64,000 nucleotides of DNA from the NCBI GenBank assembly GCA_040880805.1, contig JBBDHW010000029.1, forward strand, positions 59,911 through 123,910, given 5' to 3'. The position numbers and the translations under genes were made by a program. This document shows, one piece after another, positions 1 through 64,000 of the stretch. The notes beneath the pieces were generated by a model that did not search any database, was not told the DNA's origin, and saw only the letters and a list, made by a program, of their open reading frames with translations. The number at the start of each line of letters is the position of its first letter. Positions within the stretch are counted from its first letter, which is position 1. Origin of the DNA: Acidimicrobiia bacterium. Its GTDB lineage: Bacteria > Actinomycetota > Acidimicrobiia > IMCC26256 > DASPTH01.

Positions 1-1
1 C

Positions 2-1081
2 GACTTGCAAGCGCTCGCCGAGCTGTCGGGGCTCGTGCCGATGGTGTGTCTCGTGCTCGGCCCGTCGGCCGGGCACGGCGCGCTCACCGCGCCGCTGTCG
101 GACTTCGTGGTGATGACGGAAGCGGCGTCGCTCTTCACCGCGGGGCCACCGCTCGTCAAGGCCGCGATCGGCGAAGACGTCACCAAGGAGGAGCTCGGCG
201 GACCGCAGGTCCACGTCGAGATGTCGGGCGTCGCGCACAACCTCGCGAAGGACGACGACGAGGCCATCATGCTGGCGCGCCACTACCTCTCGTACCTGCC
301 ACGCAGCGCGTGGGAGGCGCCGCCGCGCCGCGACGGTCCCGACACCGGCCCGCGCGTGCTCGACGACATCCTCGACATCATCCCGCCGAACTCACGGCTC
401 CCGTACTCCATGCGTGATGTCGTCGAGCGCCTCGTCGACCGCGACAGCTACTTCGAGATCCAGCCGAGCTTCGGTGCGTCGCTGATCACCGCGCTCGCGC
501 GTCTCGGCGGCCGGAGCGTTGGAATCGTCGCGAACGACCCGTCGGTGCTCGCGGGAACCGTCGACAGCGACGCGGCCGAGAAGGCGGCGCACTTCTGTGA
601 CGTCGCGGGCGCGTTCCACCTCCCGATGGTGTTCCTCGCCGACAATCCTGGAGTGATGAGCGGTACTGCGGCCGAACGCTCCGGAGCGCTCCGTTACGTC
701 GCCCGCATGTTCGTCGCGCAGCACCGGCTTCGCGTCCCGAAGCTACACGTGACGGTGCGCAAGGCGTTCGGGTTCGGATCGTCGGTGATGGCGATGAACC
801 CCTTCGATGGGCAGACCATCTCGCTCGCGTTCCCAGCCGTCACGCTCGGCGCGCTCCCCGCAGCGAGTGGCGCGGAGTCGGCCAAGCTCGACGACGACGC
901 GCTCGCGCGTGCGGAGGCGGCGCAGGCCTCGGCGTCGTACCGCAGCGCGAACTCGATGTCGTACGACGACGTGATCGACCCCCGCAACCTGCGCAACGCG
1001 TTGCTCGACGGTCTCACCCTGAGCGACGGCCGCGCGCGCGGCCCGTTCGAGCCCACCCAACGCCGCGGCATCGACCCCTGA
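2..1081 (+). CDS. Acyl-CoA carboxylase carboxyltransferase (beta) subunit, 5' end outside window
   Basis: This is the C-terminal part of a carboxyltransferase of the propionyl/acetyl-CoA carboxylase beta family, which moves the carboxyl group from biotin to an acyl-CoA. The N-terminal half ends within the window (GPSAGHGALTAPLSDF), and the C-terminal crotonase-fold half follows (FGASLITALARLGGRSVGI, then ADNPGVMSG). The segment that usually reads YGGAYDVM in this family is FGFGSSVMAM here, so the substrate may be unusual. The frame is open to the left edge, so the true start lies upstream. The stop is 27 bp before the next gene, which suggests cotranscription. The family is clear; the exact substrate is not. 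Confidence 0.85.
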   Translation, partial: DLQALAELSGLVPMVCLVLGPSAGHGALTAPLSDFVVMTEAASLFTAGPPLVKAAIGEDVTKEELGGPQVHVEMSGVAHNLAKDDDEAIMLARHYLSYLPRSAWEAPPRRDGPDTGPRVLDDILDIIPPNSRLPYSMRDVVERLVDRDSYFEIQPSFGASLITALARLGGRSVGIVANDPSVLAGTVDSDAAEKAAHFCDVAGAFHLPMVFLADNPGVMSGTAAERSGALRYVARMFVAQHRLRVPKLHVTVRKAFGFGSSVMAMNPFDGQTISLAFPAVTLGALPAASGAESAKLDDDALARAEAAQASASYRSANSMSYDDVIDPRNLRNALLDGLTLSDGRARGPFEPTQRRGIDP

Positions 1082-1107
1082 AAGCCCACCGGGGTAGGGT
1101 CGAGGCG

Positions 1108-2268
1108 ATGCCAGAAGAGCCGATTCCGCCGCCCGAGACCACCGCCCGGCCGCAGACCTTCACGCGCGACCTCGATGCCACCCGCCGTGCGCTGGAGTCG
1201 TGGTTGGCGGCGCGGCGCCCCGACGCCCGGAGCGTCGTCATCCCTCAGCTCGACATTCCCGCCACCAACGGGATGTCCACCGAGACGCTGCTGTTCGACG
1301 CCGTGTTCGACGAGGAAGGCACCGAGCGCACCGAGCCGCTCGTGGCGCGCGTCGCGCCCGACCCGGCGAACGTGCCGGTGTTCCGTGAGTACGACCTCGA
1401 GGGCCAGTTCCAGATCATGCGGCAGGTCGCGTTGCACACGTCGGTTCCGGTCCCCCGCGTGCACTGGCTCGAGCGCGACCCCAAAGTTCTCGGCGCGCCG
1501 TTCCTCGTGATGGAGAAGCGCTACGGCATCGTTCCCCCCGACCTCATGCCCTACCCGTTCGGTGGTAACTGGCTCTTCGACGCCACGCGCGAACAGCAGG
1601 CCGCTCTCCAGAGCGCGACCATCGGCGTGATCGCCGAACTCCACGGGATCGCCGCGCCCGAAGAGAAGTTCCCGTACCTCGACCTCGACCGCCCCGAACC
1701 CACCGCGTTCGGCCGTCACGTCGGCGACTGGACCGCGTACTACGACTGGATCGTGGCCGACGGGCTCCGGTCACCGCTGCTCGAGCGCGCGCTCGCGCAC
1801 ATCCAGGAGAACTGGCCCACGAACGAGAGCGCCGCGGTGTTCAACTGGGGCGACGCGCGGATCGGCAACATCATGTACCGCGACTTCCAACCGATCGCGG
1901 TGCTCGACTGGGAGATGGCGGCCCTGTCACCCAGGGAGCTCGACCTCTCGTACTGCGTCTACATCCACTGGATGTTCCAGGACGTCATCGAACGGTACGG
2001 CGGGGGGGCGGGTGCCGGGATGCCACATTTCATGCGTCCGAGTGACGCGCTCACGGAGTACGAGCGGATCACGGGATACACGCCGCGCGACTTCGAGTTC
2101 TTTGCCTTGTGGAACGCGACCCGCTACGGGATGATCTCCGCGCGCATCGGCCGTCGCTCGGCGTTCTTCGCCGAAGCCCCGGTACCCGACGATCCCGACG
2201 ACATGATGATGAACCGCGATGCCATCGAGCGCATGCTCGCCGGCACGTACTGGAAGGAAATCGACTAG
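1108..2268 (+). CDS. Phosphotransferase family protein (APH/choline-kinase fold)
   Basis: The 386-residue protein has the kinase-like fold of aminoglycoside phosphotransferases. Its catalytic loop reads NWGDARIGN at residues 246-254 (Asp249 as base, Asn254), followed by the metal-binding LDWE at 266-269. Relatives of this actinobacterial type often sit beside acyl-CoA dehydrogenases and SDRs and are thought to phosphorylate small hydroxylated compounds, not antibiotics; the substrate here is unknown. The stop codon shares one base with the GTG start of the following SDR, so the two are very probably translationally coupled. Confidence 0.8.
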   Translation: MPEEPIPPPETTARPQTFTRDLDATRRALESWLAARRPDARSVVIPQLDIPATNGMSTETLLFDAVFDEEGTERTEPLVARVAPDPANVPVFREYDLEGQFQIMRQVALHTSVPVPRVHWLERDPKVLGAPFLVMEKRYGIVPPDLMPYPFGGNWLFDATREQQAALQSATIGVIAELHGIAAPEEKFPYLDLDRPEPTAFGRHVGDWTAYYDWIVADGLRSPLLERALAHIQENWPTNESAAVFNWGDARIGNIMYRDFQPIAVLDWEMAALSPRELDLSYCVYIHWMFQDVIERYGGGAGAGMPHFMRPSDALTEYERITGYTPRDFEFFALWNATRYGMISARIGRRSAFFAEAPVPDDPDDMMMNRDAIERMLAGTYWKEID

Positions 2269-3080
2269 TGGCCTCACCGTTCAGCTACGAAGGCAAGCGC
2301 GTCGTGCTCACCGGCGCGTACTCAGGTGTCGGCGCGGCGCTCCTGGAGTTGCTCGACGACCTCGGCGCCGACCACATCACCGTGATCGACCTGAAGGAGC
2401 CGGCGGGACCGGCGAGCACGTTCATCCAGACCGATCTGAGCAACGAGGCCGCTGTCGGCGCAGCGATCGCGGCGATCGACGGCCCCGTCAACGCGCTCTT
2501 CAACAACGCGGGCGTCGCGGGCACGCTGCCGGTCAACACGGTGATGGCAGTCAACTATCTCGCGGTCCGCAAGCTCACCATCGGGCTCGCGGCCAAGATG
2601 GCGGAGGGCAGCGCGGTGGCGATCACCGCGTCGATCGCGGGCGCCCAGTGGGCCACGCATCTCGCCGAGCTCCAGGAGCTGTTCGCGATCGACGGCTGGG
2701 ACGACTCGCTCTCCTGGATCGACGCCCACGCCGAGCTTTTCGCCGACGCCTACTCCATGTCGAAGGAGTGCATGCAGCTCTATACGATGATGTCGGCGCG
2801 GGACGCGCAGCAGCGGGGGCTCCGCGTGAACAGCGTGTGCCCCTCCCCGATCGACACGCCGCTGCTCCCAGACTTCCGCGAGACGATGAGTGAGAAGACC
2901 ATCGACTGGTGCATCGAGCAGAGCGGACGCGTCGCGCAGCCGCGCGACATCGCCATGGTGCTCGCGTTCCTCGGCAGCGACGCGTCGGGGTTCGTGAACG
3001 GCGTGAACCTCAACGTCGATCTCGGCTTCAGCGCCGGCATGGCGATGGGCCAACTCGACTTCGGCGCCCTGATGGCCTGA
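2268..3080 (+). CDS. SDR family oxidoreductase
   Basis: This is a classical short-chain dehydrogenase of 270 residues. The cofactor motif TGAYSGVG is at 15-22, NNAG at 79-82, a catalytic Ser near 122, and the YSMSK pair Tyr162/Lys166. GTG at 2268 is chosen because it overlaps the stop of the preceding phosphotransferase gene; the frame stays open further upstream, but that part only shadows the upstream gene. The residues between Ser122 and Tyr162 form an unusually long insert (about 40). Substrate unknown; probably a hydroxysteroid-like or other secondary alcohol, by analogy only. Confidence 0.85.
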   Translation: MASPFSYEGKRVVLTGAYSGVGAALLELLDDLGADHITVIDLKEPAGPASTFIQTDLSNEAAVGAAIAAIDGPVNALFNNAGVAGTLPVNTVMAVNYLAVRKLTIGLAAKMAEGSAVAITASIAGAQWATHLAELQELFAIDGWDDSLSWIDAHAELFADAYSMSKECMQLYTMMSARDAQQRGLRVNSVCPSPIDTPLLPDFRETMSEKTIDWCIEQSGRVAQPRDIAMVLAFLGSDASGFVNGVNLNVDLGFSAGMAMGQLDFGALMA

Positions 3081-3111
3081 TCAACGTCGACCGCTATACA
3101 AGAGCTGGGGC

Positions 3112-3981
3112 CTATCCGACGATGTGGAAGACGGCCGAGCCGGAGGTGATCGCTCGGTCGCCGTTTCCTTCGTCGTGGAGGGTCATGCGTACCCCGACGC
3201 GGCCGTCGGCCGCGCGGTCGGCCTCACCATCGACGCGAAATGGGCCGACCTTGCCTCGAGCCAGGAACATGACATGCCAGCTCTGGATCTGTAGCAGGTC
3301 GGTGCCCACGAGCAGGGAGGCGATGTCGATGGCCGCCGTCTCCAGCACGATGTGCTGCGGTCCGAGGTGCAAGGCGGCGTCGGGCGACGCCAACTCGATG
3401 GCGAGCTCGGGCAGGATCCAGTGGCCGTCGTCGCGGCGTGAGGCGCCGAACACCTCCCACAACGGCGGGAGATCGGGCGAGTCGACGACCGCGATGATCG
3501 GCTCGTCGAGGTCCATCCTCCCGAGACCAGGCGGCGGCGTTCCGATGCTCACCCCCTGGCCTTCGGTGTAGGCGATCACCCGATCATGGTTGTCGGCGTC
3601 GACGATCTTGGAACGGCTGAAACCCATGGTCTTGCCCTGTTTGAGGACCTCTGACTGGAAGACCTCGATGCGCTGCACGTCGCGGGCGTCGTCGAGGATC
3701 TGGCAGGAGTGGATGACCGGGTTGGGCACCGCGACCATGTCGGTTTGGCCGCCACCCTCCGGGGAGCTGATCGAGATGGGCGCCACCATCAGGCCTCCGG
3801 CCGCGTTGCGCATGTCGTGGCGCAACGTCACCGTGTTGTCCACCGGCCCGGTGTTCATCGAGCCGTGGTTGCGCCCGATGTACCGGTAACTCAACAAGCT
3901 CGACCAACGCTTCGTGAGCTCCTCGCGGTACTCCTCGGTGTCGCCGGTCAGGTCCCGAATGTCCTTCAGCACGTCGCTCAC
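3112..3981 (-). CDS. Conserved protein, probable double-hotdog (thioesterase-like) fold
   Basis: This 289-residue protein has no motif I can name with certainty. The middle and C-terminal parts (AGGLMVAPISI, then LHLGPQHIVLETAAID and WHVMFLARGKVGPFR) look like two hotdog halves of the PaaI/acyl-CoA thioesterase kind, with WHVMFLARGKVGPF resembling the strand that follows the hot-dog helix. GTG at 3981 is preceded by a good ribosome site (AAGGGTGAG). A second, frameshifted copy lies at 54203-55046, and the SRSKIVDADN, PPLHVAFGA-like and LHDEGN segments match between them. It converges with the upstream SDR gene. Function is inference; confidence is in the gene, less in the fold. Confidence 0.7.
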   Translation of the reverse strand: MSDVLKDIRDLTGDTEEYREELTKRWSSLLSYRYIGRNHGSMNTGPVDNTVTLRHDMRNAAGGLMVAPISISSPEGGGQTDMVAVPNPVIHSCQILDDARDVQRIEVFQSEVLKQGKTMGFSRSKIVDADNHDRVIAYTEGQGVSIGTPPPGLGRMDLDEPIIAVVDSPDLPPLWEVFGASRRDDGHWILPELAIELASPDAALHLGPQHIVLETAAIDIASLLVGTDLLQIQSWHVMFLARGKVGPFRVDGEADRAADGRVGVRMTLHDEGNGDRAITSGSAVFHIVG

Positions 3982-4060
3982 CTCACCCTTCGGCAGCGGT
4001 CATCATCGCCCAGACCACCGAGATAGTGCCAGGTCGAGACGAACTTTCCTGGAGGGTCAA

Positions 4061-4830
4061 GATGGCAGCCGTGGCGGACACGGAGCGTGTCGAGCGAGCA
4101 GCGTCTCGAACCGGCGTTCGAGCAGCTCGAACGGGACGGGTTCGCGGTGGTCTCGGATGTGTTGTCGGAGGAGCACGTCGCTCGGGTGCGATCGCGCCTC
4201 GTCGAGGCTGCTCGGTTCGAGCGCGCAGCCGGCATCGATCATGATCCGAAGTGGGAGGACGGGCCCGAGAACCAGCGCGTGTTCGGGTTGCTGAACAAGG
4301 GGACGGAGTTCGTCGAGCTGGTCGAGCACCCGGTGATCATGGCCTTGATGGAGCACCTGCTCGATCCGGCGTTCTCCTGTCGAGCATCACCGCCAACATC
4401 ACCGGGCCCGACGGCGACCCGATGGGTTTGCACTACGACCAGGACTACGTACCCCAAACCGTGGCCGCCGTTTCCGATGGTCGCGAACATCATCTGGATG
4501 CCCGACGACTTCACCGAGGCAAACGGGACGACACGGTTCATCCCCGGATCGCATCGTGAGGATCACGCCGGCTGGTCGGCCGATGTCATCACCCGGCGGG
4601 TCGGGGAAACGATCGCGGTTGGTGGGACGGCGGGCTCGTTGGTGTGCCTGGACGGTCGGGTCCTGCACCAGACGGGTGCGAACACGACACCCGACCAGCT
4701 ACGCCGTGGCGTGATCGCGCACTACTGCCAGCCGTGGATACACCAGCAGGACAACGCCTCGCTCTCGATCCTTCCTGAACTTCCGGTACTGAGAGCGGCC
4801 CGACGGTGTTTGGGCGGCGTTTCAGGGTTC
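4061..4830 (+). pseudogene. Phytanoyl-CoA dioxygenase (PhyH) family gene with frameshifts
   Basis: The fragments add up to a PhyH-family Fe(II)/2-oxoglutarate dioxygenase. From GTG 4087 the frame reads EQLERDGFAVV and VIMALMEHLLDPAF. Near 4374 the homology moves to another frame (LLSSITANITGPDGDPMG, then LHYDQDY, holding the metal-binding His-x-Asp). Near 4453, at a CCCC run, it returns (PWPPFPMVANIIWMPDD, then GTTRFIPGSHR). A further start (ATG 4061, after GGAGGG) lies in a third frame, so the N-terminus may be shifted too. The C-terminus after HYCQPWIHQQ is poorly conserved and runs into the opposite-strand gene at 4822. Either a decayed gene or assembly errors. Confidence 0.75.
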
Positions 4831-5136
4831 CTCGGTGGCTTCGTCCTCTTCGTACGTGAGGATCTCGCACCGCACGACCTGCCACGGCGGCAGGTCGGCC
4901 TCGATCGACGCGTCGTGGAAGATGTGCAGACCTTGTTCGAGGATCTCGATGGGGTTCACGCTCGTGGTGTCGAGAGAGAACCTCGCTCCGTACCGGCCGC
5001 GCTGCTGACTGCCGGCCACGGCGCCGCCGTACGGCTCGAGTGCACGTTCGAACGCGTCGAGTTGCTCGTCATATCGGTCGTTGGCGCCGGCAGGATCCCC
5101 TACCGCGTCGATGTCGATCGTCCAGCCCAGCTCCAT
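4822..5136 (-). CDS. Small hypothetical protein
   Basis: This 104-residue acidic protein starts with MELGWTIDIDAVGDP and has no recognised motif. The composition (acidic tail TYEEDEATEEP, no membrane segment, no signal peptide) suggests a small cytoplasmic protein. The alternation of FSLDTT, EILEQGLHIFHDA and WQVVRCEILTYEE resembles beta-alpha-beta units of a ferredoxin-like fold, which is only a guess. It overlaps the ragged 3' end of the PhyH pseudogene on the other strand by a few bases, which supports a real boundary there. Confidence 0.6.
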   Translation of the reverse strand: MELGWTIDIDAVGDPAGANDRYDEQLDAFERALEPYGGAVAGSQQRGRYGARFSLDTTSVNPIEILEQGLHIFHDASIEADLPPWQVVRCEILTYEEDEATEEP

Positions 5137-5242
5137 GAGTGGGAGCGTATATCTCGACCTTGGAGTGCCTGCCCGCGCCGGAGTGGCAAGCGGGTTTGGA
5201 GGTGGTGGAGCGCGTCGCCGATCGCGGCTCGGGGTTCGCCGC

Positions 5243-6211
5243 TCACTCCTCGCCGAACATCCGCGCGCGCGCGAAGCGGCGCATGCCGTGCGCGCTGAAG
5301 TTGTCGTGGTGCTCGCCCCACGCCTCGACGCCGTCGATGTCCCAACGCACCAGTGAGTTCCACCCGCACAGGTTCTCGTTGAGGAACACCATCAGGCGGT
5401 TGACGCACTCGCCCTCCGCGTGCAGTTCGTGGCCGTGCTCGTCGACCGCCGTGACGAGCACGCGCACGGGCGCGCCCGTGGCGTCGTCGCGCTCGAGCAC
5501 CTCGCGGTTCCCGCTCTTCAGGCGGACGACGTCGTTGTCACGCATGAAGAAGCCCATGAGCAGCGGGTACTCGGGCGTGACGTTCGCCGCGATGCCCTGG
5601 AACGCCACGTTCTCGGATGCCGCAAAGAAATAGGGCGACTCCGACGCCTTGAAGTTCCCCGACGACATGAGGTACTGCGAGAACTGCGAACGGCTTCCCC
5701 ACGACCGGTCGTGCGCGCCGTACGAGTTCACCGGGATCGTCTCCCCTCGCAGCTTGATCGCGCCCTCGAACCGGCCGACCTGGTCGAGATGACCGCCCGC
5801 CGGCCCGGCGTTCGCGGTGGCGAGCGGCGGCATGATCGCGGTGAAGGTCAACGAGATCGAGATCTCCCGATCGTCTGGATCCGAGGCGTCGGGGTCGTGG
5901 TAGCTGAGCTGGTACACCATCTCGTCTTCGGTGCAGCGGTAACGGAGACCGTTCGCCAGCGTGAAGTCGGACAGCGGTTCGTCGGGCATCGGAAGGTGCC
6001 AGAACTGCTTGAAGTAGCGGCAGTTCCAGGTCTGGTCGCCCTGGTCGTCCCACAGCAGCACCGCCGCGGAGCACACGCCGAGCGACGGGCGGAAGAACGG
6101 GTACAGCCAACCTGACAGCTTGCGGTCGGGCACCCCGAACGCGAACCAGTTGGTCTCGCTCCAGTACGGATCGTCGTTCGTCGGCGGATGGAACTCGTCG
6201 TTCGGATGCAC
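5243..6211 (-). CDS. DUF7064-like / CrtC-AttH-type lipocalin-fold protein
   Basis: This 322-residue protein carries the HDRSWGSR motif typical of a large actinobacterial family of double beta-barrel proteins related in fold to hydroxyneurosporene synthase (CrtC/AttH). GTG at 6211 follows a strong ribosome site (GGAGG, 5 bp spacing). Relatives sit among acyl-CoA, SDR and steroid-like catabolic genes and have no proven activity. A second member, 367 residues, is at 31149-32252 with the matching CRDRSWGIR. The following gene on the same strand begins upstream at 7985, 28 bp away, so the pair may be cotranscribed. Confidence 0.7.
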   Translation of the reverse strand: MHPNDEFHPPTNDDPYWSETNWFAFGVPDRKLSGWLYPFFRPSLGVCSAAVLLWDDQGDQTWNCRYFKQFWHLPMPDEPLSDFTLANGLRYRCTEDEMVYQLSYHDPDASDPDDREISISLTFTAIMPPLATANAGPAGGHLDQVGRFEGAIKLRGETIPVNSYGAHDRSWGSRSQFSQYLMSSGNFKASESPYFFAASENVAFQGIAANVTPEYPLLMGFFMRDNDVVRLKSGNREVLERDDATGAPVRVLVTAVDEHGHELHAEGECVNRLMVFLNENLCGWNSLVRWDIDGVEAWGEHHDNFSAHGMRRFARARMFGEE

Positions 6212-6239
6212 CTGACCTCCGCTCTCGCTGTAATGCTCC

Positions 6240-7985
6240 CTACCGCGAGCTGCGGATCAGCTGGCCGGGGCGGGCGCCGGTGTCGACGCCGTTGCGACGG
6301 GTGACCTCCCCGCTCACGATCGTCGCGACGTAGCCGCTCGCACCCTGCAACAGGCGTGCGCCACCCGCGGGGAGGTCGTAGGCCATGCGCGGCATGTGCA
6401 ACGTGAGCTGCTCGAAGTCGATCACGTTGAAGTCGGCCTTCTTTCCGACCTCGATGGCGCCGCGGTCGCCGAGCCCGAAGAGCGTAGCCGTGTCGGTGGT
6501 CTGCTTCTTCACGACGTACTCGAGTGGGAGCCTCTCGCCACGGTAACGGTCGCGGGCCCAGTGCGTGAGCATGAAGGTGGGAATCGACGCGTCGCAGATC
6601 AGGAAGCAGTGCGCGCCGCCATCGGACAGCCCCGACACACCTGCGGGATGAAGGAGCATCTCTCGGATCGCGTTGTGGTTGCGGTCGACGTAGTTGAAGA
6701 ACGGGAGCATGAGCAGGTGTTGCGCGTCGTGCTCGAGCATCACGTCGTAGAGCTTCTCGAGCGGGTCGACGCCATCGGCCGCCGCGAGTGCCGCGATCGT
6801 GCGGTCGTCGGTGGGCTCGTAGTCGGGCGGATCGCCCAGCGAGTAGACCCGGTCGAGCGACGACTGCATCAACGCGCCCAACCCTTCGAACAGCGCGGTT
6901 GGATCGGGCGGAAGGTCGCGCTCTGCGAGAATCGCCGCGCGCACATCCGGCTTGGCGAGCTCGGCGGCGAGCTCTTCGCGCGACAGCCGCTGCTGGAGCG
7001 CTCGGTACGTGGGTCGGCGCGTGAAGGCGTGACGACTCGGGAACCCGAGCAGCATCCCGAAGGGCCGCGCCGCGATCTGCGGGTACACCGGGGCACCGGC
7101 GTCGGTGGCGCGGATCGACTCGTCCATCAGCTCACGCCACAGGTCGGGCGCGGCCTGCACCTGCTCGAGTGCGAACGAGACGGGCATGCCGATCGCGTCG
7201 GCGAGGCGGCACATCCAGTCGATCTCGATCTTCGGGGCCACGATGTCCTCGCCCGCCGCGCCCATCGGCGCGAGCTCGAAGACCCCGCGGCCGCCCGCGG
7301 CCATGCCGCGCCCGAGCGCGAACAGCTCGTCCTCCGCCGCGAACGTGCCCGGTACGGGTCGGCCGTCCATCGCGCGGTGGCCCAGCGTGCGCGACGTGGA
7401 GAAGCCGAGCGCCCCGGCTTCGACCGCTTCACGCACGATGACCGCCATCGCCGCGATCTCTTCGGGAGTGGCGGGTTCGTTCGCGGCACCGCGCTCGCCC
7501 ATCGAATACGCGCGCACCGCGCCGTGCGACACCTGTACGCCCACGTCGATCGCGAACGCGCGGCGGTCGAGCGCATCGAGATATTCGGGGAACGTCTCCC
7601 AGCTCCAGTCCATCCCCTCGCTCAACGCGGTACCGGGGATGTCTTCGACACCTTCCATGAGACCGATCAACCACTGCTCGGAACCGGGCCGCACGGGCGC
7701 GAACCCGACGCCGCAATTGCCGGCGACGATCGTGGTCACGCCGTGACCCGACGACGGCTCGAGGATCGGGTCCCACGTGGCCTGGCCGTCGTAGTGCGTG
7801 TGCACGTCGACGAACCCCGGCGTGACGAGCATCCCGGTCGCGTCGAGCGTCTCCGCGGCTTCACCGTCGATCGCGCCGTGCGCGACCGCGGCGATCACAC
7901 CGTCCTTCACTGCGACGTCGCCTTCGAAGCGATCGGCGCCGGTGCCGTCGACGATGGTGCCGCCGGTGATCTTCAGGTCGTACAT
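6240..7985 (-). CDS. N-acyl-D-amino-acid deacylase family amidohydrolase
   Basis: This is a 581-residue metal-dependent amidohydrolase of the D-aminoacylase branch. The N-terminal beta-sandwich starts with LKITGGTIVDGTG, the metal-binding HTHYDGQ is at 62-68, and the family's GNCGVGFAP at 89-97 carries the bridging Cys position. The C-terminal HPAGVSGLSDGGAH with GRIV-type end (ADFNVIDFEQL) completes the barrel. Length is normal for the family. Such proteins often occur in actinobacterial catabolic clusters; the amide or ester hydrolysed here cannot be told. Only 16 bp separate its start from the P450 stop at 8002, so the run 10049-5243 is probably one transcription unit. Confidence 0.85.
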   Translation of the reverse strand: MYDLKITGGTIVDGTGADRFEGDVAVKDGVIAAVAHGAIDGEAAETLDATGMLVTPGFVDVHTHYDGQATWDPILEPSSGHGVTTIVAGNCGVGFAPVRPGSEQWLIGLMEGVEDIPGTALSEGMDWSWETFPEYLDALDRRAFAIDVGVQVSHGAVRAYSMGERGAANEPATPEEIAAMAVIVREAVEAGALGFSTSRTLGHRAMDGRPVPGTFAAEDELFALGRGMAAGGRGVFELAPMGAAGEDIVAPKIEIDWMCRLADAIGMPVSFALEQVQAAPDLWRELMDESIRATDAGAPVYPQIAARPFGMLLGFPSRHAFTRRPTYRALQQRLSREELAAELAKPDVRAAILAERDLPPDPTALFEGLGALMQSSLDRVYSLGDPPDYEPTDDRTIAALAAADGVDPLEKLYDVMLEHDAQHLLMLPFFNYVDRNHNAIREMLLHPAGVSGLSDGGAHCFLICDASIPTFMLTHWARDRYRGERLPLEYVVKKQTTDTATLFGLGDRGAIEVGKKADFNVIDFEQLTLHMPRMAYDLPAGGARLLQGASGYVATIVSGEVTRRNGVDTGARPGQLIRSSR

Positions 7986-8001
7986 GCGGTCCTCCGCACT
8001 C

Positions 8002-9183
8002 TCAGACGAAGTCGAGCTCCATGTTCGCGCGTTCCAGCCCGAACACGAAGGGGTTCCGGACCTCGACGATCTCAGTGCCTTCTTTCACACGGAGTTCCCG
8101 CACGCGCCGCACGAGCTCCTCGAAGAAGGTGCGGATCTCGAGGCGGGCAAGCGCCGCGCCCAGGCAGAAGTGCGTACCGAACCCGAACGCGATGTGCTGG
8201 TTGGGCTGTCGCGTGACGTCGAAGCGCTCCGGGTCCTCGAAGTGCGCAGGATCGCGGTTGGCCGACGGGTACATGAGCACGACCTGCTGGCCCTTGCGGA
8301 TCGTGGTTCCCCCCAGCACGTAGTCGCGGTTCGCGACCCTGCACATGTTGAGTACCGGCGTCACCCAGCGGATGAACTCCTCGGTGGCGACGGTCATGTC
8401 GGCGCCCTCGCGCAGCAGTTGCCACTGGTCGGGCCGCGCCGCGAGTTCGAGCATCGTGCGCGCGATCACCGTGCGCGTCGTTTCCGCTCCCCCATCGAGC
8501 ACGAGCAGGCAGTCTGCCATCACGGTCTCGCGGTCGAGCGGTTCGCCATCGATGGCAGCGCCGGTCCAGATCGTCATGATGTCGTCGGCCGGACACGAGG
8601 TCTTCTCGTCGTAGAGCTCGCCACACGCTTCGCGGAACTCGATCGCCGCGAACACCACGTCGTCGGTCGCATACCGCGGGCCACCGCCACCCACGATCGT
8701 GCGCGTCGACCAATCGCGGAGCTTGGGCCACATCTCGTGCGGAAAGCCCAGCAGGTCGCCGATCATCATCGCGGGGAGCGGCGCCGCGAGCTCCCCCACG
8801 ATCTCGGCCTCGCCGCGCCCGGCGACCGCGTCGAGCAGGCTCGTGACGGTGTCGCGCACATGCTCCTCCCACCTGGTGACGGCGTTCGGCGTGAAGCGGC
8901 GGGCCACCAGCTTGCGGCGCTTGGTGTGCAGCGGGTCGTCGATGCCGATCATCGCGGGGTCGGCGGGCAGGTTCGGGCGGTAGCCACCCTTCACTTGATC
9001 GGAGCTGATGAAGATCTCCTTCGCCTTCTCGATCTCGAGGATGTCGTCGTAGCGCGAGATCCCCCAGAGCTCGTTCACCGAGTCCCAGTAGACGGGCGCG
9101 TGCTCGCGGAGCCACGCGTACGTGGGGTAGGGGTTACCGACGTAGAAGTCGCCGTCGAGCAGATCGATGACGGTTGCAGTCAT
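8002..9183 (-). CDS. Cytochrome P450
   Basis: This 393-residue heme monooxygenase has all key motifs: the I-helix oxygen-binding GGAETT at 231-236, the K-helix E-x-x-R at 269-272, and the heme loop FGFGTHFCLG at 333-342 with Cys340 as axial ligand. ATG at 9183 is chosen because it overlaps the upstream SDR stop by four bases (ATGA); the longer open frame upstream is only a shadow. The redox partners (ferredoxin, reductase) are not in the immediate neighbourhood. Substrate unknown; coupling to an SDR suggests hydroxylation followed by alcohol oxidation. Confidence 0.92.
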   Translation of the reverse strand: MTATVIDLLDGDFYVGNPYPTYAWLREHAPVYWDSVNELWGISRYDDILEIEKAKEIFISSDQVKGGYRPNLPADPAMIGIDDPLHTKRRKLVARRFTPNAVTRWEEHVRDTVTSLLDAVAGRGEAEIVGELAAPLPAMMIGDLLGFPHEMWPKLRDWSTRTIVGGGGPRYATDDVVFAAIEFREACGELYDEKTSCPADDIMTIWTGAAIDGEPLDRETVMADCLLVLDGGAETTRTVIARTMLELAARPDQWQLLREGADMTVATEEFIRWVTPVLNMCRVANRDYVLGGTTIRKGQQVVLMYPSANRDPAHFEDPERFDVTRQPNQHIAFGFGTHFCLGAALARLEIRTFFEELVRRVRELRVKEGTEIVEVRNPFVFGLERANMELDFV

Positions 9184-10049
9184 GATCCGAGCGGCTTCCG
9201 GGCGAGCATCACGTCGCGTCCGAGACCCGGTTCGATGAACGCAGTGAAGTCGGGACCGCGCCGGAGGTGGTGCCCCCCGTCCACGTCGATGATCTGGCCG
9301 GTGATCCACCGCGAGTCCTCACCCACGAGGAAGCGCGCGAGCGCGGCGACATCCTCGGGTTCACCGACACCGGCGGCGCGACTCTCTGACATCGGCGTGT
9401 TCACGAGGTAGCTCTCGTAGACGGGCCCGTCCCTCGGGATGCCTTCCATGATCTCGGTGGAGATGAAGCCGGGTCGGATCGCGTTGAAGCGCACGCCGGT
9501 GGGACCGTACTCGTCCGCCGCGTTCCGCACGAGCGCTTCGAGGCCCGCCTTGCCCACCGGGTACGCGCCGAACCAGAGGTGGGTGACTTCACCCGCGATC
9601 GACGACATGCCCACGAACGATCCGCGCCCCGACCTCACGAGATGCGGAACCGTGTGCTTCATCGAGATCAGCGTGCCCAACACGTTCAGGTGCAGCACGC
9701 GCGTGAACTCCGTGACGTCCTGCAGGTGCGGAGGCGCCATGCCACCGCCGCCACCGGCATTGGCGACGACCGAATCGAGCCCGCCAGTGGGTGCGCACGC
9801 GAACTCGACCGCCGCCTTCACGCTGTCCTCGTCGGTCACGTCGGCGGTGATGTACTGCACGCTGCCACCGTGTCCGGCACCCTTTGCGATGACCTTCGCC
9901 GCGTCGACGATGCGCGACTCGGTACGCCCGACAATCGTGACGGCGGCGCCGTCGGCCGCGAGGCGCGCCGCGCACGCCCTTCCGATGCCGGTACCGCCGC
10001 CGGTGACGAGCGCGGCGTAGCCCTCGAGACCCCCACTCGGTTGTGTCAC
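9180..10049 (-). CDS. SDR family oxidoreductase
   Basis: This 289-residue short-chain dehydrogenase has TGGGTGIG at 16-23, NAGGGGG near 97, catalytic Ser near 150 and YPVGK (Tyr163, Lys167). The C-terminal GQIIDVDGGHHLRRGPDF is the usual end plus a short extension. The stop overlaps the P450 start, so the two are translationally coupled and probably act on one pathway, with the SDR oxidising an alcohol or reducing a carbonyl. The gene starts at ATG 10049, 31 bp after the stop of the metallo-hydrolase gene at 10081. Confidence 0.88.
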   Translation of the reverse strand: MTQPSGGLEGYAALVTGGGTGIGRACAARLAADGAAVTIVGRTESRIVDAAKVIAKGAGHGGSVQYITADVTDEDSVKAAVEFACAPTGGLDSVVANAGGGGGMAPPHLQDVTEFTRVLHLNVLGTLISMKHTVPHLVRSGRGSFVGMSSIAGEVTHLWFGAYPVGKAGLEALVRNAADEYGPTGVRFNAIRPGFISTEIMEGIPRDGPVYESYLVNTPMSESRAAGVGEPEDVAALARFLVGEDSRWITGQIIDVDGGHHLRRGPDFTAFIEPGLGRDVMLARKPLGS

Positions 10050-10080
10050 TGCGTCGACCTCCTGTCTGCGAAGACCTTGC

Positions 10081-11019
10081 TCATTTGAAGACCACGTGGC
10101 CGTCGAGATAGTCGAGCTCGACCAGGGTGGTGCGCGGTGCTTCCAACGCGATCGCGTCGCGCACCACGCTCACGTCGATCCCCTTCGAGAACCCGGGGAG
10201 CCAGTCGTCGTGGTGCGAGAGGATCACCGTGCGCGCTCGGACGAGCGACGCCTGGCGTGCCACGAAACCGGCAAGCGAGCCCTGCACCGGCTCACCGTCG
10301 ATGTTGCCGCGCCCTGCGGCGGCGAGGATCGCGACGTCGGGCCGCAGGTCGTGGAGGATCCCGCTCCAGTGCCCCGACGTGTCCTGGTAGAGGAGTGTTC
10401 CCTGCGGTGTGTCGATCATGAACACGAGTGCGCCGCCGTCGCCGCGCGCGTCCTGCTGCGACACCATGAGATGCTCGACCGCCCCCGGTGAGAGCGACCC
10501 GGCCATCAGGCTTCGCATGTCGCCGAAGCGGGCCAGTCGCTCCTGGTGGGTCACCCCGAGATCACCGAGGCACACCGAGTCGGCCTCGAACATGCCACCT
10601 GATTTGGTCCATACGCACGAGTGTTGGGACGGGTAGACGTTCACCATCACGTCGTCCGACAATCGGATCGGCTCGCCGCCCGCCACCGGCATCAGCTGCT
10701 CGATGGGCACACCCTGCTCCGCCATCACCCGGATCGACTCGTACGAGCCGACGATCGTGGCGCCGGTGTTCCGAGCGATCCGCTCGGCGCCCCACAAGTG
10801 GTCGAAGTGCGAGTGCCCGACGAGGATCCAGTCGGCGCGGTCGACGTCGTCGGCGGTGAGGCCCGTGCCGGGAGCGCCGGGCGCGCGATCGATGTAGGCG
10901 TCGAGGAACACAACGAGCTCCCCGATCGTCAACCGGAACGTCGCGCAGCCGTACCAGTCCAGAGTTGCCGCCACCCGGGAAGCATCGCGCACGACTGCGG
11001 TAGCGTGCCGACGCAGCAT
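10081..11019 (-). CDS. Metallo-beta-lactamase-fold hydrolase
   Basis: This 312-residue protein has the zinc motif HSHFDH (His69, His71, Asp73, His74) of the metallo-beta-lactamase superfamily, followed by SQHSC, a DTSGHWSGI segment and a late LSHHDDW. It resembles UlaG-like lactonases or lipid-type MBL proteins. The longest start (ATG 11019) overlaps the ATG of the divergent P450 at 11018, which is unlikely for both. GTG at 10974 (first residues VAATLDWYGCATFRL) is a better real start and leaves room for a promoter. Same strand as the following SDR and P450. Confidence 0.8.
   Translation of the reverse strand: MLRRHATAVVRDASRVAATLDWYGCATFRLTIGELVVFLDAYIDRAPGAPGTGLTADDVDRADWILVGHSHFDHLWGAERIARNTGATIVGSYESIRVMAEQGVPIEQLMPVAGGEPIRLSDDVMVNVYPSQHSCVWTKSGGMFEADSVCLGDLGVTHQERLARFGDMRSLMAGSLSPGAVEHLMVSQQDARGDGGALVFMIDTPQGTLLYQDTSGHWSGILHDLRPDVAILAAAGRGNIDGEPVQGSLAGFVARQASLVRARTVILSHHDDWLPGFSKGIDVSVVRDAIALEAPRTTLVELDYLDGHVVFK
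11001..11006 (+). promoter_or_regulatory. Possible -10 element (TAGCGT) for a leaderless P450 mRNA
   Basis: TAGCGT fits the actinobacterial TANNNT -10 pattern and ends 11 bp before the ATG at 11018. No ribosome site precedes that ATG, so transcription may start at or close to the start codon. This is a pattern match only. Confidence 0.3.
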
Positions 11020-12190
11020 GAGCGACCAATTCGACCCCTACGCGCCGAGCTCCGACGATCGCTACGCGGCGATGGCGGAGGTCCGTGAGTCGGGTGGCAT
11101 CGTCGACACACCGGCCGGCTACTACATCGCGACCGCTGCCGGTGTCTCGGCCGGGCTACAGGACGTGGAGAAGTTCGTCGGCTCCTTCATGGACACGAGC
11201 GCGCTCGAAGAGGACGACGCGATGATCTCGGCGATCCCCGAGCCGCGACACGGGCGAATCCGCCGGGTGATCAACACCGTCGTCGCCGCGCACCGCACGA
11301 TGCAGAACGAGCCGTTCATTCGCGGACGCGCCCGCGAGCTCGTCGGGCGAGCCGTCGACCGCGCGCAGGCGGGCACCGTCGACCTCGTCGACATCTTCGA
11401 TCCACTCCCGTCGATCGTCATCGCCCACATGCTCGGCGTTCCCGAGGAGCTCGAGGATCGGTTCCGCATCTGGTCCGACGAGCTCCTCGAAGCGCAGAAC
11501 GCGCGCGGCACTGGATCACTGTCCGACGCGCATCCGGAGTTCGCCCGCTTCGTGCAGAGCTTGATCGACGACCACCGGGCGATGGACGATCCGCCCGACG
11601 ACGTCGTGACCCGCTTCATCAACACCGACGTCGACGGTGAGTACCTCTCCGACCGCACCGTCCGCACCCAGATCATGTTTCTCATCGTGGCCGGCAACGA
11701 GACCACGAGGAACCTCATCGGCAACTGTTGCTACGTGCTCGCGACGCGACCCGACCTGTTCGAGCAGATTCGAGGGCGGCGCGAGCTGATCCCGCCGCTC
11801 GTCGAGGAGTCGCTCCGGCTCGATGCGCCCGTGCAGGTGCTCGCACGCTCCGTCCTGGACGAGACCGAGATTCACGGTTGCCCGCTGCACGTCGGTGACC
11901 GCGTGGTGTTCGGGATCGCGTCGGCGAACCGAGACGAGGCCGTCTACGGCGATCCCACCGAGTTCCGCCTCGACCGCCCGCGCATGCGCGAGCACCTCGC
12001 GTTCGGAACCGGTCCCCACGTTTGCCCCGGCGCGTCGCTTGCCCGACTCGAAGCCGCCGCCGTCATCGAAGAGCTCTGCGAACGAGTCGGTACCCTGCGC
12101 CTCGTCGACGACTACGTGTCCGACCCGAACCCCGTCTTCTGGGCGAACGGCCACCGCTCGCTGCCGGCCGTGCTCGTGCCGAGCTCGTAG
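11018..12190 (+). CDS. Cytochrome P450
   Basis: This is a second, different P450 of 390 residues. It has AGNETT at 225-230 in the I-helix, E-S-L-R at 264-267 in the K-helix and FGTGPHVCPG at 329-338 with heme ligand Cys336. It carries Asn rather than Asp before the Thr pair (GNETT versus GDETT), a common variant in actinobacterial enzymes. The start lies back to back with the divergent metallo-hydrolase. Bacterial class I P450s need a separate ferredoxin, which is not seen nearby. Substrate unknown. Confidence 0.92.
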   Translation: MSDQFDPYAPSSDDRYAAMAEVRESGGIVDTPAGYYIATAAGVSAGLQDVEKFVGSFMDTSALEEDDAMISAIPEPRHGRIRRVINTVVAAHRTMQNEPFIRGRARELVGRAVDRAQAGTVDLVDIFDPLPSIVIAHMLGVPEELEDRFRIWSDELLEAQNARGTGSLSDAHPEFARFVQSLIDDHRAMDDPPDDVVTRFINTDVDGEYLSDRTVRTQIMFLIVAGNETTRNLIGNCCYVLATRPDLFEQIRGRRELIPPLVEESLRLDAPVQVLARSVLDETEIHGCPLHVGDRVVFGIASANRDEAVYGDPTEFRLDRPRMREHLAFGTGPHVCPGASLARLEAAAVIEELCERVGTLRLVDDYVSDPNPVFWANGHRSLPAVLVPSS

Positions 12191-12221
12191 CGGGGCATGC
12201 GACCGTGGCAACATTGCCGCC

Positions 12222-12542
12222 ATGAGCAGCGAACTGGTCCCCAGCGAGAGCGAACACTCACTCGACAGCTTCGAGGCGTCGCTCGCCGCCGAGCGGGGTG
12301 CCGAACGCACGCTCATGCGCTCGATCGCGAAGATGATCGTCATCGGAACCCCGGTCGGGATCATCTTCTTCATGGCCCTCCTCGCGCTGGCGATCGGCGA
12401 CAAGACGGAGTGGTACGTGGTCGTGGGTCTCGGCGGCATCCTCGGCGTGCTCGCCGCCGTGCTCTTCGGCATGCTGGGTGGTGTCACATTGAACGCGCAT
12501 GCGCTCGAGGAAGTCGACCGCGGTAGCCCGAGCCATTCGTGA
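12222..12542 (+). CDS. Small membrane protein with two transmembrane helices
   Basis: The 106-residue product has a charged N-terminus (SSELVPSESEHSL, then an amphipathic stretch AERGAERTLMRSIAK). Two hydrophobic segments follow, about residues 43-61 (IVIGTPVGIIFFMALLALA) and 68-88 (VVVGLGGILGVLAAVLFGML), with a short hydrophilic loop between. ATG 12222 is the first start after the P450 stop, 31 bp downstream. No family is recognised. It may be cotranscribed with the P450; whether it helps anchor anything is unknown. Confidence 0.65.
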   Translation: MSSELVPSESEHSLDSFEASLAAERGAERTLMRSIAKMIVIGTPVGIIFFMALLALAIGDKTEWYVVVGLGGILGVLAAVLFGMLGGVTLNAHALEEVDRGSPSHS

Positions 12543-12555
12543 CGCGACCGCGCGC

Positions 12556-13236
12556 TCAGTTCGACTGGCAGGCCTGCTGGTAGATCGCTGGCGGAACACT
12601 GCCGTTCTCGCAGTACACGGCGCGGTTGACGACCTGGTAAGCGGTCCCGTTCCACATCAACAGGTTGGTGATTTGGATCGCGGGTCCACCGGACGATTGC
12701 ACGGTCGGCGAGTTGACCACCCAGTTGCCCGCGCAGTGGAACGGACCCGACATCACGACGGTCTCGCCGGGAAGCAGCGAGGCCGCGGTCCCGGCGTCGA
12801 CCGTGGCTTGCGTGCACGGCGCTCCACCCGCTCCTCTGGTCGTCGACGGCGGCGGCGCGGGCGGGCTGCCGGTGCACTTTGGTGTCCCGGTCGATGACGC
12901 CTGTTCCAGCTTGGCCGTGGTCAGCGGTCCGACCACCCCGTCGACCGTGAGCCCGGCCGAGGCCTGGAAGTGGCGAATCGCGCCCTCTGTGTCGGGGCCA
13001 AGCTCACCGTCGATCGGCCCCGCGTTGCACCCGAGCGCGTTGAGCTCGCGTTGGAGCGACTCGATGCTCGCGCTGCTGCTGGTCCCGGTACTCGCGTTCT
13101 GTGCGGTCGCCGCGGTTGTACTGGTCGAGCCGGAGTTGCTGTCATCTCCGCCGCACGCGACCGCGCCCAGCGCAACGAGAGCCGCGAGTGCAACGACACC
13201 AACCAATCGCGCCACACGCTGAGTGCTGAAAGACAC
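12556..13236 (-). CDS. Secreted lipoprotein with peptidoglycan-binding domain
   Basis: The start is GTG 13236, right after a strong ribosome site (GAGAGGAT). The 226-residue product has a lipoprotein signal (hydrophobic 10-24, then GAVACGG with Cys28), a Ser/Thr-rich linker, and a PG_binding_1 domain at about 57-111 (LQRELNALGC, ELGPDTEGAIRHFQ, VDGVVGPLTTAKL). A Pro-rich linker leads to a C-terminal domain of unknown type with four cysteines (PCTQATVD, HCAGNWV, YCENGS, QACQSN). It is probably anchored outside the membrane and bound to cell wall. It converges with the small membrane protein gene, with only 13 bp between stops. Confidence 0.82.
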   Translation of the reverse strand: MSFSTQRVARLVGVVALAALVALGAVACGGDDSNSGSTSTTAATAQNASTGTSSSASIESLQRELNALGCNAGPIDGELGPDTEGAIRHFQASAGLTVDGVVGPLTTAKLEQASSTGTPKCTGSPPAPPPSTTRGAGGAPCTQATVDAGTAASLLPGETVVMSGPFHCAGNWVVNSPTVQSSGGPAIQITNLLMWNGTAYQVVNRAVYCENGSVPPAIYQQACQSN

Positions 13237-13334
13237 GCCGGATCCTCTCTCACGTCTCAGACAAACGAGGGTGATCCTAGGGTCTCGCACCTCATGGGTG
13301 CGGCTCCCGTCAGGTGGTCGTAGGATTCGCGCCC

Positions 13335-13979
13335 ATGGAGGACCGACTGACTTCCGTTCTGTACCTCGAGATGACCGAAGCGGACCCCGACGCCTACGCG
13401 CGCGACCGCGTGAGCGAGGTGCTCGCGCTTCCGAGCGTGGAGCGGGCAACCTGGTGGCGCAACGTCTACCGCGACCGACCCGACCTCCCGCGCGAGTTGC
13501 CCGAGTTCGACACGCTCGGCGTCTACGAATGCGACCCGTCATTCGTCGCGCCGCCCACCGCCGACGGCATCATCGGCCACCACTTCGTGCGCACTCCCCG
13601 GCCGGGGCAGGGTCGCCTCACCGGGAAGCCCACGGTGTCGCTCTCCCTGGTGCTCATCAGCCCGTCGACCCCCGACGAGGCTCAGGCGCTGCGCGACTGG
13701 GGCGACTTCGTGCACCTCAACCACATCGTCGAGGCCGGCGTCCCCGGCTACACGATGATCACGCCCTACGAGAACGCGACCAAAGGTGACCCGCGCTACC
13801 TGCACTTCTACGAGTTCGACGACCCCGACGCCGAGGTCACGTTCAAGCGGATGCGGCCGATGGTCGAGGCCCGCATCGGCAAGTGGGGCACACCCGAGTG
13901 CGACGCGTGGGCCTTCCACCCCGCGCTCCGCATCATGTACGTCAACTCGTTCGCGCTCGTCGGCGAGAAGACCCGTTGA
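13335..13979 (+). CDS. Hypothetical protein, possible dimeric alpha-beta barrel
   Basis: The 214-residue protein starts MEDRLTSVLYLEMTEADPDA. The tandem arrangement of short beta strands (LTSVLYLEM, RATWWRNVY, LGVYEC; then SLSLVLISP, GYTMITPYE, RYLHFYEFD) suggests two ferredoxin-like or EthD-type halves, but the sequence family is not recognised. No signal or membrane segment. It is divergent from the lipoprotein gene and followed by a palindromic repeat at 13983-14027 that probably ends transcription. Confidence 0.65.
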   Translation: MEDRLTSVLYLEMTEADPDAYARDRVSEVLALPSVERATWWRNVYRDRPDLPRELPEFDTLGVYECDPSFVAPPTADGIIGHHFVRTPRPGQGRLTGKPTVSLSLVLISPSTPDEAQALRDWGDFVHLNHIVEAGVPGYTMITPYENATKGDPRYLHFYEFDDPDAEVTFKRMRPMVEARIGKWGTPECDAWAFHPALRIMYVNSFALVGEKTR

Positions 13980-13982
13980 TGC

Positions 13983-14027
13983 GTCGCTCACTGCGAGCCG
14001 GGATACCCGGCTCGCAGCCGTTCGCTC
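13983..14027. repeat. Dispersed 45-bp palindromic repeat, copy 1
   Basis: The centre is a perfect hairpin, arms GCGAGCCGGG and CCCGGCTCGC around a 3-nt loop (13993-14015). A second copy lies at 16996-17040 in inverted orientation; 42 of 45 positions match, and two of the three differences are compensatory, keeping the stem paired. It lies between convergent genes, so a terminator role is plausible, though no T-tract follows. Confidence 0.85.
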
Positions 14028-14200
14028 CTGGCGAGCTCACTCCGCTTCGCTTCGCTCGCCGCGTCCTCCGGACCGGCTCCTACTAAGTCGGCGTTGGGAT
14101 AACCGCCAGGTGCGGCGTGGTGCGGGACCTCGGCGAACGCGGGCTGGCGCAGCGCGTTGCCGGTCCACACCATCCGCGTGTCCACTCCGTGCGACTCCAT
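13988..14200 (-). other. Possible small ORF or fragment next to the repeat
   Basis: A 70-codon frame starts at ATG 14200 after GGGGAG and begins MESHGVDTRMVWTG. Its last third is encoded by the palindromic repeat and by the GAAGCGGAG-rich stretch at 14037-14062, so it is at best a short gene read into repeat DNA. The rest of 13980-14250 shows nothing else. Confidence 0.2.
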
Positions 14201-14250
14201 GTGCTGCTCCCCGCGTAGTCGATTCGACGCATCCCAATCAGTAGCCCTAG

Positions 14251-15117
14251 TCAGCCCTCGAGCTTGAAGACGCGCATCGCGTTCTCGCGCAGGAACCGCG
14301 GCCACACGTGGTCACGGAACGGCACGTTCGGCATCTCGGTGAAGATGCGTTCGAGGCTCAGCCCCATCGGGAAGTAGCCCGCGTACATCACCTTCTCCGC
14401 ACCACGCGTGTTGGCATACTCGATGATGGCCCTCGGGTAATGCTTGGGCGCGAACGCGCTCGTCATGTAATAGAGGTTGGGCCACTTGAGCATGAGTTTC
14501 ACCGCGAGCGCTTCCCACGGTTCGGCGCCGTGGCGCATCACGATGCGCAACTCGGGGAAGTCGTAACACACGTCGTCGAAGTGCATGACGTCCTGGCACG
14601 CCGACGGGAACCGCGGCCCTGCGATGCCTGCGTTCGAGATGATCGGGATGTCGAGGTCGATGCAAGTCTGGTAGATCGGGTAGTAGCGCCTGTCGCTCAC
14701 CGGCACCTGCGGGTTGCAGCCCGCCGGGAACGTGGTGACCGCCTTGATGTTGTGCTCCTCGTGCGCGGTGCGGATCTTGCGCACCGTGCCGGTGATGTCG
14801 TTCGGGTCGACCTCGAGGCTGGCGGCGAACCGGTCCGGGTGGTCGCGGAGGGCTCCCGTCATCACCTCTCTCCCCAAGCCGATGAGGCCGATGTCGACGC
14901 CCCACTTGTCCATCTCGGCGAGCGTGATGTCGACGGGGTCGTCGCCGGCGTCGAGGCGGTTCGGGATGTCCTTGAACATGTACTCGGCGGGCATCTCCAT
15001 CTCGCCGCTGCCCGAGTCGCGGAGCATCGGCCGCAGATAGTCGTAGGTGCGGGCGTGGTCGGCAACCGGGAAGCTGATCATCAGATCGACCGCGCCGATG
15101 TCCGTCGGCATCGTCAT
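14251..15117 (-). CDS. Amidohydrolase family protein (ACMSD-like)
   Basis: ATG 15117 (MTMPTDIGAVDLMISFPV) opens a 288-residue amidohydrolase_2 protein of the ACMSD (aminocarboxymuconate-semialdehyde decarboxylase) group, seen in LEVDPNDITG, TTFPAGCNPQVPV, ISNAGIAGPRFPS, ELRIVMRHG and MYAGYFPMGLSLE. The N-terminal His-x-His metal pair is missing (the equivalent region reads DLMISFPVADHAR), so metal binding, if any, must differ. The frame extends further upstream, but ATG 15117 avoids overlap with the promoter region of the divergent transporter gene. Substrate unknown. Confidence 0.75.
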   Translation of the reverse strand: MTMPTDIGAVDLMISFPVADHARTYDYLRPMLRDSGSGEMEMPAEYMFKDIPNRLDAGDDPVDITLAEMDKWGVDIGLIGLGREVMTGALRDHPDRFAASLEVDPNDITGTVRKIRTAHEEHNIKAVTTFPAGCNPQVPVSDRRYYPIYQTCIDLDIPIISNAGIAGPRFPSACQDVMHFDDVCYDFPELRIVMRHGAEPWEALAVKLMLKWPNLYYMTSAFAPKHYPRAIIEYANTRGAEKVMYAGYFPMGLSLERIFTEMPNVPFRDHVWPRFLRENAMRVFKLEG

Positions 15118-15167
15118 GCGCGGCACTGTACGACGACCGGTCGAAGCCGTCACGGTTCCGGGGTAAC

Positions 15168-15196
15168 TTGCTCGGGAACACTTCTTCACCGATAAT
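15168..15196 (+). promoter_or_regulatory. Sigma-70-type promoter for the substrate-binding protein gene
   Basis: TTGCTC (15168-15173) and GATAAT (15191-15196) are separated by 17 bp. A start near 15203 leaves a leader of about 35 nt before the AGGGGG ribosome site and ATG 15239. Confidence 0.6.
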
Positions 15197-15238
15197 CCCT
15201 CGAAATTCGGTACGGAAACTGATTCCTCAGGGGGCTCG

Positions 15239-16927
15239 ATGAGAGGTTCGAGGACTGTGTGCCGGCGCGTGGTCATACCGGCGATCACCTACGCCCTGGT
15301 TGCCGCGGGCTTGACCGCCACCCCGGCGCGCGCGGCCGTCGCCGCGCTCGATCCCGGCATCAACAGCCCCGCCGCGCTCGAGAACACCGACTGCGACGCC
15401 ACCCGGAAGCAGATCAAGTTCCCGGCGCTCGCGGCCCCGGCCTGCGTGAAGCCGTGGAAGGACGGCGCCAACAACGGCGGAGCCACCGCGCAGGGCGTCA
15501 CCAAGGACGCGGTCAAGGTCGTCGTGCTGTACACGAACGTGGTCCAGGACGGCCGGAGCCCGGCCAGCCTCTACAAGAACCAGGCGACCGGCGGGTTCTC
15601 GAACCAACGGGACCCCATCATCGACGCCGACGCGGTCTACGCCAAGGCGTTCGAGACCTGGGGGCGCAGGGTCGAGTACGAGTTCGGCCTCGGCACGGGT
15701 GCCGACGAGGCCGCCCAGCGCGCCGACGCCGTCTCGGTGGCGGCCAAGAAGCCGTTCGCGGTGTTCGACGCTGCGATCCAGGGCGGGAACCAGTCCACCG
15801 GCGGCCTGATCTTCGAGACCGAGGTGAAGGCGCGGGGTGTGCCGCTCGTACTGGGCACCGGTGGCGCGCCGCCGCAGTCGCCCAAGGAGGTTTCGAAGGG
15901 CGTGGCGCGTAACGCGGCGGAGTTCGCCGGTAAGTCCCTCGTGGGCAAGAAGGCCGAGTACGGCGGCGACGCGGTGAAGGACAAGACCCGCAGCTTCGGC
16001 ATCCTCTACCAGTCCGGTGACAACGGCTTCGACATCGACTTCTTCAAGTCGGAGTTCGCCAAGTACGGCGGCAAGATCGCTGCCAACGGCGAGGCCGCGT
16101 TCAACGTACCGCCGGGCACCGCACAGGCCGACTCGCAGACGCTTGCGGGCCAACAGATGCCCACGATGATGGCGCACCTGAAGGAAGCAGGCATCACCAC
16201 GGTCATCGACGTCCTCGACTACCGCCTCGGCCTCGCGGCCGCGCTGAACGCGGCAACGGGCACCGAGTACGAGCCCGAGTGGTTCATGGCCAGTGGTGGC
16301 CCTACCGGTGGCGGCGCGTTCCCGACCGACCTCGACATCATCCTCCGCGTGGTCGACCAGAAGCAGGCGGCGCACTTCTTCGGGCTCGACTGGTTCCCGC
16401 CCTACGTCAAGGACCCCCTGACCGCGAACCCCTTCCAGTGGTTCTGGGGCACGGACAAGGGCAGCACGTGGTCGGGCGCGCAAGCCCTCGTGGGCGTGCT
16501 GTACACGCGCATCCACCTCGCAGGACCGAAGCTCACCCTGGCCAAGCTGAAGCCGGGCGCCCTCCCGGTGCCCCAGGTCGGCGGCTACTACAGCAAGAGC
16601 GTGCTGACCGTCTCGACCGGGCCGACCGGCAAGGACGGGATCGCAGTCCGTGATGCCGCGCTCGCGTGGTTCGACCCCACCAAGAACGCGACCGACCAGG
16701 CGACGCTGGCCGTCGGCGACGGCGCGTGGATGTACCTCGACGGGGGCGCGCGCTACGTGTCCGGGCACTGGCCGAAGAACAAGAAGGGCTTCTTCGACAA
16801 GTCGCTGACGACGACGATCGCGGAGTACGTGGACCCGCCGGCGACCGAGCCGAAGGTTCCCAGCTACCCGTGCACGGGTTGCCCGAGCTCCGGGGGCACG
16901 TCACCGTCGCCCTCGCAGCTGAGCTGA
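15239..16927 (+). CDS. ABC transporter substrate-binding protein (Leu/Ile/Val or amide type)
   Basis: The 562-residue secreted protein has a Sec signal (hydrophobic about 12-25, probable cleavage after TPARA, residue 32). It then has the type I periplasmic-binding fold of the Liv/amide family, with segments such as VVVLYTNVVQDGR and FGILYQSGDNGFDIDF. It is longer than a typical LivK (about 400), with an extended C-terminal region ending in PSYPCTGCPSSG. A ribosome site AGGGGG precedes ATG 15239. It heads the transporter operon: the ATPase gene follows at 17061 after a palindromic repeat. The ligand cannot be deduced. Confidence 0.82.
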   Translation: MRGSRTVCRRVVIPAITYALVAAGLTATPARAAVAALDPGINSPAALENTDCDATRKQIKFPALAAPACVKPWKDGANNGGATAQGVTKDAVKVVVLYTNVVQDGRSPASLYKNQATGGFSNQRDPIIDADAVYAKAFETWGRRVEYEFGLGTGADEAAQRADAVSVAAKKPFAVFDAAIQGGNQSTGGLIFETEVKARGVPLVLGTGGAPPQSPKEVSKGVARNAAEFAGKSLVGKKAEYGGDAVKDKTRSFGILYQSGDNGFDIDFFKSEFAKYGGKIAANGEAAFNVPPGTAQADSQTLAGQQMPTMMAHLKEAGITTVIDVLDYRLGLAAALNAATGTEYEPEWFMASGGPTGGGAFPTDLDIILRVVDQKQAAHFFGLDWFPPYVKDPLTANPFQWFWGTDKGSTWSGAQALVGVLYTRIHLAGPKLTLAKLKPGALPVPQVGGYYSKSVLTVSTGPTGKDGIAVRDAALAWFDPTKNATDQATLAVGDGAWMYLDGGARYVSGHWPKNKKGFFDKSLTTTIAEYVDPPATEPKVPSYPCTGCPSSGGTSPSPSQLS

Positions 16928-16995
16928 CGGGCTTCGCGGCGAGCGATCGGGAGGGCACTTCGGCTAGCTTCCGCGCGCCGGAAAATCGACCCGAA

Positions 16996-17040
16996 GAGCG
17001 AACGGCTACGAGCCGGGAATCCCGGCTCGTAGTGAGCGAC
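16996..17040. repeat. Dispersed 45-bp palindromic repeat, copy 2
   Basis: This is the inverted partner of the repeat at 13983-14027, with perfect arms ACGAGCCGGG and CCCGGCTCGT (17008-17030). It lies between the substrate-binding protein stop and the ATPase start, so it may attenuate expression of the transporter relative to the binding protein. Confidence 0.85.
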
Positions 17041-17060
17041 CCATAACGAGGGGACCGGGC

Positions 17061-17891
17061 TTGACCGCGGATCTCGCACGCAACACGCAGAACGGCGTCG
17101 TCCTCTCGCTCGAGAACCTCGGCGTGCGATTCGGTGGTATCGCCGCGCTGAGCGGGGTGAGCCTCGACGCGAGCGCCGGAGAAGTGCTCGGCATCATCGG
17201 CCCCAATGGCGCGGGAAAGACCACGCTCTTCGACGTCGTCTCCGGAATTCGCGCTCCCAACGAAGGACGGGTGCTGCTCGACGGCAACGACATCACGGGG
17301 AAGTCGGCGGTGCAGCGCGCGCGTCGAGGGCTCCGGCGCACCTTCCAACGAGTCCAGGCCTTCGGCTGGTTGACCGTCGAGGACAACGTGCTCGCCGCAC
17401 TCGAATGGCACGGCGGCGGCGGCGGCTTTCTCGCCGACCTCGTCGCGTCGCCGACGCGGCGGCGACATGAACGCGCTCGCCGCGCCCGAGTGAACGAGGT
17501 GCTCTCGCGCTGCGGTCTCGACGCCGTGCGAGGAGAGCTCGCCGGGTCCCTACCGATTGGCGTCGCGCGGATGGTCGAGTTCGCCCGCGCCATCGTCGAC
17601 GCACCGAAGCTGCTCCTTCTCGACGAACCCGCGTCGGGCCTCGACGAGATGGAAGCGGAACGGCTCGGCGAAGAGATCGAGGCCGTCCGTGACGAGACGG
17701 GCTGTGCCGTGCTCCTGGTCGAGCACAACGCCGGCTTCGTGATGGAGCACAGCGACCGCGTCGTCGTACTGGACCTCGGGACCGTGTTGGCCTCGGGACT
17801 GCCCGACGAGATCCAGAACAACCAACTCGTCCGAGACGCGTATCTCGGTGAGGCCGACGTCGGTCCGCTCGACGACGTGTCCGGGAACTAG
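17061..17891 (+). CDS. ABC transporter ATP-binding protein, LivG type
   Basis: This is a 276-residue nucleotide-binding subunit. Walker A GPNGAGKTT is at 47-55, Walker B LLLLDEPASGLD begins at 184, and the switch His is in LLVEHNAG (His222). The signature loop is degenerate (SLPIGVARMVEFARAI instead of LSGGQ-type), within the range seen in LivG proteins. The start is TTG 17061 with GAGGGG about 9 bp before. The C-terminal YLGE motif of Liv ATPases is present. Six bp separate its stop from the next gene, the fused permease/ATPase, so both belong to one transporter. Confidence 0.88.
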   Translation: MTADLARNTQNGVVLSLENLGVRFGGIAALSGVSLDASAGEVLGIIGPNGAGKTTLFDVVSGIRAPNEGRVLLDGNDITGKSAVQRARRGLRRTFQRVQAFGWLTVEDNVLAALEWHGGGGGFLADLVASPTRRRHERARRARVNEVLSRCGLDAVRGELAGSLPIGVARMVEFARAIVDAPKLLLLDEPASGLDEMEAERLGEEIEAVRDETGCAVLLVEHNAGFVMEHSDRVVVLDLGTVLASGLPDEIQNNQLVRDAYLGEADVGPLDDVSGN

Positions 17892-17897
17892 GACGCG

Positions 17898-20822
17898 GTG
17901 GACAAGTTCCTCCAGCTGACCGTCTCCGGCCTCGTCACCGGCGCCATCTATTCGATCATGGCGTCGGGACTGGTGCTCACGTACACCACGTCGGGCATCT
18001 TCAACTTCGCGCACGGCGCCGTCGCGTTCACCACTGCATACTTCTTCTATCAGCTGAACACCGGACTGCACGTCCCGATCGTGCCGTCGCTGATCATCTC
18101 GGTCTTCATCTTTGCCCCGTTGCTCGGGCTTCTCCTCGACCGTCTCCTCTTGCGCCGGCTCGCCAAGGCGCCCGTGTACGCGCGGATCGTCGGCACCATC
18201 GGCCTCCTCGTCGCGCTGCCCGCGTTGATGCAGTGGCTCGTCGACACGCTCATGGTCAACGTCCTCGGGTGGGATCTGCCGGGGAGCGAAGCCGTGGTCC
18301 AGGGCGCACCGGTGCCCGGGATCGGCCCGACCCCGGCGCACGTCTACCACCTGGGCAGCGGAGTCGCCCTCAGCTCGGACAAGGTGGCGGTGTTCGTCGT
18401 GGCCGCGATCGCCGCGCTTGCGCTTTGGCTCGTGCTGCGCCACAGCCGCGTCGGGCTCGAGATGCGCGCGGTCGTCGACCGCGACACCCTCGCCGGGCTA
18501 CGCGGAGTGAACGCCGCGCGCACGTCGTCGGTCGCGTGGGTGCTCACGATGATCCTGGCCGGGCTGGGCGGCGTGCTCATCGCGCCCCTGTTCATCCTGC
18601 AGGACACGTTCTACGCGCTGGTCGTGCTCGGTTCGCTCGCCGCGGTCGTCCTCGGCGGCCTGCGCTCGATCCCCATCGCGTTCATCGGCGGCATGCTGCT
18701 CGGCGTCGCCCAGAACTACGTGGCCGGCTACCGCGGCGACTTCCTCCCGGATTCGATCAATTCGATCAACGGGCTGCAGTTCTCGGTGCCGTACGTGCTC
18801 GTGATCGTGCTCCTCCTCTTCTTCGGTCGCGATCGATCGCGGCAGGCGGGCACGGTGGCCGACGACTCACCCCGACCCGACCATCGCGAGGGGCTGCCCA
18901 CGTGGCGCCGGCTGCTCCCGTGGACGATCTTCATCGTCGCGCTCGTCGCCTACTCGCAGCAGTGGATCAACGTGAGCTGGCTCCAGGCCGACCCGTTCGA
19001 CCAGTCGGTGATCGCGCAGAGCCTGGTGATGGGAATCATCTTCCTGTCGTTCGTGGTCGTCACCGGACTCGGCGGCATGGTGAGCCTCGCACAGGCGGCA
19101 TTCGTGACCACGGGAGGGTTTGCGGCAGGCTGGGCGCTCAGCTGGAACACCGGGCTCGACATCCCGGGAATCTCCACGCACGGCGAGACCAACTTCTTCT
19201 TGGCCGCGGTCTTCGGTGCGCTCGTCGCTGCCGCGCTCGGCGCGCTGATCGCCGTGCTCGCCACTCGGCTCGGCGGCGTGATGCTCGCCCTCGGCACCCT
19301 TTCAGCCGCGTTCATCTGCGCGGCGATCGTGTTCGAGATCGACGACGTGCGAAACCACACCGACGTCGGCTGGCCGATCCGGTCGCCGACACTCGACATC
19401 CCGGGATTGAACTGGCTGAACGACCTGATCGTGAAGGGTGACCAGCCGAAGCTCGACTTCAGCCAACTCTCCGAGCAGATCCTGCTCTTCCTCGCCGTCT
19501 TCGGGCTCTTCACACTGCTGATCCACAGCTTGTACCGCTCGCCGTCGGGCCGCGCGATGCTCGCGGCGCGCAGTTCGGAGGTGGCGGCACAGTCCGCGGG
19601 TGTGCGGGTGAACCGCACGAAGATCATGGTGTTCTCGCTGTCGGCAGGTATCGCCGGCTTCGGCGGCGTGATGCTCGGTCTCTTCAACTTCAACATCGGC
19701 GGCGCGAACCCTTCGTACGCGCTCGTGTACACCGGTCTGTTCTGGCTGGCCCTCGCGGTGACGTTCGGTGTCCGGCGGCCCGGTGGTGCGCTCCTCGGCG
19801 GCTTCGCGTTCGCGGCGGGCACCGCGATCCTCCACTGGATCGCGAGCGACATCCTCCCCGGCGGTGACGTGAACACACTGCTGACCTCGGTGTACTTCAT
19901 CCCCATCCTGTCCGGTCTCGCGGCCATCAACCTGGCCCAAGAGCCGGACGGCATCCTCTCGCTCGTCGGTCAGCAACGACTCGCCAACCAGCGCGAGAAG
20001 CGACGCCTCGCGCGCATCGCCGCTGCCGAAGCGGCCGCGCACGGTGGCGCGGTGCCCGAGCACGAGATGGCGCATACCGCTCCGGAAGCGATCGCGGCGT
20101 CACAGTTTCCCGACGGCGACCGGCTGGCGGGTGCGACGCTCGCGATGTCCGGGATCGTCGCCGGCTACGGCGATGCCGAGGTCCTCCACGGCGTCGACCT
20201 CCGGCTCGACGCCGGCAAGGTCACGGCGCTGCTCGGCGCCAACGGTGCAGGCAAGTCGACCCTGTGCTCGGTGGCAGCCGGGCTCGTGGAGGCAACCCTC
20301 GGAACCGTGCTGCTCGAAGGCATAGACATCACCGACGAATCCTCGTACCGGCGCGCTCGGAACGGCCTGCTGCTGGTCCCCGAGGCGCGCGGCATCTTCC
20401 CGGGTCTCACCGTCGAGGAAAACCTCACCGTGATCCTGCGTGATCCCGAGCTTCGGGAGAAGGCGTACGCACGGTTCCCCATCCTCGCGCAGCGCCGCAA
20501 GCAGGTCGCCGGGCTGCTCTCCGGGGGTGAGCAACAGATGCTGAGCCTGGCTCCCGCGCTCGCCGACCCACCCAAGGCGTTGATCGCCGACGAGCCCACA
20601 CTCGGTCTCGCGCCGCTCGCCGCCGCTGCGGTGATGCGCGCGATCGTGGAACTCCGCGACGCGGGGTCAGCGATCCTGCTCGTCGAAGAGCACGCGCAAA
20701 ACGCGTTGAAGGCCGCCGACACGCTCGCGTTCATGGAACTCGGCACGATCGTGTGGGTCGGCGCTCGCGAGGAGGCCGACATGGAGCTGCTCACTTCGGC
20801 GTACCTCGGCAGCACCCACTGA
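17898..20822 (+). CDS. Fused LivH-LivM-LivF: two permease domains and an ATPase in one protein
   Basis: The 974-residue protein joins three normally separate transporter subunits. Residues about 1-310 are a LivH-type permease, about 335-690 a LivM-type permease (with GLGGMVSLAQAAF and the SPSGRAMLAARSSEVAAQSAG loop), and about 735-974 a LivF-type ATPase. That last part carries Walker A GANGAGKST (about 778), the signature LSGGEQQML (about 874), Walker B ALIADEPTLGLAPL (about 894) and the final YLGS end. Linkers are charged and Ala-rich. The start is GTG 17898. Together with the LivG-type ATPase it would form a complete importer. I see no frameshift or internal stop, so the fusion is real in this sequence. 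Confidence 0.9.
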   Translation: MDKFLQLTVSGLVTGAIYSIMASGLVLTYTTSGIFNFAHGAVAFTTAYFFYQLNTGLHVPIVPSLIISVFIFAPLLGLLLDRLLLRRLAKAPVYARIVGTIGLLVALPALMQWLVDTLMVNVLGWDLPGSEAVVQGAPVPGIGPTPAHVYHLGSGVALSSDKVAVFVVAAIAALALWLVLRHSRVGLEMRAVVDRDTLAGLRGVNAARTSSVAWVLTMILAGLGGVLIAPLFILQDTFYALVVLGSLAAVVLGGLRSIPIAFIGGMLLGVAQNYVAGYRGDFLPDSINSINGLQFSVPYVLVIVLLLFFGRDRSRQAGTVADDSPRPDHREGLPTWRRLLPWTIFIVALVAYSQQWINVSWLQADPFDQSVIAQSLVMGIIFLSFVVVTGLGGMVSLAQAAFVTTGGFAAGWALSWNTGLDIPGISTHGETNFFLAAVFGALVAAALGALIAVLATRLGGVMLALGTLSAAFICAAIVFEIDDVRNHTDVGWPIRSPTLDIPGLNWLNDLIVKGDQPKLDFSQLSEQILLFLAVFGLFTLLIHSLYRSPSGRAMLAARSSEVAAQSAGVRVNRTKIMVFSLSAGIAGFGGVMLGLFNFNIGGANPSYALVYTGLFWLALAVTFGVRRPGGALLGGFAFAAGTAILHWIASDILPGGDVNTLLTSVYFIPILSGLAAINLAQEPDGILSLVGQQRLANQREKRRLARIAAAEAAAHGGAVPEHEMAHTAPEAIAASQFPDGDRLAGATLAMSGIVAGYGDAEVLHGVDLRLDAGKVTALLGANGAGKSTLCSVAAGLVEATLGTVLLEGIDITDESSYRRARNGLLLVPEARGIFPGLTVEENLTVILRDPELREKAYARFPILAQRRKQVAGLLSGGEQQMLSLAPALADPPKALIADEPTLGLAPLAAAAVMRAIVELRDAGSAILLVEEHAQNALKAADTLAFMELGTIVWVGAREEADMELLTSAYLGSTH

Positions 20823-20842
20823 GGGCTGCTGCCGAGGTTCTC

Positions 20843-22102
20843 CTACTTGCTCGACGTGACCTTGTAGCTCTTGGTCGAGCACGCGTAGGGCTCGACCGTC
20901 TCCCACACGGTGCCGGTGCTCAGGACCGACGCTGAGCAGGACGGCGTGGGCTTCACCGTGGAGTCGGGATACTTCGTCGGCCCGAACAGGCCCTTGATCC
21001 CGAACGTCGTCTTCGCGGCGACGGCCTGGACGTTCTCGGGCGTGATCGGCTTCTTCGCCTTCTGCACACCCTTGATCGCCTGGATCAGCATGTCGGCCGC
21101 GAAGTACGAAGCCGCGATGTCGGACGAGATCTTCGTGCCGGGCTTGTACGCCTCGATGGCGGCCTTCATCTTGGTGGACGCCGGGCTCGTGTCATTGAGG
21201 GGCAGGAACGCCACACTCGAAAGGCTGTTCGCCATCGGCTTGACCAGGATGTCCGAGTAGAGAGGGCTCTGGAAGATTCCTTTGAAGCCCGCCGCGACCA
21301 ACCCTGTGTACACGGGGATGCAGTCGACGGCGAGGAGGCACACCAAGAGGTCAGGTTCTTTGCCGTTGGCCGACGTCATGAGCGTCTGGACGAACGGCGT
21401 GACGTCGGGGAGTGGCGGCGGCGGGAGCAAGCCCTCGGCGTACCCGACCTTGAAGCCGGCGCCCTTGTACGCCACCTGCTGGGTCGAGACCGCGATCTTT
21501 CCCGAGTCGGTCTCGTTCGAGAAGAGCGAGGCGGTCGGGGTCTTCTTCCCGGTCTTCCCAGTCACGTACTTGTAGGCCTGAAAGCCGTTGTCACCCATGA
21601 CCTTCGGGTTGCTCGGCAGGAGACAGCCGTTGTAGCCGAAGCCATAGAGCTTCGTGCTCGGGGTGACGCTGTTCACGCAATACGTTGAGTCGAACGCCCA
21701 GCCGAAGTACGGCACGTGCTGCTGGTTGAAGTAGTCGCCCGGGTTGTACTGCGAGAAGTCGGGCACGATCGCGAAGACTTCGTCCTGAGTGACGAGCTGG
21801 CGCCCAACCGAGAGCGCGGTTGCCGCGTCCTGCTTGTCGTCGATGTAGTTCGTGTACTCGAACGTGACGTTCTTGACTTCCTTGTTCGTGTTTGCCAGCT
21901 GGAACCGGGCCTGGGCGCCGATGTCCCCGTTCGGGAAGTTGTTCTTCAAACCGAAGCCGCCGACCTTCATGGTCGTGCCGTCGTAGCCGCGAACCGAGGA
22001 CTGCCCTTGTGCGGCTCCGGGCGCAATGAGGATGGAGGCCACAACGGTCAGTACGGCAACGAAGCCGACGCCGGTGACCCGCTTCGTCTTGCGTGTGGAC
22101 AT
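20843..22102 (-). CDS. ABC transporter substrate-binding protein
   Basis: The 419-residue exported protein starts at ATG 22102, after AGGGGG with 7-bp spacing; upstream extensions of the frame are shadow. A Sec signal spans residues 8-34 (hydrophobic VGFVAVLTVVASILIAPG, cleavage near AAQG). The body has the Liv/amide binding-protein pattern (TTMKVGGFGLKNN, EVFAIVPDFS, SLFSNETDSGKIA, AASYFAADMLIQAIKGV). It is convergent with the fused transporter gene and only about 20 bp away, so a second ligand protein for the same permease is a reasonable inference. Confidence 0.85.
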   Translation of the reverse strand: MSTRKTKRVTGVGFVAVLTVVASILIAPGAAQGQSSVRGYDGTTMKVGGFGLKNNFPNGDIGAQARFQLANTNKEVKNVTFEYTNYIDDKQDAATALSVGRQLVTQDEVFAIVPDFSQYNPGDYFNQQHVPYFGWAFDSTYCVNSVTPSTKLYGFGYNGCLLPSNPKVMGDNGFQAYKYVTGKTGKKTPTASLFSNETDSGKIAVSTQQVAYKGAGFKVGYAEGLLPPPPLPDVTPFVQTLMTSANGKEPDLLVCLLAVDCIPVYTGLVAAGFKGIFQSPLYSDILVKPMANSLSSVAFLPLNDTSPASTKMKAAIEAYKPGTKISSDIAASYFAADMLIQAIKGVQKAKKPITPENVQAVAAKTTFGIKGLFGPTKYPDSTVKPTPSCSASVLSTGTVWETVEPYACSTKSYKVTSSK

Positions 22103-22197
22103 GTGGAATCCCCCTGATAGGTGTGTGCGACCGCACTCCGGCAGCGCCGCGTACCCTACCGTGGTCGCTCCGGCGAATGTGGGCGCGCGCGGCTGCG

Positions 22198-23133
22198 CTA
22201 TTCGGGCAGCCGGAATTCTTGGCCGACCAGTTTTTCGGACAACGCCCAAAGACGCTGGGCTCCCTCGGGATCCCGCGCCCAGGGCGCGTGCTGGTCGGTC
22301 ACCTGGCAGTCGGCGACATAGGTGCCACCACGGGCCTCGAGCTCAGGGGCGGTGGCCGCCCACACCGTGGTGGCCGCCCCCTGCTCGAGGCTCTTGCGGG
22401 GCGGCATGCCGCCCGACGGGCTGCGCTTCGCCCGCTCCTGGAGCGCCGCCATGTCGTCGTGGGTCATGTATCGGCCCAGCTCGGTGGCGATCATGCCGGG
22501 GTGGACCGCGTAGGAATGCACGCCACGATCGGAGAGGCGGCGGTCGAGCTCCACGCTGAACAGGATGTTGGCGGTCTTCGACTGGCCGTACGCCCCGAAC
22601 TTGTCGTACTCGCGGCGCTCGAAGTTGGGGTCGTCCCACACGATGTCGGACCCGACGTGGCCACCCGAGCTGAGGTTCACCACCCGCGACGGCGCGCCGG
22701 CCAGGAGCGCGGGGACGAGCAAGCAGGTGAGCATGAAGTGGCCGACGTGGTTGGTGCCGAACTGGAGCTCGAAGCCCTCGGCGGTGTGCTCGAACGGGGT
22801 GTACATCACGCCCGCGTTGTTGATCAGCAGCTGCAGCTCGTGGTGCGCGTCGAGATACCAGGCGGCGAACGCGCGCACGCTGTCGAGCGACGTGAGGTCG
22901 AGCATGCCGCCTTCGAGCTCGGCGCCGGGCACGCGCTCGCGGATCGAGTCGGCGGCCTCCCGCGTACGCTCGGCGTTCCGTGCGGCGAGGACGACGTGAG
23001 CGCCCGCGGCCGCGAGCGCACGAGCGGTCTCCACCCCGATCCCGGCCGACGCGCCCGTGACAACGGCGATCGTGCCGCTCAGGTCGATGCCGTCGATCAC
23101 GTCGTCGGTGGTGGTCTCGAACCCGTAGCTCAT
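22198..23133 (-). CDS. SDR family NAD(P)-dependent oxidoreductase
   Basis: This 311-residue short-chain dehydrogenase is of the retinol-dehydrogenase-like group. The cofactor motif TGASAGIG is at 26-33, LINNAGVM near 104, catalytic Ser about 156 and YGQSK with Tyr182/Lys186. The ATG at 23133 overlaps the stop of the upstream F420 oxidoreductase (ATGA), so this start is well placed. The C-terminal LWALSEKLVGQEF is typical of the family. It belongs to a run of same-strand genes from about 26234 to 22198, with sulfotransferase and LLM oxidoreductase genes. Confidence 0.86.
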   Translation of the reverse strand: MSYGFETTTDDVIDGIDLSGTIAVVTGASAGIGVETARALAAAGAHVVLAARNAERTREAADSIRERVPGAELEGGMLDLTSLDSVRAFAAWYLDAHHELQLLINNAGVMYTPFEHTAEGFELQFGTNHVGHFMLTCLLVPALLAGAPSRVVNLSSGGHVGSDIVWDDPNFERREYDKFGAYGQSKTANILFSVELDRRLSDRGVHSYAVHPGMIATELGRYMTHDDMAALQERAKRSPSGGMPPRKSLEQGAATTVWAATAPELEARGGTYVADCQVTDQHAPWARDPEGAQRLWALSEKLVGQEFRLPE

Positions 23134-24170
23134 GCGGTCGCTTGCTCCTTGGTCGCGTCCTTGATCACGGCGACGAGCTTCGCGATGCGGTCGTCGGTCG
23201 CGGCGTAGCCGGGGAAGTAACAGCACACGCGCTGCGAGATGGCGCCGAACCGATCGACGATCTCCTGCGCGCACTCGTCGGGAGTCCCGACGACCGCGAG
23301 CGTGCGCACCATCGTGTCGTCGACGAGGCCCGACATCTCTCGCCACTCACCGCGCTTCGACATCGCGTTCAGCTCGGGCTGGAGGTCACCCCACCCTTCG
23401 ACGTCGAGCACCGGCCGGTACGACGGCGTGGACCCGTAGAACGAAAGAAGCCCCTTCACTCCGTTGGTCGCGGCGACGATCTCATCCTCGGTCTCCCCCA
23501 TCGCGACAATCGCCTCGCAGATGATCTCGACGTCGCCGGGCTCGCGTCCACCCTTCGCCAACCCACGCGCGACCGCGGGCACCGTGCGCTCCTGCAGGTG
23601 GCGCGCGCTGTTGAACGGCATCACCAGTATCCCGTCGGAGACCTCGGCCGCGATCTCGGTCATGCGCGGGCCCAGCGCGCCGACGAGCACGGGCGGCGGG
23701 CCGTAGGGATTCGGACCGGGATCGAACGTGGGCGTCATCAACGTGTGCGTCGTGAACTCACCCCGGAAGTCGAGCGGTGCCTCACCCTCCCACGCCGCGA
23801 GGATCGCTTTGATCGCGAGCACGATCTCGCGCATCCGCGCTGCCGGTCGCGACCACGTGGCACCGAAACGGCGCTCGATCTGCGGTTTGATCTGGGAGCC
23901 GAGGCCGAGCCGGAACCTTCCCTTCGACAGCACTTGCAGGTCGTACGCGGCGTTGGCGAGGTGCATCGGGCTGCGGGAGAACGCGATGGCGACGTTCGAC
24001 ATGAGGTCGACACCGGCGTTCGCGGCCGCGTCGGCCGCCAGCACGAGTGGGAAGAACACGTCGTGCTGGCCCTCGAAGGTGAAGATGCCGTCGACACCGG
24101 TGGCCGCGAGCTCGCGCGCTCGGCGGGCCGAGTCGTCGAACGGGCCCGAGAGGAGCACCTCGACCTTCAC
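23130..24170 (-). CDS. LLM class F420-dependent oxidoreductase
   Basis: This TIM-barrel luciferase-like oxidoreductase of 346 residues is read from GTG 24170, preceded by AAGGGCG. Family segments are visible: GVDGIFTFEGQHDVFFPLVLAA, SNVAIAFSRSPMHLANAAYDLQ, RFRLGLGSQIKPQIERRFG and PPVLVGALGPRMTEIAAEV. The upstream part of the longer open frame overlaps the sulfotransferase gene and is not used. Such enzymes transfer hydride between coenzyme F420 (or FMN) and an organic substrate; substrate unknown. The SDR that follows overlaps by four bases, and the two probably act on the same compound. Confidence 0.86.
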   Translation of the reverse strand: MKVEVLLSGPFDDSARRARELAATGVDGIFTFEGQHDVFFPLVLAADAAANAGVDLMSNVAIAFSRSPMHLANAAYDLQVLSKGRFRLGLGSQIKPQIERRFGATWSRPAARMREIVLAIKAILAAWEGEAPLDFRGEFTTHTLMTPTFDPGPNPYGPPPVLVGALGPRMTEIAAEVSDGILVMPFNSARHLQERTVPAVARGLAKGGREPGDVEIICEAIVAMGETEDEIVAATNGVKGLLSFYGSTPSYRPVLDVEGWGDLQPELNAMSKRGEWREMSGLVDDTMVRTLAVVGTPDECAQEIVDRFGAISQRVCCYFPGYAATDDRIAKLVAVIKDATKEQATA

Positions 24171-24180
24171 GCGTCGCCCT

Positions 24181-25344
24181 TCATGCGTCCTCCCTTGCCA
24201 CGTCGAAGCGCTCGTAGTAACGGGAAAAGCGCTCGGCGACCTCGGCACGGTCGAGGCCGAAATCGGCGAGCCGGTACGTGTGCGTTCCGTGTACCCCTTG
24301 GGGTTGCTCCGCCGAGTGCGCGCGCATCGTCTGTTCCGCTTCCGGCGAGAGCTCGCGTCCGAACGTGCCGTACATGTCGCGCACCGCGCCGACCGGATCG
24401 CGGACGAGCTGCTCGTACGGCATGTCGTGGAACACCGAGTTGGGGTTGGCATCACGGAAATCGAGCACGCGGTTGCACATCTCCTCGACGAGCATCGGCC
24501 AGTGCTCGGCGATGTACTCGTGGTGGTCAACGTCGCTGAATGTTCCCGTGAGCGACTCGACGAGGCTCAATACGGACGCCACCGCCTTCACCGGGTCGCG
24601 ATGCGTGACGACGAAGCGCGCGTCCGGGTAGGTGTCGGCGAGCGCGTCCATGTAGAAGCAGTGCACGGGCGTCTTGAGCTGCCAACCGCCGGGATACTGC
24701 AACTGCAGCACCTGCAGCACCTGCCGGTGATAGGCGTACGCAGGATGCGCGTCGGCCGCCAGCATCCAGGCGTCGTAGTCGGGCACGTTGAAGCAGGTGG
24801 AAAGGCTCGCGGAGAGGAAGTGCTGCGCGAGCAGCACCGAGCACTCGATCGGCTGGTCGGGCGGGTCGTAGTGCATCGCCTTGAAGCCCGGGTTCAGCAG
24901 GTCGAGCATGCCGGCGCCCGCGCGCGCGGCCTCGAAGCGCGGATCGGAGTCGTACGAGTCCTTCGTCGGCGGCGGCACCGACTGGCTCGCTTCCCACCCG
25001 AGCAGCGACCGGTTCTCGGTGTCGCACGCGAGCAGCTGGCTGAGCGCGGTGGTGCCGGTGCGAGAGAGGCCGACGATCACGATCGGTTCGTGGATCGCGT
25101 CGGTCGCGAGCTCGGGGTGCTGCTTGTGCCAGTCGGTGACGCGGAGCCGGTTCGTGAGATTGCCGCGACACTGGCCGTCGAGCACGCCGAGCCCGAGCGG
25201 CGTGAGCCCGGCCTGCCTGGTGCCCGAGGCGTAGACGCGCTCGAGCCCGTCGCGGAACGACGGGTGGCCGAAGTCGTCGAGGCCGACCTCGGCCGACACC
25301 TCTTCGAGCATGCGGTCGACGGCGGACGTCGTGTCTTCGGCCAT
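24181..25344 (-). CDS. Sulfotransferase family protein
   Basis: The 387-residue protein has the PAPS-binding elements of the sulfotransferase family: the 5' phosphosulfate loop GLSRTGTT at 92-99 and the 3' phosphate region FVVTHRDPVKAVAS starting at 244. Relatives in actinobacteria with this length are numerous and of unproven substrate; lipid or sterol-like acceptors are plausible. Its stop lies 10 bp before the GTG of the F420 oxidoreductase, and it begins 5 bp after the stop of another such gene, so it is in the middle of an operon. Confidence 0.85.
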   Translation of the reverse strand: MAEDTTSAVDRMLEEVSAEVGLDDFGHPSFRDGLERVYASGTRQAGLTPLGLGVLDGQCRGNLTNRLRVTDWHKQHPELATDAIHEPIVIVGLSRTGTTALSQLLACDTENRSLLGWEASQSVPPPTKDSYDSDPRFEAARAGAGMLDLLNPGFKAMHYDPPDQPIECSVLLAQHFLSASLSTCFNVPDYDAWMLAADAHPAYAYHRQVLQVLQLQYPGGWQLKTPVHCFYMDALADTYPDARFVVTHRDPVKAVASVLSLVESLTGTFSDVDHHEYIAEHWPMLVEEMCNRVLDFRDANPNSVFHDMPYEQLVRDPVGAVRDMYGTFGRELSPEAEQTMRAHSAEQPQGVHGTHTYRLADFGLDRAEVAERFSRYYERFDVAREDA

Positions 25345-25349
25345 GCGAG

Positions 25350-26234
25350 TCAGTTCCAGTCGGCGAAGTCGCCCAGCACGGCTTCGGTGCGCGCGAGCTC
25401 GTCGGGGTCGGCGGTGGTGGGCACGAGGAAGAACTCGTCGGCGCCGGCGTCACGCGCGTTCGCGACCGTGCGACGCAGCGCTTCGGGACCGAAACATGTG
25501 GCCATCGACGCCGCGCCCTGTCCGATGGCATCGCCGAAGATCTTCAGGTAGTCGTAGGCGTAGGAACGCAGCTGCTCCTCGGCGTTGTCACCCAACGCGT
25601 ACCAGATGCTCGACGAGAGGTGCGGCGGTTCGGCGCGGCCGGCGTCGCGCCACGCGTCGCGGATCTGCGTGAACGCGGCGGCCATCACGTCGCGGCTGCC
25701 GTCGAGCGTCCACGCGCCGTCGATGCCCGCCGCCCAGCGCGCGGCGCGGGCGATCCCCTTCGGCCCGAAGACTCCGGCGATGAGCGGAGGGCCGCCCTTC
25801 TGCACCGGTGGAGGACCGACGGGGTCGCCACCCTCGAAGGGGGGCTCGCCGCTCCAGATGCGCCGCATGGTCGCCACCTGCTCGTCCATGCGCGGGAAGC
25901 GGCGCGCAAACGACGCGTTGATGGCGCGGTAGTCCTGCTCGCGTCCTCCGATACCGACACCCATGGTGAGGCGCCCGCCCGAGAGCACGTCGACCGACGC
26001 CATCTGCTTCGCGACGGCGACGGCATCGTGGGCAGGCAGGATCACGATCGTCGTCCAGAGCCGCACTCGTTCGGTGAGCGCGGCGGCGGCCGCGAGCTGC
26101 ACGGTGATGTCATGGCTCGTGTAGGTGATGCGCTCGGGCACCGCGAGGCTCGTCCACAGGCGCCCTTCGTCCACGCCTCGGCACCAGCCGAGCACGTCGG
26201 GGCGCGTGTGCGGGAGCATCGTGGGCAGCGTCAT
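25350..26234 (-). CDS. LLM class F420-dependent oxidoreductase
   Basis: This luciferase-like oxidoreductase starts at ATG 26234 (MTLPTMLPHTRPDVLGW) and has 294 residues. Diagnostic segments are ERVRLWTTIVILPAHDAV, LSGGRLTMGVGIGGREQDY, PPLIAGVFGPKGI and the C-terminal GADEFFLVPTTADPDELAR. It is transcribed away from the next LLM gene at 26314 across an 80-bp gap that must hold two promoters. Likely F420-dependent by family; the substrate is not deducible. Confidence 0.85.
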   Translation of the reverse strand: MTLPTMLPHTRPDVLGWCRGVDEGRLWTSLAVPERITYTSHDITVQLAAAAALTERVRLWTTIVILPAHDAVAVAKQMASVDVLSGGRLTMGVGIGGREQDYRAINASFARRFPRMDEQVATMRRIWSGEPPFEGGDPVGPPPVQKGGPPLIAGVFGPKGIARAARWAAGIDGAWTLDGSRDVMAAAFTQIRDAWRDAGRAEPPHLSSSIWYALGDNAEEQLRSYAYDYLKIFGDAIGQGAASMATCFGPEALRRTVANARDAGADEFFLVPTTADPDELARTEAVLGDFADWN

Positions 26235-26313
26235 GGACAGGTTCACAAGTCGGGAAGGTATGGTCCCCTCCCGACGACCGCAAGACGGGAGCCCATGCGA
26301 TGAAGCCAATGCG

Positions 26314-27324
26314 ATGAAGCTGGGGGTCGTGTTCGGGTATTGGGGTGCCTCACCGCGTCCCGGGTTCGTGGAACTGGCACAAGACGCCGAGCGTCTGGGC
26401 TACGACTCCGTGTGGGTGGCGGAGTCATGGGGCAACGACGCGTTCACCTTCGGCGCATGGGTCGCCGCGCACACCGAGACCATCAAGATCGGTACGGGCG
26501 TGGTGCAGCTCGCGGCACGTACGCCCACCGCGACGGCAATGGCCGCGGTGACGCTCGACCACCTGTCGAACGGCCGTCTGATTCTCGGGCTCGGCGTGTC
26601 GGGGCCCCAAGTCGTCGAGGGGTGGTACGGGCAACCCTCGAACAAGCCGCTGGCGCGCACGCGCGAGTACGTCGAGGTGATCCGGCGCGCGCTCCGGCGC
26701 GAGGGTCCCCTCGAGTTCGACGGTGAGTTCTACCCGCTGCCCTACCGCGGGCCCGGCAGCGTCGGGCTGGGTAAGCCACTCAAGATCATGACCCACCCGT
26801 TGCGCTCCGAGATCCCGATCTACCTCGGCGCCGAGGGACCCAAGAACGTCACGCAGACCGCTCAGATCGCCGACGGCTGGCTCCCGCTCTACTACTCGCC
26901 CTACCGGCAGGAGGTGTACGCAGACCAACTCGAGGGCGCGAAAGAAGGCTTCGGCATCGCGGCGCTCGTGAACATCGCCGTCACCGACGACGTGAGCGCC
27001 GCGCTCGCCGGCGTGCGGAGCGGGCTCGGGTTCTACATCGGTGGGATGGGCGCGAAGGGGCAGAACTACCACACCAAGCTCATGGCGCGAATGGGCTACG
27101 AGGAAGAGGCATATCGCGTGCAGGACCTCTTCTTCGAGGGCAAGCGCGAGGAAGCGATCGCAGCGGTGCCCGAGGAGTTCGCCGACGAGATCTCGCTGGT
27201 CGGGCCGCCGTCGCGCATCCGCGAGCGGTTGGAGGCGTGGCGCGCGAGCCCGGTGACCACGTTGTTGGTCGGCGGCCGTGACGCCGAGCAGCTGAAGGTC
27301 ATCCGCGACCTGGTGCTCGAGTAG
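26314..27324 (+). CDS. LLM class F420-dependent oxidoreductase
   Basis: This 336-residue luciferase-family protein starts MKLGVVFGYWGASPRPGF. The segments LGYDSVWVAESWGNDAF, IKIGTGVVQLAARTPTATAM, SNGRLILGLGVSGPQVVEGW and IPIYLGAEGPKNVTQTAQIADGW are characteristic of F420-dependent members (MER/FGD-like). The stop is 6 bp before the crotonase start, and the gene heads a compact operon (27330, 28127, 29293, 29724) of CoA-ester metabolism. It could oxidise or reduce the intermediate handled by those enzymes. Confidence 0.88.
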   Translation: MKLGVVFGYWGASPRPGFVELAQDAERLGYDSVWVAESWGNDAFTFGAWVAAHTETIKIGTGVVQLAARTPTATAMAAVTLDHLSNGRLILGLGVSGPQVVEGWYGQPSNKPLARTREYVEVIRRALRREGPLEFDGEFYPLPYRGPGSVGLGKPLKIMTHPLRSEIPIYLGAEGPKNVTQTAQIADGWLPLYYSPYRQEVYADQLEGAKEGFGIAALVNIAVTDDVSAALAGVRSGLGFYIGGMGAKGQNYHTKLMARMGYEEEAYRVQDLFFEGKREEAIAAVPEEFADEISLVGPPSRIRERLEAWRASPVTTLLVGGRDAEQLKVIRDLVLE

Positions 27325-27329
27325 CGGTC

Positions 27330-28118
27330 ATGGCAACGGTCACGGTCGAGGACGTCGCGACGCACGTCAAGCAGATCACGCTCAACCGGCCCGAGCGGCT
27401 CAACGCGCTCAACTTCGAGCTCACCGCCGAGTTGCACGACGCGCTCGACGCGGTGGGCACCGACTCGGAGTGCCGCGTCGCCATCCTCACCGGGGCCGGC
27501 CGGGGCTTCTGCGCCGGCCTCGACCTCAAGGACTTCGGCACGCCGCCTGCGCCGGGCGAGCACCCGCACGTCCACGCGGGGATCGGCGGCCAGGAGTTCA
27601 TGGCCAACCTCACCGTGCACATGCGATCGACGCCGCAGATCATCGTCGCCGCGGTGAACGGTCCCGCGTACGGCGGCGGGCTCGGGATCGCGGCCGCCGC
27701 CGATCTCCGGATCGCCGGGGAGTCGGCCACGTTCTGCTCCGCATTCATCCGCACCGGGCTCACCGGCACCGACATCGGAGTGAGCTACACGCTCCCCCGC
27801 CTGCTCGGCGCGTCGCGCGCGTTCGACCTCATCGTGACCGGTCGCACCGTCGACGCGATCGAGGCCGAGCATCTCGGTCTCGTGTCCCGCGTGGTGCCCG
27901 ACGACGCGTTGCACGACGAGGCGATCACGCTCGCGTCGCAGATCGCGGGCTACACCGCGATCGGTCTCCGCATGACCAAGGAGGTCATGTGGGCCAACCT
28001 CGACGCGCCGAACATGGCTGCTGCGATCGCGCTCGAGAACCGCAACCAGACGATCGCCGGGCGAACCCCCGAGGTGCAGGCACACATGGACGCGTACCGC
28101 GCACCCAGGAGGGGTTGA
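27330..28118 (+). CDS. Enoyl-CoA hydratase/isomerase (crotonase) family protein
   Basis: The 262-residue crotonase has LNRPERLNALN, the first oxyanion segment GRGFCAGLDLKDF (about 58-70) and NGPAYGGGLGIA (110-121). Both glutamates that act in classical enoyl-CoA hydratase are missing: Gly119 stands where Glu144 of the rat enzyme lies, and Phe139 where Glu164 lies. The motif GTDIGVSYTLPRLLG instead places Asp148 near the acyl site. So it may be a crotonase-fold isomerase, thioesterase or C-C lyase rather than a hydratase. It lies in an operon with thiolase-like and DUF35 genes. Confidence 0.82.
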   Translation: MATVTVEDVATHVKQITLNRPERLNALNFELTAELHDALDAVGTDSECRVAILTGAGRGFCAGLDLKDFGTPPAPGEHPHVHAGIGGQEFMANLTVHMRSTPQIIVAAVNGPAYGGGLGIAAAADLRIAGESATFCSAFIRTGLTGTDIGVSYTLPRLLGASRAFDLIVTGRTVDAIEAEHLGLVSRVVPDDALHDEAITLASQIAGYTAIGLRMTKEVMWANLDAPNMAAAIALENRNQTIAGRTPEVQAHMDAYRAPRRG

Positions 28119-28126
28119 TCCTACCG

Positions 28127-29296
28127 ATGGCACGCCACATGTACCACGACGTCGCGATCGCCGGTGTGTTCAACACGAAGCAGGCGCGCGTGCTCGAGGG
28201 GCACGACTCGCGGTCCATCACGTTCGACGCCGGCGTCGGCGCGATCGACGACGCGGGGCTGACGATCCGCGACATCGACGGCGTGATGGGCCAGGGCGGC
28301 AACGACTTCCTGTACCAGGCCCGCCTCGGACCAGTGTGGCGCTCGGCGTCGGGCTTCGGCATCCCCGGGATCCTCGACGCCGCGGGCGCAATCGCCGCGG
28401 GTCAGACGACAACCGTGCTCGTGAGCGCGGGATCGGCCGGCGTGTACACGGAGCGCTCGTCCACCGCGCCGTGGACCCGGCCCGCGAACGAGTTCGTCGC
28501 TCCGTTCGGCATGTTCACCGCCGCCGAGTTCGCCCTGATGGCGCGGCGGCATATGCACCTGTACGGCACCAAGCCAGAGGCGCTGGCCGCCGTCTCCGCG
28601 ACGATCCGCAACAACGGGCACGTCAACCCCGAGGCCGTCTACTTCGGGCGCGGACCGTTCACGCCCCAGGACGTTCTCGACAGCCGGATGGTTGCCGACC
28701 CGTTCCACCTCCTCGACTGCTCGATGACGTCGGAAGGCGGGTGCGCGCTCCTGCTGACGACTGCGGAGCGCGCCCGCGACCTCCCGAAGCCGTCCGTCGT
28801 CATCCTCGGCGGCAGCACCGACCACTACGGGCCTGCGTACCAACATCCGCCGGCGTGGGATCTCGGCGGCAACAAGCGCGCCGATCTGGTCGCGGGGATG
28901 GTGGGCCGCCGGGCCGCCGAGGTCGCGTTCGCGATGGGCGGGCTCGGCCCCGACGACGTCGACGTGTGCGAGTTCTACGACCCCTTCTCGTTCGAGATCA
29001 TCCGGCAGTTCGAGGCGTTCGGCTTCTGCAAGGAAGGCGAAGGCGGCGACTTCGTGCTCGACGGCACCATCGAGCCCGGGGGCCGGTACCCGATCACCAC
29101 CGACGGCGGCCTCATGTCGTTCAGCCACGGTGGCGCCATGGTGCAACTGCTCCAGCGCGTCATCCGCGGCGTGCAGCAGGTGCGCGGCGAGTGCGCGACC
29201 CGGCAGGTCGAAGGCGCCGAGGTTGCGCTGTGTACGGGAGGTGGCGCGGGTGCGCTCTTCACCGACGTGCTCCTCCTCGGCAAGGATTCCGCGTGA
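28127..29296 (+). CDS. Thiolase-like lipid-transfer protein / aldolase-type (Ltp-like)
   Basis: This 389-residue thiolase-superfamily protein starts at ATG 28127, 12 bp after AGGAGGGG. The active-site Cys of true thiolases is absent (the region reads VLVSAGSAGVYTER), and the C-terminal motif reads GGLMSFSHGGAMVQ rather than the thiolase GHP form. That pattern matches the Ltp group; the characterised member Ltp2 is a retro-aldolase in steroid side-chain breakdown. The partner DUF35 protein begins at 29293, overlapping by four bases, as expected for this two-component system. The exact substrate is inference. Confidence 0.82.
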   Translation: MARHMYHDVAIAGVFNTKQARVLEGHDSRSITFDAGVGAIDDAGLTIRDIDGVMGQGGNDFLYQARLGPVWRSASGFGIPGILDAAGAIAAGQTTTVLVSAGSAGVYTERSSTAPWTRPANEFVAPFGMFTAAEFALMARRHMHLYGTKPEALAAVSATIRNNGHVNPEAVYFGRGPFTPQDVLDSRMVADPFHLLDCSMTSEGGCALLLTTAERARDLPKPSVVILGGSTDHYGPAYQHPPAWDLGGNKRADLVAGMVGRRAAEVAFAMGGLGPDDVDVCEFYDPFSFEIIRQFEAFGFCKEGEGGDFVLDGTIEPGGRYPITTDGGLMSFSHGGAMVQLLQRVIRGVQQVRGECATRQVEGAEVALCTGGGAGALFTDVLLLGKDSA

Positions 29297-29712
29297 CCCT
29301 GCTCGTGCCGCAGACCGGCGAGATCAGCGGTCCCTACCCGAGCGAGCTCTCGCAGCCGTACTGGGACGGCTGCGCGCGCGGCGAGCTGCGGTTCCAGCGC
29401 TGCGCGTCGTGCGGCCTCGCGACGCATACGCCCGCGTTGATCTGCGCGCACTGCACGTCGCGGGAGCTCGCGTGGGAGGCGAGTGCGGGCACCGGTTCGG
29501 TGTACAGCTGGACCACAGTCTGGCGTCCGCAGACGCCCGCGTTCGTCGTGCCGTACCAGCCCATCATCGTTGACGTCGACGAAGGATTTCAGATGTTGTC
29601 GAACCTGGTCGGATGCGAGCACGACGCCGTCCACATCGGCATGCGCATAACCGTCGAGTTCCACACCATCGCCGACGGCACGATGCTGCCCTACTTCCGA
29701 CCGAAGGTGTGA
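29293..29712 (+). CDS. DUF35 / OB-fold zinc-ribbon protein (thiolase partner)
   Basis: The 139-residue protein has the two-part architecture of DUF35: a rubredoxin-like zinc ribbon with Cys37, Cys40, Cys51 and Cys54 (CASCG and CAHC) followed by an OB-fold strand region (GTGSVYSWTTVW, YQPIIVDVDEGF, GMRITVEF). In steroid catabolism such proteins are the essential partner of Ltp-type aldolases and form a complex with them. GTG 29293 overlaps the stop of the thiolase-like gene (GTGA), which supports a 1:1 complex. Confidence 0.88.
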   Translation: MTLLVPQTGEISGPYPSELSQPYWDGCARGELRFQRCASCGLATHTPALICAHCTSRELAWEASAGTGSVYSWTTVWRPQTPAFVVPYQPIIVDVDEGFQMLSNLVGCEHDAVHIGMRITVEFHTIADGTMLPYFRPKV

Positions 29713-29723
29713 GGTTCGCGAAC

Positions 29724-30176
29724 ATGCCGGTGCCCGACCACGTTGCGATCGCCAACCTCGTGTACCGCTACGCGGAGCTGATCGACGCGGGCGACTTCGA
29801 CGGCATCGGCGAGCTGTTCGCCGACGCGGTGATCACAGCCGTTGGCTCCGACGTGTCGTGGCGCGGCGGTCAGGCGATCACCGAGATGTACGTCGACGGC
29901 ACACGCCGCTACCCCGACGGCACGCCGCGCACGAAGCACGTCACCACGAACCTCGTGATCGATGTCGACGACGCGCGCGAGCTCGCGACCTGTCGCTCGT
30001 ACTTCACGGTGCTGCAGCAGACCGATGGGGTGCCGCTCCAGCCGATCATCGCCGGCCGCTACCACGACGAGTTCCGCCGCGCCGTCCAGTGGCACTTCAC
30101 GCGCCGCCACATGATCGTCGACCTCGTCGGCGACCTCTCCCAACACCTCCTCTTCGAATATCGCCGCCCCGACTGA
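29724..30176 (+). CDS. SnoaL-like / NTF2-fold protein
   Basis: The 150-residue protein starts MPVPDHVAIANLVYRYAELIDAG and fits the SnoaL_4 (nuclear transport factor 2) fold: a helix-rich N-terminus with DAGDFDGIGELFAD, then curved strands (TKHVTTNLVIDVDDARELA, CRSYFTVLQQ, GRYHDEFRR, WHFTRRHMIVD). Such proteins are small dehydratases, isomerases or ligand binders with no fixed reaction. It follows the DUF35 gene by 11 bp, so it likely belongs to the same CoA operon. Confidence 0.8.
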   Translation: MPVPDHVAIANLVYRYAELIDAGDFDGIGELFADAVITAVGSDVSWRGGQAITEMYVDGTRRYPDGTPRTKHVTTNLVIDVDDARELATCRSYFTVLQQTDGVPLQPIIAGRYHDEFRRAVQWHFTRRHMIVDLVGDLSQHLLFEYRRPD

Positions 30177-30241
30177 CCACGAACCTGCGTCACCTGTGGG
30201 CGCTCTACGACCATGAACGACGCAAGTTGGAGAGGGTGGCG

Positions 30242-31144
30242 CTAGCGGTGCGCTTCCCACACGCGGCGAAGGCCGTCCCTCCAACCCACCGTGCACGGGC
30301 CGGTGAACGACGCGCGCTTCGCATCGCTTGCGATCGAGCCGCGCAACGTACCGGGAGTCTCGATGACGTTCACGACCGCGTCCTTTCCCGTGAGCTCGCC
30401 CATGTAGCTCGCCCACTCCTGCACGGCCACGCCCTCGTCTCCCGCCCAGTTCACGACGGTCGCGGGCACGCCGGCCGCGTCCAGCAGCGCCTCCGTCTGC
30501 GCGTTGATGTCGTCCTGGTGGATGAGGCTGTACGGGCACGGGTCCCAGCGCGTCGTGATCGGGTTCCCCGTCGCGATCGCGTCGAGGTGCATCGTGGGCA
30601 AGCCGCCATTCGGCCCGTACGACGCGTTCATGCGCGCGATCACCACCGGCAGGTCGAGCGAACGCGCGCAGTACCGCGCGACGGCCTCCTGCGCGATCTT
30701 CGACATCGAGTACGTCGGCGAATGCGCGGCGTTCACCTCGCCGATCGGATCAGTCTCGAGGAACACGTGCAACGGATCCTCTTGCGGGCGGTACACCGAG
30801 TGCGTCGACATCACCAACGCCCCCTTCGCCGTGCGGCAATGTGCGAGCAGGAGCCCGGTACCTTCGGCGTTCACGCGTATGGCGTGGTCGAAGTCGAGGC
30901 CGGGGCCCATGAACGCGGCGAGATGCAGCACGTACGTGAAATCGTCGGGCAACTCCGAGAAGTCGCCGTCGCCGACGTCGCACACGAGGGTAGTCACCCC
31001 GATCGCGTCGACCTGTTCCCGCGTCGCGGGATCACCGAAGCGCGCGATCCCCCATACCTCGTTGTCACGGGCGAGATACTCCGCGAGCGGGAACGCGATC
31101 TGACCGGCCGGGCCGGTGAGCAGGATCTTCTCGCCAGTGAGCAT
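30242..31144 (-). CDS. NAD-dependent epimerase/dehydratase family protein
   Basis: This 300-residue extended SDR has the TGPAGQIA glycine motif at 10-17 (Rossmann), YSMSK as catalytic Tyr/Lys pair and STHSVYRPQ. Substrate may be a sugar nucleotide or a small ketone. Its start is 4 bp from the stop of the DUF7064-like gene at 31149, so these two are cotranscribed. Convergent with the CoA operon; 65 bp separate the stops. Confidence 0.84.
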   Translation of the reverse strand: MLTGEKILLTGPAGQIAFPLAEYLARDNEVWGIARFGDPATREQVDAIGVTTLVCDVGDGDFSELPDDFTYVLHLAAFMGPGLDFDHAIRVNAEGTGLLLAHCRTAKGALVMSTHSVYRPQEDPLHVFLETDPIGEVNAAHSPTYSMSKIAQEAVARYCARSLDLPVVIARMNASYGPNGGLPTMHLDAIATGNPITTRWDPCPYSLIHQDDINAQTEALLDAAGVPATVVNWAGDEGVAVQEWASYMGELTGKDAVVNVIETPGTLRGSIASDAKRASFTGPCTVGWRDGLRRVWEAHR

Positions 31145-31148
31145 GCGC

Positions 31149-32252
31149 TCAGGTGGCGACGGACCCGAAGTCGGCGAAGCCGCTCGGCGCGTGCCGGCCC
31201 ACGTTGGTGTGCTCGAACAGTCCGTAGCCCTCGGCGCCGTTGCACGTGGCCTTGGCGACGTGGTCGAGCAGGCCGAAGCCGAGCCGAGCGAGGATCTCCG
31301 GATCGTTCAGGTCGTAAGTGACGCGGTCGACCCAGCCCTCGCCCATCCAGCGGCCGTGGTTCCAGTCGTCACCGCCGTAGCCCGAACCGAGACCGAGCGC
31401 GACGAACCCGAGCGTCTCGAACTCGACGTCGAACGGCTTGTGGCTCTCGTCGCGCACGTGCATCACTGCACGCTCCGGATGACGCGTGCCCGATCGGTAC
31501 GAGATCTCCACCTCGGGCCATCCGAGTTGCTCGACGCGTCCGTCGGGCCACACACGCACGGCTTCGTTGATCCCGCGGTTGCCGTCGGCGTCTTCCTGTG
31601 CGATCGCGAAGAAGAAGAAGTCGTCGAAGCGCGTGGGCGTGTAGAGCCACCAGAAGCTGCGGCCTCCGGGAGTCTCGTCGGGCCGACCGGGCGGGGGTTG
31701 CTCGCCCACGGGGCGGATGCCCCACGAACGGTCACGGCACCCGACCCACACGTCGGGCGAGACCTCCCACTCCGCGTCGTCGACCTTCATCCAGCCTTCC
31801 CACGTGCCCGCCTGCGCGAAGCGCGCCGCGTCGAGGATGATGCGGCCGCCGGCGCGTGTCTGGTGCCGGGGCTCCTCGTGCGCGGGGAACGAGGCGTTCC
31901 ACGTGAGGTCGAAGGTAATCCCCTGGTCCTTCGCGTCGCACGTGAGGCGGAGCTTCTGCAGCGGTTCGAGCACCTCGATGCGGTACGGGCCGACTTCTTG
32001 GACCATGCGGTTGTCACCCAACGCGTCCGACATGCGCACCGCCACCTGCTTGCCCGGCGTCGCGACGGTCGCATACGCGTCGATCACGCCGAGGTTCGGG
32101 TACACCCCGAGCCCGGTCACGAGGAACACCTCGCCGGAGCGATCCTGCGCGTTCCAGTACGAACGGTCGTACGAGTTGCGGTCGCTCGACTCCATATAGC
32201 GCATGGACATCGGCACCTGGTGGACGGGGTAGTCGTCGAGCGGGACGGGCAC
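31149..32252 (-). CDS. DUF7064-like / lipocalin-fold protein, second copy
   Basis: This 367-residue protein has the family motif CRDRSWGIRPVGEQPP and long beta-rich stretches (YRIEVLEPLQKLRL, GITFDLTWNASFPAH). It is a relative of the gene at 5243-6211, with the same HDRSWG core, but is longer by an N-terminal part (PVHQVPMSMRYMESS). Members of the family accompany steroid-like and acyl-CoA degradation genes and have no proven reaction. Start ATG 32252. The downstream gene (epimerase) follows by 4 bp. Confidence 0.7.
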   Translation of the reverse strand: MPVPLDDYPVHQVPMSMRYMESSDRNSYDRSYWNAQDRSGEVFLVTGLGVYPNLGVIDAYATVATPGKQVAVRMSDALGDNRMVQEVGPYRIEVLEPLQKLRLTCDAKDQGITFDLTWNASFPAHEEPRHQTRAGGRIILDAARFAQAGTWEGWMKVDDAEWEVSPDVWVGCRDRSWGIRPVGEQPPPGRPDETPGGRSFWWLYTPTRFDDFFFFAIAQEDADGNRGINEAVRVWPDGRVEQLGWPEVEISYRSGTRHPERAVMHVRDESHKPFDVEFETLGFVALGLGSGYGGDDWNHGRWMGEGWVDRVTYDLNDPEILARLGFGLLDHVAKATCNGAEGYGLFEHTNVGRHAPSGFADFGSVAT

Positions 32253-32290
32253 GGCAGTCCTCCTGGGTCGCTTCCGTTGTCGCGGTCAGG

Positions 32291-33061
32291 TCAACGCATC
32301 ACGAGGCCGCCGTCGGCAGCCAGTACTTCACCGGTGATGAAGCTTCCGGCGTCGGAGACGAGCAGGAGCGCGGGCCCCACCATCTCGTCGGCGTGGGCGG
32401 CGCGCGCCATCGGGGCGGCCTTCGCCATGATCTCCTGATACTCGGGCGGGTTGTTCCGAACCATGTCGGTGTCGACGGTGCCCGGTGCGAGCGCGTTCAC
32501 ACGGATACCGAATGGTGCCCACTCGCGTGCCATCGCACGGGTGAAGGCGTGCATGCCGGCTTTCGCGGCCGAGTACATCGAGACGTTGGTCGACGCGAGG
32601 AACGCACCTGCGGAGAGCACGTTCACCACCGCCGCGCACGGGCTCTCCTTCAGATACGGGAGCGCAGCCTGGATGAGGAAGATGGGCCCGCGCAGGTTCA
32701 CGCCGAACGACTTCTCCCACGCCTCGGGCGTGAACTCCCCGAGGGGCTGCGTGAGCGCGTTCGCGGCGTTGTTCACGACGATGTCGAGACGTCCGAAACG
32801 GTCGACGGTCGCGTCGACGAGCTCCTGCACCCCCGCCAGTTCGCCCATGTGGGTGGCAACGCCCAGCGCCTCTCCGCCCATGGATTCGAGGTGGGCCTGG
32901 GTCTCGGCGCAGGCGTCGGCCTTGCGGCTCGCGACGACGACTTTGGCGCCCGCGGACACGTAGCCCTCGGCGATGGAACGGCCGATGCCGCGCGTTCCCC
33001 CGGTGACGATGGCGACCCGGTCGGTGAGGTCGAACAGCGTCGCCAGCTTCTCCTTGTCCAT
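32291..33061 (-). CDS. SDR family oxidoreductase
   Basis: This 256-residue classical SDR has TGGTRGIG at 20-27, NNAAN near 98 (a variant of NNAG), catalytic Ser near 150 and YSAAK (Tyr163, Lys167). ATG 33061 (MDKEKLATLFDL) is preferred over the longer frame. The C-terminal TGEVLAADGGLVMR is standard. Another SDR begins divergently at 33128; the 66-bp gap must hold both promoters. Confidence 0.88.
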   Translation of the reverse strand: MDKEKLATLFDLTDRVAIVTGGTRGIGRSIAEGYVSAGAKVVVASRKADACAETQAHLESMGGEALGVATHMGELAGVQELVDATVDRFGRLDIVVNNAANALTQPLGEFTPEAWEKSFGVNLRGPIFLIQAALPYLKESPCAAVVNVLSAGAFLASTNVSMYSAAKAGMHAFTRAMAREWAPFGIRVNALAPGTVDTDMVRNNPPEYQEIMAKAAPMARAAHADEMVGPALLLVSDAGSFITGEVLAADGGLVMR

Positions 33062-33127
33062 CGCGCCGCATCGTGACCGACCCCCTGTCGCGTTGTCAAC
33101 GCGGGACACTCCTGGGACACTTGACCG

Positions 33128-33991
33128 ATGACGGACTTCTCAGAACGGTACGGGTCCTGGGCACTGATCGCGGGCGCGTCGATGGGGATCGGCCGGGCGT
33201 TCTCCCACGAGGCCGCGCGGCGCGGCCTGAACGTGGTGATGCTCGCCCGGGGCGAGGACCTGCTGCGCCAGACCGCCACCGAGGTCAGAGGGGAACACGG
33301 CGTCGAGACACGTCCGGTCGTCGCCGACCTCGCCGATCCCGCGATCGGGACGGTCGTCGCCGACGCCACCGCGGATGTCGAAGTCGGTCTCCTCGTCTAC
33401 AACGCGACCATCGCCATGCACGGGCGCTTCCTCGACGTTCCGCTCGAGGACCAGCTCGCGAGCGTGGCGGTGAATTGTGCGACGCCGATCGTCCTCGTCA
33501 ATCTCTTCGGCAAGCCGATGGTCGAGCGCGGGCGCGGCGGGATCGTGCTCGTCGGCTCGAATGGTGGTATTGCGGGCGCGATCAACTTCGGCACCTACAA
33601 CGCGGGCAAGGCGTTCGAGTGGATCCTCGGCGAAACGCTGTGGGCCGAGTTGGGCGACGAAGGCGTCGACGTCACCACGATCCTGGTCGGCCCCACGCTC
33701 TCGCCCAACTACGCCGCGTTCCAGGCCACACTCGACCCCGCCCTGGCCGGCAATCGCGAGTCGGACGATCCGCTCGACCGCGCCCGCGCTCGGCTGCTGT
33801 ACCCGTCGTCGCCGGAGGAGGTCGCCGTCGCGAGCTACGACCAGCTCGGCGCCGGGCCGGTGTGCTTCTCGCATCCCGACGACGAGTTCATCGCCGGGGC
33901 CACGTTGGCCTTGCCCCGCGACGAGGCCGTCGCCGTCTGGCGCGGCTTGCAGGAGACCGCCACCCGCACACCCGATCGCATCGCCCGCTAG
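33128..33991 (+). CDS. SDR family NAD(P)-dependent oxidoreductase
   Basis: This 287-residue SDR has GASMGIG near 16-22 (the usual Thr before the first Gly is Ala), YNATI in place of NNAG, and YNAGK as Tyr/Lys pair. The structure resembles the fatty-acyl or ketoacyl-reductase-like group (DltE/YdfG type). It has a C-terminal extension (LASYDQLGAG-like, then PDDEFIAGATLALP) of unknown role. The stop is 38 bp before Lhr, but the two are probably independent genes. Confidence 0.84.
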   Translation: MTDFSERYGSWALIAGASMGIGRAFSHEAARRGLNVVMLARGEDLLRQTATEVRGEHGVETRPVVADLADPAIGTVVADATADVEVGLLVYNATIAMHGRFLDVPLEDQLASVAVNCATPIVLVNLFGKPMVERGRGGIVLVGSNGGIAGAINFGTYNAGKAFEWILGETLWAELGDEGVDVTTILVGPTLSPNYAAFQATLDPALAGNRESDDPLDRARARLLYPSSPEEVAVASYDQLGAGPVCFSHPDDEFIAGATLALPRDEAVAVWRGLQETATRTPDRIAR

Positions 33992-34028
33992 GGGAAAGTG
34001 TCGTACCCATGGGGTTGAATAGGCACCG

Positions 34029-37000
34029 ATGACTTCCCCGTCACGGCAGCTCACGCTGGGGCCCACGGTCGCGGGTGATCCGCACCCGGCGCTGGCCGGG
34101 TTCCACCCTGCCGTCGCGGAGTGGTTCCGGCGCCGCTTTCCCGAAGGGCCCACCACACCGCAGGCGGAGGGCTGGCCCCGCATCGCCGCGGGCCACGACA
34201 CGCTGATCGCCGCGCCCACCGGGTCAGGCAAGACGCTCAGCGGGTTCCTCGTGTGCATCGACCGCCTGTACCGCGCGCACGAGCAGGGCGAGGAGATCGA
34301 GGGCTCGACACGGGTCGTCTACGTGTCGCCCCTGAAGGCGCTCGCCGTCGACATCGCCGAGAACCTCGAGCGGCCGCTCGCCGAGATCGCCGCCGTCGCC
34401 GCGGAGATCGGTTTCGACGCGCCCAAACTGCGCGTGGCCGTCCGCACCGGCGACTCCACCAGCTCCGAGCGCGCCGCGATGCTGCGCCGGCCGCCGAGCT
34501 TCGTGGTCACCACGCCAGAGTCGCTGTACTTGCTCGTCACGAGTGCGCGCGGACGCGAGCTGCTGAAGACCGTCGAAACGATCATCGTCGACGAGATCCA
34601 CGCGGTCGCGCGCGACAAGCGCGGCGCGCACCTCGCGCTCACGCTGGAACGGCTCGAAGCCATCTGCGACCGGCCACCGCAACGCGTCGGCCTCTCCGCG
34701 ACTCAGCGACCGGTCGAGACCATCGCTCGGTTGCTCGTCGGCACCCGGCCCATCCCGCAGATCGTGGACGCCGGCCACCAACGCAATCTCGACCTCGCGC
34801 TCGAGCTCCCCGAAGGTGAGCTCGAAGCCGTCATGTCCGCCGAGCAGATGGGGGACGTGCTCGACCGGATCGCCGAGCTCGTGGGCGAACACCGCACCAC
34901 GCTCGTGTTCGTCAACACGCGCCGACTCGCCGAGCGGCTCGCCCATCAGCTCGGTGAGCGCCTCGGTGACGGTGCAGTTTCCGCGCACCACGGCAGCCTC
35001 TCGAAGGACCGCCGCTACCGGGTGGAGACTCGCCTCCGCGCCGGTGACCTGCGCGCCCTCGTCGCCACCGCGTCGCTGGAGCTCGGCATCGACATCGGCC
35101 CGGTCGAGCTCGTGTGCCAGATCGGCTCACCTCGCAGCATCGCCACCTTCCTCCAGCGCGTCGGCCGCTCCAACCACAGTCGCGCCGGCACACCGAAGGG
35201 TCGGCTGTTCCCGATGACCCGCGACGAGCTCGTCGAGTGCACCGCACTCCTTGCTGCCGTGCGCGCCGGCAAGCTCGACGCCATCCAACTGCCGCGCGTG
35301 CCGCTCGACATCCTCGCCCAGCAGATCGTGGCCGAGGTCGGCGCGCAGGAGTGGCGTACCGACGATCTCTTTGCACTCGTGCGGCGTGCCGCGCCGTTCG
35401 CCGAGCTCGAGCGCGCCGAGTTCGACGAAGTGGTAGCGCTCGTCTCCGACGGCATCCAGACCGGCCGCGGCACGCGCGGCGCGTATGTACACCACGACGC
35501 GATCAACGGCGAGGTACGCGGCCGCAAGGGCGCTCGGCTCGCCGCGCTCACGTCGGGTGGCGCCATCCCCGAGAACGGCGACTACCGCGTGGTCGCCGAG
35601 CCCGACGACACCTTCATCGGCACCGTCAACGAAGACTGGGCGGTCGAGTCGATGGCGGGCGACATCTTCCTGCTGGGTACCCACTCCTGGCAGATCCGAC
35701 GGATCGAAGCCGGGGTGGTGCGGGTGCGAGACGCCGGCGACGCCGCGCCCACTGTTCCCTTCTGGATGGGCGAGGCACCGGCGCGTACCGACGAGCTGTC
35801 GGCCGAGGTGTCGGAACTCCGCAAGCGGGTCGACGGCTTTCTCGCGCGTGGCGATCCCGACGGCGCCCGCGCGTGGCTCATCAACACGACCGGCATCGGC
35901 CCCGAGGCGGCGACGATGGTCGTCGACTACCTGGCGGTCGGCCGCGCAGTGCTCGGCGCGATGCCCACACTCGACTGTCTCGTGCTTGAACGGTTCTTCG
36001 ACGAGACCGGTGGCATGCAGCTCGTCGTGCACTCGCCGTACGGCGGGCGCATCAACCGCGCGCTCGGCATCGCGCTCCGCAAGCGCTTCTGCCGCACGTT
36101 CAACTTCGAGCTGCAAGCGGCGGCCACCGACAACGCGGTCGTGCTGTCGCTCGGCCCGCACCACAGCTTCCCCCTCGCCGACGTGCCCCGCTATCTGAGC
36201 AGCCAGGCGATCGACGACACCCTCGAGCACGCGATCCTCGACTCCCCGATGTTCCAGGCGCGTTGGCGCTGGAACCTCAACCGCTCGCTCATGGTCCTGC
36301 GCAACCGCGCCGGGCGGAAGAACCCGCCTCCCATCCAGCGGATGGAGGCCGACGACCTCATGGTGGCGGTGTTCCCGCAGGCCGCGGCCTGCCAGGACAA
36401 CGCCGTCGGCCCCATCGAGATCCCCGACCACGTGCTCGTCCGCCAGACCATCGCCGACACCCTCTACGAGGGGCTCGATGCCGACGGCCTGCGCGCCCTT
36501 CTCGAGCGAATCGAGAACGCCGAGGTCACCGTGCACTTCGCGGAGACCACGGAGCCTTCGGTGCTCTCACACGAGATCCTCACCGCGCGGCCGTACGCGT
36601 TCCTCGACGACGAGGAGTTCCAGAACCGCCGCACGAACGCGGTCACGCTGCGACGCGGGTTGTCGGTCGACCTCGCGTCGATCGGCGCGCTCGAACCGGC
36701 CGCGATCTCCCAGGTCCACTCCGAGATCAAGCCCGACCCGTCGACGGCCGACGACCTGCACGACCTGTTGAGCTCGCTCGTCGTCACCCGCGCACGCGAC
36801 GAGTGGCGTGAGTATTGGGACGAGCTCGTCACGCGCGGGCGAGGGCGCGTGCTCCAGCGGGAGGGCATCGAACTCTGGTGTACCACGGAGGCGTCCGGCG
36901 ACGCCGACCGCGCCATCGCAGGCGAAGAGGGCGCGATCGCCACCGTCTTGCGTGGCCACCTCGAGATCGCCGGCATCACTTCGGTCGACCGGCTCGCCGA

Positions 37001-38249
37001 CGTCACCACGCTGACCGTGTCACGTGTCGAAGCCGGGCTCGCGGTGCTCGAACACGAAGGCTTCGCGTTGCAAGGGCGCTACACCTCCACCACTACTGGG
37101 GACGCGCCGGGCACCGAGTGGGTGTCACGGCGCCTGCTCGCTCGCATGCACTCCTACTCGCGACGCACGCGCCGTCAGGGTGTCGAGCCCGCCACCGCGC
37201 AAGACTTCATGCGCTTCCTCCTCCGGTGGCAGCACGTCGCGCCCGGCACCCAGCTCGCCGGCGAACCCGGCCTCGCGGCCGCGCTCGAACAGCTCCAGGG
37301 CTACGAGGCCGCGGCGGTCGCGTGGGAACCCGACCTGCTTGCGCGCCGTCTCCGCAACTACGACCCCGCCTGGCTCGACCGCCTCTGCCACGACGGCGAG
37401 GTCGGTTGGCTCCGGCTCACGCCACGAGCGCGCGACGACGCCAACACCCCTGCCGGCGCCCCGTCGAAGGCCACGCCGATCACCATCGTGTTCCGCAACG
37501 ATCTGGGTTGGCTGCTGGAAGCGGCTCGGAGTGGCAGTGGCGACCCGGCCGAACCTGCTGTGGGCGCGACTGCCGAGGTGGTCGAGGTGTTGCGCGAGCG
37601 CGGGGCGTGCTTCGCCACCGAGCTCGGTGAGGCGACGAACCGTCTCCCTGAAGACATCGAGCGCGCGCTCTGGGACGGCGTCGCGCGCGGCCTGCTCACT
37701 GCCGACGGGTTCGGCGCGATCCGCGCCCGTGTGAACGGCAGCCGCAACGGCACCGATGCCCGGCGGCTGTCGCGACTGTTGCGCGGCTCCCGCGCGCCGG
37801 GGCCCGCCGCCGGACGCTGGTCACTCGTTCCCGCGACCGGCACCGACATCGACCGCGACGAGCTCGCGGAAGCCGTCGCCGAACTCCTCCTCAACCGCTG
37901 GGGTGTGATATTCCGCGACGTCGCCTTCCGCGATTCGGTGCGCTTCCCGTGGCGCGATATCCAGTGGGCGTTGCGCCGGCTGGAAGACCGTGGGCTCGTG
38001 CGCGGCGGACGGTTCGTCACCGGCTTCACCGGCGAGCAGTACGCACTCCCCCACGCGCTCGAGCAGCTCGCCCAGGTTCGCAAGCTCGAACGCTCCGGTG
38101 AGCGCGTCGTACTGAACGCAACCGATCCCCTCAACCTCGTTGGGGTGGTGGTTCCCGGCACGACGGTGCCGGCGGTCCGCACCCGCCAGGTCGTGTACGT
38201 CGACGGCGTCCCCGAGGAGCTCGTTGCCGCCGAGGCGCGCAGCGCGTGA
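34029..38249 (+). CDS. lhr: ATP-dependent helicase Lhr
   Basis: This is a 1406-residue superfamily 2 DNA helicase of the Lhr family, which unwinds DNA 3' to 5' and is DNA-damage-linked in mycobacteria. Walker A APTGSGKT is at 62-69, motif II DEIH at about 188, and motif VI LQRVGRSNHSRAG near 376, in the expected order. After the helicase core come a winged-helix domain and the Lhr C-terminal region (ending RFVTGFTGEQYALPHALEQL), which is complete, so this is full-length Lhr rather than an Lhr-core protein. The GTG of the next gene overlaps the stop by four bases, although that gene is metabolic. Confidence 0.93.
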   Translation: MTSPSRQLTLGPTVAGDPHPALAGFHPAVAEWFRRRFPEGPTTPQAEGWPRIAAGHDTLIAAPTGSGKTLSGFLVCIDRLYRAHEQGEEIEGSTRVVYVSPLKALAVDIAENLERPLAEIAAVAAEIGFDAPKLRVAVRTGDSTSSERAAMLRRPPSFVVTTPESLYLLVTSARGRELLKTVETIIVDEIHAVARDKRGAHLALTLERLEAICDRPPQRVGLSATQRPVETIARLLVGTRPIPQIVDAGHQRNLDLALELPEGELEAVMSAEQMGDVLDRIAELVGEHRTTLVFVNTRRLAERLAHQLGERLGDGAVSAHHGSLSKDRRYRVETRLRAGDLRALVATASLELGIDIGPVELVCQIGSPRSIATFLQRVGRSNHSRAGTPKGRLFPMTRDELVECTALLAAVRAGKLDAIQLPRVPLDILAQQIVAEVGAQEWRTDDLFALVRRAAPFAELERAEFDEVVALVSDGIQTGRGTRGAYVHHDAINGEVRGRKGARLAALTSGGAIPENGDYRVVAEPDDTFIGTVNEDWAVESMAGDIFLLGTHSWQIRRIEAGVVRVRDAGDAAPTVPFWMGEAPARTDELSAEVSELRKRVDGFLARGDPDGARAWLINTTGIGPEAATMVVDYLAVGRAVLGAMPTLDCLVLERFFDETGGMQLVVHSPYGGRINRALGIALRKRFCRTFNFELQAAATDNAVVLSLGPHHSFPLADVPRYLSSQAIDDTLEHAILDSPMFQARWRWNLNRSLMVLRNRAGRKNPPPIQRMEADDLMVAVFPQAAACQDNAVGPIEIPDHVLVRQTIADTLYEGLDADGLRALLERIENAEVTVHFAETTEPSVLSHEILTARPYAFLDDEEFQNRRTNAVTLRRGLSVDLASIGALEPAAISQVHSEIKPDPSTADDLHDLLSSLVVTRARDEWREYWDELVTRGRGRVLQREGIELWCTTEASGDADRAIAGEEGAIATVLRGHLEIAGITSVDRLADVTTLTVSRVEAGLAVLEHEGFALQGRYTSTTTGDAPGTEWVSRRLLARMHSYSRRTRRQGVEPATAQDFMRFLLRWQHVAPGTQLAGEPGLAAALEQLQGYEAAAVAWEPDLLARRLRNYDPAWLDRLCHDGEVGWLRLTPRARDDANTPAGAPSKATPITIVFRNDLGWLLEAARSGSGDPAEPAVGATAEVVEVLRERGACFATELGEATNRLPEDIERALWDGVARGLLTADGFGAIRARVNGSRNGTDARRLSRLLRGSRAPGPAAGRWSLVPATGTDIDRDELAEAVAELLLNRWGVIFRDVAFRDSVRFPWRDIQWALRRLEDRGLVRGGRFVTGFTGEQYALPHALEQLAQVRKLERSGERVVLNATDPLNLVGVVVPGTTVPAVRTRQVVYVDGVPEELVAAEARSA

Positions 38250-39475
38250 ACGCGAGCGAACGGATCCGGCGATCCGTCGAGACCTTGCGCTCGGTGATGC
38301 AGTTCCGGCGGATCGAGCTCGATCCCGTCGCGCGGCGCCTCGCGCGCGCCGCCGATATAGCTGACCACCGGAAGATAGCGCGCCGACGGTTACCGCGCGG
38401 CGTGTTCGACTACGTCGACGGCGGCGCGGAAGACGAGATCACTCTCACCGCGAACACCGCCGCGTTCCGGCGGATCGAGTTCCGGCCGCGCGTCCTACGC
38501 GACGTCGGCACCGTCGACCCGTCGACCACGCTGCTCGGCCGCCCGTTGCCGATACCGCTCGTCCTCGCGCCCACCGGGTTCCCGCGCAGCGTGCATCCCG
38601 ACGGCGAGCTCGCAACCGCGCGCGCTGCGGCGCGCGCCGCCCTCCCGTACACACTCTCGACGCTGAGCACGTACTCCATCGAGGAGGTCGCCGCCGCGGC
38701 CACCGGACCGCACTGGTTCCAGGTGTACGTCTGGCGAGACCGCGGCATGGTCAAGGAGATGATCGAGCGCGCCGCGGCGTCGGGGTACGAGGCGATCGTG
38801 GTCACGGTCGACACCGCAGTTCTCGGGCGACGCGAGCGTGACGTGCGTCGCGGCTTCACGATGCCTCCCAAGCTCGGGATCGACACGATCATCGACGGCG
38901 CGTTGCACCCGGCCTGGACCTGGCACTTCGTCCGCTCCGATCCGATCCGGTTCGCCAACGTCGTCGGACGCGACGTCGGCGACGGCAGCAGCCCGGTGGC
39001 GATCGCCGACTACATCAATACACAATTCGACCCCTCTCTTTCCTGGCGCGACATCGACTGGATGCGCGGAGTCTGGGACGGCCCCATCGTGATCAAGGGC
39101 ATCCAGACCGTGGCCGACGCCAAGGTCGCGGCCGACGCCGGGGTGGAGGCCATCGCGCTGTCGAACCATGGAGGACGGCAACTCGACTCGTCACCGGCCA
39201 TCGTCGATCTGGTCGAGCCGGTTGCCGATGTGGTCGGCGATCGGCTCGAGATCATCTGCGACGGCGGCGTGCGGCGCGGCGGCGACATCGTGAAGGCCGT
39301 CGCCCGCGGCGCACGCGCGTGCATGGCCGGGCGTGTGCACCTCTACGGACTCGCGGCGGGCGGTGAACGGGGCGTCACGCACGCGTTGGCGATCCTCGAT
39401 CGCGACGTCCGACGCACGATGGCGTTGATCGGCGCGAGCACCGTCGGCGACATCACGCGCGACCTCGTCTCGTAG
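38246..39475 (+). CDS. FMN-dependent alpha-hydroxy acid dehydrogenase/oxidase
   Basis: This 409-residue enzyme of the lactate 2-oxidase/dehydrogenase family has RRRLPRGVFDYVDGGAED, PTGFPRSVHPDGE, the FMN loop GIQTVADAKVAADAG, catalytic His308 in SNHGGRQLDSSP and CDGGVRRGGD. It oxidises a 2-hydroxy acid to the keto acid using FMN; the electron acceptor (oxygen or quinone) is not determinable. GTG 38246 overlaps the Lhr stop (GTGA). The 17-bp gap to the next gene suggests an operon. Confidence 0.9.
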   Translation: MNASERIRRSVETLRSVMQFRRIELDPVARRLARAADIADHRKIARRRLPRGVFDYVDGGAEDEITLTANTAAFRRIEFRPRVLRDVGTVDPSTTLLGRPLPIPLVLAPTGFPRSVHPDGELATARAAARAALPYTLSTLSTYSIEEVAAAATGPHWFQVYVWRDRGMVKEMIERAAASGYEAIVVTVDTAVLGRRERDVRRGFTMPPKLGIDTIIDGALHPAWTWHFVRSDPIRFANVVGRDVGDGSSPVAIADYINTQFDPSLSWRDIDWMRGVWDGPIVIKGIQTVADAKVAADAGVEAIALSNHGGRQLDSSPAIVDLVEPVADVVGDRLEIICDGGVRRGGDIVKAVARGARACMAGRVHLYGLAAGGERGVTHALAILDRDVRRTMALIGASTVGDITRDLVS

Positions 39476-39491
39476 GCATAGCCTTCGGCGC

Positions 39492-40142
39492 GTGACCACC
39501 GCTCGAACCCTCGGCCACCTTGCGCTGCACTACCGACCGGGCGATGAGGCCGGGTCGCGCCGGCTCCTCGAAGATCTCGGATGCACGCTCGTCGACAATG
39601 GCCCGCGACCCGGCGCCGACGGCTTCTGCACGGTGCTCGTCGACGACGGATCGGCCAACTACGCCGACAACATCTTGTTCCTTGCTCGCGTCGGTCCGGC
39701 GCAGGAGGAGCTCGAACGCGCGATCCAGGAGCAGCTCGGGATCGGCGCCATCGGTGAGGCTCCGGCTGCGACCTCGTTCGCACAGCTCGAGAGGGACGCG
39801 CCCGAAGCGGCGTCGCACATCGGAATCCGCTACGCCGAGCTCGAAGCACTCGAGCAGACGCTGCTCACGATCGAGACCGACGCGCGCGAAGGCGGTCCGC
39901 TACACGGACGCGTCGAGATCACGAAGTATCGGGCACGACCGCACCTCGACAACGCGGTCGATGCTCGCATCGCGGCGTCGCCCGCGTTCACCGGCGACGA
40001 GCGCCCGGCGTTTGCCGACTACTGGGTGCAGTGCTTCGTGAAGACCGACCTCTTCGCCTACGGCATGCTCGTGTTCGGCCAGACAATCGAGCTCGACTAC
40101 GTGTTCGAACCGTTCTTCGCGCATCCGCCCAAGTTCGGCTGA
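39492..40142 (+). CDS. Hypothetical protein, glyoxalase-like N-terminus
   Basis: The 216-residue protein starts (GTG 39492) with LGHLALHYRPGDEAGSRRLLEDLG, which resembles the first beta-alpha-beta of the vicinal-oxygen-chelate/glyoxalase fold; the paired metal ligands cannot be assigned with confidence. The second part (HGRVEITKYRARPHLDNAVD, then QCFVKTDLFAYGMLVFGQ) is an unfamiliar domain. No signal or membrane segment. It follows the FMN enzyme gene directly. Confidence 0.65.
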   Translation: MTTARTLGHLALHYRPGDEAGSRRLLEDLGCTLVDNGPRPGADGFCTVLVDDGSANYADNILFLARVGPAQEELERAIQEQLGIGAIGEAPAATSFAQLERDAPEAASHIGIRYAELEALEQTLLTIETDAREGGPLHGRVEITKYRARPHLDNAVDARIAASPAFTGDERPAFADYWVQCFVKTDLFAYGMLVFGQTIELDYVFEPFFAHPPKFG

Positions 40143-40163
40143 CCGTCATCCACGGTCGGCCCA

Positions 40164-40490
40164 TCACCGGCGGTCGAAGGAACGACGGAGCCGTTCGAGC
40201 CGGTCGTCCCAGTTCGCACCCTCTTCGGCCATCCACTGCGCGGCGTCGGCGAGAGGAGCCGCGGCAAAGGAGTAGCGCACTTCGCGACCGTCGCGCGCCG
40301 AGGTGACGAGACCGGCGCGCCCCAGTACCTGAAGGTGCTTCACCACGGCCTGGCGGCTGACGGGAATCGTCTCCGCGAGCTCCGTCGCAGTTACCGACTC
40401 CGCGCGCGCGACCTCGCCGAGCACGGACCTCCGTGTCGCGTCCGACAGCGCGGAGAACACCGCACCGATCTTGTCGTCACGCGTGGTCAT
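40164..40490 (-). CDS. ArsR-family transcriptional regulator
   Basis: This 108-residue winged-helix regulator has LSDATRRSVLGEVARAES (helices 1-2) and the recognition helix VSRQAVVKHLQVLGRAGLV at about 44-62, then a basic wing (TSARDGREVRYSFA). There are no metal-site cysteines, so it probably senses something other than a metal, or works as a repressor controlled by its partner. The ATG at 40490 overlaps the stop of the SRPBCC gene (ATGA), the common ArsR-SRPBCC arrangement but with the effector gene first. Two 16-bp palindromes upstream of the pair are its likely operators. Confidence 0.88.
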   Translation of the reverse strand: MTTRDDKIGAVFSALSDATRRSVLGEVARAESVTATELAETIPVSRQAVVKHLQVLGRAGLVTSARDGREVRYSFAAAPLADAAQWMAEEGANWDDRLERLRRSFDRR

Positions 40491-40825
40491 GCCGTGGCGA
40501 GCATGGCCTGCGCGCGAGTCTCGCGGACACGCACCACCGAGCCGCCGTCGACGTCGCCAGTGACCGTGATCGTCACCGTGCTCGACGAGCCCGCCGCGGT
40601 CTCCGGCCACCACGCGAACGACAACTGGTGACCGTTGTCCACCGCGAGGACGATCACCCGCCGTGCCGCACCGTCGGCTGAGCGGAAGCTCCCGCGCGCC
40701 CCGGGGCGCGCCACGATGTCGAGCTCGCCCCCCAACCACCCGCCCAGCCGCGCCGGGTCGACGACCGCCCTCCAGACCTCTTCACTGGAGCTCGGCAGCC
40801 TGATCTCACGCTCGACGTGCTCCAT
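40487..40825 (-). CDS. SRPBCC (AHSA1-type) domain protein
   Basis: This 112-residue protein has the AHSA1/START pattern: HVEREIRLPSSSEEVWRAVVDP, LGGWLGGELDIVARPG, and strands LSFAWWPE and TVTITVTGDVDGG. It has a ligand-binding cavity fold and probably binds a small hydrophobic molecule. Its stop and the ArsR start overlap by four bases, so the two are made from one mRNA and probably form a sensory pair. Upstream lie the two GCAAC-N6-GTTGC operators. Confidence 0.85.
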   Translation of the reverse strand: MEHVEREIRLPSSSEEVWRAVVDPARLGGWLGGELDIVARPGARGSFRSADGAARRVIVLAVDNGHQLSFAWWPETAAGSSSTVTITVTGDVDGGSVVRVRETRAQAMLATA

Positions 40826-40861
40826 GCAGCGCCTCCGCCATCATCCCGAACCTTTGGATCC

Positions 40862-40877
40862 GCAACCATATAGTTGC
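40862..40877. promoter_or_regulatory. Operator palindrome 1 (GCAACCATATAGTTGC)
   Basis: The site has perfect 5-bp arms GCAAC and GTTGC around six A/T-rich bases. It lies upstream of the SRPBCC-ArsR operon (start 40825) and 85-100 bp upstream of the divergent ClpP gene. A matching site lies 44 bp away. A TATA-like centre overlaps a possible -10. Confidence 0.75.
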
Positions 40878-40905
40878 ACTTCCCGGACTCATGCGCCAGG
40901 ATAGT

Positions 40906-40921
40906 GCAACCAATCAGTTGC
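40906..40921. promoter_or_regulatory. Operator palindrome 2 (GCAACCAATCAGTTGC)
   Basis: This site has the same GCAAC and GTTGC arms as the first, with a different six-base centre. It lies 41 bp upstream of the ClpP GTG at 40962. The identical arms and 44-bp spacing (about four helical turns) fit binding of two dimers of one regulator, most simply the adjacent ArsR protein. Confidence 0.75.
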
Positions 40922-40961
40922 GTCTCGCCCGATCGCACGCCAGTTCGATATGGAGGTTGCC

Positions 40962-41594
40962 GTGTCCCAACTCCTCGTCCCCACCGTCCTCGAGCAGAGC
41001 CCGCGCGGCGAACGCGCCTTCGACCTCTATTCCCGGCTGCTGAAGGACCGGGTCGTGTTCCTCACGGGCGCGATCGACGAGCAGATCGCCAACCTGATCG
41101 TCGCCCAGTTGCTGCACCTCGAATCGGAGGACGCCGACAAGGACATCAAGCTCTACATCAACAGCCCCGGCGGCGACATGAACGCGCTCTTCGCCGTCTA
41201 CGACACCATGCAGTACGTGCACGCGGACATCGAGACGACGTGCGTCGGACAGGCCGCTTCGGCGGCCGCGGTGCTGCTCGCCGCCGGCGCTCCGGGCAAG
41301 CGCAATACCCTCCCCCACTCCCGCATCCTCATCCACCAGCCGCACGGCGGCGCGCAAGGACAGTCGGTCGACATCGAGATCTGGGCGCGTGAGGTGATCG
41401 TGCAGCGCGACCACATGGTCGAGATCCTCGCGCGCCATTCGGGTCAGACGGAGGAGCGCGTTCGACAAGACATCGACCGCGACTACATCCTCCGCGGCGC
41501 CGACGCGGTCGCGTACGGCCTCGTCGACCACGTCGTCGAGCCCCGAGAGCTCCATCCGACCACGGTGTCGTCCAACGGCTCGAAGCCGCAGTAG
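40962..41594 (+). CDS. ATP-dependent Clp protease proteolytic subunit (ClpP family)
   Basis: The ClpP fold is clear: [11 protein letters not shown], the nucleophile region [15 protein letters not shown] (Ser100 from GTG 40962), the catalytic His125 in ILIHQPHGG, and an Asp in the DIDRD segment (170-174), spaced as in E. coli ClpP. GTG 40962 is chosen over ATG 40950 because GGAGG at 40952-40956 overlaps that ATG and sits 5 bp from the GTG. It is not next to clpX or tig, so it is an extra or relocated ClpP. The stop overlaps the start of the epimerase gene by one base. Confidence 0.9.
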
Positions 41595-42523
41595 TGCGCG
41601 TTCTCGTCATTGGCGGTACCCATCTAAGTGGACCGTTTCTCGTCGAAGCACTCGTCAGCGCCGGTCACGAGGTGTTCTTGTGTCATCGGGGCGAGCACGA
41701 AGCGCCCCTGCCACCCGAGGTCGCGCACATCCATGGCGACAAGGCAGACCTACATGGTGCGCTCGGCAGCGAGCTCCGCGCGCTCGATGCCGACGTGGTC
41801 GTACACATGGTGGCGTTCACGCGTGACGACGGACGCGCGTTCATGGACACGTTCGGTGGGCACGCGGGCCGTGTAGTCGTTCCGAGCAGCGCCGACGTGT
41901 ACCGCGCGTTCGGGAGAATCCATCGCACAGAGCCGGGCTCTCCCGATCCGGTCCCTCTTCGCGAGGACGCCCCGCTACGCGAGAGGTTGTCGATCCACGG
42001 CGAGGAATACGAGAAGCGCTGGGTCGAGGCCGAGGTGCTCCGCGACACGCGTCTCCCGGGCACGGTGCTCCGCTATCCGGCGATCTACGGCCCGGGCGAT
42101 CGTCGCTTGTCGAAGTATGTGCAGCAGATGGTCGATGATGCGCCGGTCATCCTGCTGGAAGACGGCGAGGACACGTGGCGCTTCGCTCGCGCGTACGCCG
42201 CGAACGTCGCGCACGCCGCCCTGCTGGCGGTGACACTCGACCGTTCCGCCGGCGAAGTGTTCAACGTGGCTGAGCAGTACGCGTACACCGAGCGTGAATG
42301 GGTCGAGCAAGTGGCCGCGGTCGTCGGTTGGCACGGGGAGATCGTCACCCAACCCGCCGGCGAGATGCCCCCTCGCCCGTTCTCGGGACTCGACTGGCGC
42401 CAAGACCTCACGCTCGAGACCGCCAAGATCCGCACCGTGCTCGGCTACACGGAGCCGGTCGACCCTTCCGACGGCATTCGCTCGACCGTCGTGTGGGAAC
42501 GCGCCAACCCGCCGGCCGCGTGA
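41594..42523 (+). CDS. NAD-dependent epimerase/dehydratase family protein
   Basis: The 309-residue extended SDR starts at GTG 41594, overlapping the ClpP stop by one base. The Rossmann motif is IGGTHLSG near 6-13; the catalytic tyrosine is in EEYEKRW (Tyr-x-x-x-Lys weak), and RYPAIYGPGD and AYAANVAHAALL match the NAD-dependent epimerase group. The C-terminal end includes VVGWHGEIVTQPAGE. Tight coupling to ClpP is unusual for this enzyme type. Substrate unknown. Confidence 0.82.
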   Translation: MRVLVIGGTHLSGPFLVEALVSAGHEVFLCHRGEHEAPLPPEVAHIHGDKADLHGALGSELRALDADVVVHMVAFTRDDGRAFMDTFGGHAGRVVVPSSADVYRAFGRIHRTEPGSPDPVPLREDAPLRERLSIHGEEYEKRWVEAEVLRDTRLPGTVLRYPAIYGPGDRRLSKYVQQMVDDAPVILLEDGEDTWRFARAYAANVAHAALLAVTLDRSAGEVFNVAEQYAYTEREWVEQVAAVVGWHGEIVTQPAGEMPPRPFSGLDWRQDLTLETAKIRTVLGYTEPVDPSDGIRSTVVWERANPPAA

Positions 42524-42552
42524 TTGACACACGCTGACCCAGAGGGGATGAT
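42524..42552 (+). promoter_or_regulatory. Promoter with perfect -35 (TTGACA, 17 bp, GATGAT)
   Basis: TTGACA (42524-42529) and GATGAT (42547-42552) are 17 bp apart, just after the epimerase stop. Transcription near 42559 gives a long leader (about 147 nt) before ATG 42706 of the zinc-finger gene. Confidence 0.6.
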
Positions 42553-42705
42553 GCGCGTCGGCGAGACCCGCGCCGAACCTCCATCGACCTCCCCCAGCGA
42601 GGCCAACTACCCGGAGGCAAAGGGGAACGCGTGTCCCCGGGTCGCCGTCCGGAGATCCGGCCGGGCGCGTCGCTGGGGGACGTTTCCCTGGCCGTGGAAG
42701 CCCGG

Positions 42706-43194
42706 ATGACGAAGCGGAAGCGACTGAAACAGCTCGTTCGAGCCCGCGCGGCAAAGACCGGCGAGTCGTACACCTCCGCGCGCCGTCACTTCCCGATCCA
42801 TCCCGTGGAGGAACCACACATGACCACTCCAGACGCCCACATCATCGCCCGGTGCTCGTTCTGCACGAGGACGAACCACGAGGTGGCGAAGCTCATCGCC
42901 GGACCCGGCGTGTACATCTGCGACGACTGCATCCGCCTGTGCAACTACTTTCTCGCCGGGGAAGGCAACGCGCCCGCGGCGGGAGCCGAGCGCGGCTACG
43001 CGTTCGCCGACTGGCCCGCCGACCGGCTGCTCTCCCTCCTGCCGGGGATCGCGAGAACCGCACACGACGTGGTGGACGATCTCAACGCACAGGTCCGGCG
43101 GCTCCGTGACCGCGGTGTGGGCTGGGACCGTATCGGAGAGGCCTTGGGCATTCCTGCCGAAGATGCCGAGACGCGCTTCGCACCGGTGACGTAG
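42706..43194 (+). CDS. ClpX-type C4 zinc-finger protein without AAA+ domain
   Basis: This 162-residue protein has two unusual parts. Residues 1-32 ([28 protein letters not shown]) match the KTGESY-x-x-ARR motif that recurs in small actinobacterial proteins. Residues 50-75 are a ClpX zinc-binding domain: Cys50-x2-Cys53-x18-Cys72-x2-Cys75 with the ClpX-like [17 protein letters not shown]. No ATPase follows; instead the C-terminal part ([20 protein letters not shown]) looks like a helix-turn-helix. ATG 42706 has GGAAG 6-10 bp before it. It could recruit substrates to a Clp machine; the ClpP gene lies 1.1 kb upstream. Confidence 0.82.
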
Positions 43195-43263
43195 TCAGAG
43201 TTCACGGCATCGCGATTAGGATGCGCTGCCCAACGCCAGATGTCCCGATGGAGGGGCGCACGC

Positions 43264-43656
43264 ATGCACTCGTTCAGGATGCTCGTCGCGGGAGCGACCA
43301 CCGTCGGAGCTATGGCCACGCTCGCGCCGACCGCCGACGCTTCAGTATCGATGGCGACGGACGCCGAGAGGTGCGCGCAGGTGACCCTCACGGGACCCGA
43401 CTTGAGCTCGCTCGGATCCCCGGCGAAGTTCAAGAAGTCGGCGTGGAAGAACGCGGCAAAGGCGTTCAAGAGCGCGGCGAAGGGCACGCCGGCGAACGTG
43501 AAGGCCGCGATCAACACGATGGCGGATTACTTCGACAAGGTCGGAAAGGCCGGAAGCGCGAACGCCGCGCTCCAGGTGATCACCGCGAAAGACACGGTCA
43601 AGTTCACCAAGGCAACAATCGTTTGGGACAAGTACCTGACGAAGGTCTGTTCCTGA
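43264..43656 (+). CDS. Small secreted protein, function unknown
   Basis: The 130-residue product starts at ATG 43264, after GGAGGGG. A Sec signal is evident (SFRMLVAGATTVGAMATLAPTADA), probably cleaved after TADA. The mature part is Lys-rich and helical (PAKFKKSAWKNAAKAFKSAAK, AAINTMADYFDKVGKAGSANA), with two cysteines near its ends (ERCAQ, KVCS) that may form a disulfide. Not recognised as any family. Convergent with the SDR at 43667, with a 10-bp gap. Confidence 0.7.
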   Translation: MHSFRMLVAGATTVGAMATLAPTADASVSMATDAERCAQVTLTGPDLSSLGSPAKFKKSAWKNAAKAFKSAAKGTPANVKAAINTMADYFDKVGKAGSANAALQVITAKDTVKFTKATIVWDKYLTKVCS

Positions 43657-43666
43657 CCGGTCAGGA

Positions 43667-44467
43667 TCAGGGCATGGCGACGCCGCCGTTGGGGCGGAGG
43701 ATCTGGCCGGTCATGAAGCTCGCGGCGTCGCACGCGAGGTAGAGCACCGCGTAGGCGATGTCGTCGGGCTCGCCGACTCGACCGAGCGTCGACCGTTCGC
43801 GCATCGGCATCGTAACTTGTTCCTTCACAGCTTCGTCAATGGTGCCGTCGGGCTGGCGCCAGTGGCGGCTGGTCATGCCCGTGATGATGAAGCCGGGAGC
43901 AATCGCATTGACGCGCACGCCGAGCGGACCCACCTCGACCGCCAACGTCTTCGTGAGCTGCGCGACCGCCGCCTTCGCCATCGCGTAACACACGATGTTC
44001 GGCGCGGGCACGTCGATGGCACCCGACGACATGTTGATGATGCTGCCCGAGCCCTGCCCGATCATCACCCGCGCCGCCGCCTGGCACCCGAAGAACACAC
44101 CCTTGAGGTTGATGCCGAGCACGCGGTCGAGATCGTCCTCCTTCGTGTCGACCACGAGACTCTCGTGGATGATGCCGGCGATGTTCGCCATCACGTCGAC
44201 TCGTCCGTGGTCAGCCGCGGCGCGCTCGACGAGGTCGTCGACTTCCGTCTGGACCGAGACGTCGCACTGCGCCGCGGTCGCCCGGCCACCGTCGGACCGG
44301 ATCGCGTCAGCAACCCTCTCGGCACCATCGGCATTGACGTCGGCGCACACGACCGTCGCACCCACCGCCGCGAGCATCCGTGCGCTCGCCGCACCGATCC
44401 CACTCGCCGCACCCGTGACGACGGCAACCCGGCCGTCCAAGTCGAACGCATCACGTGGATCGGTCAT
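43667..44467 (-). CDS. SDR family oxidoreductase
   Basis: This 266-residue classical SDR has TGAASGIG at 18-25, NIAGII in the NNAG position, catalytic Ser near 147, YAMAK (Tyr161, Lys165) and the C-terminal TGQILRPNGGVAMP. Start ATG 44467 overlaps the stop of the GDSL hydrolase gene (ATGA). It is the last gene of a minus-strand operon SDR (45459), GDSL hydrolase and this SDR. Substrate unknown. Confidence 0.87.
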   Translation of the reverse strand: MTDPRDAFDLDGRVAVVTGAASGIGAASARMLAAVGATVVCADVNADGAERVADAIRSDGGRATAAQCDVSVQTEVDDLVERAAADHGRVDVMANIAGIIHESLVVDTKEDDLDRVLGINLKGVFFGCQAAARVMIGQGSGSIINMSSGAIDVPAPNIVCYAMAKAAVAQLTKTLAVEVGPLGVRVNAIAPGFIITGMTSRHWRQPDGTIDEAVKEQVTMPMRERSTLGRVGEPDDIAYAVLYLACDAASFMTGQILRPNGGVAMP

Positions 44468-45462
44468 GTTCCCTCCAGTGCGTCGCGGACGGCACCACCG
44501 AAGGCAGCCGCGAGAACACGATGGCCCTCGTCGCCAGGGTGGATACCGTCAGGCAGGTGGTGAGGCTCGAGCAACGCGCCACCGCGTACGAGCGTGAGTG
44601 CGGCGTCGCCCGCGGCGATGCGTTCGAGCGTCACCTCTTCCATCGCGACGCGCAGGTCGCCGAGCGTGTCACCGAGCCGATTGGGTGTGGCTTCGGCGTC
44701 CGGTCGGAGCACCGGGCTGGTCACGACGACCGGGATATCGGGATGCCCCTCGCGCACAATGTCGAGGAACCCGCGGGTGTTCTCACGGAACATCGACGAA
44801 GAGAACGGAATGCGCGTCCAGCAATTGGTGCCGTGCGAGATCGAGATCACGTCGGCGTCGAGCTTCGCCATCTGCTCCGCCGACACGATCTCACCCCGCG
44901 CCGCGCCCGCGTAGCCGAGGTTCACCACGTCGAGCTCGTAGTCGCGGCCCGCGACCGCAGGCCACGCACCCACGGGGCCGGACGCGATCCAACCCTCCGC
45001 GATCGAGTCGCCGTACGCGATCCAGCGTCGCTGTGGTGGCGCGGGCTCGATCGCGCCGCCGAGAGCGCTGATCGAGAGCACGATCGGCTGCATCCCTTCG
45101 GGCAGGTACACGATCGCGCGCTCGTCGGATACATCACCACCAAGTCCGAGGCGGACCGTGCCCTCGCCGAGCACCGCCGGTTGCTCGTCGACCTGCTTCC
45201 CGGCGCGCACGACGGTGAACGTCGTACCCGCACCCGGACCGCGGTAGCCGAAGTCGTCGGTGCGCGTGGTGTAGGCGAGCTCGACAGCTTCCGCGTCACC
45301 GATGAGCTCGAGCCGGACGCTCACCGGAAGCCGCGCCGTCGCCACGGTGTCGCCGGGCAAGCGCGCGAGATCGTCGGGATCGGCCCGCGGGTACGGGATC
45401 TCGTCGGTCCCCGGCCACGCGCAGCCGCGTACGTACGGCTGCACGGGGTCGGCAGCGGTCAC
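44464..45462 (-). CDS. SGNH/GDSL hydrolase family protein
   Basis: The 332-residue protein has an N-terminal beta-rich domain (about 1-140) and a C-terminal SGNH hydrolase. Block I is YGDSIAEGW (nucleophile Ser153), the Gly block is VVNLGYAGAARGE, the Asn block SHGTN and the His block LPDGIHPGDEGH. The N-terminal domain is reminiscent of carbohydrate-esterase family CE2-type accessory domains, so an acetyl-ester hydrolase is plausible. Both its ends overlap neighbouring genes by four bases. No signal peptide is visible. Confidence 0.82.
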   Translation of the reverse strand: MTAADPVQPYVRGCAWPGTDEIPYPRADPDDLARLPGDTVATARLPVSVRLELIGDAEAVELAYTTRTDDFGYRGPGAGTTFTVVRAGKQVDEQPAVLGEGTVRLGLGGDVSDERAIVYLPEGMQPIVLSISALGGAIEPAPPQRRWIAYGDSIAEGWIASGPVGAWPAVAGRDYELDVVNLGYAGAARGEIVSAEQMAKLDADVISISHGTNCWTRIPFSSSMFRENTRGFLDIVREGHPDIPVVVTSPVLRPDAEATPNRLGDTLGDLRVAMEEVTLERIAAGDAALTLVRGGALLEPHHLPDGIHPGDEGHRVLAAAFGGAVRDALEGT

Positions 45463-46259
45463 AAGTTCCCCATCGGGTACGGGAACTTGGCCCCGACGCC
45501 GCCGTCGACAGAGAGCGTCTGGCCCGTGACGTATGCAGCGAGATCCGATGCAAGGAACAGAATCGCGGCGGCGATGTCGGCCGGCTGCGCGACCCGACGA
45601 AGCGGTGTGTTGTCGGTGTTGAGCCCGCGGCCCTCTTCACCGAGGAACGCCGACACGCGGGGCGTCCATACCACACCGGGCGCGACCGCGTTCACGCGGA
45701 TCCCCGACGGCCCGAGCTCCACCGCGCCCGTCCGCACGAGCGACATGAGCCCGGCCTTCGCCGCGCCGTACGCCGAGTGACGGGGCGCGGACGTGATGCC
45801 CGACACCGACGCAACGAACACCATCACGCCGCCGCCACTCGCTTCCATCGCTCGAGCACCGTGCTGCATGGCCAGGAACGCGTGGCGCAGCACTATGTCG
45901 AAGTGCCAGTCCCATTCCTCGTCGGTCATCTCGGTGATGTTGGCGTAACGCGCCATCCCGATTATGTCGACGACGCCGTCGATACCGCCGAGCTGCGTGG
46001 TGGCATCCGCGAAGAGCGACTCGACGTCGGCGCGATCGATCGCGTTGCCCGAGAGGCCGATACCGTCGACTTCGGCGGCGATGTCGTGCGCGAGATCAGG
46101 GTCGACGTCGACACACGCGAGCCGCGCCCCTACCGACGCGAGCGCGTGCGACGCCTGGCGCCCGATCCCCTGGCCGGCACCGAGTACGACGAATCGCTTT
46201 CCGTCGAGGCGCAGCAGGCCCGGGTAGTCGGGAACAGGAGTGTCGTCGGTGCGGGTCAT
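45459..46259 (-). CDS. SDR family oxidoreductase
   Basis: This 266-residue SDR has LGAGQGIG at 26-33 (Thr replaced by Leu), IIGMAR in place of NNAG, catalytic Ser near 151 and YGAAK (Tyr164, Lys168). ATG 46259 overlaps the stop of the LLM oxidoreductase gene (ATGA), so the longer upstream frame is not used. C-terminal TGQTLSVDGGVGAKF. The upstream operon partner is a luciferase-like enzyme; both likely act on the same compound. Confidence 0.86.
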   Translation of the reverse strand: MTRTDDTPVPDYPGLLRLDGKRFVVLGAGQGIGRQASHALASVGARLACVDVDPDLAHDIAAEVDGIGLSGNAIDRADVESLFADATTQLGGIDGVVDIIGMARYANITEMTDEEWDWHFDIVLRHAFLAMQHGARAMEASGGGVMVFVASVSGITSAPRHSAYGAAKAGLMSLVRTGAVELGPSGIRVNAVAPGVVWTPRVSAFLGEEGRGLNTDNTPLRRVAQPADIAAAILFLASDLAAYVTGQTLSVDGGVGAKFPYPMGNL

Positions 46260-47395
46260 GACGCCGTCACCGAGACATCGACGGCGACGTCGCGCCGTTC
46301 CAACTCGGGGATGACCTCGGTGCCGAGGAGTTCGATCGTGCGCATGATCGTGTCGTGTTCGAGGTGGCCGAACTGCACGTAACAGATCAGCTGGTCGACC
46401 CCGAGCTCCGCGTAGTGGAGCATCTTCTGTAGACAGTGGTCGGGATCGCCGACGATGATCATGTCGGCGTCGCTGAACTCCTGCGCTTCGAAGTTGCCCT
46501 CGATCTGGCGCTTCAGGAGCGGGAAGATGCTGTCGCGTTCGCTCTCGGGAATGTTGGGGAACTCCCACTCCAGCGTGAACTCGGCGAGGTTCTTGTACCA
46601 CCACCACACCGAGTCCCAGATGCCGTTCGCTTCACATTGGGCCATCGTCTCGGCGCAGTGCACGAGCGTGTAGGCCGCCACCTTGTTCGTGGTGACGCGG
46701 GTGATCGGCTCCGGGTTCGCGGCGGCCTCGCGGTATTGCGCGATGTGCTGCGACATCCGGTCGAGGGGCTGGAGGATCGAGAACGAGAGCAGCCCGAGCC
46801 CGAGCTTGCCCGCAACCGCGGCGCTGCCGTCGGAGGTCGCCGCCATCCAGCACGGTGGGTGCGGGTCCTGCACCGGCTTGGGCGTGACCATCCGGCGCGG
46901 GAAGTCGAGGTATTTGCCGTGGAACTCGAAGTACTCGTCTTCCCACATCTGCACGACGGCCTCGATTGCCTCCTGCCACTGGTCGCGGCTCTCGTCGCGG
47001 GGCACGTGGAACGCGGCCTGCTCCATCGGCGTGGACCGGCCGGTGCCCCACTCGATCCTCCCTTCCGAGAGGATGTCGGCCGTCGCGACCTTCTCGGCCA
47101 CGCGCATCGGCGGCGTGAACGCGTGCGGCATGAGCGTGACGCCGAAGCCGAGCCGCAGGTGCTCGGTGCACTGCGACAGCGCGCCGATGAACACCTCGGG
47201 TGCCGGCGAGTGAGAGCGACCCTCGCGGAAGTGGTGCTCCACGTGCCACGAGCAGTTGAAGCCGAGCGTGTCGGCCAGCTTGATCTGCTCGAGCGCCTCC
47301 CGGTACGCCGCCTGCTCAGCCTCGCGTTGCCCGTACGGGTGCGGCTTCGCCCACGGCTTCGGCACGTCGATCTCGTACAGCAGGTCGAGCTTCAT
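46256..47395 (-). CDS. LLM class flavin-dependent oxidoreductase
   Basis: This 379-residue luciferase-like protein begins MKLDLLYEIDVPKPWAK and has WHVEHHFREGRSHSPAPEVFI, LRLGFGVTLMPHAFTPPMRVA, ILSEGRIEWGTGRSTPMEQAAF and VGDPDHCLQKMLHYAELGVD. That pattern is that of bacterial luciferase-type monooxygenases that use FMNH2, so FMN rather than F420 is likely. Its start is 52 bp from the stop of the F420-type gene at 47447, and its stop overlaps the SDR start by four bases. Confidence 0.87.
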   Translation of the reverse strand: MKLDLLYEIDVPKPWAKPHPYGQREAEQAAYREALEQIKLADTLGFNCSWHVEHHFREGRSHSPAPEVFIGALSQCTEHLRLGFGVTLMPHAFTPPMRVAEKVATADILSEGRIEWGTGRSTPMEQAAFHVPRDESRDQWQEAIEAVVQMWEDEYFEFHGKYLDFPRRMVTPKPVQDPHPPCWMAATSDGSAAVAGKLGLGLLSFSILQPLDRMSQHIAQYREAAANPEPITRVTTNKVAAYTLVHCAETMAQCEANGIWDSVWWWYKNLAEFTLEWEFPNIPESERDSIFPLLKRQIEGNFEAQEFSDADMIIVGDPDHCLQKMLHYAELGVDQLICYVQFGHLEHDTIMRTIELLGTEVIPELERRDVAVDVSVTAS

Positions 47396-47446
47396 CCCCG
47401 TCTCCCGGTGCGCGGTTGGCGCCCGACGCTATCGCGCCGCCGATTC

Positions 47447-48352
47447 TCAGATGTCGGCGGCGGGCTTGATGACCTGCTCGGCGAAGAGGTGGGTGGCCTC
47501 GATCTTGCGACCGATCTCGGTGCCGCGCTGCGCGCCGGCGATCTCGCCGTGATCGTCGGGCAACATCTGCATCCACGGAACGCACATGAGGCCCGTCACA
47601 CCGATGGCGGCCATCCGCTCGCACACGTCGGGGGTGGGCGCGGCCTGCACGCCGAGGATGATCTCGAACGGTTCGCCGGCGCGGCCGGCCTCGTCGAGCT
47701 CCTTCTGCAACAGGCCGACGTAACGCTCGCACTCCTCGATGGGGTACGCGTTGCCGAGCCAGCCGTCGCACAGGCGCGCCGCGCGACGCAAGGCTGGGCG
47801 TGAGTGGCCGCCGCACCAGATCGGCACCGGCTGCGTGGGCGACGGCTCGATCTGCAGCGGATCGAAGTCGTAGTGCTCGCCGTGGTACTCGACCCACCCG
47901 CCGCTCCAGAGCGCACGCAGCGCGGCGATCATCTCGTTGAGGCGACGACCGCGGTTGTCGTACCGCTGCCCGGTCTGCGCGAACTCCTCGCGCATCCAAC
48001 CTGCGCCGACACCGAGGTTGACGCGGTTCCCCGACAGCACCGCCGCGGTGCCGACCTGCTTGGCGACGGTGAACAGGTCGCGCGCGGGCGCGATGTAGAC
48101 CGACGTCCCGAACTGCAGCTGCTCGGTGACCGCGGCCATCGCGCCGATCGTCACCCAGTTGTCGGGCCACGCGGTCTCCGGCGGCCAGATCGGCTTGCCG
48201 TCGGCCGAGTACGGATACGGCGTCGAGAGATCGCGCGGGTAGAAGATGTGGTCAGACATCATGATCCCGTGCACGCCCGCCTCGTCGGCGGCCTTCGCGA
48301 GCGGTAGATAGTGATCGGGCGGCGAGAACGCCGTCGACGCCCAGAACTTCAT
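47447..48352 (-). CDS. LLM class F420-dependent oxidoreductase
   Basis: This 301-residue luciferase-family protein has MKFWASTAFSPPDHYLPLAK, EQLQFGTSVYIAPARDLFTV, SGNRVNLGVGAGWMREEFAQ and VPIWCGGHSRPALRRAAR. It is close in pattern to the F420-dependent subgroup (TIGR03619-like: GVGAGWMREEFA-Q-G, YDNRGRRLNEMI). The start is 40 bp after the acyl-CoA dehydrogenase stop, same strand, so it belongs to the same operon. Substrate unknown. Confidence 0.86.
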   Translation of the reverse strand: MKFWASTAFSPPDHYLPLAKAADEAGVHGIMMSDHIFYPRDLSTPYPYSADGKPIWPPETAWPDNWVTIGAMAAVTEQLQFGTSVYIAPARDLFTVAKQVGTAAVLSGNRVNLGVGAGWMREEFAQTGQRYDNRGRRLNEMIAALRALWSGGWVEYHGEHYDFDPLQIEPSPTQPVPIWCGGHSRPALRRAARLCDGWLGNAYPIEECERYVGLLQKELDEAGRAGEPFEIILGVQAAPTPDVCERMAAIGVTGLMCVPWMQMLPDDHGEIAGAQRGTEIGRKIEATHLFAEQVIKPAADI

Positions 48353-48392
48353 GCTCTCCCCCTCGTTACGACGAATCGCGCGGGCCGCCGGA

Positions 48393-49565
48393 TCAGCCGC
48401 GCGCGGTGACGTTGCCGCCGGTCTCGGCCCAGGTCTTGCCCTGCTCGACGTCGGGATCGTGCGGGAGCCCGAGCAGGCGCTCGGAGATGATGTTGCGGAG
48501 CACCTCGCTGGTGCCGCCGCCGACCGTGAGCGCGGGGCTGAAGAGGAAGCCGCCGGCCCACTGGTACCACTCCTGGTCCAGCGAGGGGTCGACGTTGAGC
48601 ATCCCGTGGGCGCCCATCAGGTCTTTCGCGAGGTTGAACACACGCTTGCCGTGCGGATCGGCGAGCGCCTTGCGCAACGACGCGTCGGGGCCCGGCTGCT
48701 TGTTGACCTGGGCCGAGATGAGTTGCAGCTTGTGATAGCGGAGGATCTCGCCTTCGATGAACGCGCCGACGAGGCGCTGGCGCAGCACCGCGTTCGGCGC
48801 ACCGCCGCGGTCACGAACGAGCGCGACGAGGTCCTGTGCGCTCGGACCGTGCCCCCACTGGAGACCACCGCCGGTAGACAGTGACACGCGCTCGTTTGCA
48901 AGCGTGGTCTTCGCCATGCCCCAGCCGCGATTCTCCTCGCCGATGAGGTTCTCGGCGGGCACGCGTACGTCGGTGAAGAACACCTCGTTGAAGCCGGCGC
49001 CGCCGGTCATGTTGCGGATCGGCCGCACCTCGATGCCCTCGAGGTTCATCGGGATGATGAAGTAGGAGATGCCAACGTACTTCGGCACGTTCGAGTTGGT
49101 GCGCGCGATCAAGATCCCGTACTTCGCGGTGTCGGCGAGCGAAGTCCAGATCTTCTGTCCGTTCACGATGTACACGTCGCCGTCGCGCTCGGCGCGAGTG
49201 CTGAGGTTGGCGAGGTCGGATCCCGCCCCCGGTTCGCTGAAGAGCTGGCACCACATGTCTTCTCCGGTGAGCATCGGCCAGATGTACCTGTCCTTCTGCT
49301 CGTCGGAGGCGAGCGCGACGAGGATCGGGCCGCAGTGGCCGATCCCGATCGGGTTCATCGGGCGCGCGACTCCGGCGCGCTTCAGCTCGTCGTCGATGAT
49401 GAGCTGGAGCTCGGGCTCCGCGTCGAGCCCGTAGGGCAAGGGCCAGTGCGGCACGACGTACCCGGCGTCGACAAGCTGCCGCGCCGTCGGGCGCGGGTGC
49501 TCCGTGAACCAGGCCCGCACTTCGAGGCGGCGCGGATCATCTTCGGCGGGAAGGTCGATCTCCAT
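48393..49565 (-). CDS. Acyl-CoA dehydrogenase
   Basis: This 390-residue FAD acyl-CoA dehydrogenase has the family signatures MWCQLFSEPGAGSDLANLS (FAD/substrate loop), VNGQKIWTSLADTAKYGIL, NEVFFTDVRVPAENLIGEEN and the C-terminal GGGTSEVLRNIISERLLGLP. Length and motifs are normal; the catalytic Glu position is in the LDQEWYQWAGG or GGTSE region and cannot be fixed by eye. Start ATG 49565. It transcribes away from a HAD-phosphatase gene at 49624. The substrate is probably a medium or complex acyl-CoA. Confidence 0.9.
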   Translation of the reverse strand: MEIDLPAEDDPRRLEVRAWFTEHPRPTARQLVDAGYVVPHWPLPYGLDAEPELQLIIDDELKRAGVARPMNPIGIGHCGPILVALASDEQKDRYIWPMLTGEDMWCQLFSEPGAGSDLANLSTRAERDGDVYIVNGQKIWTSLADTAKYGILIARTNSNVPKYVGISYFIIPMNLEGIEVRPIRNMTGGAGFNEVFFTDVRVPAENLIGEENRGWGMAKTTLANERVSLSTGGGLQWGHGPSAQDLVALVRDRGGAPNAVLRQRLVGAFIEGEILRYHKLQLISAQVNKQPGPDASLRKALADPHGKRVFNLAKDLMGAHGMLNVDPSLDQEWYQWAGGFLFSPALTVGGGTSEVLRNIISERLLGLPHDPDVEQGKTWAETGGNVTARG

Positions 49566-49623
49566 ACGGGGATTGAAACAGCCCGCTGGGGTCGCGACAA
49601 GTCAAAGGATGTCAAAATGGCCC

Positions 49624-50223
49624 ATGGGCGTCCGACTCGTGGTGTTCGACCTCGACGGCACACTCATCCGGGGCCCCACGATCTGTGAGGTCGTGGCCGA
49701 GGGCCTCGGGCAGCGTGACCGGATGCGCACCCTGGAAGGCGCCGGATCGCGGCCGGAGATCGTGGCAGCCCGCGAGGAGATGGCTACGTGGTACCGGGAC
49801 GTGCCAGTTGACACGCTGCGCGCGCTCTGCCTCGACGCCGACCTCGCTCCCGGTGCCCTCGAAGGTTGCGCGCTGCTGCGCGACTGCGGCGTCGATCTCG
49901 CGATCGCTTCGATCACCTGGCGCTTCGGGGTGGAAGCGATGGCGGAAATGCTCGACATCGACCGATGCCTGGGCACCACGCTGCATGCCGACGGTCGGAT
50001 CGACCACGTGTTCGCGGAGGACAAGGCCTCCTGGATCGAGGAGCTCGGTGTGCCACACGATGAGATCGCCGCAGTGGGCGACGGTGCGCGCGACCTCCCC
50101 ATGCTCGACGTCGTCGGGATCCCGATCTTCGTCGGCAAGGAATGGATCCACGGTCTGCCGCCGCGTACCGTCCACCTGCCCGACGCCGACATCCGCGACG
50201 TCGCGCGCGTGGTGCTGGAATGA
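49624..50223 (+). CDS. HAD-family phosphatase
   Basis: This 199-residue HAD hydrolase has the nucleophile motif DLDGT (Asp9, Asp11), IASITWRFG for motif II, AEDKASWIEELGV with the conserved Lys, and GDGARDLPMLDV for motif IV. The cap is small, as in PSP-type phosphatases. ATG 49624 (MGVRLVVFDLDG) is used; ATG 49609 is also possible. The stop overlaps the next gene (ATGA), a tyrosine phosphatase-like protein. The three overlapping genes 49624-51679 form one operon. Confidence 0.85.
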   Translation: MGVRLVVFDLDGTLIRGPTICEVVAEGLGQRDRMRTLEGAGSRPEIVAAREEMATWYRDVPVDTLRALCLDADLAPGALEGCALLRDCGVDLAIASITWRFGVEAMAEMLDIDRCLGTTLHADGRIDHVFAEDKASWIEELGVPHDEIAAVGDGARDLPMLDVVGIPIFVGKEWIHGLPPRTVHLPDADIRDVARVVLE

Positions 50224-50732
50224 CCTTCGACCTGCTCGACCCGCGCAACGCGCTCGACCCCGATGTCGACGGGATCTGGTGGGCGGCACGCGAACCTCTG
50301 GCCCTCGGTGGGATGCCGCGGCCACGTAACGGCTTCCCGCTCGCACGCCTCGCGGCAGCGCGCGACGTGAGCGCGATCGTGTGTCTCGCCGGCACCGAGG
50401 TTGTATACGACGCCACCGCGCTTCGGTGGCAGGGATTCGAGCTCCAAGATCTCTACGGAGCGCTCGCGCCGGCTGACGCGAGCGCTGAGTGGTTGCGCGT
50501 CACCGAGGCTGCGGTCGCGACGCGGGAACTCCTCGACGACGGTCTGGGCGTGATCGTTCACTGCGCCGGTGGTACCGGACGGACGGGCACGGTGATCGGC
50601 GCGGTGCTCGTATCGCTCGGGAGGGAACCGAACGCGGTCGCGGTCTGGCTCGACGCCGTCCACAAACTGCGGGGAAGGCCCGGCTGGCCCGAGTCGCCGT
50701 GGCAGACCGAGGCACTTCGGGTCCTCGCGTGA
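50220..50732 (+). CDS. Dual-specificity/tyrosine phosphatase-like protein
   Basis: This 170-residue protein has the C-x5-R active site HCAGGTGRTG (Cys115, Arg121) of cysteine phosphatases of the dual-specificity type, with SAIVCLAGTEVVYD upstream. It overlaps the HAD phosphatase stop by four bases and the next start by four bases (GTGA). Two phosphatases of different fold plus a nucleotidyltransferase in one operon suggest a shared phosphorylated nucleotide or protein target. The exact substrate is unknown. Confidence 0.82.
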   Translation: MTFDLLDPRNALDPDVDGIWWAAREPLALGGMPRPRNGFPLARLAAARDVSAIVCLAGTEVVYDATALRWQGFELQDLYGALAPADASAEWLRVTEAAVATRELLDDGLGVIVHCAGGTGRTGTVIGAVLVSLGREPNAVAVWLDAVHKLRGRPGWPESPWQTEALRVLA

Positions 50733-51679
50733 TCCTCCACTTCACGACGAAGTCGGCGTGGGAAGCACTCGCGCCCGGCGGCAGTTACGTCGCGGACTCG
50801 CTGGACCGCGAGGGCTTCATCCACTGCTCGTATCCGCACCAGGTCGCGCGCGTCGCAGCGCTCGCCGTCCCGGGACAACGCGATCTGGTGCTGCTCTCCA
50901 TCGATCGCGCGATCCTGGGTAACCGCGTTCGTGACGAGCCGGTCGGAGGCAGCCGTTTCCCACACGTGTACGGACCGATACCCATCGCTGCCATCAGCTC
51001 GGTCGTCGACTTCCCGCCCGAGCCCGACGGCAGCTTCCTCCTCCCCGACTCGATCCGGGAGCAGATCCGCGTGTCGCCCGACACACTCGACGAAGTGCTC
51101 GAGCAGACGAGAGCGGTTATGGACGGTTACACCGGAGCATGGTGGATCGCCGGTGGTTGGGCGATCGACGCGCGTGCGGGTCGTGCCATTCGTGAACACC
51201 ACGATGTCGACGTTGCCGTCCTGCGCCAAGACCTGCCGTCCCTCTGGACACATCTGCGCGGTCGCGACGTCCGGATCGCCGAGCCGAACACGTGGAGGCG
51301 GTGGCGGGGCGCGCCGCTCGAACCGGACGAGGCGTGCCTCTGGACCCGCGTCGACGACGGCGTCGACCTGCGCTGGCAGGAATTCTCGGTCGACCCCTCG
51401 GTCGTCGAGTTCCTGCTCGAACCGTCCCACGCCGGAACCTGGCACTACCGCCGCGATCCCCGTGTGTCGCTCCCACTCGAGGAGCTCGGACCGCCTGGTT
51501 CGTTCCTCTCGCTCCCGGTCGCGCTGCTCTACAAGGCGCCCGGCCCAATCGAGCAGCGCGCCGCGAACGACTTCGAGACTGCGTTGCCCCTGCTCGAGCC
51601 CGAGGAACGCGACTGGTTGGCCATCGCGCTCGAGACCGCCCATCCGACGAGCCCGTGGATAGCCCAGCTCCGATCGTGA
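50729..51679 (+). CDS. DUF952 domain fused to aminoglycoside-type nucleotidyltransferase domain
   Basis: The 316-residue protein has two domains. Residues 1-105 are DUF952, with its FIHCSY (30-35) and FPHVYGPI (77-84) signatures. Residues about 110-316 are a minimal nucleotidyltransferase resembling ANT/LinA-type enzymes: GGWAIDAR (142-149) and the metal-binding His158-Asp159-Val-Asp161 (HHDVDVAV), with a late Lys and NDFETALPLL. The order DUF952-nucleotidyltransferase is one I do not recall as a common fusion. GTG 50729 overlaps the upstream stop by four bases. Confidence 0.8.
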   Translation: MILHFTTKSAWEALAPGGSYVADSLDREGFIHCSYPHQVARVAALAVPGQRDLVLLSIDRAILGNRVRDEPVGGSRFPHVYGPIPIAAISSVVDFPPEPDGSFLLPDSIREQIRVSPDTLDEVLEQTRAVMDGYTGAWWIAGGWAIDARAGRAIREHHDVDVAVLRQDLPSLWTHLRGRDVRIAEPNTWRRWRGAPLEPDEACLWTRVDDGVDLRWQEFSVDPSVVEFLLEPSHAGTWHYRRDPRVSLPLEELGPPGSFLSLPVALLYKAPGPIEQRAANDFETALPLLEPEERDWLAIALETAHPTSPWIAQLRS

Positions 51680-51734
51680 CGTAGGATCCGTCGCTTCGTC
51701 GTCATGTCGGCCAACGGCCTGCCATGATGAGCGC

Positions 51735-52160
51735 GTGACCGAGTCGGTCTCTTCGCCGTCTTCGCCGATGACGGGCTTCTCGCACGTGCAGCTCCTCGTG
51801 ACCGATGTGCGCGCGAGTGAGCAGTGGTACACGACGGTGCTGGGAGTCGAGCGGTTCGCGGCCGACGACTCGATTGGCTACGTTGCGCTCCGCCACAAGC
51901 CGAGCGGAGTGGCAATCGTGTTGTCAATGCGTGAGGTCTCCGTCTCGGACGGCGCCGACACCGCGCTCGATCATCTCGCGTTCGCCGTACCCGACGGCTC
52001 GATCTTGGAAGAGTGGGCCGATCACCTCACCAGTGCGGGCATCGATCACGACGGGATCGTCCTCGAGCTCGGCAAGCCGTCTCTGCAGCTGCGCGACCCC
52101 GACGGCAACGCCATCGAGCTCGTCGCACCCGCGCCGCGCTCGTCGCAAGCTCTCGGCTGA
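51735..52160 (+). CDS. VOC (glyoxalase/bleomycin-resistance) family protein
   Basis: This 141-residue protein (GTG 51735) has the VOC pattern in two halves: FSHVQLLVTDVRASEQWYTTVLG, then VALRHKPSGVAIVLS, LDHLAFAVPDGSILEEW and LRDPDGNAIELVAP. Conserved metal ligands (His, Glu) in the expected places are seen in SHVQ, LDHL and AIELV. The reaction (dioxygenase, isomerase or resistance binding) is not predictable. TGATG overlap with the next gene. Confidence 0.85.
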   Translation: MTESVSSPSSPMTGFSHVQLLVTDVRASEQWYTTVLGVERFAADDSIGYVALRHKPSGVAIVLSMREVSVSDGADTALDHLAFAVPDGSILEEWADHLTSAGIDHDGIVLELGKPSLQLRDPDGNAIELVAPAPRSSQALG

Positions 52161-52834
52161 TGGCCGATTCGTTGCTCCCCGACGACATCGTGGAGGCAGC
52201 CAACCACGTGGCGGCGACGCTCGCACCCGCCACCGACGCTGATTGGAGCGTGCCCGCGGGCAGGCTCGACTGGGACGTGAGGACCACGGTCCTGCACTCC
52301 GCCTCGGCGGTCACGTACTACTCGGGCCATCTCGCGAGCCAGACGACAACGTGGTTGCCGTTGATCCTCGACATGGCTATCGACGCGACGAACGAGCAAG
52401 TGCTCCGGCTACTGCCGGCGACAGCCCGCATGCTCGCGATCGTGGCCGCGGGGTCGCCCGGCACCGCGCGCGCGTATCACGAAGGGGGTATGGCCGACGT
52501 GTCCGGCTTCCTCGCGATGGCGGTCGACGAGGTGATCGTGCACGGAGCCGACGCCGCCGCCGGTCTCGGTCTCGCGTACGACCCGCCCGAACCGCTCGCC
52601 CGCAAGGTGCTCGACCGGCTGTTCCCGTGGGCGCCGCGCGACACGCCCACCTGGCTCACCCTGCTCTGGTCGAACGGCCGCGCATCGCTGCCCGGCCAGC
52701 CTGATCGCCCGCAGAATTGGGGCTGGCAGTGCGCGCCGCTCGACGAATGGGACGGCGAGATCCGCGTCTTTCGGCGCCCACCGGTTTCGTTCGAGTTGGA
52801 CACCGAAACAAACAGCTGGCGGGGCGTGCGGTAG
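52160..52834 (+). CDS. Mycothiol-dependent maleylpyruvate isomerase-like (DinB-type) protein
   Basis: The 224-residue protein starts at ATG 52160, overlapping the VOC stop. Its N-terminal region (IVEAANHVAATLAPATDADW, PAGRLDWDVRTTVLHSASAV) and VDEVIVHGADAAAGLGL match the four-helix DinB/MDMPI fold, common in actinobacteria that use mycothiol. The C-terminal TLLWSNGRASLPG is the second domain. Together with the VOC gene it may form a small detoxification pair. Substrate unknown. Confidence 0.8.
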   Translation: MADSLLPDDIVEAANHVAATLAPATDADWSVPAGRLDWDVRTTVLHSASAVTYYSGHLASQTTTWLPLILDMAIDATNEQVLRLLPATARMLAIVAAGSPGTARAYHEGGMADVSGFLAMAVDEVIVHGADAAAGLGLAYDPPEPLARKVLDRLFPWAPRDTPTWLTLLWSNGRASLPGQPDRPQNWGWQCAPLDEWDGEIRVFRRPPVSFELDTETNSWRGVR

Positions 52835-52905
52835 GACCTACTCGGCGACGAGCGCGCCCGATGCAGCGGGGTCGGGCACGGCGAAAGCCTACGGGAACGG
52901 CTGGA

Positions 52906-54156
52906 TCACGCCGGTAGTGGCTCCCGGAAGAACACCATGGACGTCGAGTCCTGGGGGATCTGGCTCGGGTCGAACGGCTGCGCGACCTCGTCGACCCTCG
53001 GGCCGATCTCTGCCGCGACGGCGTCGAGCGCGTCGACGTCGAACCCGTACGCGGCGGCGCAGTTCGAGCCGAGCATCATCGCCACCTCGGTCGGGTCGAC
53101 GCCCGCGAACGTGTAGCGCAACGCCTCCATCGTGTACGGATGCGTGCCCTCGGCGTGCGGATAGTCCGCGCCCCACATCACCCGGTCGAGTCCCGTCTTG
53201 TAGCGAAGCGCGCAATCCTTCGGGCCCATGAAGCTCGAACCGAGGTAGCACTGGCGTGCCCAGTACTCGCTCGGCTTCAGCGAGAGCTCACCGATAGTCG
53301 GGCCGCCGAAGTGCGCCTCCACCGAGTTCGGCCGTGCAGTGCGCATCTGGTGGCAGAACCAATCGAGATGCTCGAGCAGGTCGGGCACCCACGAGTTGCC
53401 GGTCTCGGTCATCACGAACTTCAAGCGTGGGTGACGCTCGAACACTCCGCTGAAGAGCAGTCGCACGAGCGGACGCTGTGCGTACCAGCCGAACTCGAGG
53501 AACATCATCACCGGTGTGGACGGATACGCGCCGAGGCTCGGTCCCCCGCCGCCGCCGTGAGTGTTGACGGGCACGCCGAGCGATTCACACTCCGTCCAAA
53601 GCGGTTCGTAGACGGGTGCGTGCAGCTGCGCCACTGACGAGTCAGCGTTCGGGTTGGGTAACAGGACGCCACCCATCAAGCCCTGCTCCCTCACCCATTG
53701 CAGCTCGGCAACCGCGGTGTCGACGTCGTCGAGCAAGATCTGCGCGATCCCCGCGCGACGACCCGGCACCTCGCTACAGAAGTCGACGAGCCACCGGTTG
53801 TGCGCGCGGATTCCTGCCCACCGGAGTTCGAGCTCGCGCGCGTCCTTCGGGTCGGGCGCACCGAAGAAGGGTGAACCGTTGAAGAACGGCGGGATGGTGT
53901 TCGGGAAGAGGATCTCGCCGGCGATGCCGTCGGCTTCGATGTCGGACTGGCGGATCGAGCTGTCGAAGTTGCGCTTGTAGTCGCGAGACTCGGTGTCGAC
54001 GAGGTCACCGAACGGGTTCTGGAACTCGGCACGCCATGCCTCGTACTCGTCGTGGAGGCTCGACTCGAGGTACCCCTTGTACAGCTCCATCGGCGCACCG
54101 GCGTGCCCGTCCGACGAGATCACCGTGTACCGCTGGCGCTCGGCTGCGTCGCTCAT
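52906..54156 (-). CDS. Amidohydrolase family protein (ACMSD-like)
   Basis: This 416-residue amidohydrolase_2 protein has YTVISSDGHAG at the metal-binding position, RRAGIAQILLDDVDTAV, GVPVNTHGGGGGPSLG (a His of the metal site), HPRLKFVMTETGNSWV, VMWGADYPHAEGTHP and LGSNCAAAYGFD. The D-x-H replaces the strict H-x-H of ACMSD, as in many actinobacterial homologues. Start ATG 54156. It is of another subgroup than the amidohydrolase at 14251 and almost 130 residues longer. Substrate unknown. Confidence 0.85.
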   Translation of the reverse strand: MSDAAERQRYTVISSDGHAGAPMELYKGYLESSLHDEYEAWRAEFQNPFGDLVDTESRDYKRNFDSSIRQSDIEADGIAGEILFPNTIPPFFNGSPFFGAPDPKDARELELRWAGIRAHNRWLVDFCSEVPGRRAGIAQILLDDVDTAVAELQWVREQGLMGGVLLPNPNADSSVAQLHAPVYEPLWTECESLGVPVNTHGGGGGPSLGAYPSTPVMMFLEFGWYAQRPLVRLLFSGVFERHPRLKFVMTETGNSWVPDLLEHLDWFCHQMRTARPNSVEAHFGGPTIGELSLKPSEYWARQCYLGSSFMGPKDCALRYKTGLDRVMWGADYPHAEGTHPYTMEALRYTFAGVDPTEVAMMLGSNCAAAYGFDVDALDAVAAEIGPRVDEVAQPFDPSQIPQDSTSMVFFREPLPA

Positions 54157-54202
54157 CGCGCTTCCCCCACACTCGTCCCACCACTGCTTCGTTGCCGTCA
54201 GC

Positions 54203-55046
54203 CTACGGCGAGGTCCGAAACACCGCTGACCCTGATGTGATCACGCGATCCTCGTTGCCTTCGTCGTGCAGCGACAGGCGACACCCGATTCGCCCACCGG
54301 TGCCGGTGGTGGCCTCGCCGCTCGCACGGAAGGGCCCGACCTTCCCGCGCGCGACGAACATCACGTGCCAGTCCTCGACCTGCACCGCGTCGGTCCGCCT
54401 CGTGTGCGACAAGGTCCATCGCCGCCGCTTCGAACACCACATGGATCGGCCCGAGGTGCAACGCCGCGTCCGGCGACGATAGCTCGTCGCTGAGCTCCGG
54501 CAACTCCCACACACCTGGAGCGCGTCGCTGCGCCCCGAACGCGACGTGCAGTGGCGGAAGCGACGGTGAGTCGACGACGTCGATCACAGGATTGTCGACG
54601 TGCTCGAAGCCGGGCGGCGGTTGGCCGATGCTCACCCCCGACCCTTCCGACAGCGCGATCAGCCGATCCGGGTTGTCGGCATCGACGATCTTCGAACGGC
54701 TGAAGCCCATCTGCCGCCCGACGCGGATTGTCTCGCGCAGGATCTCGATCTCGCGCACGTCGCGTGCGTCGTCGATCACTTGCATCGACGCGATCACCGG
54801 GTTGGGCACGAACAGGTCGTCGGCCATCCCACCCGACTCGGGCGAGGCGATGCACAACGGCGCGGCCATGATGCCGCCGGCGGGGTTCCGCATGTCGCTG
54901 CGGAGCACCATGGTTTCCCGCTCCACGCCGGTGTCGAGCACCCCGTGCCGTCTCCCGAGGTAGCGATAGCTCAGGAGCCCGGTCCACTTTTTCTCGAACC
55001 GCTCCCAGTACTCCTCGGTCGGAACGTCGCGAATGTCATCGGGCAT
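54203..55046 (-). pseudogene. Double-hotdog-like protein, frameshifted second copy
   Basis: A paralog of the 289-residue protein at 3112-3981. From ATG 55046 the frame (SYRYLGRRHGVLDTG, MGFSRSKIVDADNPDR, LPPLHVAFGAQRR, DAALHLGPIHVVFEAA) matches until about 54420, then the homology continues in another frame (VEDWHVMFVARGKVGPFR, then LHDEGNEDRVITSGSAVF), ending at 54203. The break is near 54405-54425. Removing two bases or adding one would restore a full-length copy. Either a pseudogene or an assembly error. Confidence 0.75.
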
Positions 55047-55311
55047 CTCAACACCTCGACTTTCCGGCAGCTTGTCCAGCACAGTAGGGCCATTCTCGCG
55101 ATTGCAAATGGGCGGTAGGACAATGACGCGTCGCACCACGAGCTTCCTCGGAAGCGACCGCGCGCACCTGCCGGTGTTCGTCAAGAGTCGGCTACACGAC
55201 AGTTCGGTCAACACAGGAACGGGCAACCGGACGGCCGAGGGCCGCGCGATGGGCTTGCATCGCTGGGATGTCGCGGTCGTCCTTCGAGGACAGCTGTGAA
55301 ACCCGATCGAT

Positions 55312-55594
55312 ATGCTGCGGCACGTGACGGAGCAGGTGAGCGTGACCCGGGACGTCGACGCGCCCGCGGAGCAGGTGTGGACGATGGTCTCCGACGTGAC
55401 CCGAATGGGCGAGTGGTCGCCCGAGAACGTGGGCGGCACGTGGCTGGGGGGCGCGACGGGCCCGCAGCCAGGCGCGAGGTTCCGCGGCACGAACCGCAAC
55501 GGCACGAAGAAGTGGAACACCGTGGCGACGGTCGTCGACGCGGAGCCCGGTCGCCGATTCTCCTTTCGCGTGACCGCGGCGGGCCGCGTCATGG
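55312..55594 (+). pseudogene. SRPBCC-domain protein, truncated
   Basis: The frame encodes the start of a polyketide-cyclase/SRPBCC protein: VSVTRDVDAPAEQVWTMVSDV, TRMGEWSPENVGG and GRRFSFRVTAAGRVMA. After about 55594 the similarity ends and the reading continues into unrelated sequence until a stop at 55690. The next pseudogene's frame begins at 55602, so the two were joined by a deletion or rearrangement. Start may be ATG 55312 or GTG 55324 or 55336. Confidence 0.65.
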
Positions 55595-55601
55595 CGAGCT
55601 C

Positions 55602-56155
55602 GTGCCCTGGAGTGGCCGGCTGTACGAGGCAATCGCGGCGGCGCGCGAGCGCCGACCTCGCCACAACTTCTTCCACTCCGCGCTCGAAATAGCCACAGGC
55701 GGCGTGACTACCTGTGTCGAGATAGCGCCCGTGTGGATCCAACACGGTGACCGTGGCGTCGTCGCCGAGGGACCCGTTGGCACACGACTCCTCGGGCGAT
55801 CGCGTTTGTTTCGTTACGAGGTGTGCTGCTGGCGGGACGGCTCGATTCCTGACATAGCAGCCGCGGTAAGCGGCCCTGTCCGCGTCAGCACTCGTCGCGA
55901 CGCTGCTGACAAGGCTCCTCTCGCGACGCTGCTGACAAGGGTCCTCGAACTCGCCCCCGCTTCCCGATCTGCACGTGGGGACGCGACGAGCTGCGTGCTG
56001 GCGAGATGTGGAACTCGAACTCACTCGTGTCCTGGCTCCTGGCACGCGCCGGCCTATGGACGACCGCGATGGGCCCACCATCGGGTGGGCGCGCACCGGG
56101 CTGGAACGCCGGCCTAGTCGTCGCGTCCCGAGCGCAGGAACACGGCGGCCCCTGA
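55602..56155 (+). pseudogene. Gene of a conserved actinobacterial type broken by a 26-bp tandem duplication
   Basis: From GTG 55602 the frame reads VPWSGRLYEAIAAARERRPR, NFFHSALEIATGG and FRYEVCCWRDGSIPDIAAAV. At the duplication (55895-55946) the frame shifts by 2. Beyond it, in the new frame, come TWGRDELRAGEMWNSNSLVS and PPSGGRAPGWNAGL, ending at TGA 56153-56155. Deleting one repeat copy joins the two parts in one open frame. The family (RDELGTGEMWNSNS type) is recognised as widespread in actinobacteria but of unknown function. The N-terminus looks cut by the SRPBCC junction. Confidence 0.7.
55895..55946 (+). repeat. 26-bp tandem duplication
   Basis: Two adjacent copies (55895-55920 and 55921-55946) differ at one position. 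The unit length is not a multiple of three, so it shifts the reading frame of the gene that contains it. Confidence 0.9.
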
Positions 56156-56306
56156 ACTCGGCCATCAGCGGCAAACTCGCAACCGATCTACACCAGCAAG
56201 CCTTCGCTCACGGTCGCCGACGGACAGCGCCGTCACGCCTCGCGCTTGTACACGCGCGAAGCTGGACCGCTCCGCTCCCGGAACTACTCCCGCGACTACT
56301 CCCTCT

Positions 56307-57561
56307 ATGAAGAGGGGCGGGGTGTCAAGGGTTTCGTGGTGGTGGTCGCGCGGGGTACGGGTGGGTGGTGTCCGTCATCTCTCTATTGCCTGCTCGAAGG
56401 AGGATTTGGTTGGTGGGACGCTCCGGTAGCCCAACTCGGAAGAGGACCGTCAAGCGGTCAGGGAGTAGTCGGGGCCTGTCGGAGCGAAGGGTTCGCCGCG
56501 GGTGAGCATGTGCCAGATCGCGGTGGCGAGTTTGCGGGCGATCTCGACGCGGGCGATCTTGGCGCCACGCTGTTTGCCGCAGCGACGCTTGGTGCGTTCG
56601 TAGTGAGGCCGATAACAGGGATGTTGCGCGGCGTGCACCGCGGCTTCGATGAGCGCCCAGCGCAGATAGCGTGGGCCGTTCTTGGCCAGCGGTCCCCGCC
56701 AGTCGGACTCGCCGGACTGGTCGACTTTCGGGCACAGGCCGGTGTAGCCGGTGAGCTTCTTCGCCGACGCGAACCGGTTGATGTCACCGATCTCGGAGGC
56801 GATGGTGTAGCCGAGCACCCAGGCGATCCCGGGTGCGGTCACCAACAACTCGACATAGCGATGATCGGCACCCAGGCGACGAAGCTCGCGTTCACAGCCA
56901 ATGATCTCGGTGTCGAGCTCGTCGATGAGCCGCAACGCGCCCACCAGGTTGGAACGCCACGGTTCGGGGAACTCGAGTCGCTCGAGCTGGGCGCGGCCCG
57001 CGAGACCGAAGAGATCTGATGCGAGTTTCGGGTAGCCGAACGCGATCAGGATCGAGTGCACCCGGTTCTTGAGCGCGGTGCGGCGCTTCACCAGATGCAG
57101 CCGCCAGCGGGCCCGTTCCCGTTCGCCGCGCACCCCCGGGGTGGGCAGCCAGATCGCCGGGACCAGATCACGGCGCGACAGCTCGGCGAGCACCCACGCG
57201 TCGATCCGGTCGGTCTTGCACGCCAACGGCGCCAACCCTTTCACCTTCGCCGCGTCCGCGATATCGACATCCCAGCCGAGCTGCTCGAGATGATCGTGCA
57301 CGAAGCGAGCGCCGTTCATCGCCTCGATCACTCCGCGCACCGGTTCGCCGAACACCCCGACACGACGAACCAGACTCGACAGCCCATCACGATCCGGTGG
57401 CGTCCACGACTCCAACATCGTCTCGCCCGGCTCGTCCAACACGCGAACCTCGAGGCGCTTTCTGCTCAGATCCAATCCAGCGTGCAACATGGTCCAGGGC
57501 CTCCTTGGTGACTGGTTCCGATGAGAACCCACAAGCTCTCACCGGGGAGGCCCCTCTTCAT
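56307..57561 (-). mobile_element. IS110-family insertion element
   Basis: The transposase gene (56450-57490, minus strand) is flanked by a 12-bp inverted pair: ATGAAGAGGGGC at 56307-56318 and its complement at 57550-57561. This gives an element of about 1.26 kb. IS110 elements usually lack long terminal repeats, so these may be the subterminal repeats of the IS1111 branch or the true ends. No target duplication is visible. It lies at the edge of a decayed stretch. Confidence 0.6.
56450..57490 (-). CDS. IS110-family transposase
   Basis: The 346-residue protein starts at ATG 57490. The N-terminal DEDD nuclease domain shows Asp7 in GLDLSRK, Glu56 in VIEAMNG and Asp94/Asp97 in KTDRIDA. The C-terminal Transposase_20 domain reads LLVTAPGIAWVLGYTIASEI, GDINRFASAKKLTGYTGL and GPLAKNGPRYLRWALIEAA. 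The gene is intact, so the element may be active. In related IS621 a noncoding bridge RNA from the element's left end specifies the target; I cannot point to one here. Confidence 0.9.
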   Translation of the reverse strand: MLHAGLDLSRKRLEVRVLDEPGETMLESWTPPDRDGLSSLVRRVGVFGEPVRGVIEAMNGARFVHDHLEQLGWDVDIADAAKVKGLAPLACKTDRIDAWVLAELSRRDLVPAIWLPTPGVRGERERARWRLHLVKRRTALKNRVHSILIAFGYPKLASDLFGLAGRAQLERLEFPEPWRSNLVGALRLIDELDTEIIGCERELRRLGADHRYVELLVTAPGIAWVLGYTIASEIGDINRFASAKKLTGYTGLCPKVDQSGESDWRGPLAKNGPRYLRWALIEAAVHAAQHPCYRPHYERTKRRCGKQRGAKIARVEIARKLATAIWHMLTRGEPFAPTGPDYSLTA

Positions 57562-57905
57562 GACCACTCGGAATCACTCCCGGTATCGTTGCCGTCGCAG
57601 GTTCGGTCGCCGAACCTCTGTCCGCGAAAAGTCCGCGGGACTCCGAAAAACGTTGGGGACGGACGCGAACTACCGAGCAGTGTTTCGCAGGTCACAGCCC
57701 ACGTCGTCGCGTCGGCGCAGGTCCGAGGAGCGGCGTGTTTACGTTCGCAACGTAGAAGTCACGGAGGCAGGCAAGCGCGGCCTCGTCAACACGGAGGCGC
57801 CGTCAGAGGATTAGCTCTTACATCGTGAGCGACCGCACCCACACCGATCGGTTCGGTCGTGCAGCGCCCGATGTTCTGTGCGGCTCTGGGTCGTTCTTCT
57901 GTGTT
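57562..57905. other. Intergenic stretch to the right of the IS element
   Basis: About 340 bp with no convincing gene. It holds one clear hairpin, AGGTTCGG and CCGAACCT around a 3-nt loop (57599-57617), and an imperfect GTCCGCG repeat just after. No start with a ribosome site and a family match was found on either strand. Confidence 0.4.
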
Positions 57906-58406
57906 TCAGTCCGGTGTGTCGAGCTCGATGCCGTGACGTTGCGCGAGTCGGTCGCAGATCACCGCGACTGGGAGGCCCGTGCGGTCCGCTGCCACGCGCG
58001 CGTAGACCGCCAGCGCGTCGAGCGCCCAGACCCATAGGTCGTCGGACTGCCACCAGATGATCTCGTCGAGCAGTCCCGGATCGACACCGCCGCGAAGCAT
58101 CGCCGCGGCTCGGAGCGCGTACTTGCTGTGCTGATGCTGAACCTTGGTGTGCGCGGTGCACTCGGGCAAGTAGCGCTCCCGGATCCCCTCGAACTCGATC
58201 GGCTCCTCACGCGATGCACCGGCTTCGTCGATCGCGTCGGCTGCCAGCTCGAGGAAGACTTCGCCCGGGAAGGTGTCGTTCTTCGGATGAAGGGGATGGA
58301 GCTCGAAGCGCAGGTCGCCGAGGTCGGCGCCGGATCCGATGCCCGAGAGCGCGATTCGAATCGCTTGCATGCGATCTTCGATCGTTGGACGCTTCCTAGG
58401 CGCCAT
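57906..58406 (-). CDS. Hypothetical protein
   Basis: This 166-residue protein starts MAPRKRPTIEDRMQAIRIAL and looks helical, with acidic and Trp-rich parts (DEIIWWQSDDLWVWALDAL, AVYARVAADRTGLPVAVICD, RLAQRHGIELD). No known family. A small protein of this kind at the end of an array of same-strand accessory genes may be a cassette gene. The start is close to the stop of the next gene upstream (58497), 90 bp away, in which a CGGCAGTT end of the palindromic repeats is found. Confidence 0.6.
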   Translation of the reverse strand: MAPRKRPTIEDRMQAIRIALSGIGSGADLGDLRFELHPLHPKNDTFPGEVFLELAADAIDEAGASREEPIEFEGIRERYLPECTAHTKVQHQHSKYALRAAAMLRGGVDPGLLDEIIWWQSDDLWVWALDALAVYARVAADRTGLPVAVICDRLAQRHGIELDTPD

Positions 58407-58496
58407 GCTCGCGACCCTAGGCCCGTCACGTAGGCGACGTTCGGTGCGCACGTTCTGCTCGGAGTCGCGTATCTGGAAAGTGTCGCGGATCGGCAG

Positions 58497-59165
58497 TTAT
58501 GGCGCAGTCTTCTCACCGAGCACGGTGAAGGTTGCCTCGAATGTTGCCTGGTCGACCACTGAGAATCCACCGGCCTCAAGTAGCTGGGAGACGTCCGCGG
58601 GCGTGTACTTGCCAACGGCTGACGGTCGCACCTTCACTACCAGTGCCTTCAGCCCGTTGACCGCTCGATCACGCATGCCGAGGTCATCGCCGCGCGAGAG
58701 CGCGCCCAACTCGCGGACGGACTCGACAAGCAACAGTCCGCCGGGACGGAGAGCAGATTTCACGACGTCGATGAAGCGGCTCGGATCGTCGAGAACTTGA
58801 AGCACCGAGACGCACAGCACGCCGTCGAAGGCATCAATCCCGAACCCGGTGGCTTCATTGACGTCCAGTGACCGGAACTCGACCTCGACGCCGCGCTCTC
58901 TTGCGTGCGCGCGGGCTCGGTCGAGCATTCCGGGCGAGTAGTCGACGGCGGTCACCTTGAAGCCCGCCGCGGCGAGGGCAACCGCGTGCTGACCGGTTCC
59001 GCACCCGACGTCGAGCACCGCGCCACCGGCCGGAAGCCGCTCACCGAGCGATGCAATCACCTCGTCGATCTGACTCATCGCATCGGGCTTCGATCGCATG
59101 GCGTCCCACCCGCGTGCGTGCGAATCCCAGAAACGGCGTTGTATCTTGGTCTTCACGCCACCCAT
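58497..59165 (-). CDS. Class I SAM-dependent methyltransferase
   Basis: The 222-residue protein has the Rossmann motif I LDVGCGTGQ at 51-59, motif post-I VTAVDYSPGMLDRAR and motif II/III DAFDGVLCVSVLQVLDD and LRPGGLLLVESV. It is a small-molecule type methyltransferase. Its stop TAA lies within a CGGCAGTTA-like end of a repeat (on the plus strand), as in cassette arrays. A 60-bp hairpin at 59192-59251 precedes the start ATG 59165. Substrate unknown. Confidence 0.85.
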   Translation of the reverse strand: MGGVKTKIQRRFWDSHARGWDAMRSKPDAMSQIDEVIASLGERLPAGGAVLDVGCGTGQHAVALAAAGFKVTAVDYSPGMLDRARAHARERGVEVEFRSLDVNEATGFGIDAFDGVLCVSVLQVLDDPSRFIDVVKSALRPGGLLLVESVRELGALSRGDDLGMRDRAVNGLKALVVKVRPSAVGKYTPADVSQLLEAGGFSVVDQATFEATFTVLGEKTAP

Positions 59166-59191
59166 AGCGAACCCCCAAACGCGCGGTGGAA

Positions 59192-59251
59192 GCGCACATA
59201 TTGCTTCGATCGGGTGCTGCTCTGCGAGCGCCGATCGGCAGACATGAGCGC
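59192..59251. repeat. 60-bp imperfect hairpin in intergenic gap, related to 62529-62565
   Basis: The arms (59192-59213 and 59231-59251) pair with bulges around a 17-nt loop; a 37-bp core (59207-59243) matches 62529-62565 at 31 of 37 positions. It is 27-86 bp upstream of the start of the methyltransferase gene on the minus strand. A terminator, an attC-like site and a riboregulator are all possible. Confidence 0.7.
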
Positions 59252-59321
59252 CTCTTACCCCGCCAAACTCGGGTCTTAGGGCGCGGCTTCGCGAGATCGG
59301 TGGGTCGTTCGAGTGCAGTTG

Positions 59322-60050
59322 TCAACCGAGATCGACAGCGCGACGGCCAGCGATGATGGCCCACCCGTGACGCTGCTCTTGCAGATCGCTGGCGCGTGAT
59401 CGGTTCCGGAACCGGGGAGCGTCCGGATGATCTGGATTCTCTTCGAGCCAGTCCTCGACCGACCGCCACCTCAGCGTGATGTAGGTATTCCAATCGTCCT
59501 CCGACGCAGTGATCACCGTCACTGGTGCCAGGCCAGTGATGACGAAGGCGTCCAAGAGTTGAGCCAACGAATACAGCGGCGCGTTCTCGTCATCGTTCGC
59601 GTCGGGTGGGACGGGGTCTTTGACATACAGGTCACCGAGCACGACGTGACCCTGGACATCTACGAGTTCTCGCAGAGTTCGCGCGGTCTCAATGAAACCG
59701 CCGAGCACGCCCGTGGCACCCAAGCAGAGTGCGACGTTGCACCGACGCGCACGACGGATGTACTCGGCACCGTCTTCGTGAACGAACGTCACGAGGTGAC
59801 CGACACCAGCGTCCTCCGCCCGCCGCTTACCCACGTCGAGAAACGGCTCATGAGAGTCGACGGCGACGACGCGGCACCCGTATTCACGAGCGAGTAGAAC
59901 CGCTGGTCCACCGGTCCCGCATCCGAGGTCAAGAACTGTCTTACCGGAATCAAGTTGAAGGCGCTCGCCGAGGACTCGGATCTTCTCCGGATTCGATGGA
60001 TTCATCACCTCGTGATGACGGAAGCCGATCTCCCAGGTTCGTAGCGCCAC
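59322..60050 (-). CDS. Class I SAM-dependent methyltransferase
   Basis: This 242-residue protein has motif I LDLGCGTGGPAVLL starting at residue 40, then RVVAVDSHEPFLDVGKRRA and GHVVLGDLYVKDPVPP. The start is GTG 60050 (MALRTWEIGFRH). It differs in sequence from the neighbour at 58497, so they are not recent duplicates. The upstream gap holds the 74-bp repeat copy (60061-60134) ending 10 bp before the start codon. Substrate unknown. Confidence 0.83.
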   Translation of the reverse strand: MALRTWEIGFRHHEVMNPSNPEKIRVLGERLQLDSGKTVLDLGCGTGGPAVLLAREYGCRVVAVDSHEPFLDVGKRRAEDAGVGHLVTFVHEDGAEYIRRARRCNVALCLGATGVLGGFIETARTLRELVDVQGHVVLGDLYVKDPVPPDANDDENAPLYSLAQLLDAFVITGLAPVTVITASEDDWNTYITLRWRSVEDWLEENPDHPDAPRFRNRSRASDLQEQRHGWAIIAGRRAVDLG

Positions 60051-60060
60051 GCGCCCAGAT

Positions 60061-60134
60061 TGCCCGGTCCGCGCTCATGTCGCCAGTAAGTTCGCCGCGA
60101 CAGAACAACACCCGCTCCTAGCGGCAGTTCTGCG
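60061..60134. repeat. Palindromic intergenic repeat, copy 1 (74 bp)
   Basis: Fills the gap between the PD-(D/E)XK-like gene stop (60144) and the methyltransferase start (60050). It aligns over its full length with 60779-60850: 13 identical bases at the left, CAGAACA in the middle, and GCGGCAGTTC plus GCG at the right. The two ends can pair imperfectly. Confidence 0.85.
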
Positions 60135-60143
60135 CCGAGAGGC

Positions 60144-60764
60144 TCATTCGGATATCACGACCCACTCCGGCCATGCGTCGCTCCCTTGTGAAGCCTCCCA
60201 TGCGGGCAACTTGCCGGTCCAAGGATGGTCCGCTCTCAGGCCGACACGATCGCTGAGAGCCCACTCTCTGAACCGCGGAGGCAACATGACGGGCACTGCC
60301 GAAGCTGGCCGGTTCAGCAAGTCCCACCGCTGTTCGTAGCGCGCGAAGACCCAGTCGGCGAGCCGCGCACCCTTGATACCCGTATTCCTCTTGCCAACCG
60401 GAACGGTTGGGTTGGTCTGCCATTCCGTGTGGCCGATCCATGTCGCCGCCGCCACGTGATCTCTTGGGACGACGAAGGCCCTCGGCGCGTCCCACGCTTC
60501 TTTCGCGAGCCCGACAAGCACATACCACTCACGGTCTGACCTTGCCGGGTCGCAGCCTTTCTCGCCGAGCATGAACGTCAAGCGAGTACCGAAGCTAGCG
60601 GCCTTCACCTGCACTTCGATCATCTGGCCGGTCGCGGAATGCGCACCGAGGATGTCGGTTCGCGCTACCCCGTCACGGGTCAGCGCGACGGCCCAACCAA
60701 GTCGCGACAGGACGCCGCAGACCCAGTGCTCGCCCGCCGACTTCACCAACTTTGTATCGGCCAT
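60144..60764 (-). CDS. PD-(D/E)XK nuclease-like protein
   Basis: From ATG 60764 the 206-residue protein starts MADTKLVKSAGEHWVCGVLS. Residues Glu12, Asp37 (RTDILGAH) and Glu50/Gln52-x-Lys54 (IEVQVKAA) form a restriction-endonuclease-like active site of the Holliday-resolvase/DUF4365 kind, with Gln in place of the usual second acidic residue of the (D/E)xK. The rest (REWYVLVGLAKEAWDAPRAF, VVPRDHVAAATWIGHTEWQ) resembles the DNA-nicking relatives with unknown targets. No methyltransferase DNA-specific partner is beside it. ATG 60776 is an alternative start. Confidence 0.65.
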   Translation of the reverse strand: MADTKLVKSAGEHWVCGVLSRLGWAVALTRDGVARTDILGAHSATGQMIEVQVKAASFGTRLTFMLGEKGCDPARSDREWYVLVGLAKEAWDAPRAFVVPRDHVAAATWIGHTEWQTNPTVPVGKRNTGIKGARLADWVFARYEQRWDLLNRPASAVPVMLPPRFREWALSDRVGLRADHPWTGKLPAWEASQGSDAWPEWVVISE

Positions 60765-60778
60765 GGAGCCACGCATAA

Positions 60779-60850
60779 TGCCCGGTCCGCGTCAGTGTTG
60801 CCAGCCACTTCACCGCGCCAGAACATCGCGCACCGAGCGGCAGTTCGGCG
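60779..60850. repeat. Palindromic intergenic repeat, copy 2 (72 bp)
   Basis: The partner of 60061-60134. It ends 15 bp before the ATG (60764) of the PD-(D/E)XK-like gene. It shares the sequence CATAATGCCC next to its left end with the region just upstream of the thioesterase start (63051), which marks a common edge. Confidence 0.85.
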
Positions 60851-61047
60851 TGGCGAACCCCGCGACCTTGTGGCCTTCAGTACCCGCTGAGGGCATTGAA
60901 TGCCACAAGAGTGAACGCGACGGTTCTTGACACAAACAGGCTTCGATATGGAGCGCGGCTGTAGCAAACGCGGGCAACGCCCCGCGATCACAGGGGTGAT
61001 CGCTGTCTTCCGGCGGGACGCTGGGCTGAGTGCCGACATGCTGCGCG
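60851..61047. other. Intergenic stretch with a possible attC-like palindrome
   Basis: About 200 bp with no gene. On the minus strand, the TAA stop of the secreted-protein gene lies in AGCTAACGCG; about 90 bp on, CGCGTTTGCT pairs with it (9 of 10). This is the shape expected of an integron attC R''/R' pair, but no more than that. Otherwise I see nothing in it. Confidence 0.35.
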
Positions 61048-62370
61048 TTAGCTGAACTCTACCTTTAGCACTTGTATCGGCAAGCCACCGATCAGTGTGC
61101 GGACCGTCATCGTGACCGTCGCGCCGCCTTGGCCATTCCAGTTGCAATAGAGCGAGTCCGACGCCGGGTCGCACATCCCAAACTGCCATTGCGTCGCCGG
61201 GTTGTACGCCTGCGCGAAGAGTTGGTTCACCGCGTCGGCGCTCGCCACGTTGGCGGCGGCGGTGCGGTTGCCGTTCTGCCACGTGACGAAGAGGTATTGC
61301 GCGTAGCTCTGCGGATCGTCGGTGACAGGCGGCAGCGGCAGCGTGGTCGCCGGGGCCGTACTTGGTGGTTGCGTCGACACCGCAGGGGAGGAGCCCGGCA
61401 CGGGAAGTCGCAGCATCACAGGAGAGTTGGAGTCATAAGCAAGCACGAGACCAATCGGTTTGACCGTGGTGGGCACGTCGAAGATGACCCATGCCGTCGC
61501 GTCGAACCCTGCACCGAGGTCGTCATTGGCAGACGAGGCGCCTGTGACGTTCTCGACGATGGAGTCGACGTAAAAGTCGCGTGACGGCGTCCACGTTGCC
61601 TTGCCGTCTGTGATCGAGGCGAGTCCACCGAGGGCTTCTTCCGGAGAAAGCGAGCCGTTGGTCGCGTTCTGGATCCTGTAGCTGACTCCGACGAAGTGGC
61701 CTTTGGCGGTCGCGGCGCGCCCGCCGTACCCGTACTTGTCTGGCGCCTGGGTCAGGCTGGGCCCGAAGTCGCGAACATCGACCAGTGTCACGGTGTAACT
61801 CCCCGTAAACCCGTCTCCGACATCGAGCCTCTCGCCGAGCGCAGCGTCGACCACGATCTCAGTCGGCGCCTTGCTGAAGTCAACACTCGCTAGGTACTCG
61901 GCACGAGCTTGCGCGTCGGCGCTCGAACTGTCGAATGATCCGCAGTCCGTGCTCCGCCATTGACCGTCTTCGTAAACCCAGATGTTCCAATCGGGATCGT
62001 TGTCAAGCCGGCTGGTTGCGCCGTTCTTGTCGACCGCGAACACGCGTGCCTGTCCTCGCTTTCTCGACACAGCGCGTGTTTCCACTCGCCCTGCTCGAAA
62101 GTCTTTCAGCTTGACCTTGCTCAAGCCCTCGGCGAAAGCGGTGCCAAACACCAGGGTGGCCGCGAACTTGGCCTCCGATGTTGTCTTCCTACATTTTGCC
62201 GACAGGTAGCCATACGCAGTAGATGCATCTCCCTCGAGAGCCGCGTTCAGCGCAGCGCGCGCGGCCGAACGAAGCGAAGCGACGCTCGGGGTTCGCGCCG
62301 CGTGCGCAGTCGTTCCCAGCAGGGACACTGTCAACGCGACTGTGCTCAAACCGACAAGACCGCGTCGCAT
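61048..62370 (-). CDS. Secreted protein with DUF4352-like domain
   Basis: ATG 62370 follows GGAGGG and starts a 440-residue exported protein. The signal is clear (GLVGLSTVALTVSLLGTTAHA, cleavage after about residue 24). A Cys-containing N-terminal domain follows, then a DUF4352-like beta-sandwich region (about 176-300: TVTLVDVRDFGPSL, GHFVGVSYRIQNATNGSLSP, FDATAWVIFDVPTT). A Pro/Thr linker (STQPPSTAPATTLPLPP) leads to a C-terminal domain with DDPQSYAQYLFVTWQNGNRT and MCDPASDSLYCNW. The C-terminal WQNGNR-type domain recurs in actinobacterial secreted proteins. Role unknown. Confidence 0.72.
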   Translation of the reverse strand: MRRGLVGLSTVALTVSLLGTTAHAARTPSVASLRSAARAALNAALEGDASTAYGYLSAKCRKTTSEAKFAATLVFGTAFAEGLSKVKLKDFRAGRVETRAVSRKRGQARVFAVDKNGATSRLDNDPDWNIWVYEDGQWRSTDCGSFDSSSADAQARAEYLASVDFSKAPTEIVVDAALGERLDVGDGFTGSYTVTLVDVRDFGPSLTQAPDKYGYGGRAATAKGHFVGVSYRIQNATNGSLSPEEALGGLASITDGKATWTPSRDFYVDSIVENVTGASSANDDLGAGFDATAWVIFDVPTTVKPIGLVLAYDSNSPVMLRLPVPGSSPAVSTQPPSTAPATTLPLPPVTDDPQSYAQYLFVTWQNGNRTAAANVASADAVNQLFAQAYNPATQWQFGMCDPASDSLYCNWNGQGGATVTMTVRTLIGGLPIQVLKVEFS

Positions 62371-62528
62371 GCCGCCCTCCATCTCCGCCTTGCGGAGCTG
62401 AAAACGCTACCGCACACGAGGCCCTGGTTTGTTCGCGGCCGGTAGTGGCAGGCAAGGCGCGGACTCCTGCGTGCCGCGCGCGCCAGATTGACCCGACCCA
62501 AGAACTCACAACACGAATACTCGTTTCC

Positions 62529-62565
62529 CGATCGGGAGCGCCTTAGCGAGCGCCGAACGGCAGAC
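62529..62565. repeat. 37-bp repeat, partner of 59207-59243
   Basis: 31 of 37 positions match the hairpin core at 59207-59243. It sits 10-46 bp downstream (in the gene direction) of the thioesterase stop at 62575, again with a CGGCAG end nearest the stop. Confidence 0.75.
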
Positions 62566-62574
62566 CGGGGGCGG

Positions 62575-63051
62575 TCAGGTCAGTCCACGATCTTGAAGGT
62601 TGCGCATCTCAACGGCGATCGTGATCGCCGTTGCCTTCACGAGTTCGGTCCTTGTCACCGATGACGTGAGCGTCGCGTCCACGAAGACCTTCCGGCGCTC
62701 GCGCCCTCCGAGTGTCGCCCGACCGATCAGCCTCTCGCCGGTAGGTACGGGTGCTTGAAAGCGTGTCGTCACGGTCCCGGTGAACGCCATGATTCCGAAG
62801 AACAGCGGAAGTTGGCCGCACATCTCGCTCATGATTCCAGCGGTCCATGAGGTGTGCGCGAGGTTCGGTGTCTCGCGGTAGTCGTGAGGGCACTCGATGT
62901 CGAAGGAGACCGAGTTTTCGTCCTCCAGCTGCGCAGCGAGTATTCCCATTCGGCACGCGTTGCGCACGCCACACGGCTCCATGCAAAGAAACACTCCGGT
63001 CGGACTGCGTTGAACGCGAGACGCGTCCGGGGCGGCCTCGTCCGGAGTCAC
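62575..63051 (-). CDS. PaaI-family thioesterase (hotdog fold)
   Basis: The 158-residue protein (GTG 63051) has the PaaI/4HBT pattern: LAHTSWTAGIMSEMCGQLPL, then FTGTVTTRFQAPVPTGERL and RRKVFVDATLTSS. The His-rich loop of the fold is HTSWTAG. It hydrolyses an acyl-CoA thioester; the acyl group is unknown. Nearest cassette-like gene to the recombinase, separated by 125 bp. The upstream edge contains CATTATGCG, also found at the edge of the PD-(D/E)XK gene. Confidence 0.78.
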   Translation of the reverse strand: MTPDEAAPDASRVQRSPTGVFLCMEPCGVRNACRMGILAAQLEDENSVSFDIECPHDYRETPNLAHTSWTAGIMSEMCGQLPLFFGIMAFTGTVTTRFQAPVPTGERLIGRATLGGRERRKVFVDATLTSSVTRTELVKATAITIAVEMRNLQDRGLT

Positions 63052-63176
63052 GCACGCATAATGCCCGCTCGGGAGCGGTTCTGCTGGTCGTGTCGTACGG
63101 TCGTCGTTCCTGAAGTGGCCGGTGCCCCTCGACCGATCGCGGCTACGGAGCTCCGGCTTGAGCTTGGAGGCTTCTC

Positions 63177-64000
63177 ATGCACGATCCCAGTTTGTCGACT
63201 GCCCTCGTCCCGGTTCGTCAAGCGCTCTTCTCACCGGAGGAGGAGTTCGCGTTGGCGGGGTTTCTTGCCGGCTACAGCGGCCTCACTCATGAGGCGTACG
63301 CGTTGGATCTCCGTCAGTACGTCACCTGGTGCACCGAACACCGCGTGGCGCTTTTCGGTGCGCGCCGCGCGGACATCGAGACGTTCGGCCGTCACCTCGA
63401 GTCGCTCGGCCGGGCTCGCGCCGCGATCGCACGGCGGTTGTGCACGATCGCCGCGTTCTACCGTTACGCCGAAGAAGAAGCCCTGATCCCGGTCTCACCC
63501 GCGGTGCATGTCCGCCGGCCGCGTCTCGACTACGAGTCCAACGCGACCGGCTTGGATCGCAACGAGGTCGGTGCCCTTCTCGTCGCGGCTGGCCTCGCGA
63601 GCGCCCGCGACCACGCGTTGATCAGCCTGCTCGCGCTCAATGGACTGCGGGTCTCGGAAGCTACCTGGGCCGATATCGAAGCGCTCGGTCTCGAGCGCGG
63701 GCACCGGACCCTCACGATTCACCGCAAAGGCCACAAGGTCGTGACGATGCCCCTCGCACCACGGACCGCGCGAGCGATCGACCTCGCAGTTGGGGAACGC
63801 TGCGAAGGCCCGATCTTCCGAGCGAGTAACGGTGACCGGTTGGATCGTCACGCGGCTGGGCGGATCGTGCGTCGCCTCGCCCGCCAAGCCGGGATCACCA
63901 AGCGCGTGGGACCGCACACGCTGCGCCACGCGTTCATCACCGCCGCGCTCGACGCCGGCGTTCCGCTACGCGACGTCCAAGAAGCCGCCAGCCACGCCGA
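63177..64000 (+). CDS. Tyrosine recombinase/integrase, 3' end outside window
   Basis: The first 274 residues of a tyrosine recombinase start at ATG 63177 after GGAGG with 6-bp spacing. The N-terminal SAM-like core-binding domain (FLAGYSGLTHEAYALDLRQY) is followed by the catalytic domain. Catalytic residues are Arg158 in LNGLRVSE, Lys184 in HRKGHK, His247-x-x-Arg250 in HTLRHAF, and the second His273 in AASHA; the Tyr nucleophile lies past the window end. The IntI-specific insertion near patch III is not seen, so it looks XerC/D- or transposon-type. It is divergent from the accessory gene array. Confidence 0.88.
   Translation, partial: MHDPSLSTALVPVRQALFSPEEEFALAGFLAGYSGLTHEAYALDLRQYVTWCTEHRVALFGARRADIETFGRHLESLGRARAAIARRLCTIAAFYRYAEEEALIPVSPAVHVRRPRLDYESNATGLDRNEVGALLVAAGLASARDHALISLLALNGLRVSEATWADIEALGLERGHRTLTIHRKGHKVVTMPLAPRTARAIDLAVGERCEGPIFRASNGDRLDRHAAGRIVRRLARQAGITKRVGPHTLRHAFITAALDAGVPLRDVQEAASHA

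Follow-up and report, generated by a model that had tools for sequence, protein, structure and literature searches.

Two segments at consecutive gene boundaries are copies of one element, hereafter repeat A, which is probably a small, non-coding and lineage-restricted dispersed repeat of ~80–90 bp, present in nine copies in its host, resembling MIRU and REP elements and equipped with a weak terminator. The stretch of DNA analyzed here (the window, 64,000 nucleotides) spans positions 59911–123910 of the 124,176-base contig C29, within a genome of 3.49 Mb (69 contigs, 95% completeness), and the closest genomes compared with this host share its order only. In a search of the whole genome, the cores of the two segments aligned with 80% identity over 75 columns (E 4.9e-10), which bears out the end-to-end similarity reported in an earlier note on this DNA; the 13 identical bases described at one end (TGCCCGGTCCGCG) and the GCGGCAGTTC-N-GCG described at the other are likewise exact. 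With profile R2, the homology proves wider than had been stated, extending to about the outer limits given in table 1.

Copy number and placement of repeat A

A profile search of the genome, as the earlier note had proposed, returned nine copies at six loci with scores of 36–79 bits, the next match in the same genome reaching 17 bits (the profiles were built on six copies for R1 and then on nine for R2). Repeat A is absent from the relatives searched: in 149 related genomes, R2 detected nothing of comparable score, and the weak matches obtained there (the best outside the host being at 25 bits, E 5e-5 per genome) are read as background, given the number of genomes searched. A degenerate pattern had no match in IMG/VR, and blastn had none in phages and plasmids. 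Pattern matches in Thauera, Methylobacterium, and Maricaulis, considered as a sign of wide spread, cover only ~30 bases inside long reading frames and were set aside as chance, and a pattern match on contig C37 was discarded as an A copy, for it merely repeats CAGAAC. The gap in question (L062:7930–8070) contains several CAGAAC motifs within ~140 bp, one of them embedded in GCGCAGAACTGCCGC, just as it is where A ends. Within the window, GGGCATTATGCGTG at 63053–63068 repeats the left end of copy b just upstream of the gene at 62575–63051, beside a recombinase gene, and the gap after the methyltransferase gene displays a weak inverted similarity to A at 58452–58496 (alignment z ~7 against shuffles).

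Table 1. Repeats, hairpins and flanking genes in the window (window coordinates), and positions of the remaining copies of repeat A (contig:position)
Feature	Position	Strand	Remarks
Repeat A, copy a (contig C29)	60051..60140 (core 60056–60134)	−	strand equals the upstream gene's direction, in which hairpin and T tail read
Repeat A, copy b (contig C29)	60769..60855 (core 60774–60850)	−	
Terminator-like stem-loop of copy a	60112..60124	−	CCGC-TAGGA-GCGG, then GTGTTGTTCTGT
Repeat B hairpin, two-way, terminator-like	60867..60909		R3 match 60858–60945
Methyltransferase-like gene	59322..60050	−	start adjoining copy a
Gene between both A copies, hypothetical protein	60144..60764	−	ORF open from 60776; likely start ATG 60764
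Gene of unknown function upstream of copy b	61048..62382	−	stop 198 nt before copy b, repeat B in between
Repeat A	C16:15079		
Repeat A, two copies	C10:7674 and C10:7153		
Repeat A	C27:22672		
Repeat A	C22:79647		
Repeat A	C38:12352		
Repeat A, left-half copy	C38:12574		

With regard to genomic context, eight of the nine copies are clearly intergenic, compared with 6.6% of random 79-mers, a background derived from a rough gene finder under which ~91% of this DNA is coding. The orientation of A is constant relative to the preceding gene, and the element usually lies directly after the stop codon: read in the direction of the upstream gene, which is opposite to the orientation in which A was first written, the stop codon is overlapped by C10b and precedes A by 9 nt in copy a and in C38b, by 35 nt in C22, by 109 nt in C16, and by 198 nt in copy b, where B intervenes. 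Copy a, which had been described as filling the entire space between two unrelated genes, occupies nearly all of it: the gene at 60144 has its stop codon 9 nt away, and the GTG start at 60050 lies at a distance of ~5 nt. Both copies do sit in gaps at gene boundaries, as had been claimed, but copy b occupies only part of its 270-nt gap, lying at the end of it and sharing it with the hairpin of repeat B. The C27 copy has no clear gene on its upstream-gene side, and C10a falls inside an open frame, possibly one joining two genes. This single frame (contig C10, L060:7228–8064) runs through the A copy and links SnoaL-like and GNAT domains, as either a fusion gene or a chance frame.

The neighbors of A comprise methyltransferase-like genes and an unclassified gene on C29, GNAT and SnoaL-like genes on C10, copper amine oxidase and glyoxalase-like genes on C16, TetR and CoA-transferase genes on C22, an alpha/beta hydrolase gene on C27, and an HTH antitoxin-like gene on C38. 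The idea that the copies are confined to same-strand gene pairs is contradicted by the C22 copy, which is found between convergent genes, so that A is not restricted to such pairs. On contig C38, a 62-bp direct repeat with 92% identity (L107:9787–9847 and 13697–13758) has one copy overlapping a tRNA-Arg gene (13716–13789); both A copies of this contig lie just outside the pair and a frame resembling an integrase N-terminus lies inside, an arrangement that looks like the ends of a tRNA-integrated element.

From its full-length similarity, the element had been proposed to be a repeated functional site. It is a true repeat and more than a chance hairpin, with strong placement at gene boundaries, but its six loci, its unrelated neighbors and its terminator-like stem-loop correspond largely to the outcome that the earlier note had named as contrary to its proposal, namely an element scattered in unrelated contexts as a simple terminator or REP family. 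As a result of this scatter and of the conserved terminator-like stem-loop, a small dispersed repeat or terminator family fits better than a dedicated functional site.

Folding of repeat A and the companion repeat B

The description of the two segments as palindromic did not survive folding, which is no better than in dinucleotide shuffles for DNA and RNA: DNA folding of the two copies on both strands gave z-scores between −0.97 and +0.35, and for RNA the z-scores of eight copies averaged −0.17 on one strand and +0.16 on the other. The ends of A lack covariation, and the ends of a given copy pair no more strongly with each other than with the ends of other copies (permutation p 0.4–0.9). A palindrome or hairpin element was ruled out by this combination of folding on both strands against shuffles and end-pairing permutation.

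What most copies retain is just a small internal stem-loop of 4–6 bp, GC in composition (CCGC-N5-GCGG or variants), followed by the T-rich stretch TGATGTTCTGT. In C10b the stem persists with a T-A replacement, and in C27 it accommodates an insertion; the counterpart of the copy a stem is weak in copy b. Seven of the eight full copies bear a hairpin with a T-rich tail on the strand that reads with the upstream gene, and one of the eight bears it on the other strand (background, 17% of random 96-mers per strand), a count that is weak and non-independent evidence for termination because the copies are homologous. Covariation in the stem is not significant, the observed value being reached by 125 of 500 shuffles, and the counts are compatible with a helix. 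From this hairpin and tail, we infer that the core of A may act as a weak intrinsic terminator or a 3′-end signal; the short stem and the imperfect T tract speak against it. No known RNA family reached its gathering score in the window, and only weak, unrelated family matches were obtained around copies a and b. A tRNA-linked site was set aside, the window having no tRNA.

The companion repeat B consists of a hairpin whose stem reaches 17 pairs and which is bordered on either side by T/A tracts (GTTCTTTTGGCCTTCA...TTGANGGCCAAAAG); it is found in the flanks of C29b, C27, and C38 and also on C9 and C34. Its covariance model recovered all five in the host, plus one weak match (E 3.6e-4) in one of 38 relatives. 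Three of the five B copies lie within ~100 bp of an A, and on C27, C38, and C34, B is followed by sequence resembling the start of A; as B adjoins A at three loci and is followed by such sequence, the two repeats tend to occur as composites.

Less likely readings: cassettes, insulators and coding fragments

Since two loci look like (gene-A)-(gene-A), it is tempting to regard A as an attC-like site of an unusual integron-like system, in which a gene and its A would constitute a cassette joined at the core GTTCGCCGCGACAG, possibly by the tyrosine recombinase encoded at 63177–64097. We consider this unlikely, even if several observations go in its direction. An array of the form gene-A-gene-A(-B) is present at 60 kb and a SnoaL-like-A-GNAT-A arrangement on C10, with one small gene per interval; A touches or overlaps stop codons; and the divergent tyrosine recombinase lies at the contig end, facing away from the array. 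The left and right halves of A are, moreover, uncorrelated in their similarity (Mantel r 0.06, p 0.29), and the half-copies, C22 with the right half and C38a with the left, both keep the core in the middle, although they may equally be truncations, given so few copies. The gene between the A copies is also sporadic, having a relative in 1 other of the 395 genomes of the class (G121, 67% identity) and another in a Frondihabitans sucicola plasmid record (53%). This sole relative in the class, however, belongs to an integrase island close to a tRNA-like sequence, and no A-like flanks surround it in G121. There (L207:5392–8125) it lies between an integrase/excisionase pair and the tRNA-like sequence (the tRNA being recognized by eye), and is probably carried by an integrative element.

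The outer box of attC sites reads GTTRRRY/RYYYAAC. The attC reading fails because A has no conserved end box of this kind (the GTT is not kept, the ends differing by eye among eight copies), because it has no stable fold (folding no better than chance and ends without covariation, unlike attC), and because integron integrase (TIGR02249) is above its cut-off in 0 of 61 genomes, namely the host, whose assembly is 95% complete, and 60 relatives. As for the recombinase at 63177–64097, it scores 127 bits as XerD and 67 as IntI, neither of which reaches the cut-off. The surroundings of the other A loci lack any recombinase catalytic domain, the only related feature being the integrase N-terminal-like frame ~4 kb from the C38 copies. 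One could still imagine that A forms the joints of a non-canonical actinobacterial gene-cassette system, made of an 80–90-bp direct repeat whose copies share a crossover core and served by an XerD-like tyrosine recombinase independently of integron-type folding, but this is very improbable. If a cassette reading were true, it would mean a gene-capture system in a phylum, the Actinobacteria, in which IntegronFinder 2.0 did not find complete integrons (PMC9024848), and the present evidence does not favor it.

The gene of this XerD-like tyrosine recombinase closes a run of minus-strand genes at 56450–64097 that opens with an IS110-family transposase gene (56450–57532). Its GC content is 0.615–0.665 versus 0.677 for the window, several of its genes have low codon scores, and it looks like a genomic island. 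Two other gaps of this run share a second repeat pair (59207–59243 and 62529–62565, 84% over 37 nt), of which the genome contains no third convincing copy.

It is also doubtful that A is a selected gene-boundary insulator, which would combine a terminator hairpin on the upstream side with a promoter on the downstream side, the latter consisting of CATTAT, CATTCT, or CAATCT ~10 nt before start codons in leaderless style. A start codon does lie ~4–12 nt from the left end of A at three junctions, and C22, between convergent genes, lost the left half and retained the hairpin half, as such an insulator might; but a scan of A for sigma-70-like promoters was negative, the hexamers match the consensus weakly, and C27 retains its left half although no clear gene start adjoins it. 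As for the A copies being a decayed protein-coding fragment, an idea inspired by the ORF through C10a and by one frame that is similar in several copies (LFCRGELTG.. / MFWRGEVAG..), third-position changes are not in excess, and it is in that very frame that synonymous differences are fewest (28/173 versus 44/204 and 48/156), which leaves this origin hardly credible.

Relation to known repeats and significance

MIRU elements lie between same-direction genes and overlap stop or start codons. They are repeats of 40–100 bp found at tens of places on an actinomycete chromosome (PMC2734929). Compared by size, number, and placement, A is similarly a short repeat dispersed in the intergenic gaps of an actinobacterium, but it has nine copies only, forms no head-to-tail arrays, belongs to another actinobacterial lineage, and has one copy between convergent genes. 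With REP, BIME, and REPIN elements, it shares the character of short dispersed extragenic repeats of which several kinds, here A with B, are combined at one place; it differs from them in having no stable palindrome, whereas B does have a strong hairpin. As in integron attC/CALIN arrays, direct repeats occur at gene ends, with one small gene between them and with stop-codon overlap. Yet attC sites vary in sequence while their structure is conserved (PMC9024848), whereas A keeps its sequence rather than a structure, without fold, outer-box GTT, or IntI above cut-off. Finally, B resembles an intrinsic two-way terminator by its strong hairpin with T/A tracts, and A resembles an intrinsic terminator by its short hairpin with a T-rich tail in the gene direction, but A is conserved over 80–90 bp, far beyond what a terminator needs.

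On the preferred reading of A as a dispersed repeat with a weak terminator, the element would have come to occupy intergenic gaps by spreading or by being copied, in most cases immediately 3′ of a gene and with a single orientation, and might persist there since gaps behind stop codons would tolerate insertion. Its CCGC-N5-GCGG stem-loop and T-rich tail could then weakly terminate the upstream gene, an effect that the strong B hairpin may sometimes reinforce. Against this reading, termination does not account for the left half of A, which adjoins the start of the next gene at three junctions, and neither terminal repeats, target duplications nor a transposase could be tied to A, for which no autonomous partner was recognized. 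Most likely, A is a modest find and not a new recombination system. It nonetheless documents a lineage-restricted intergenic repeat and its terminator-like companion B in an actinobacterial lineage that has no close relatives among the genomes compared, and, from an annotation perspective, it indicates that gaps filled by A are to be treated as neither genes nor attC sites.
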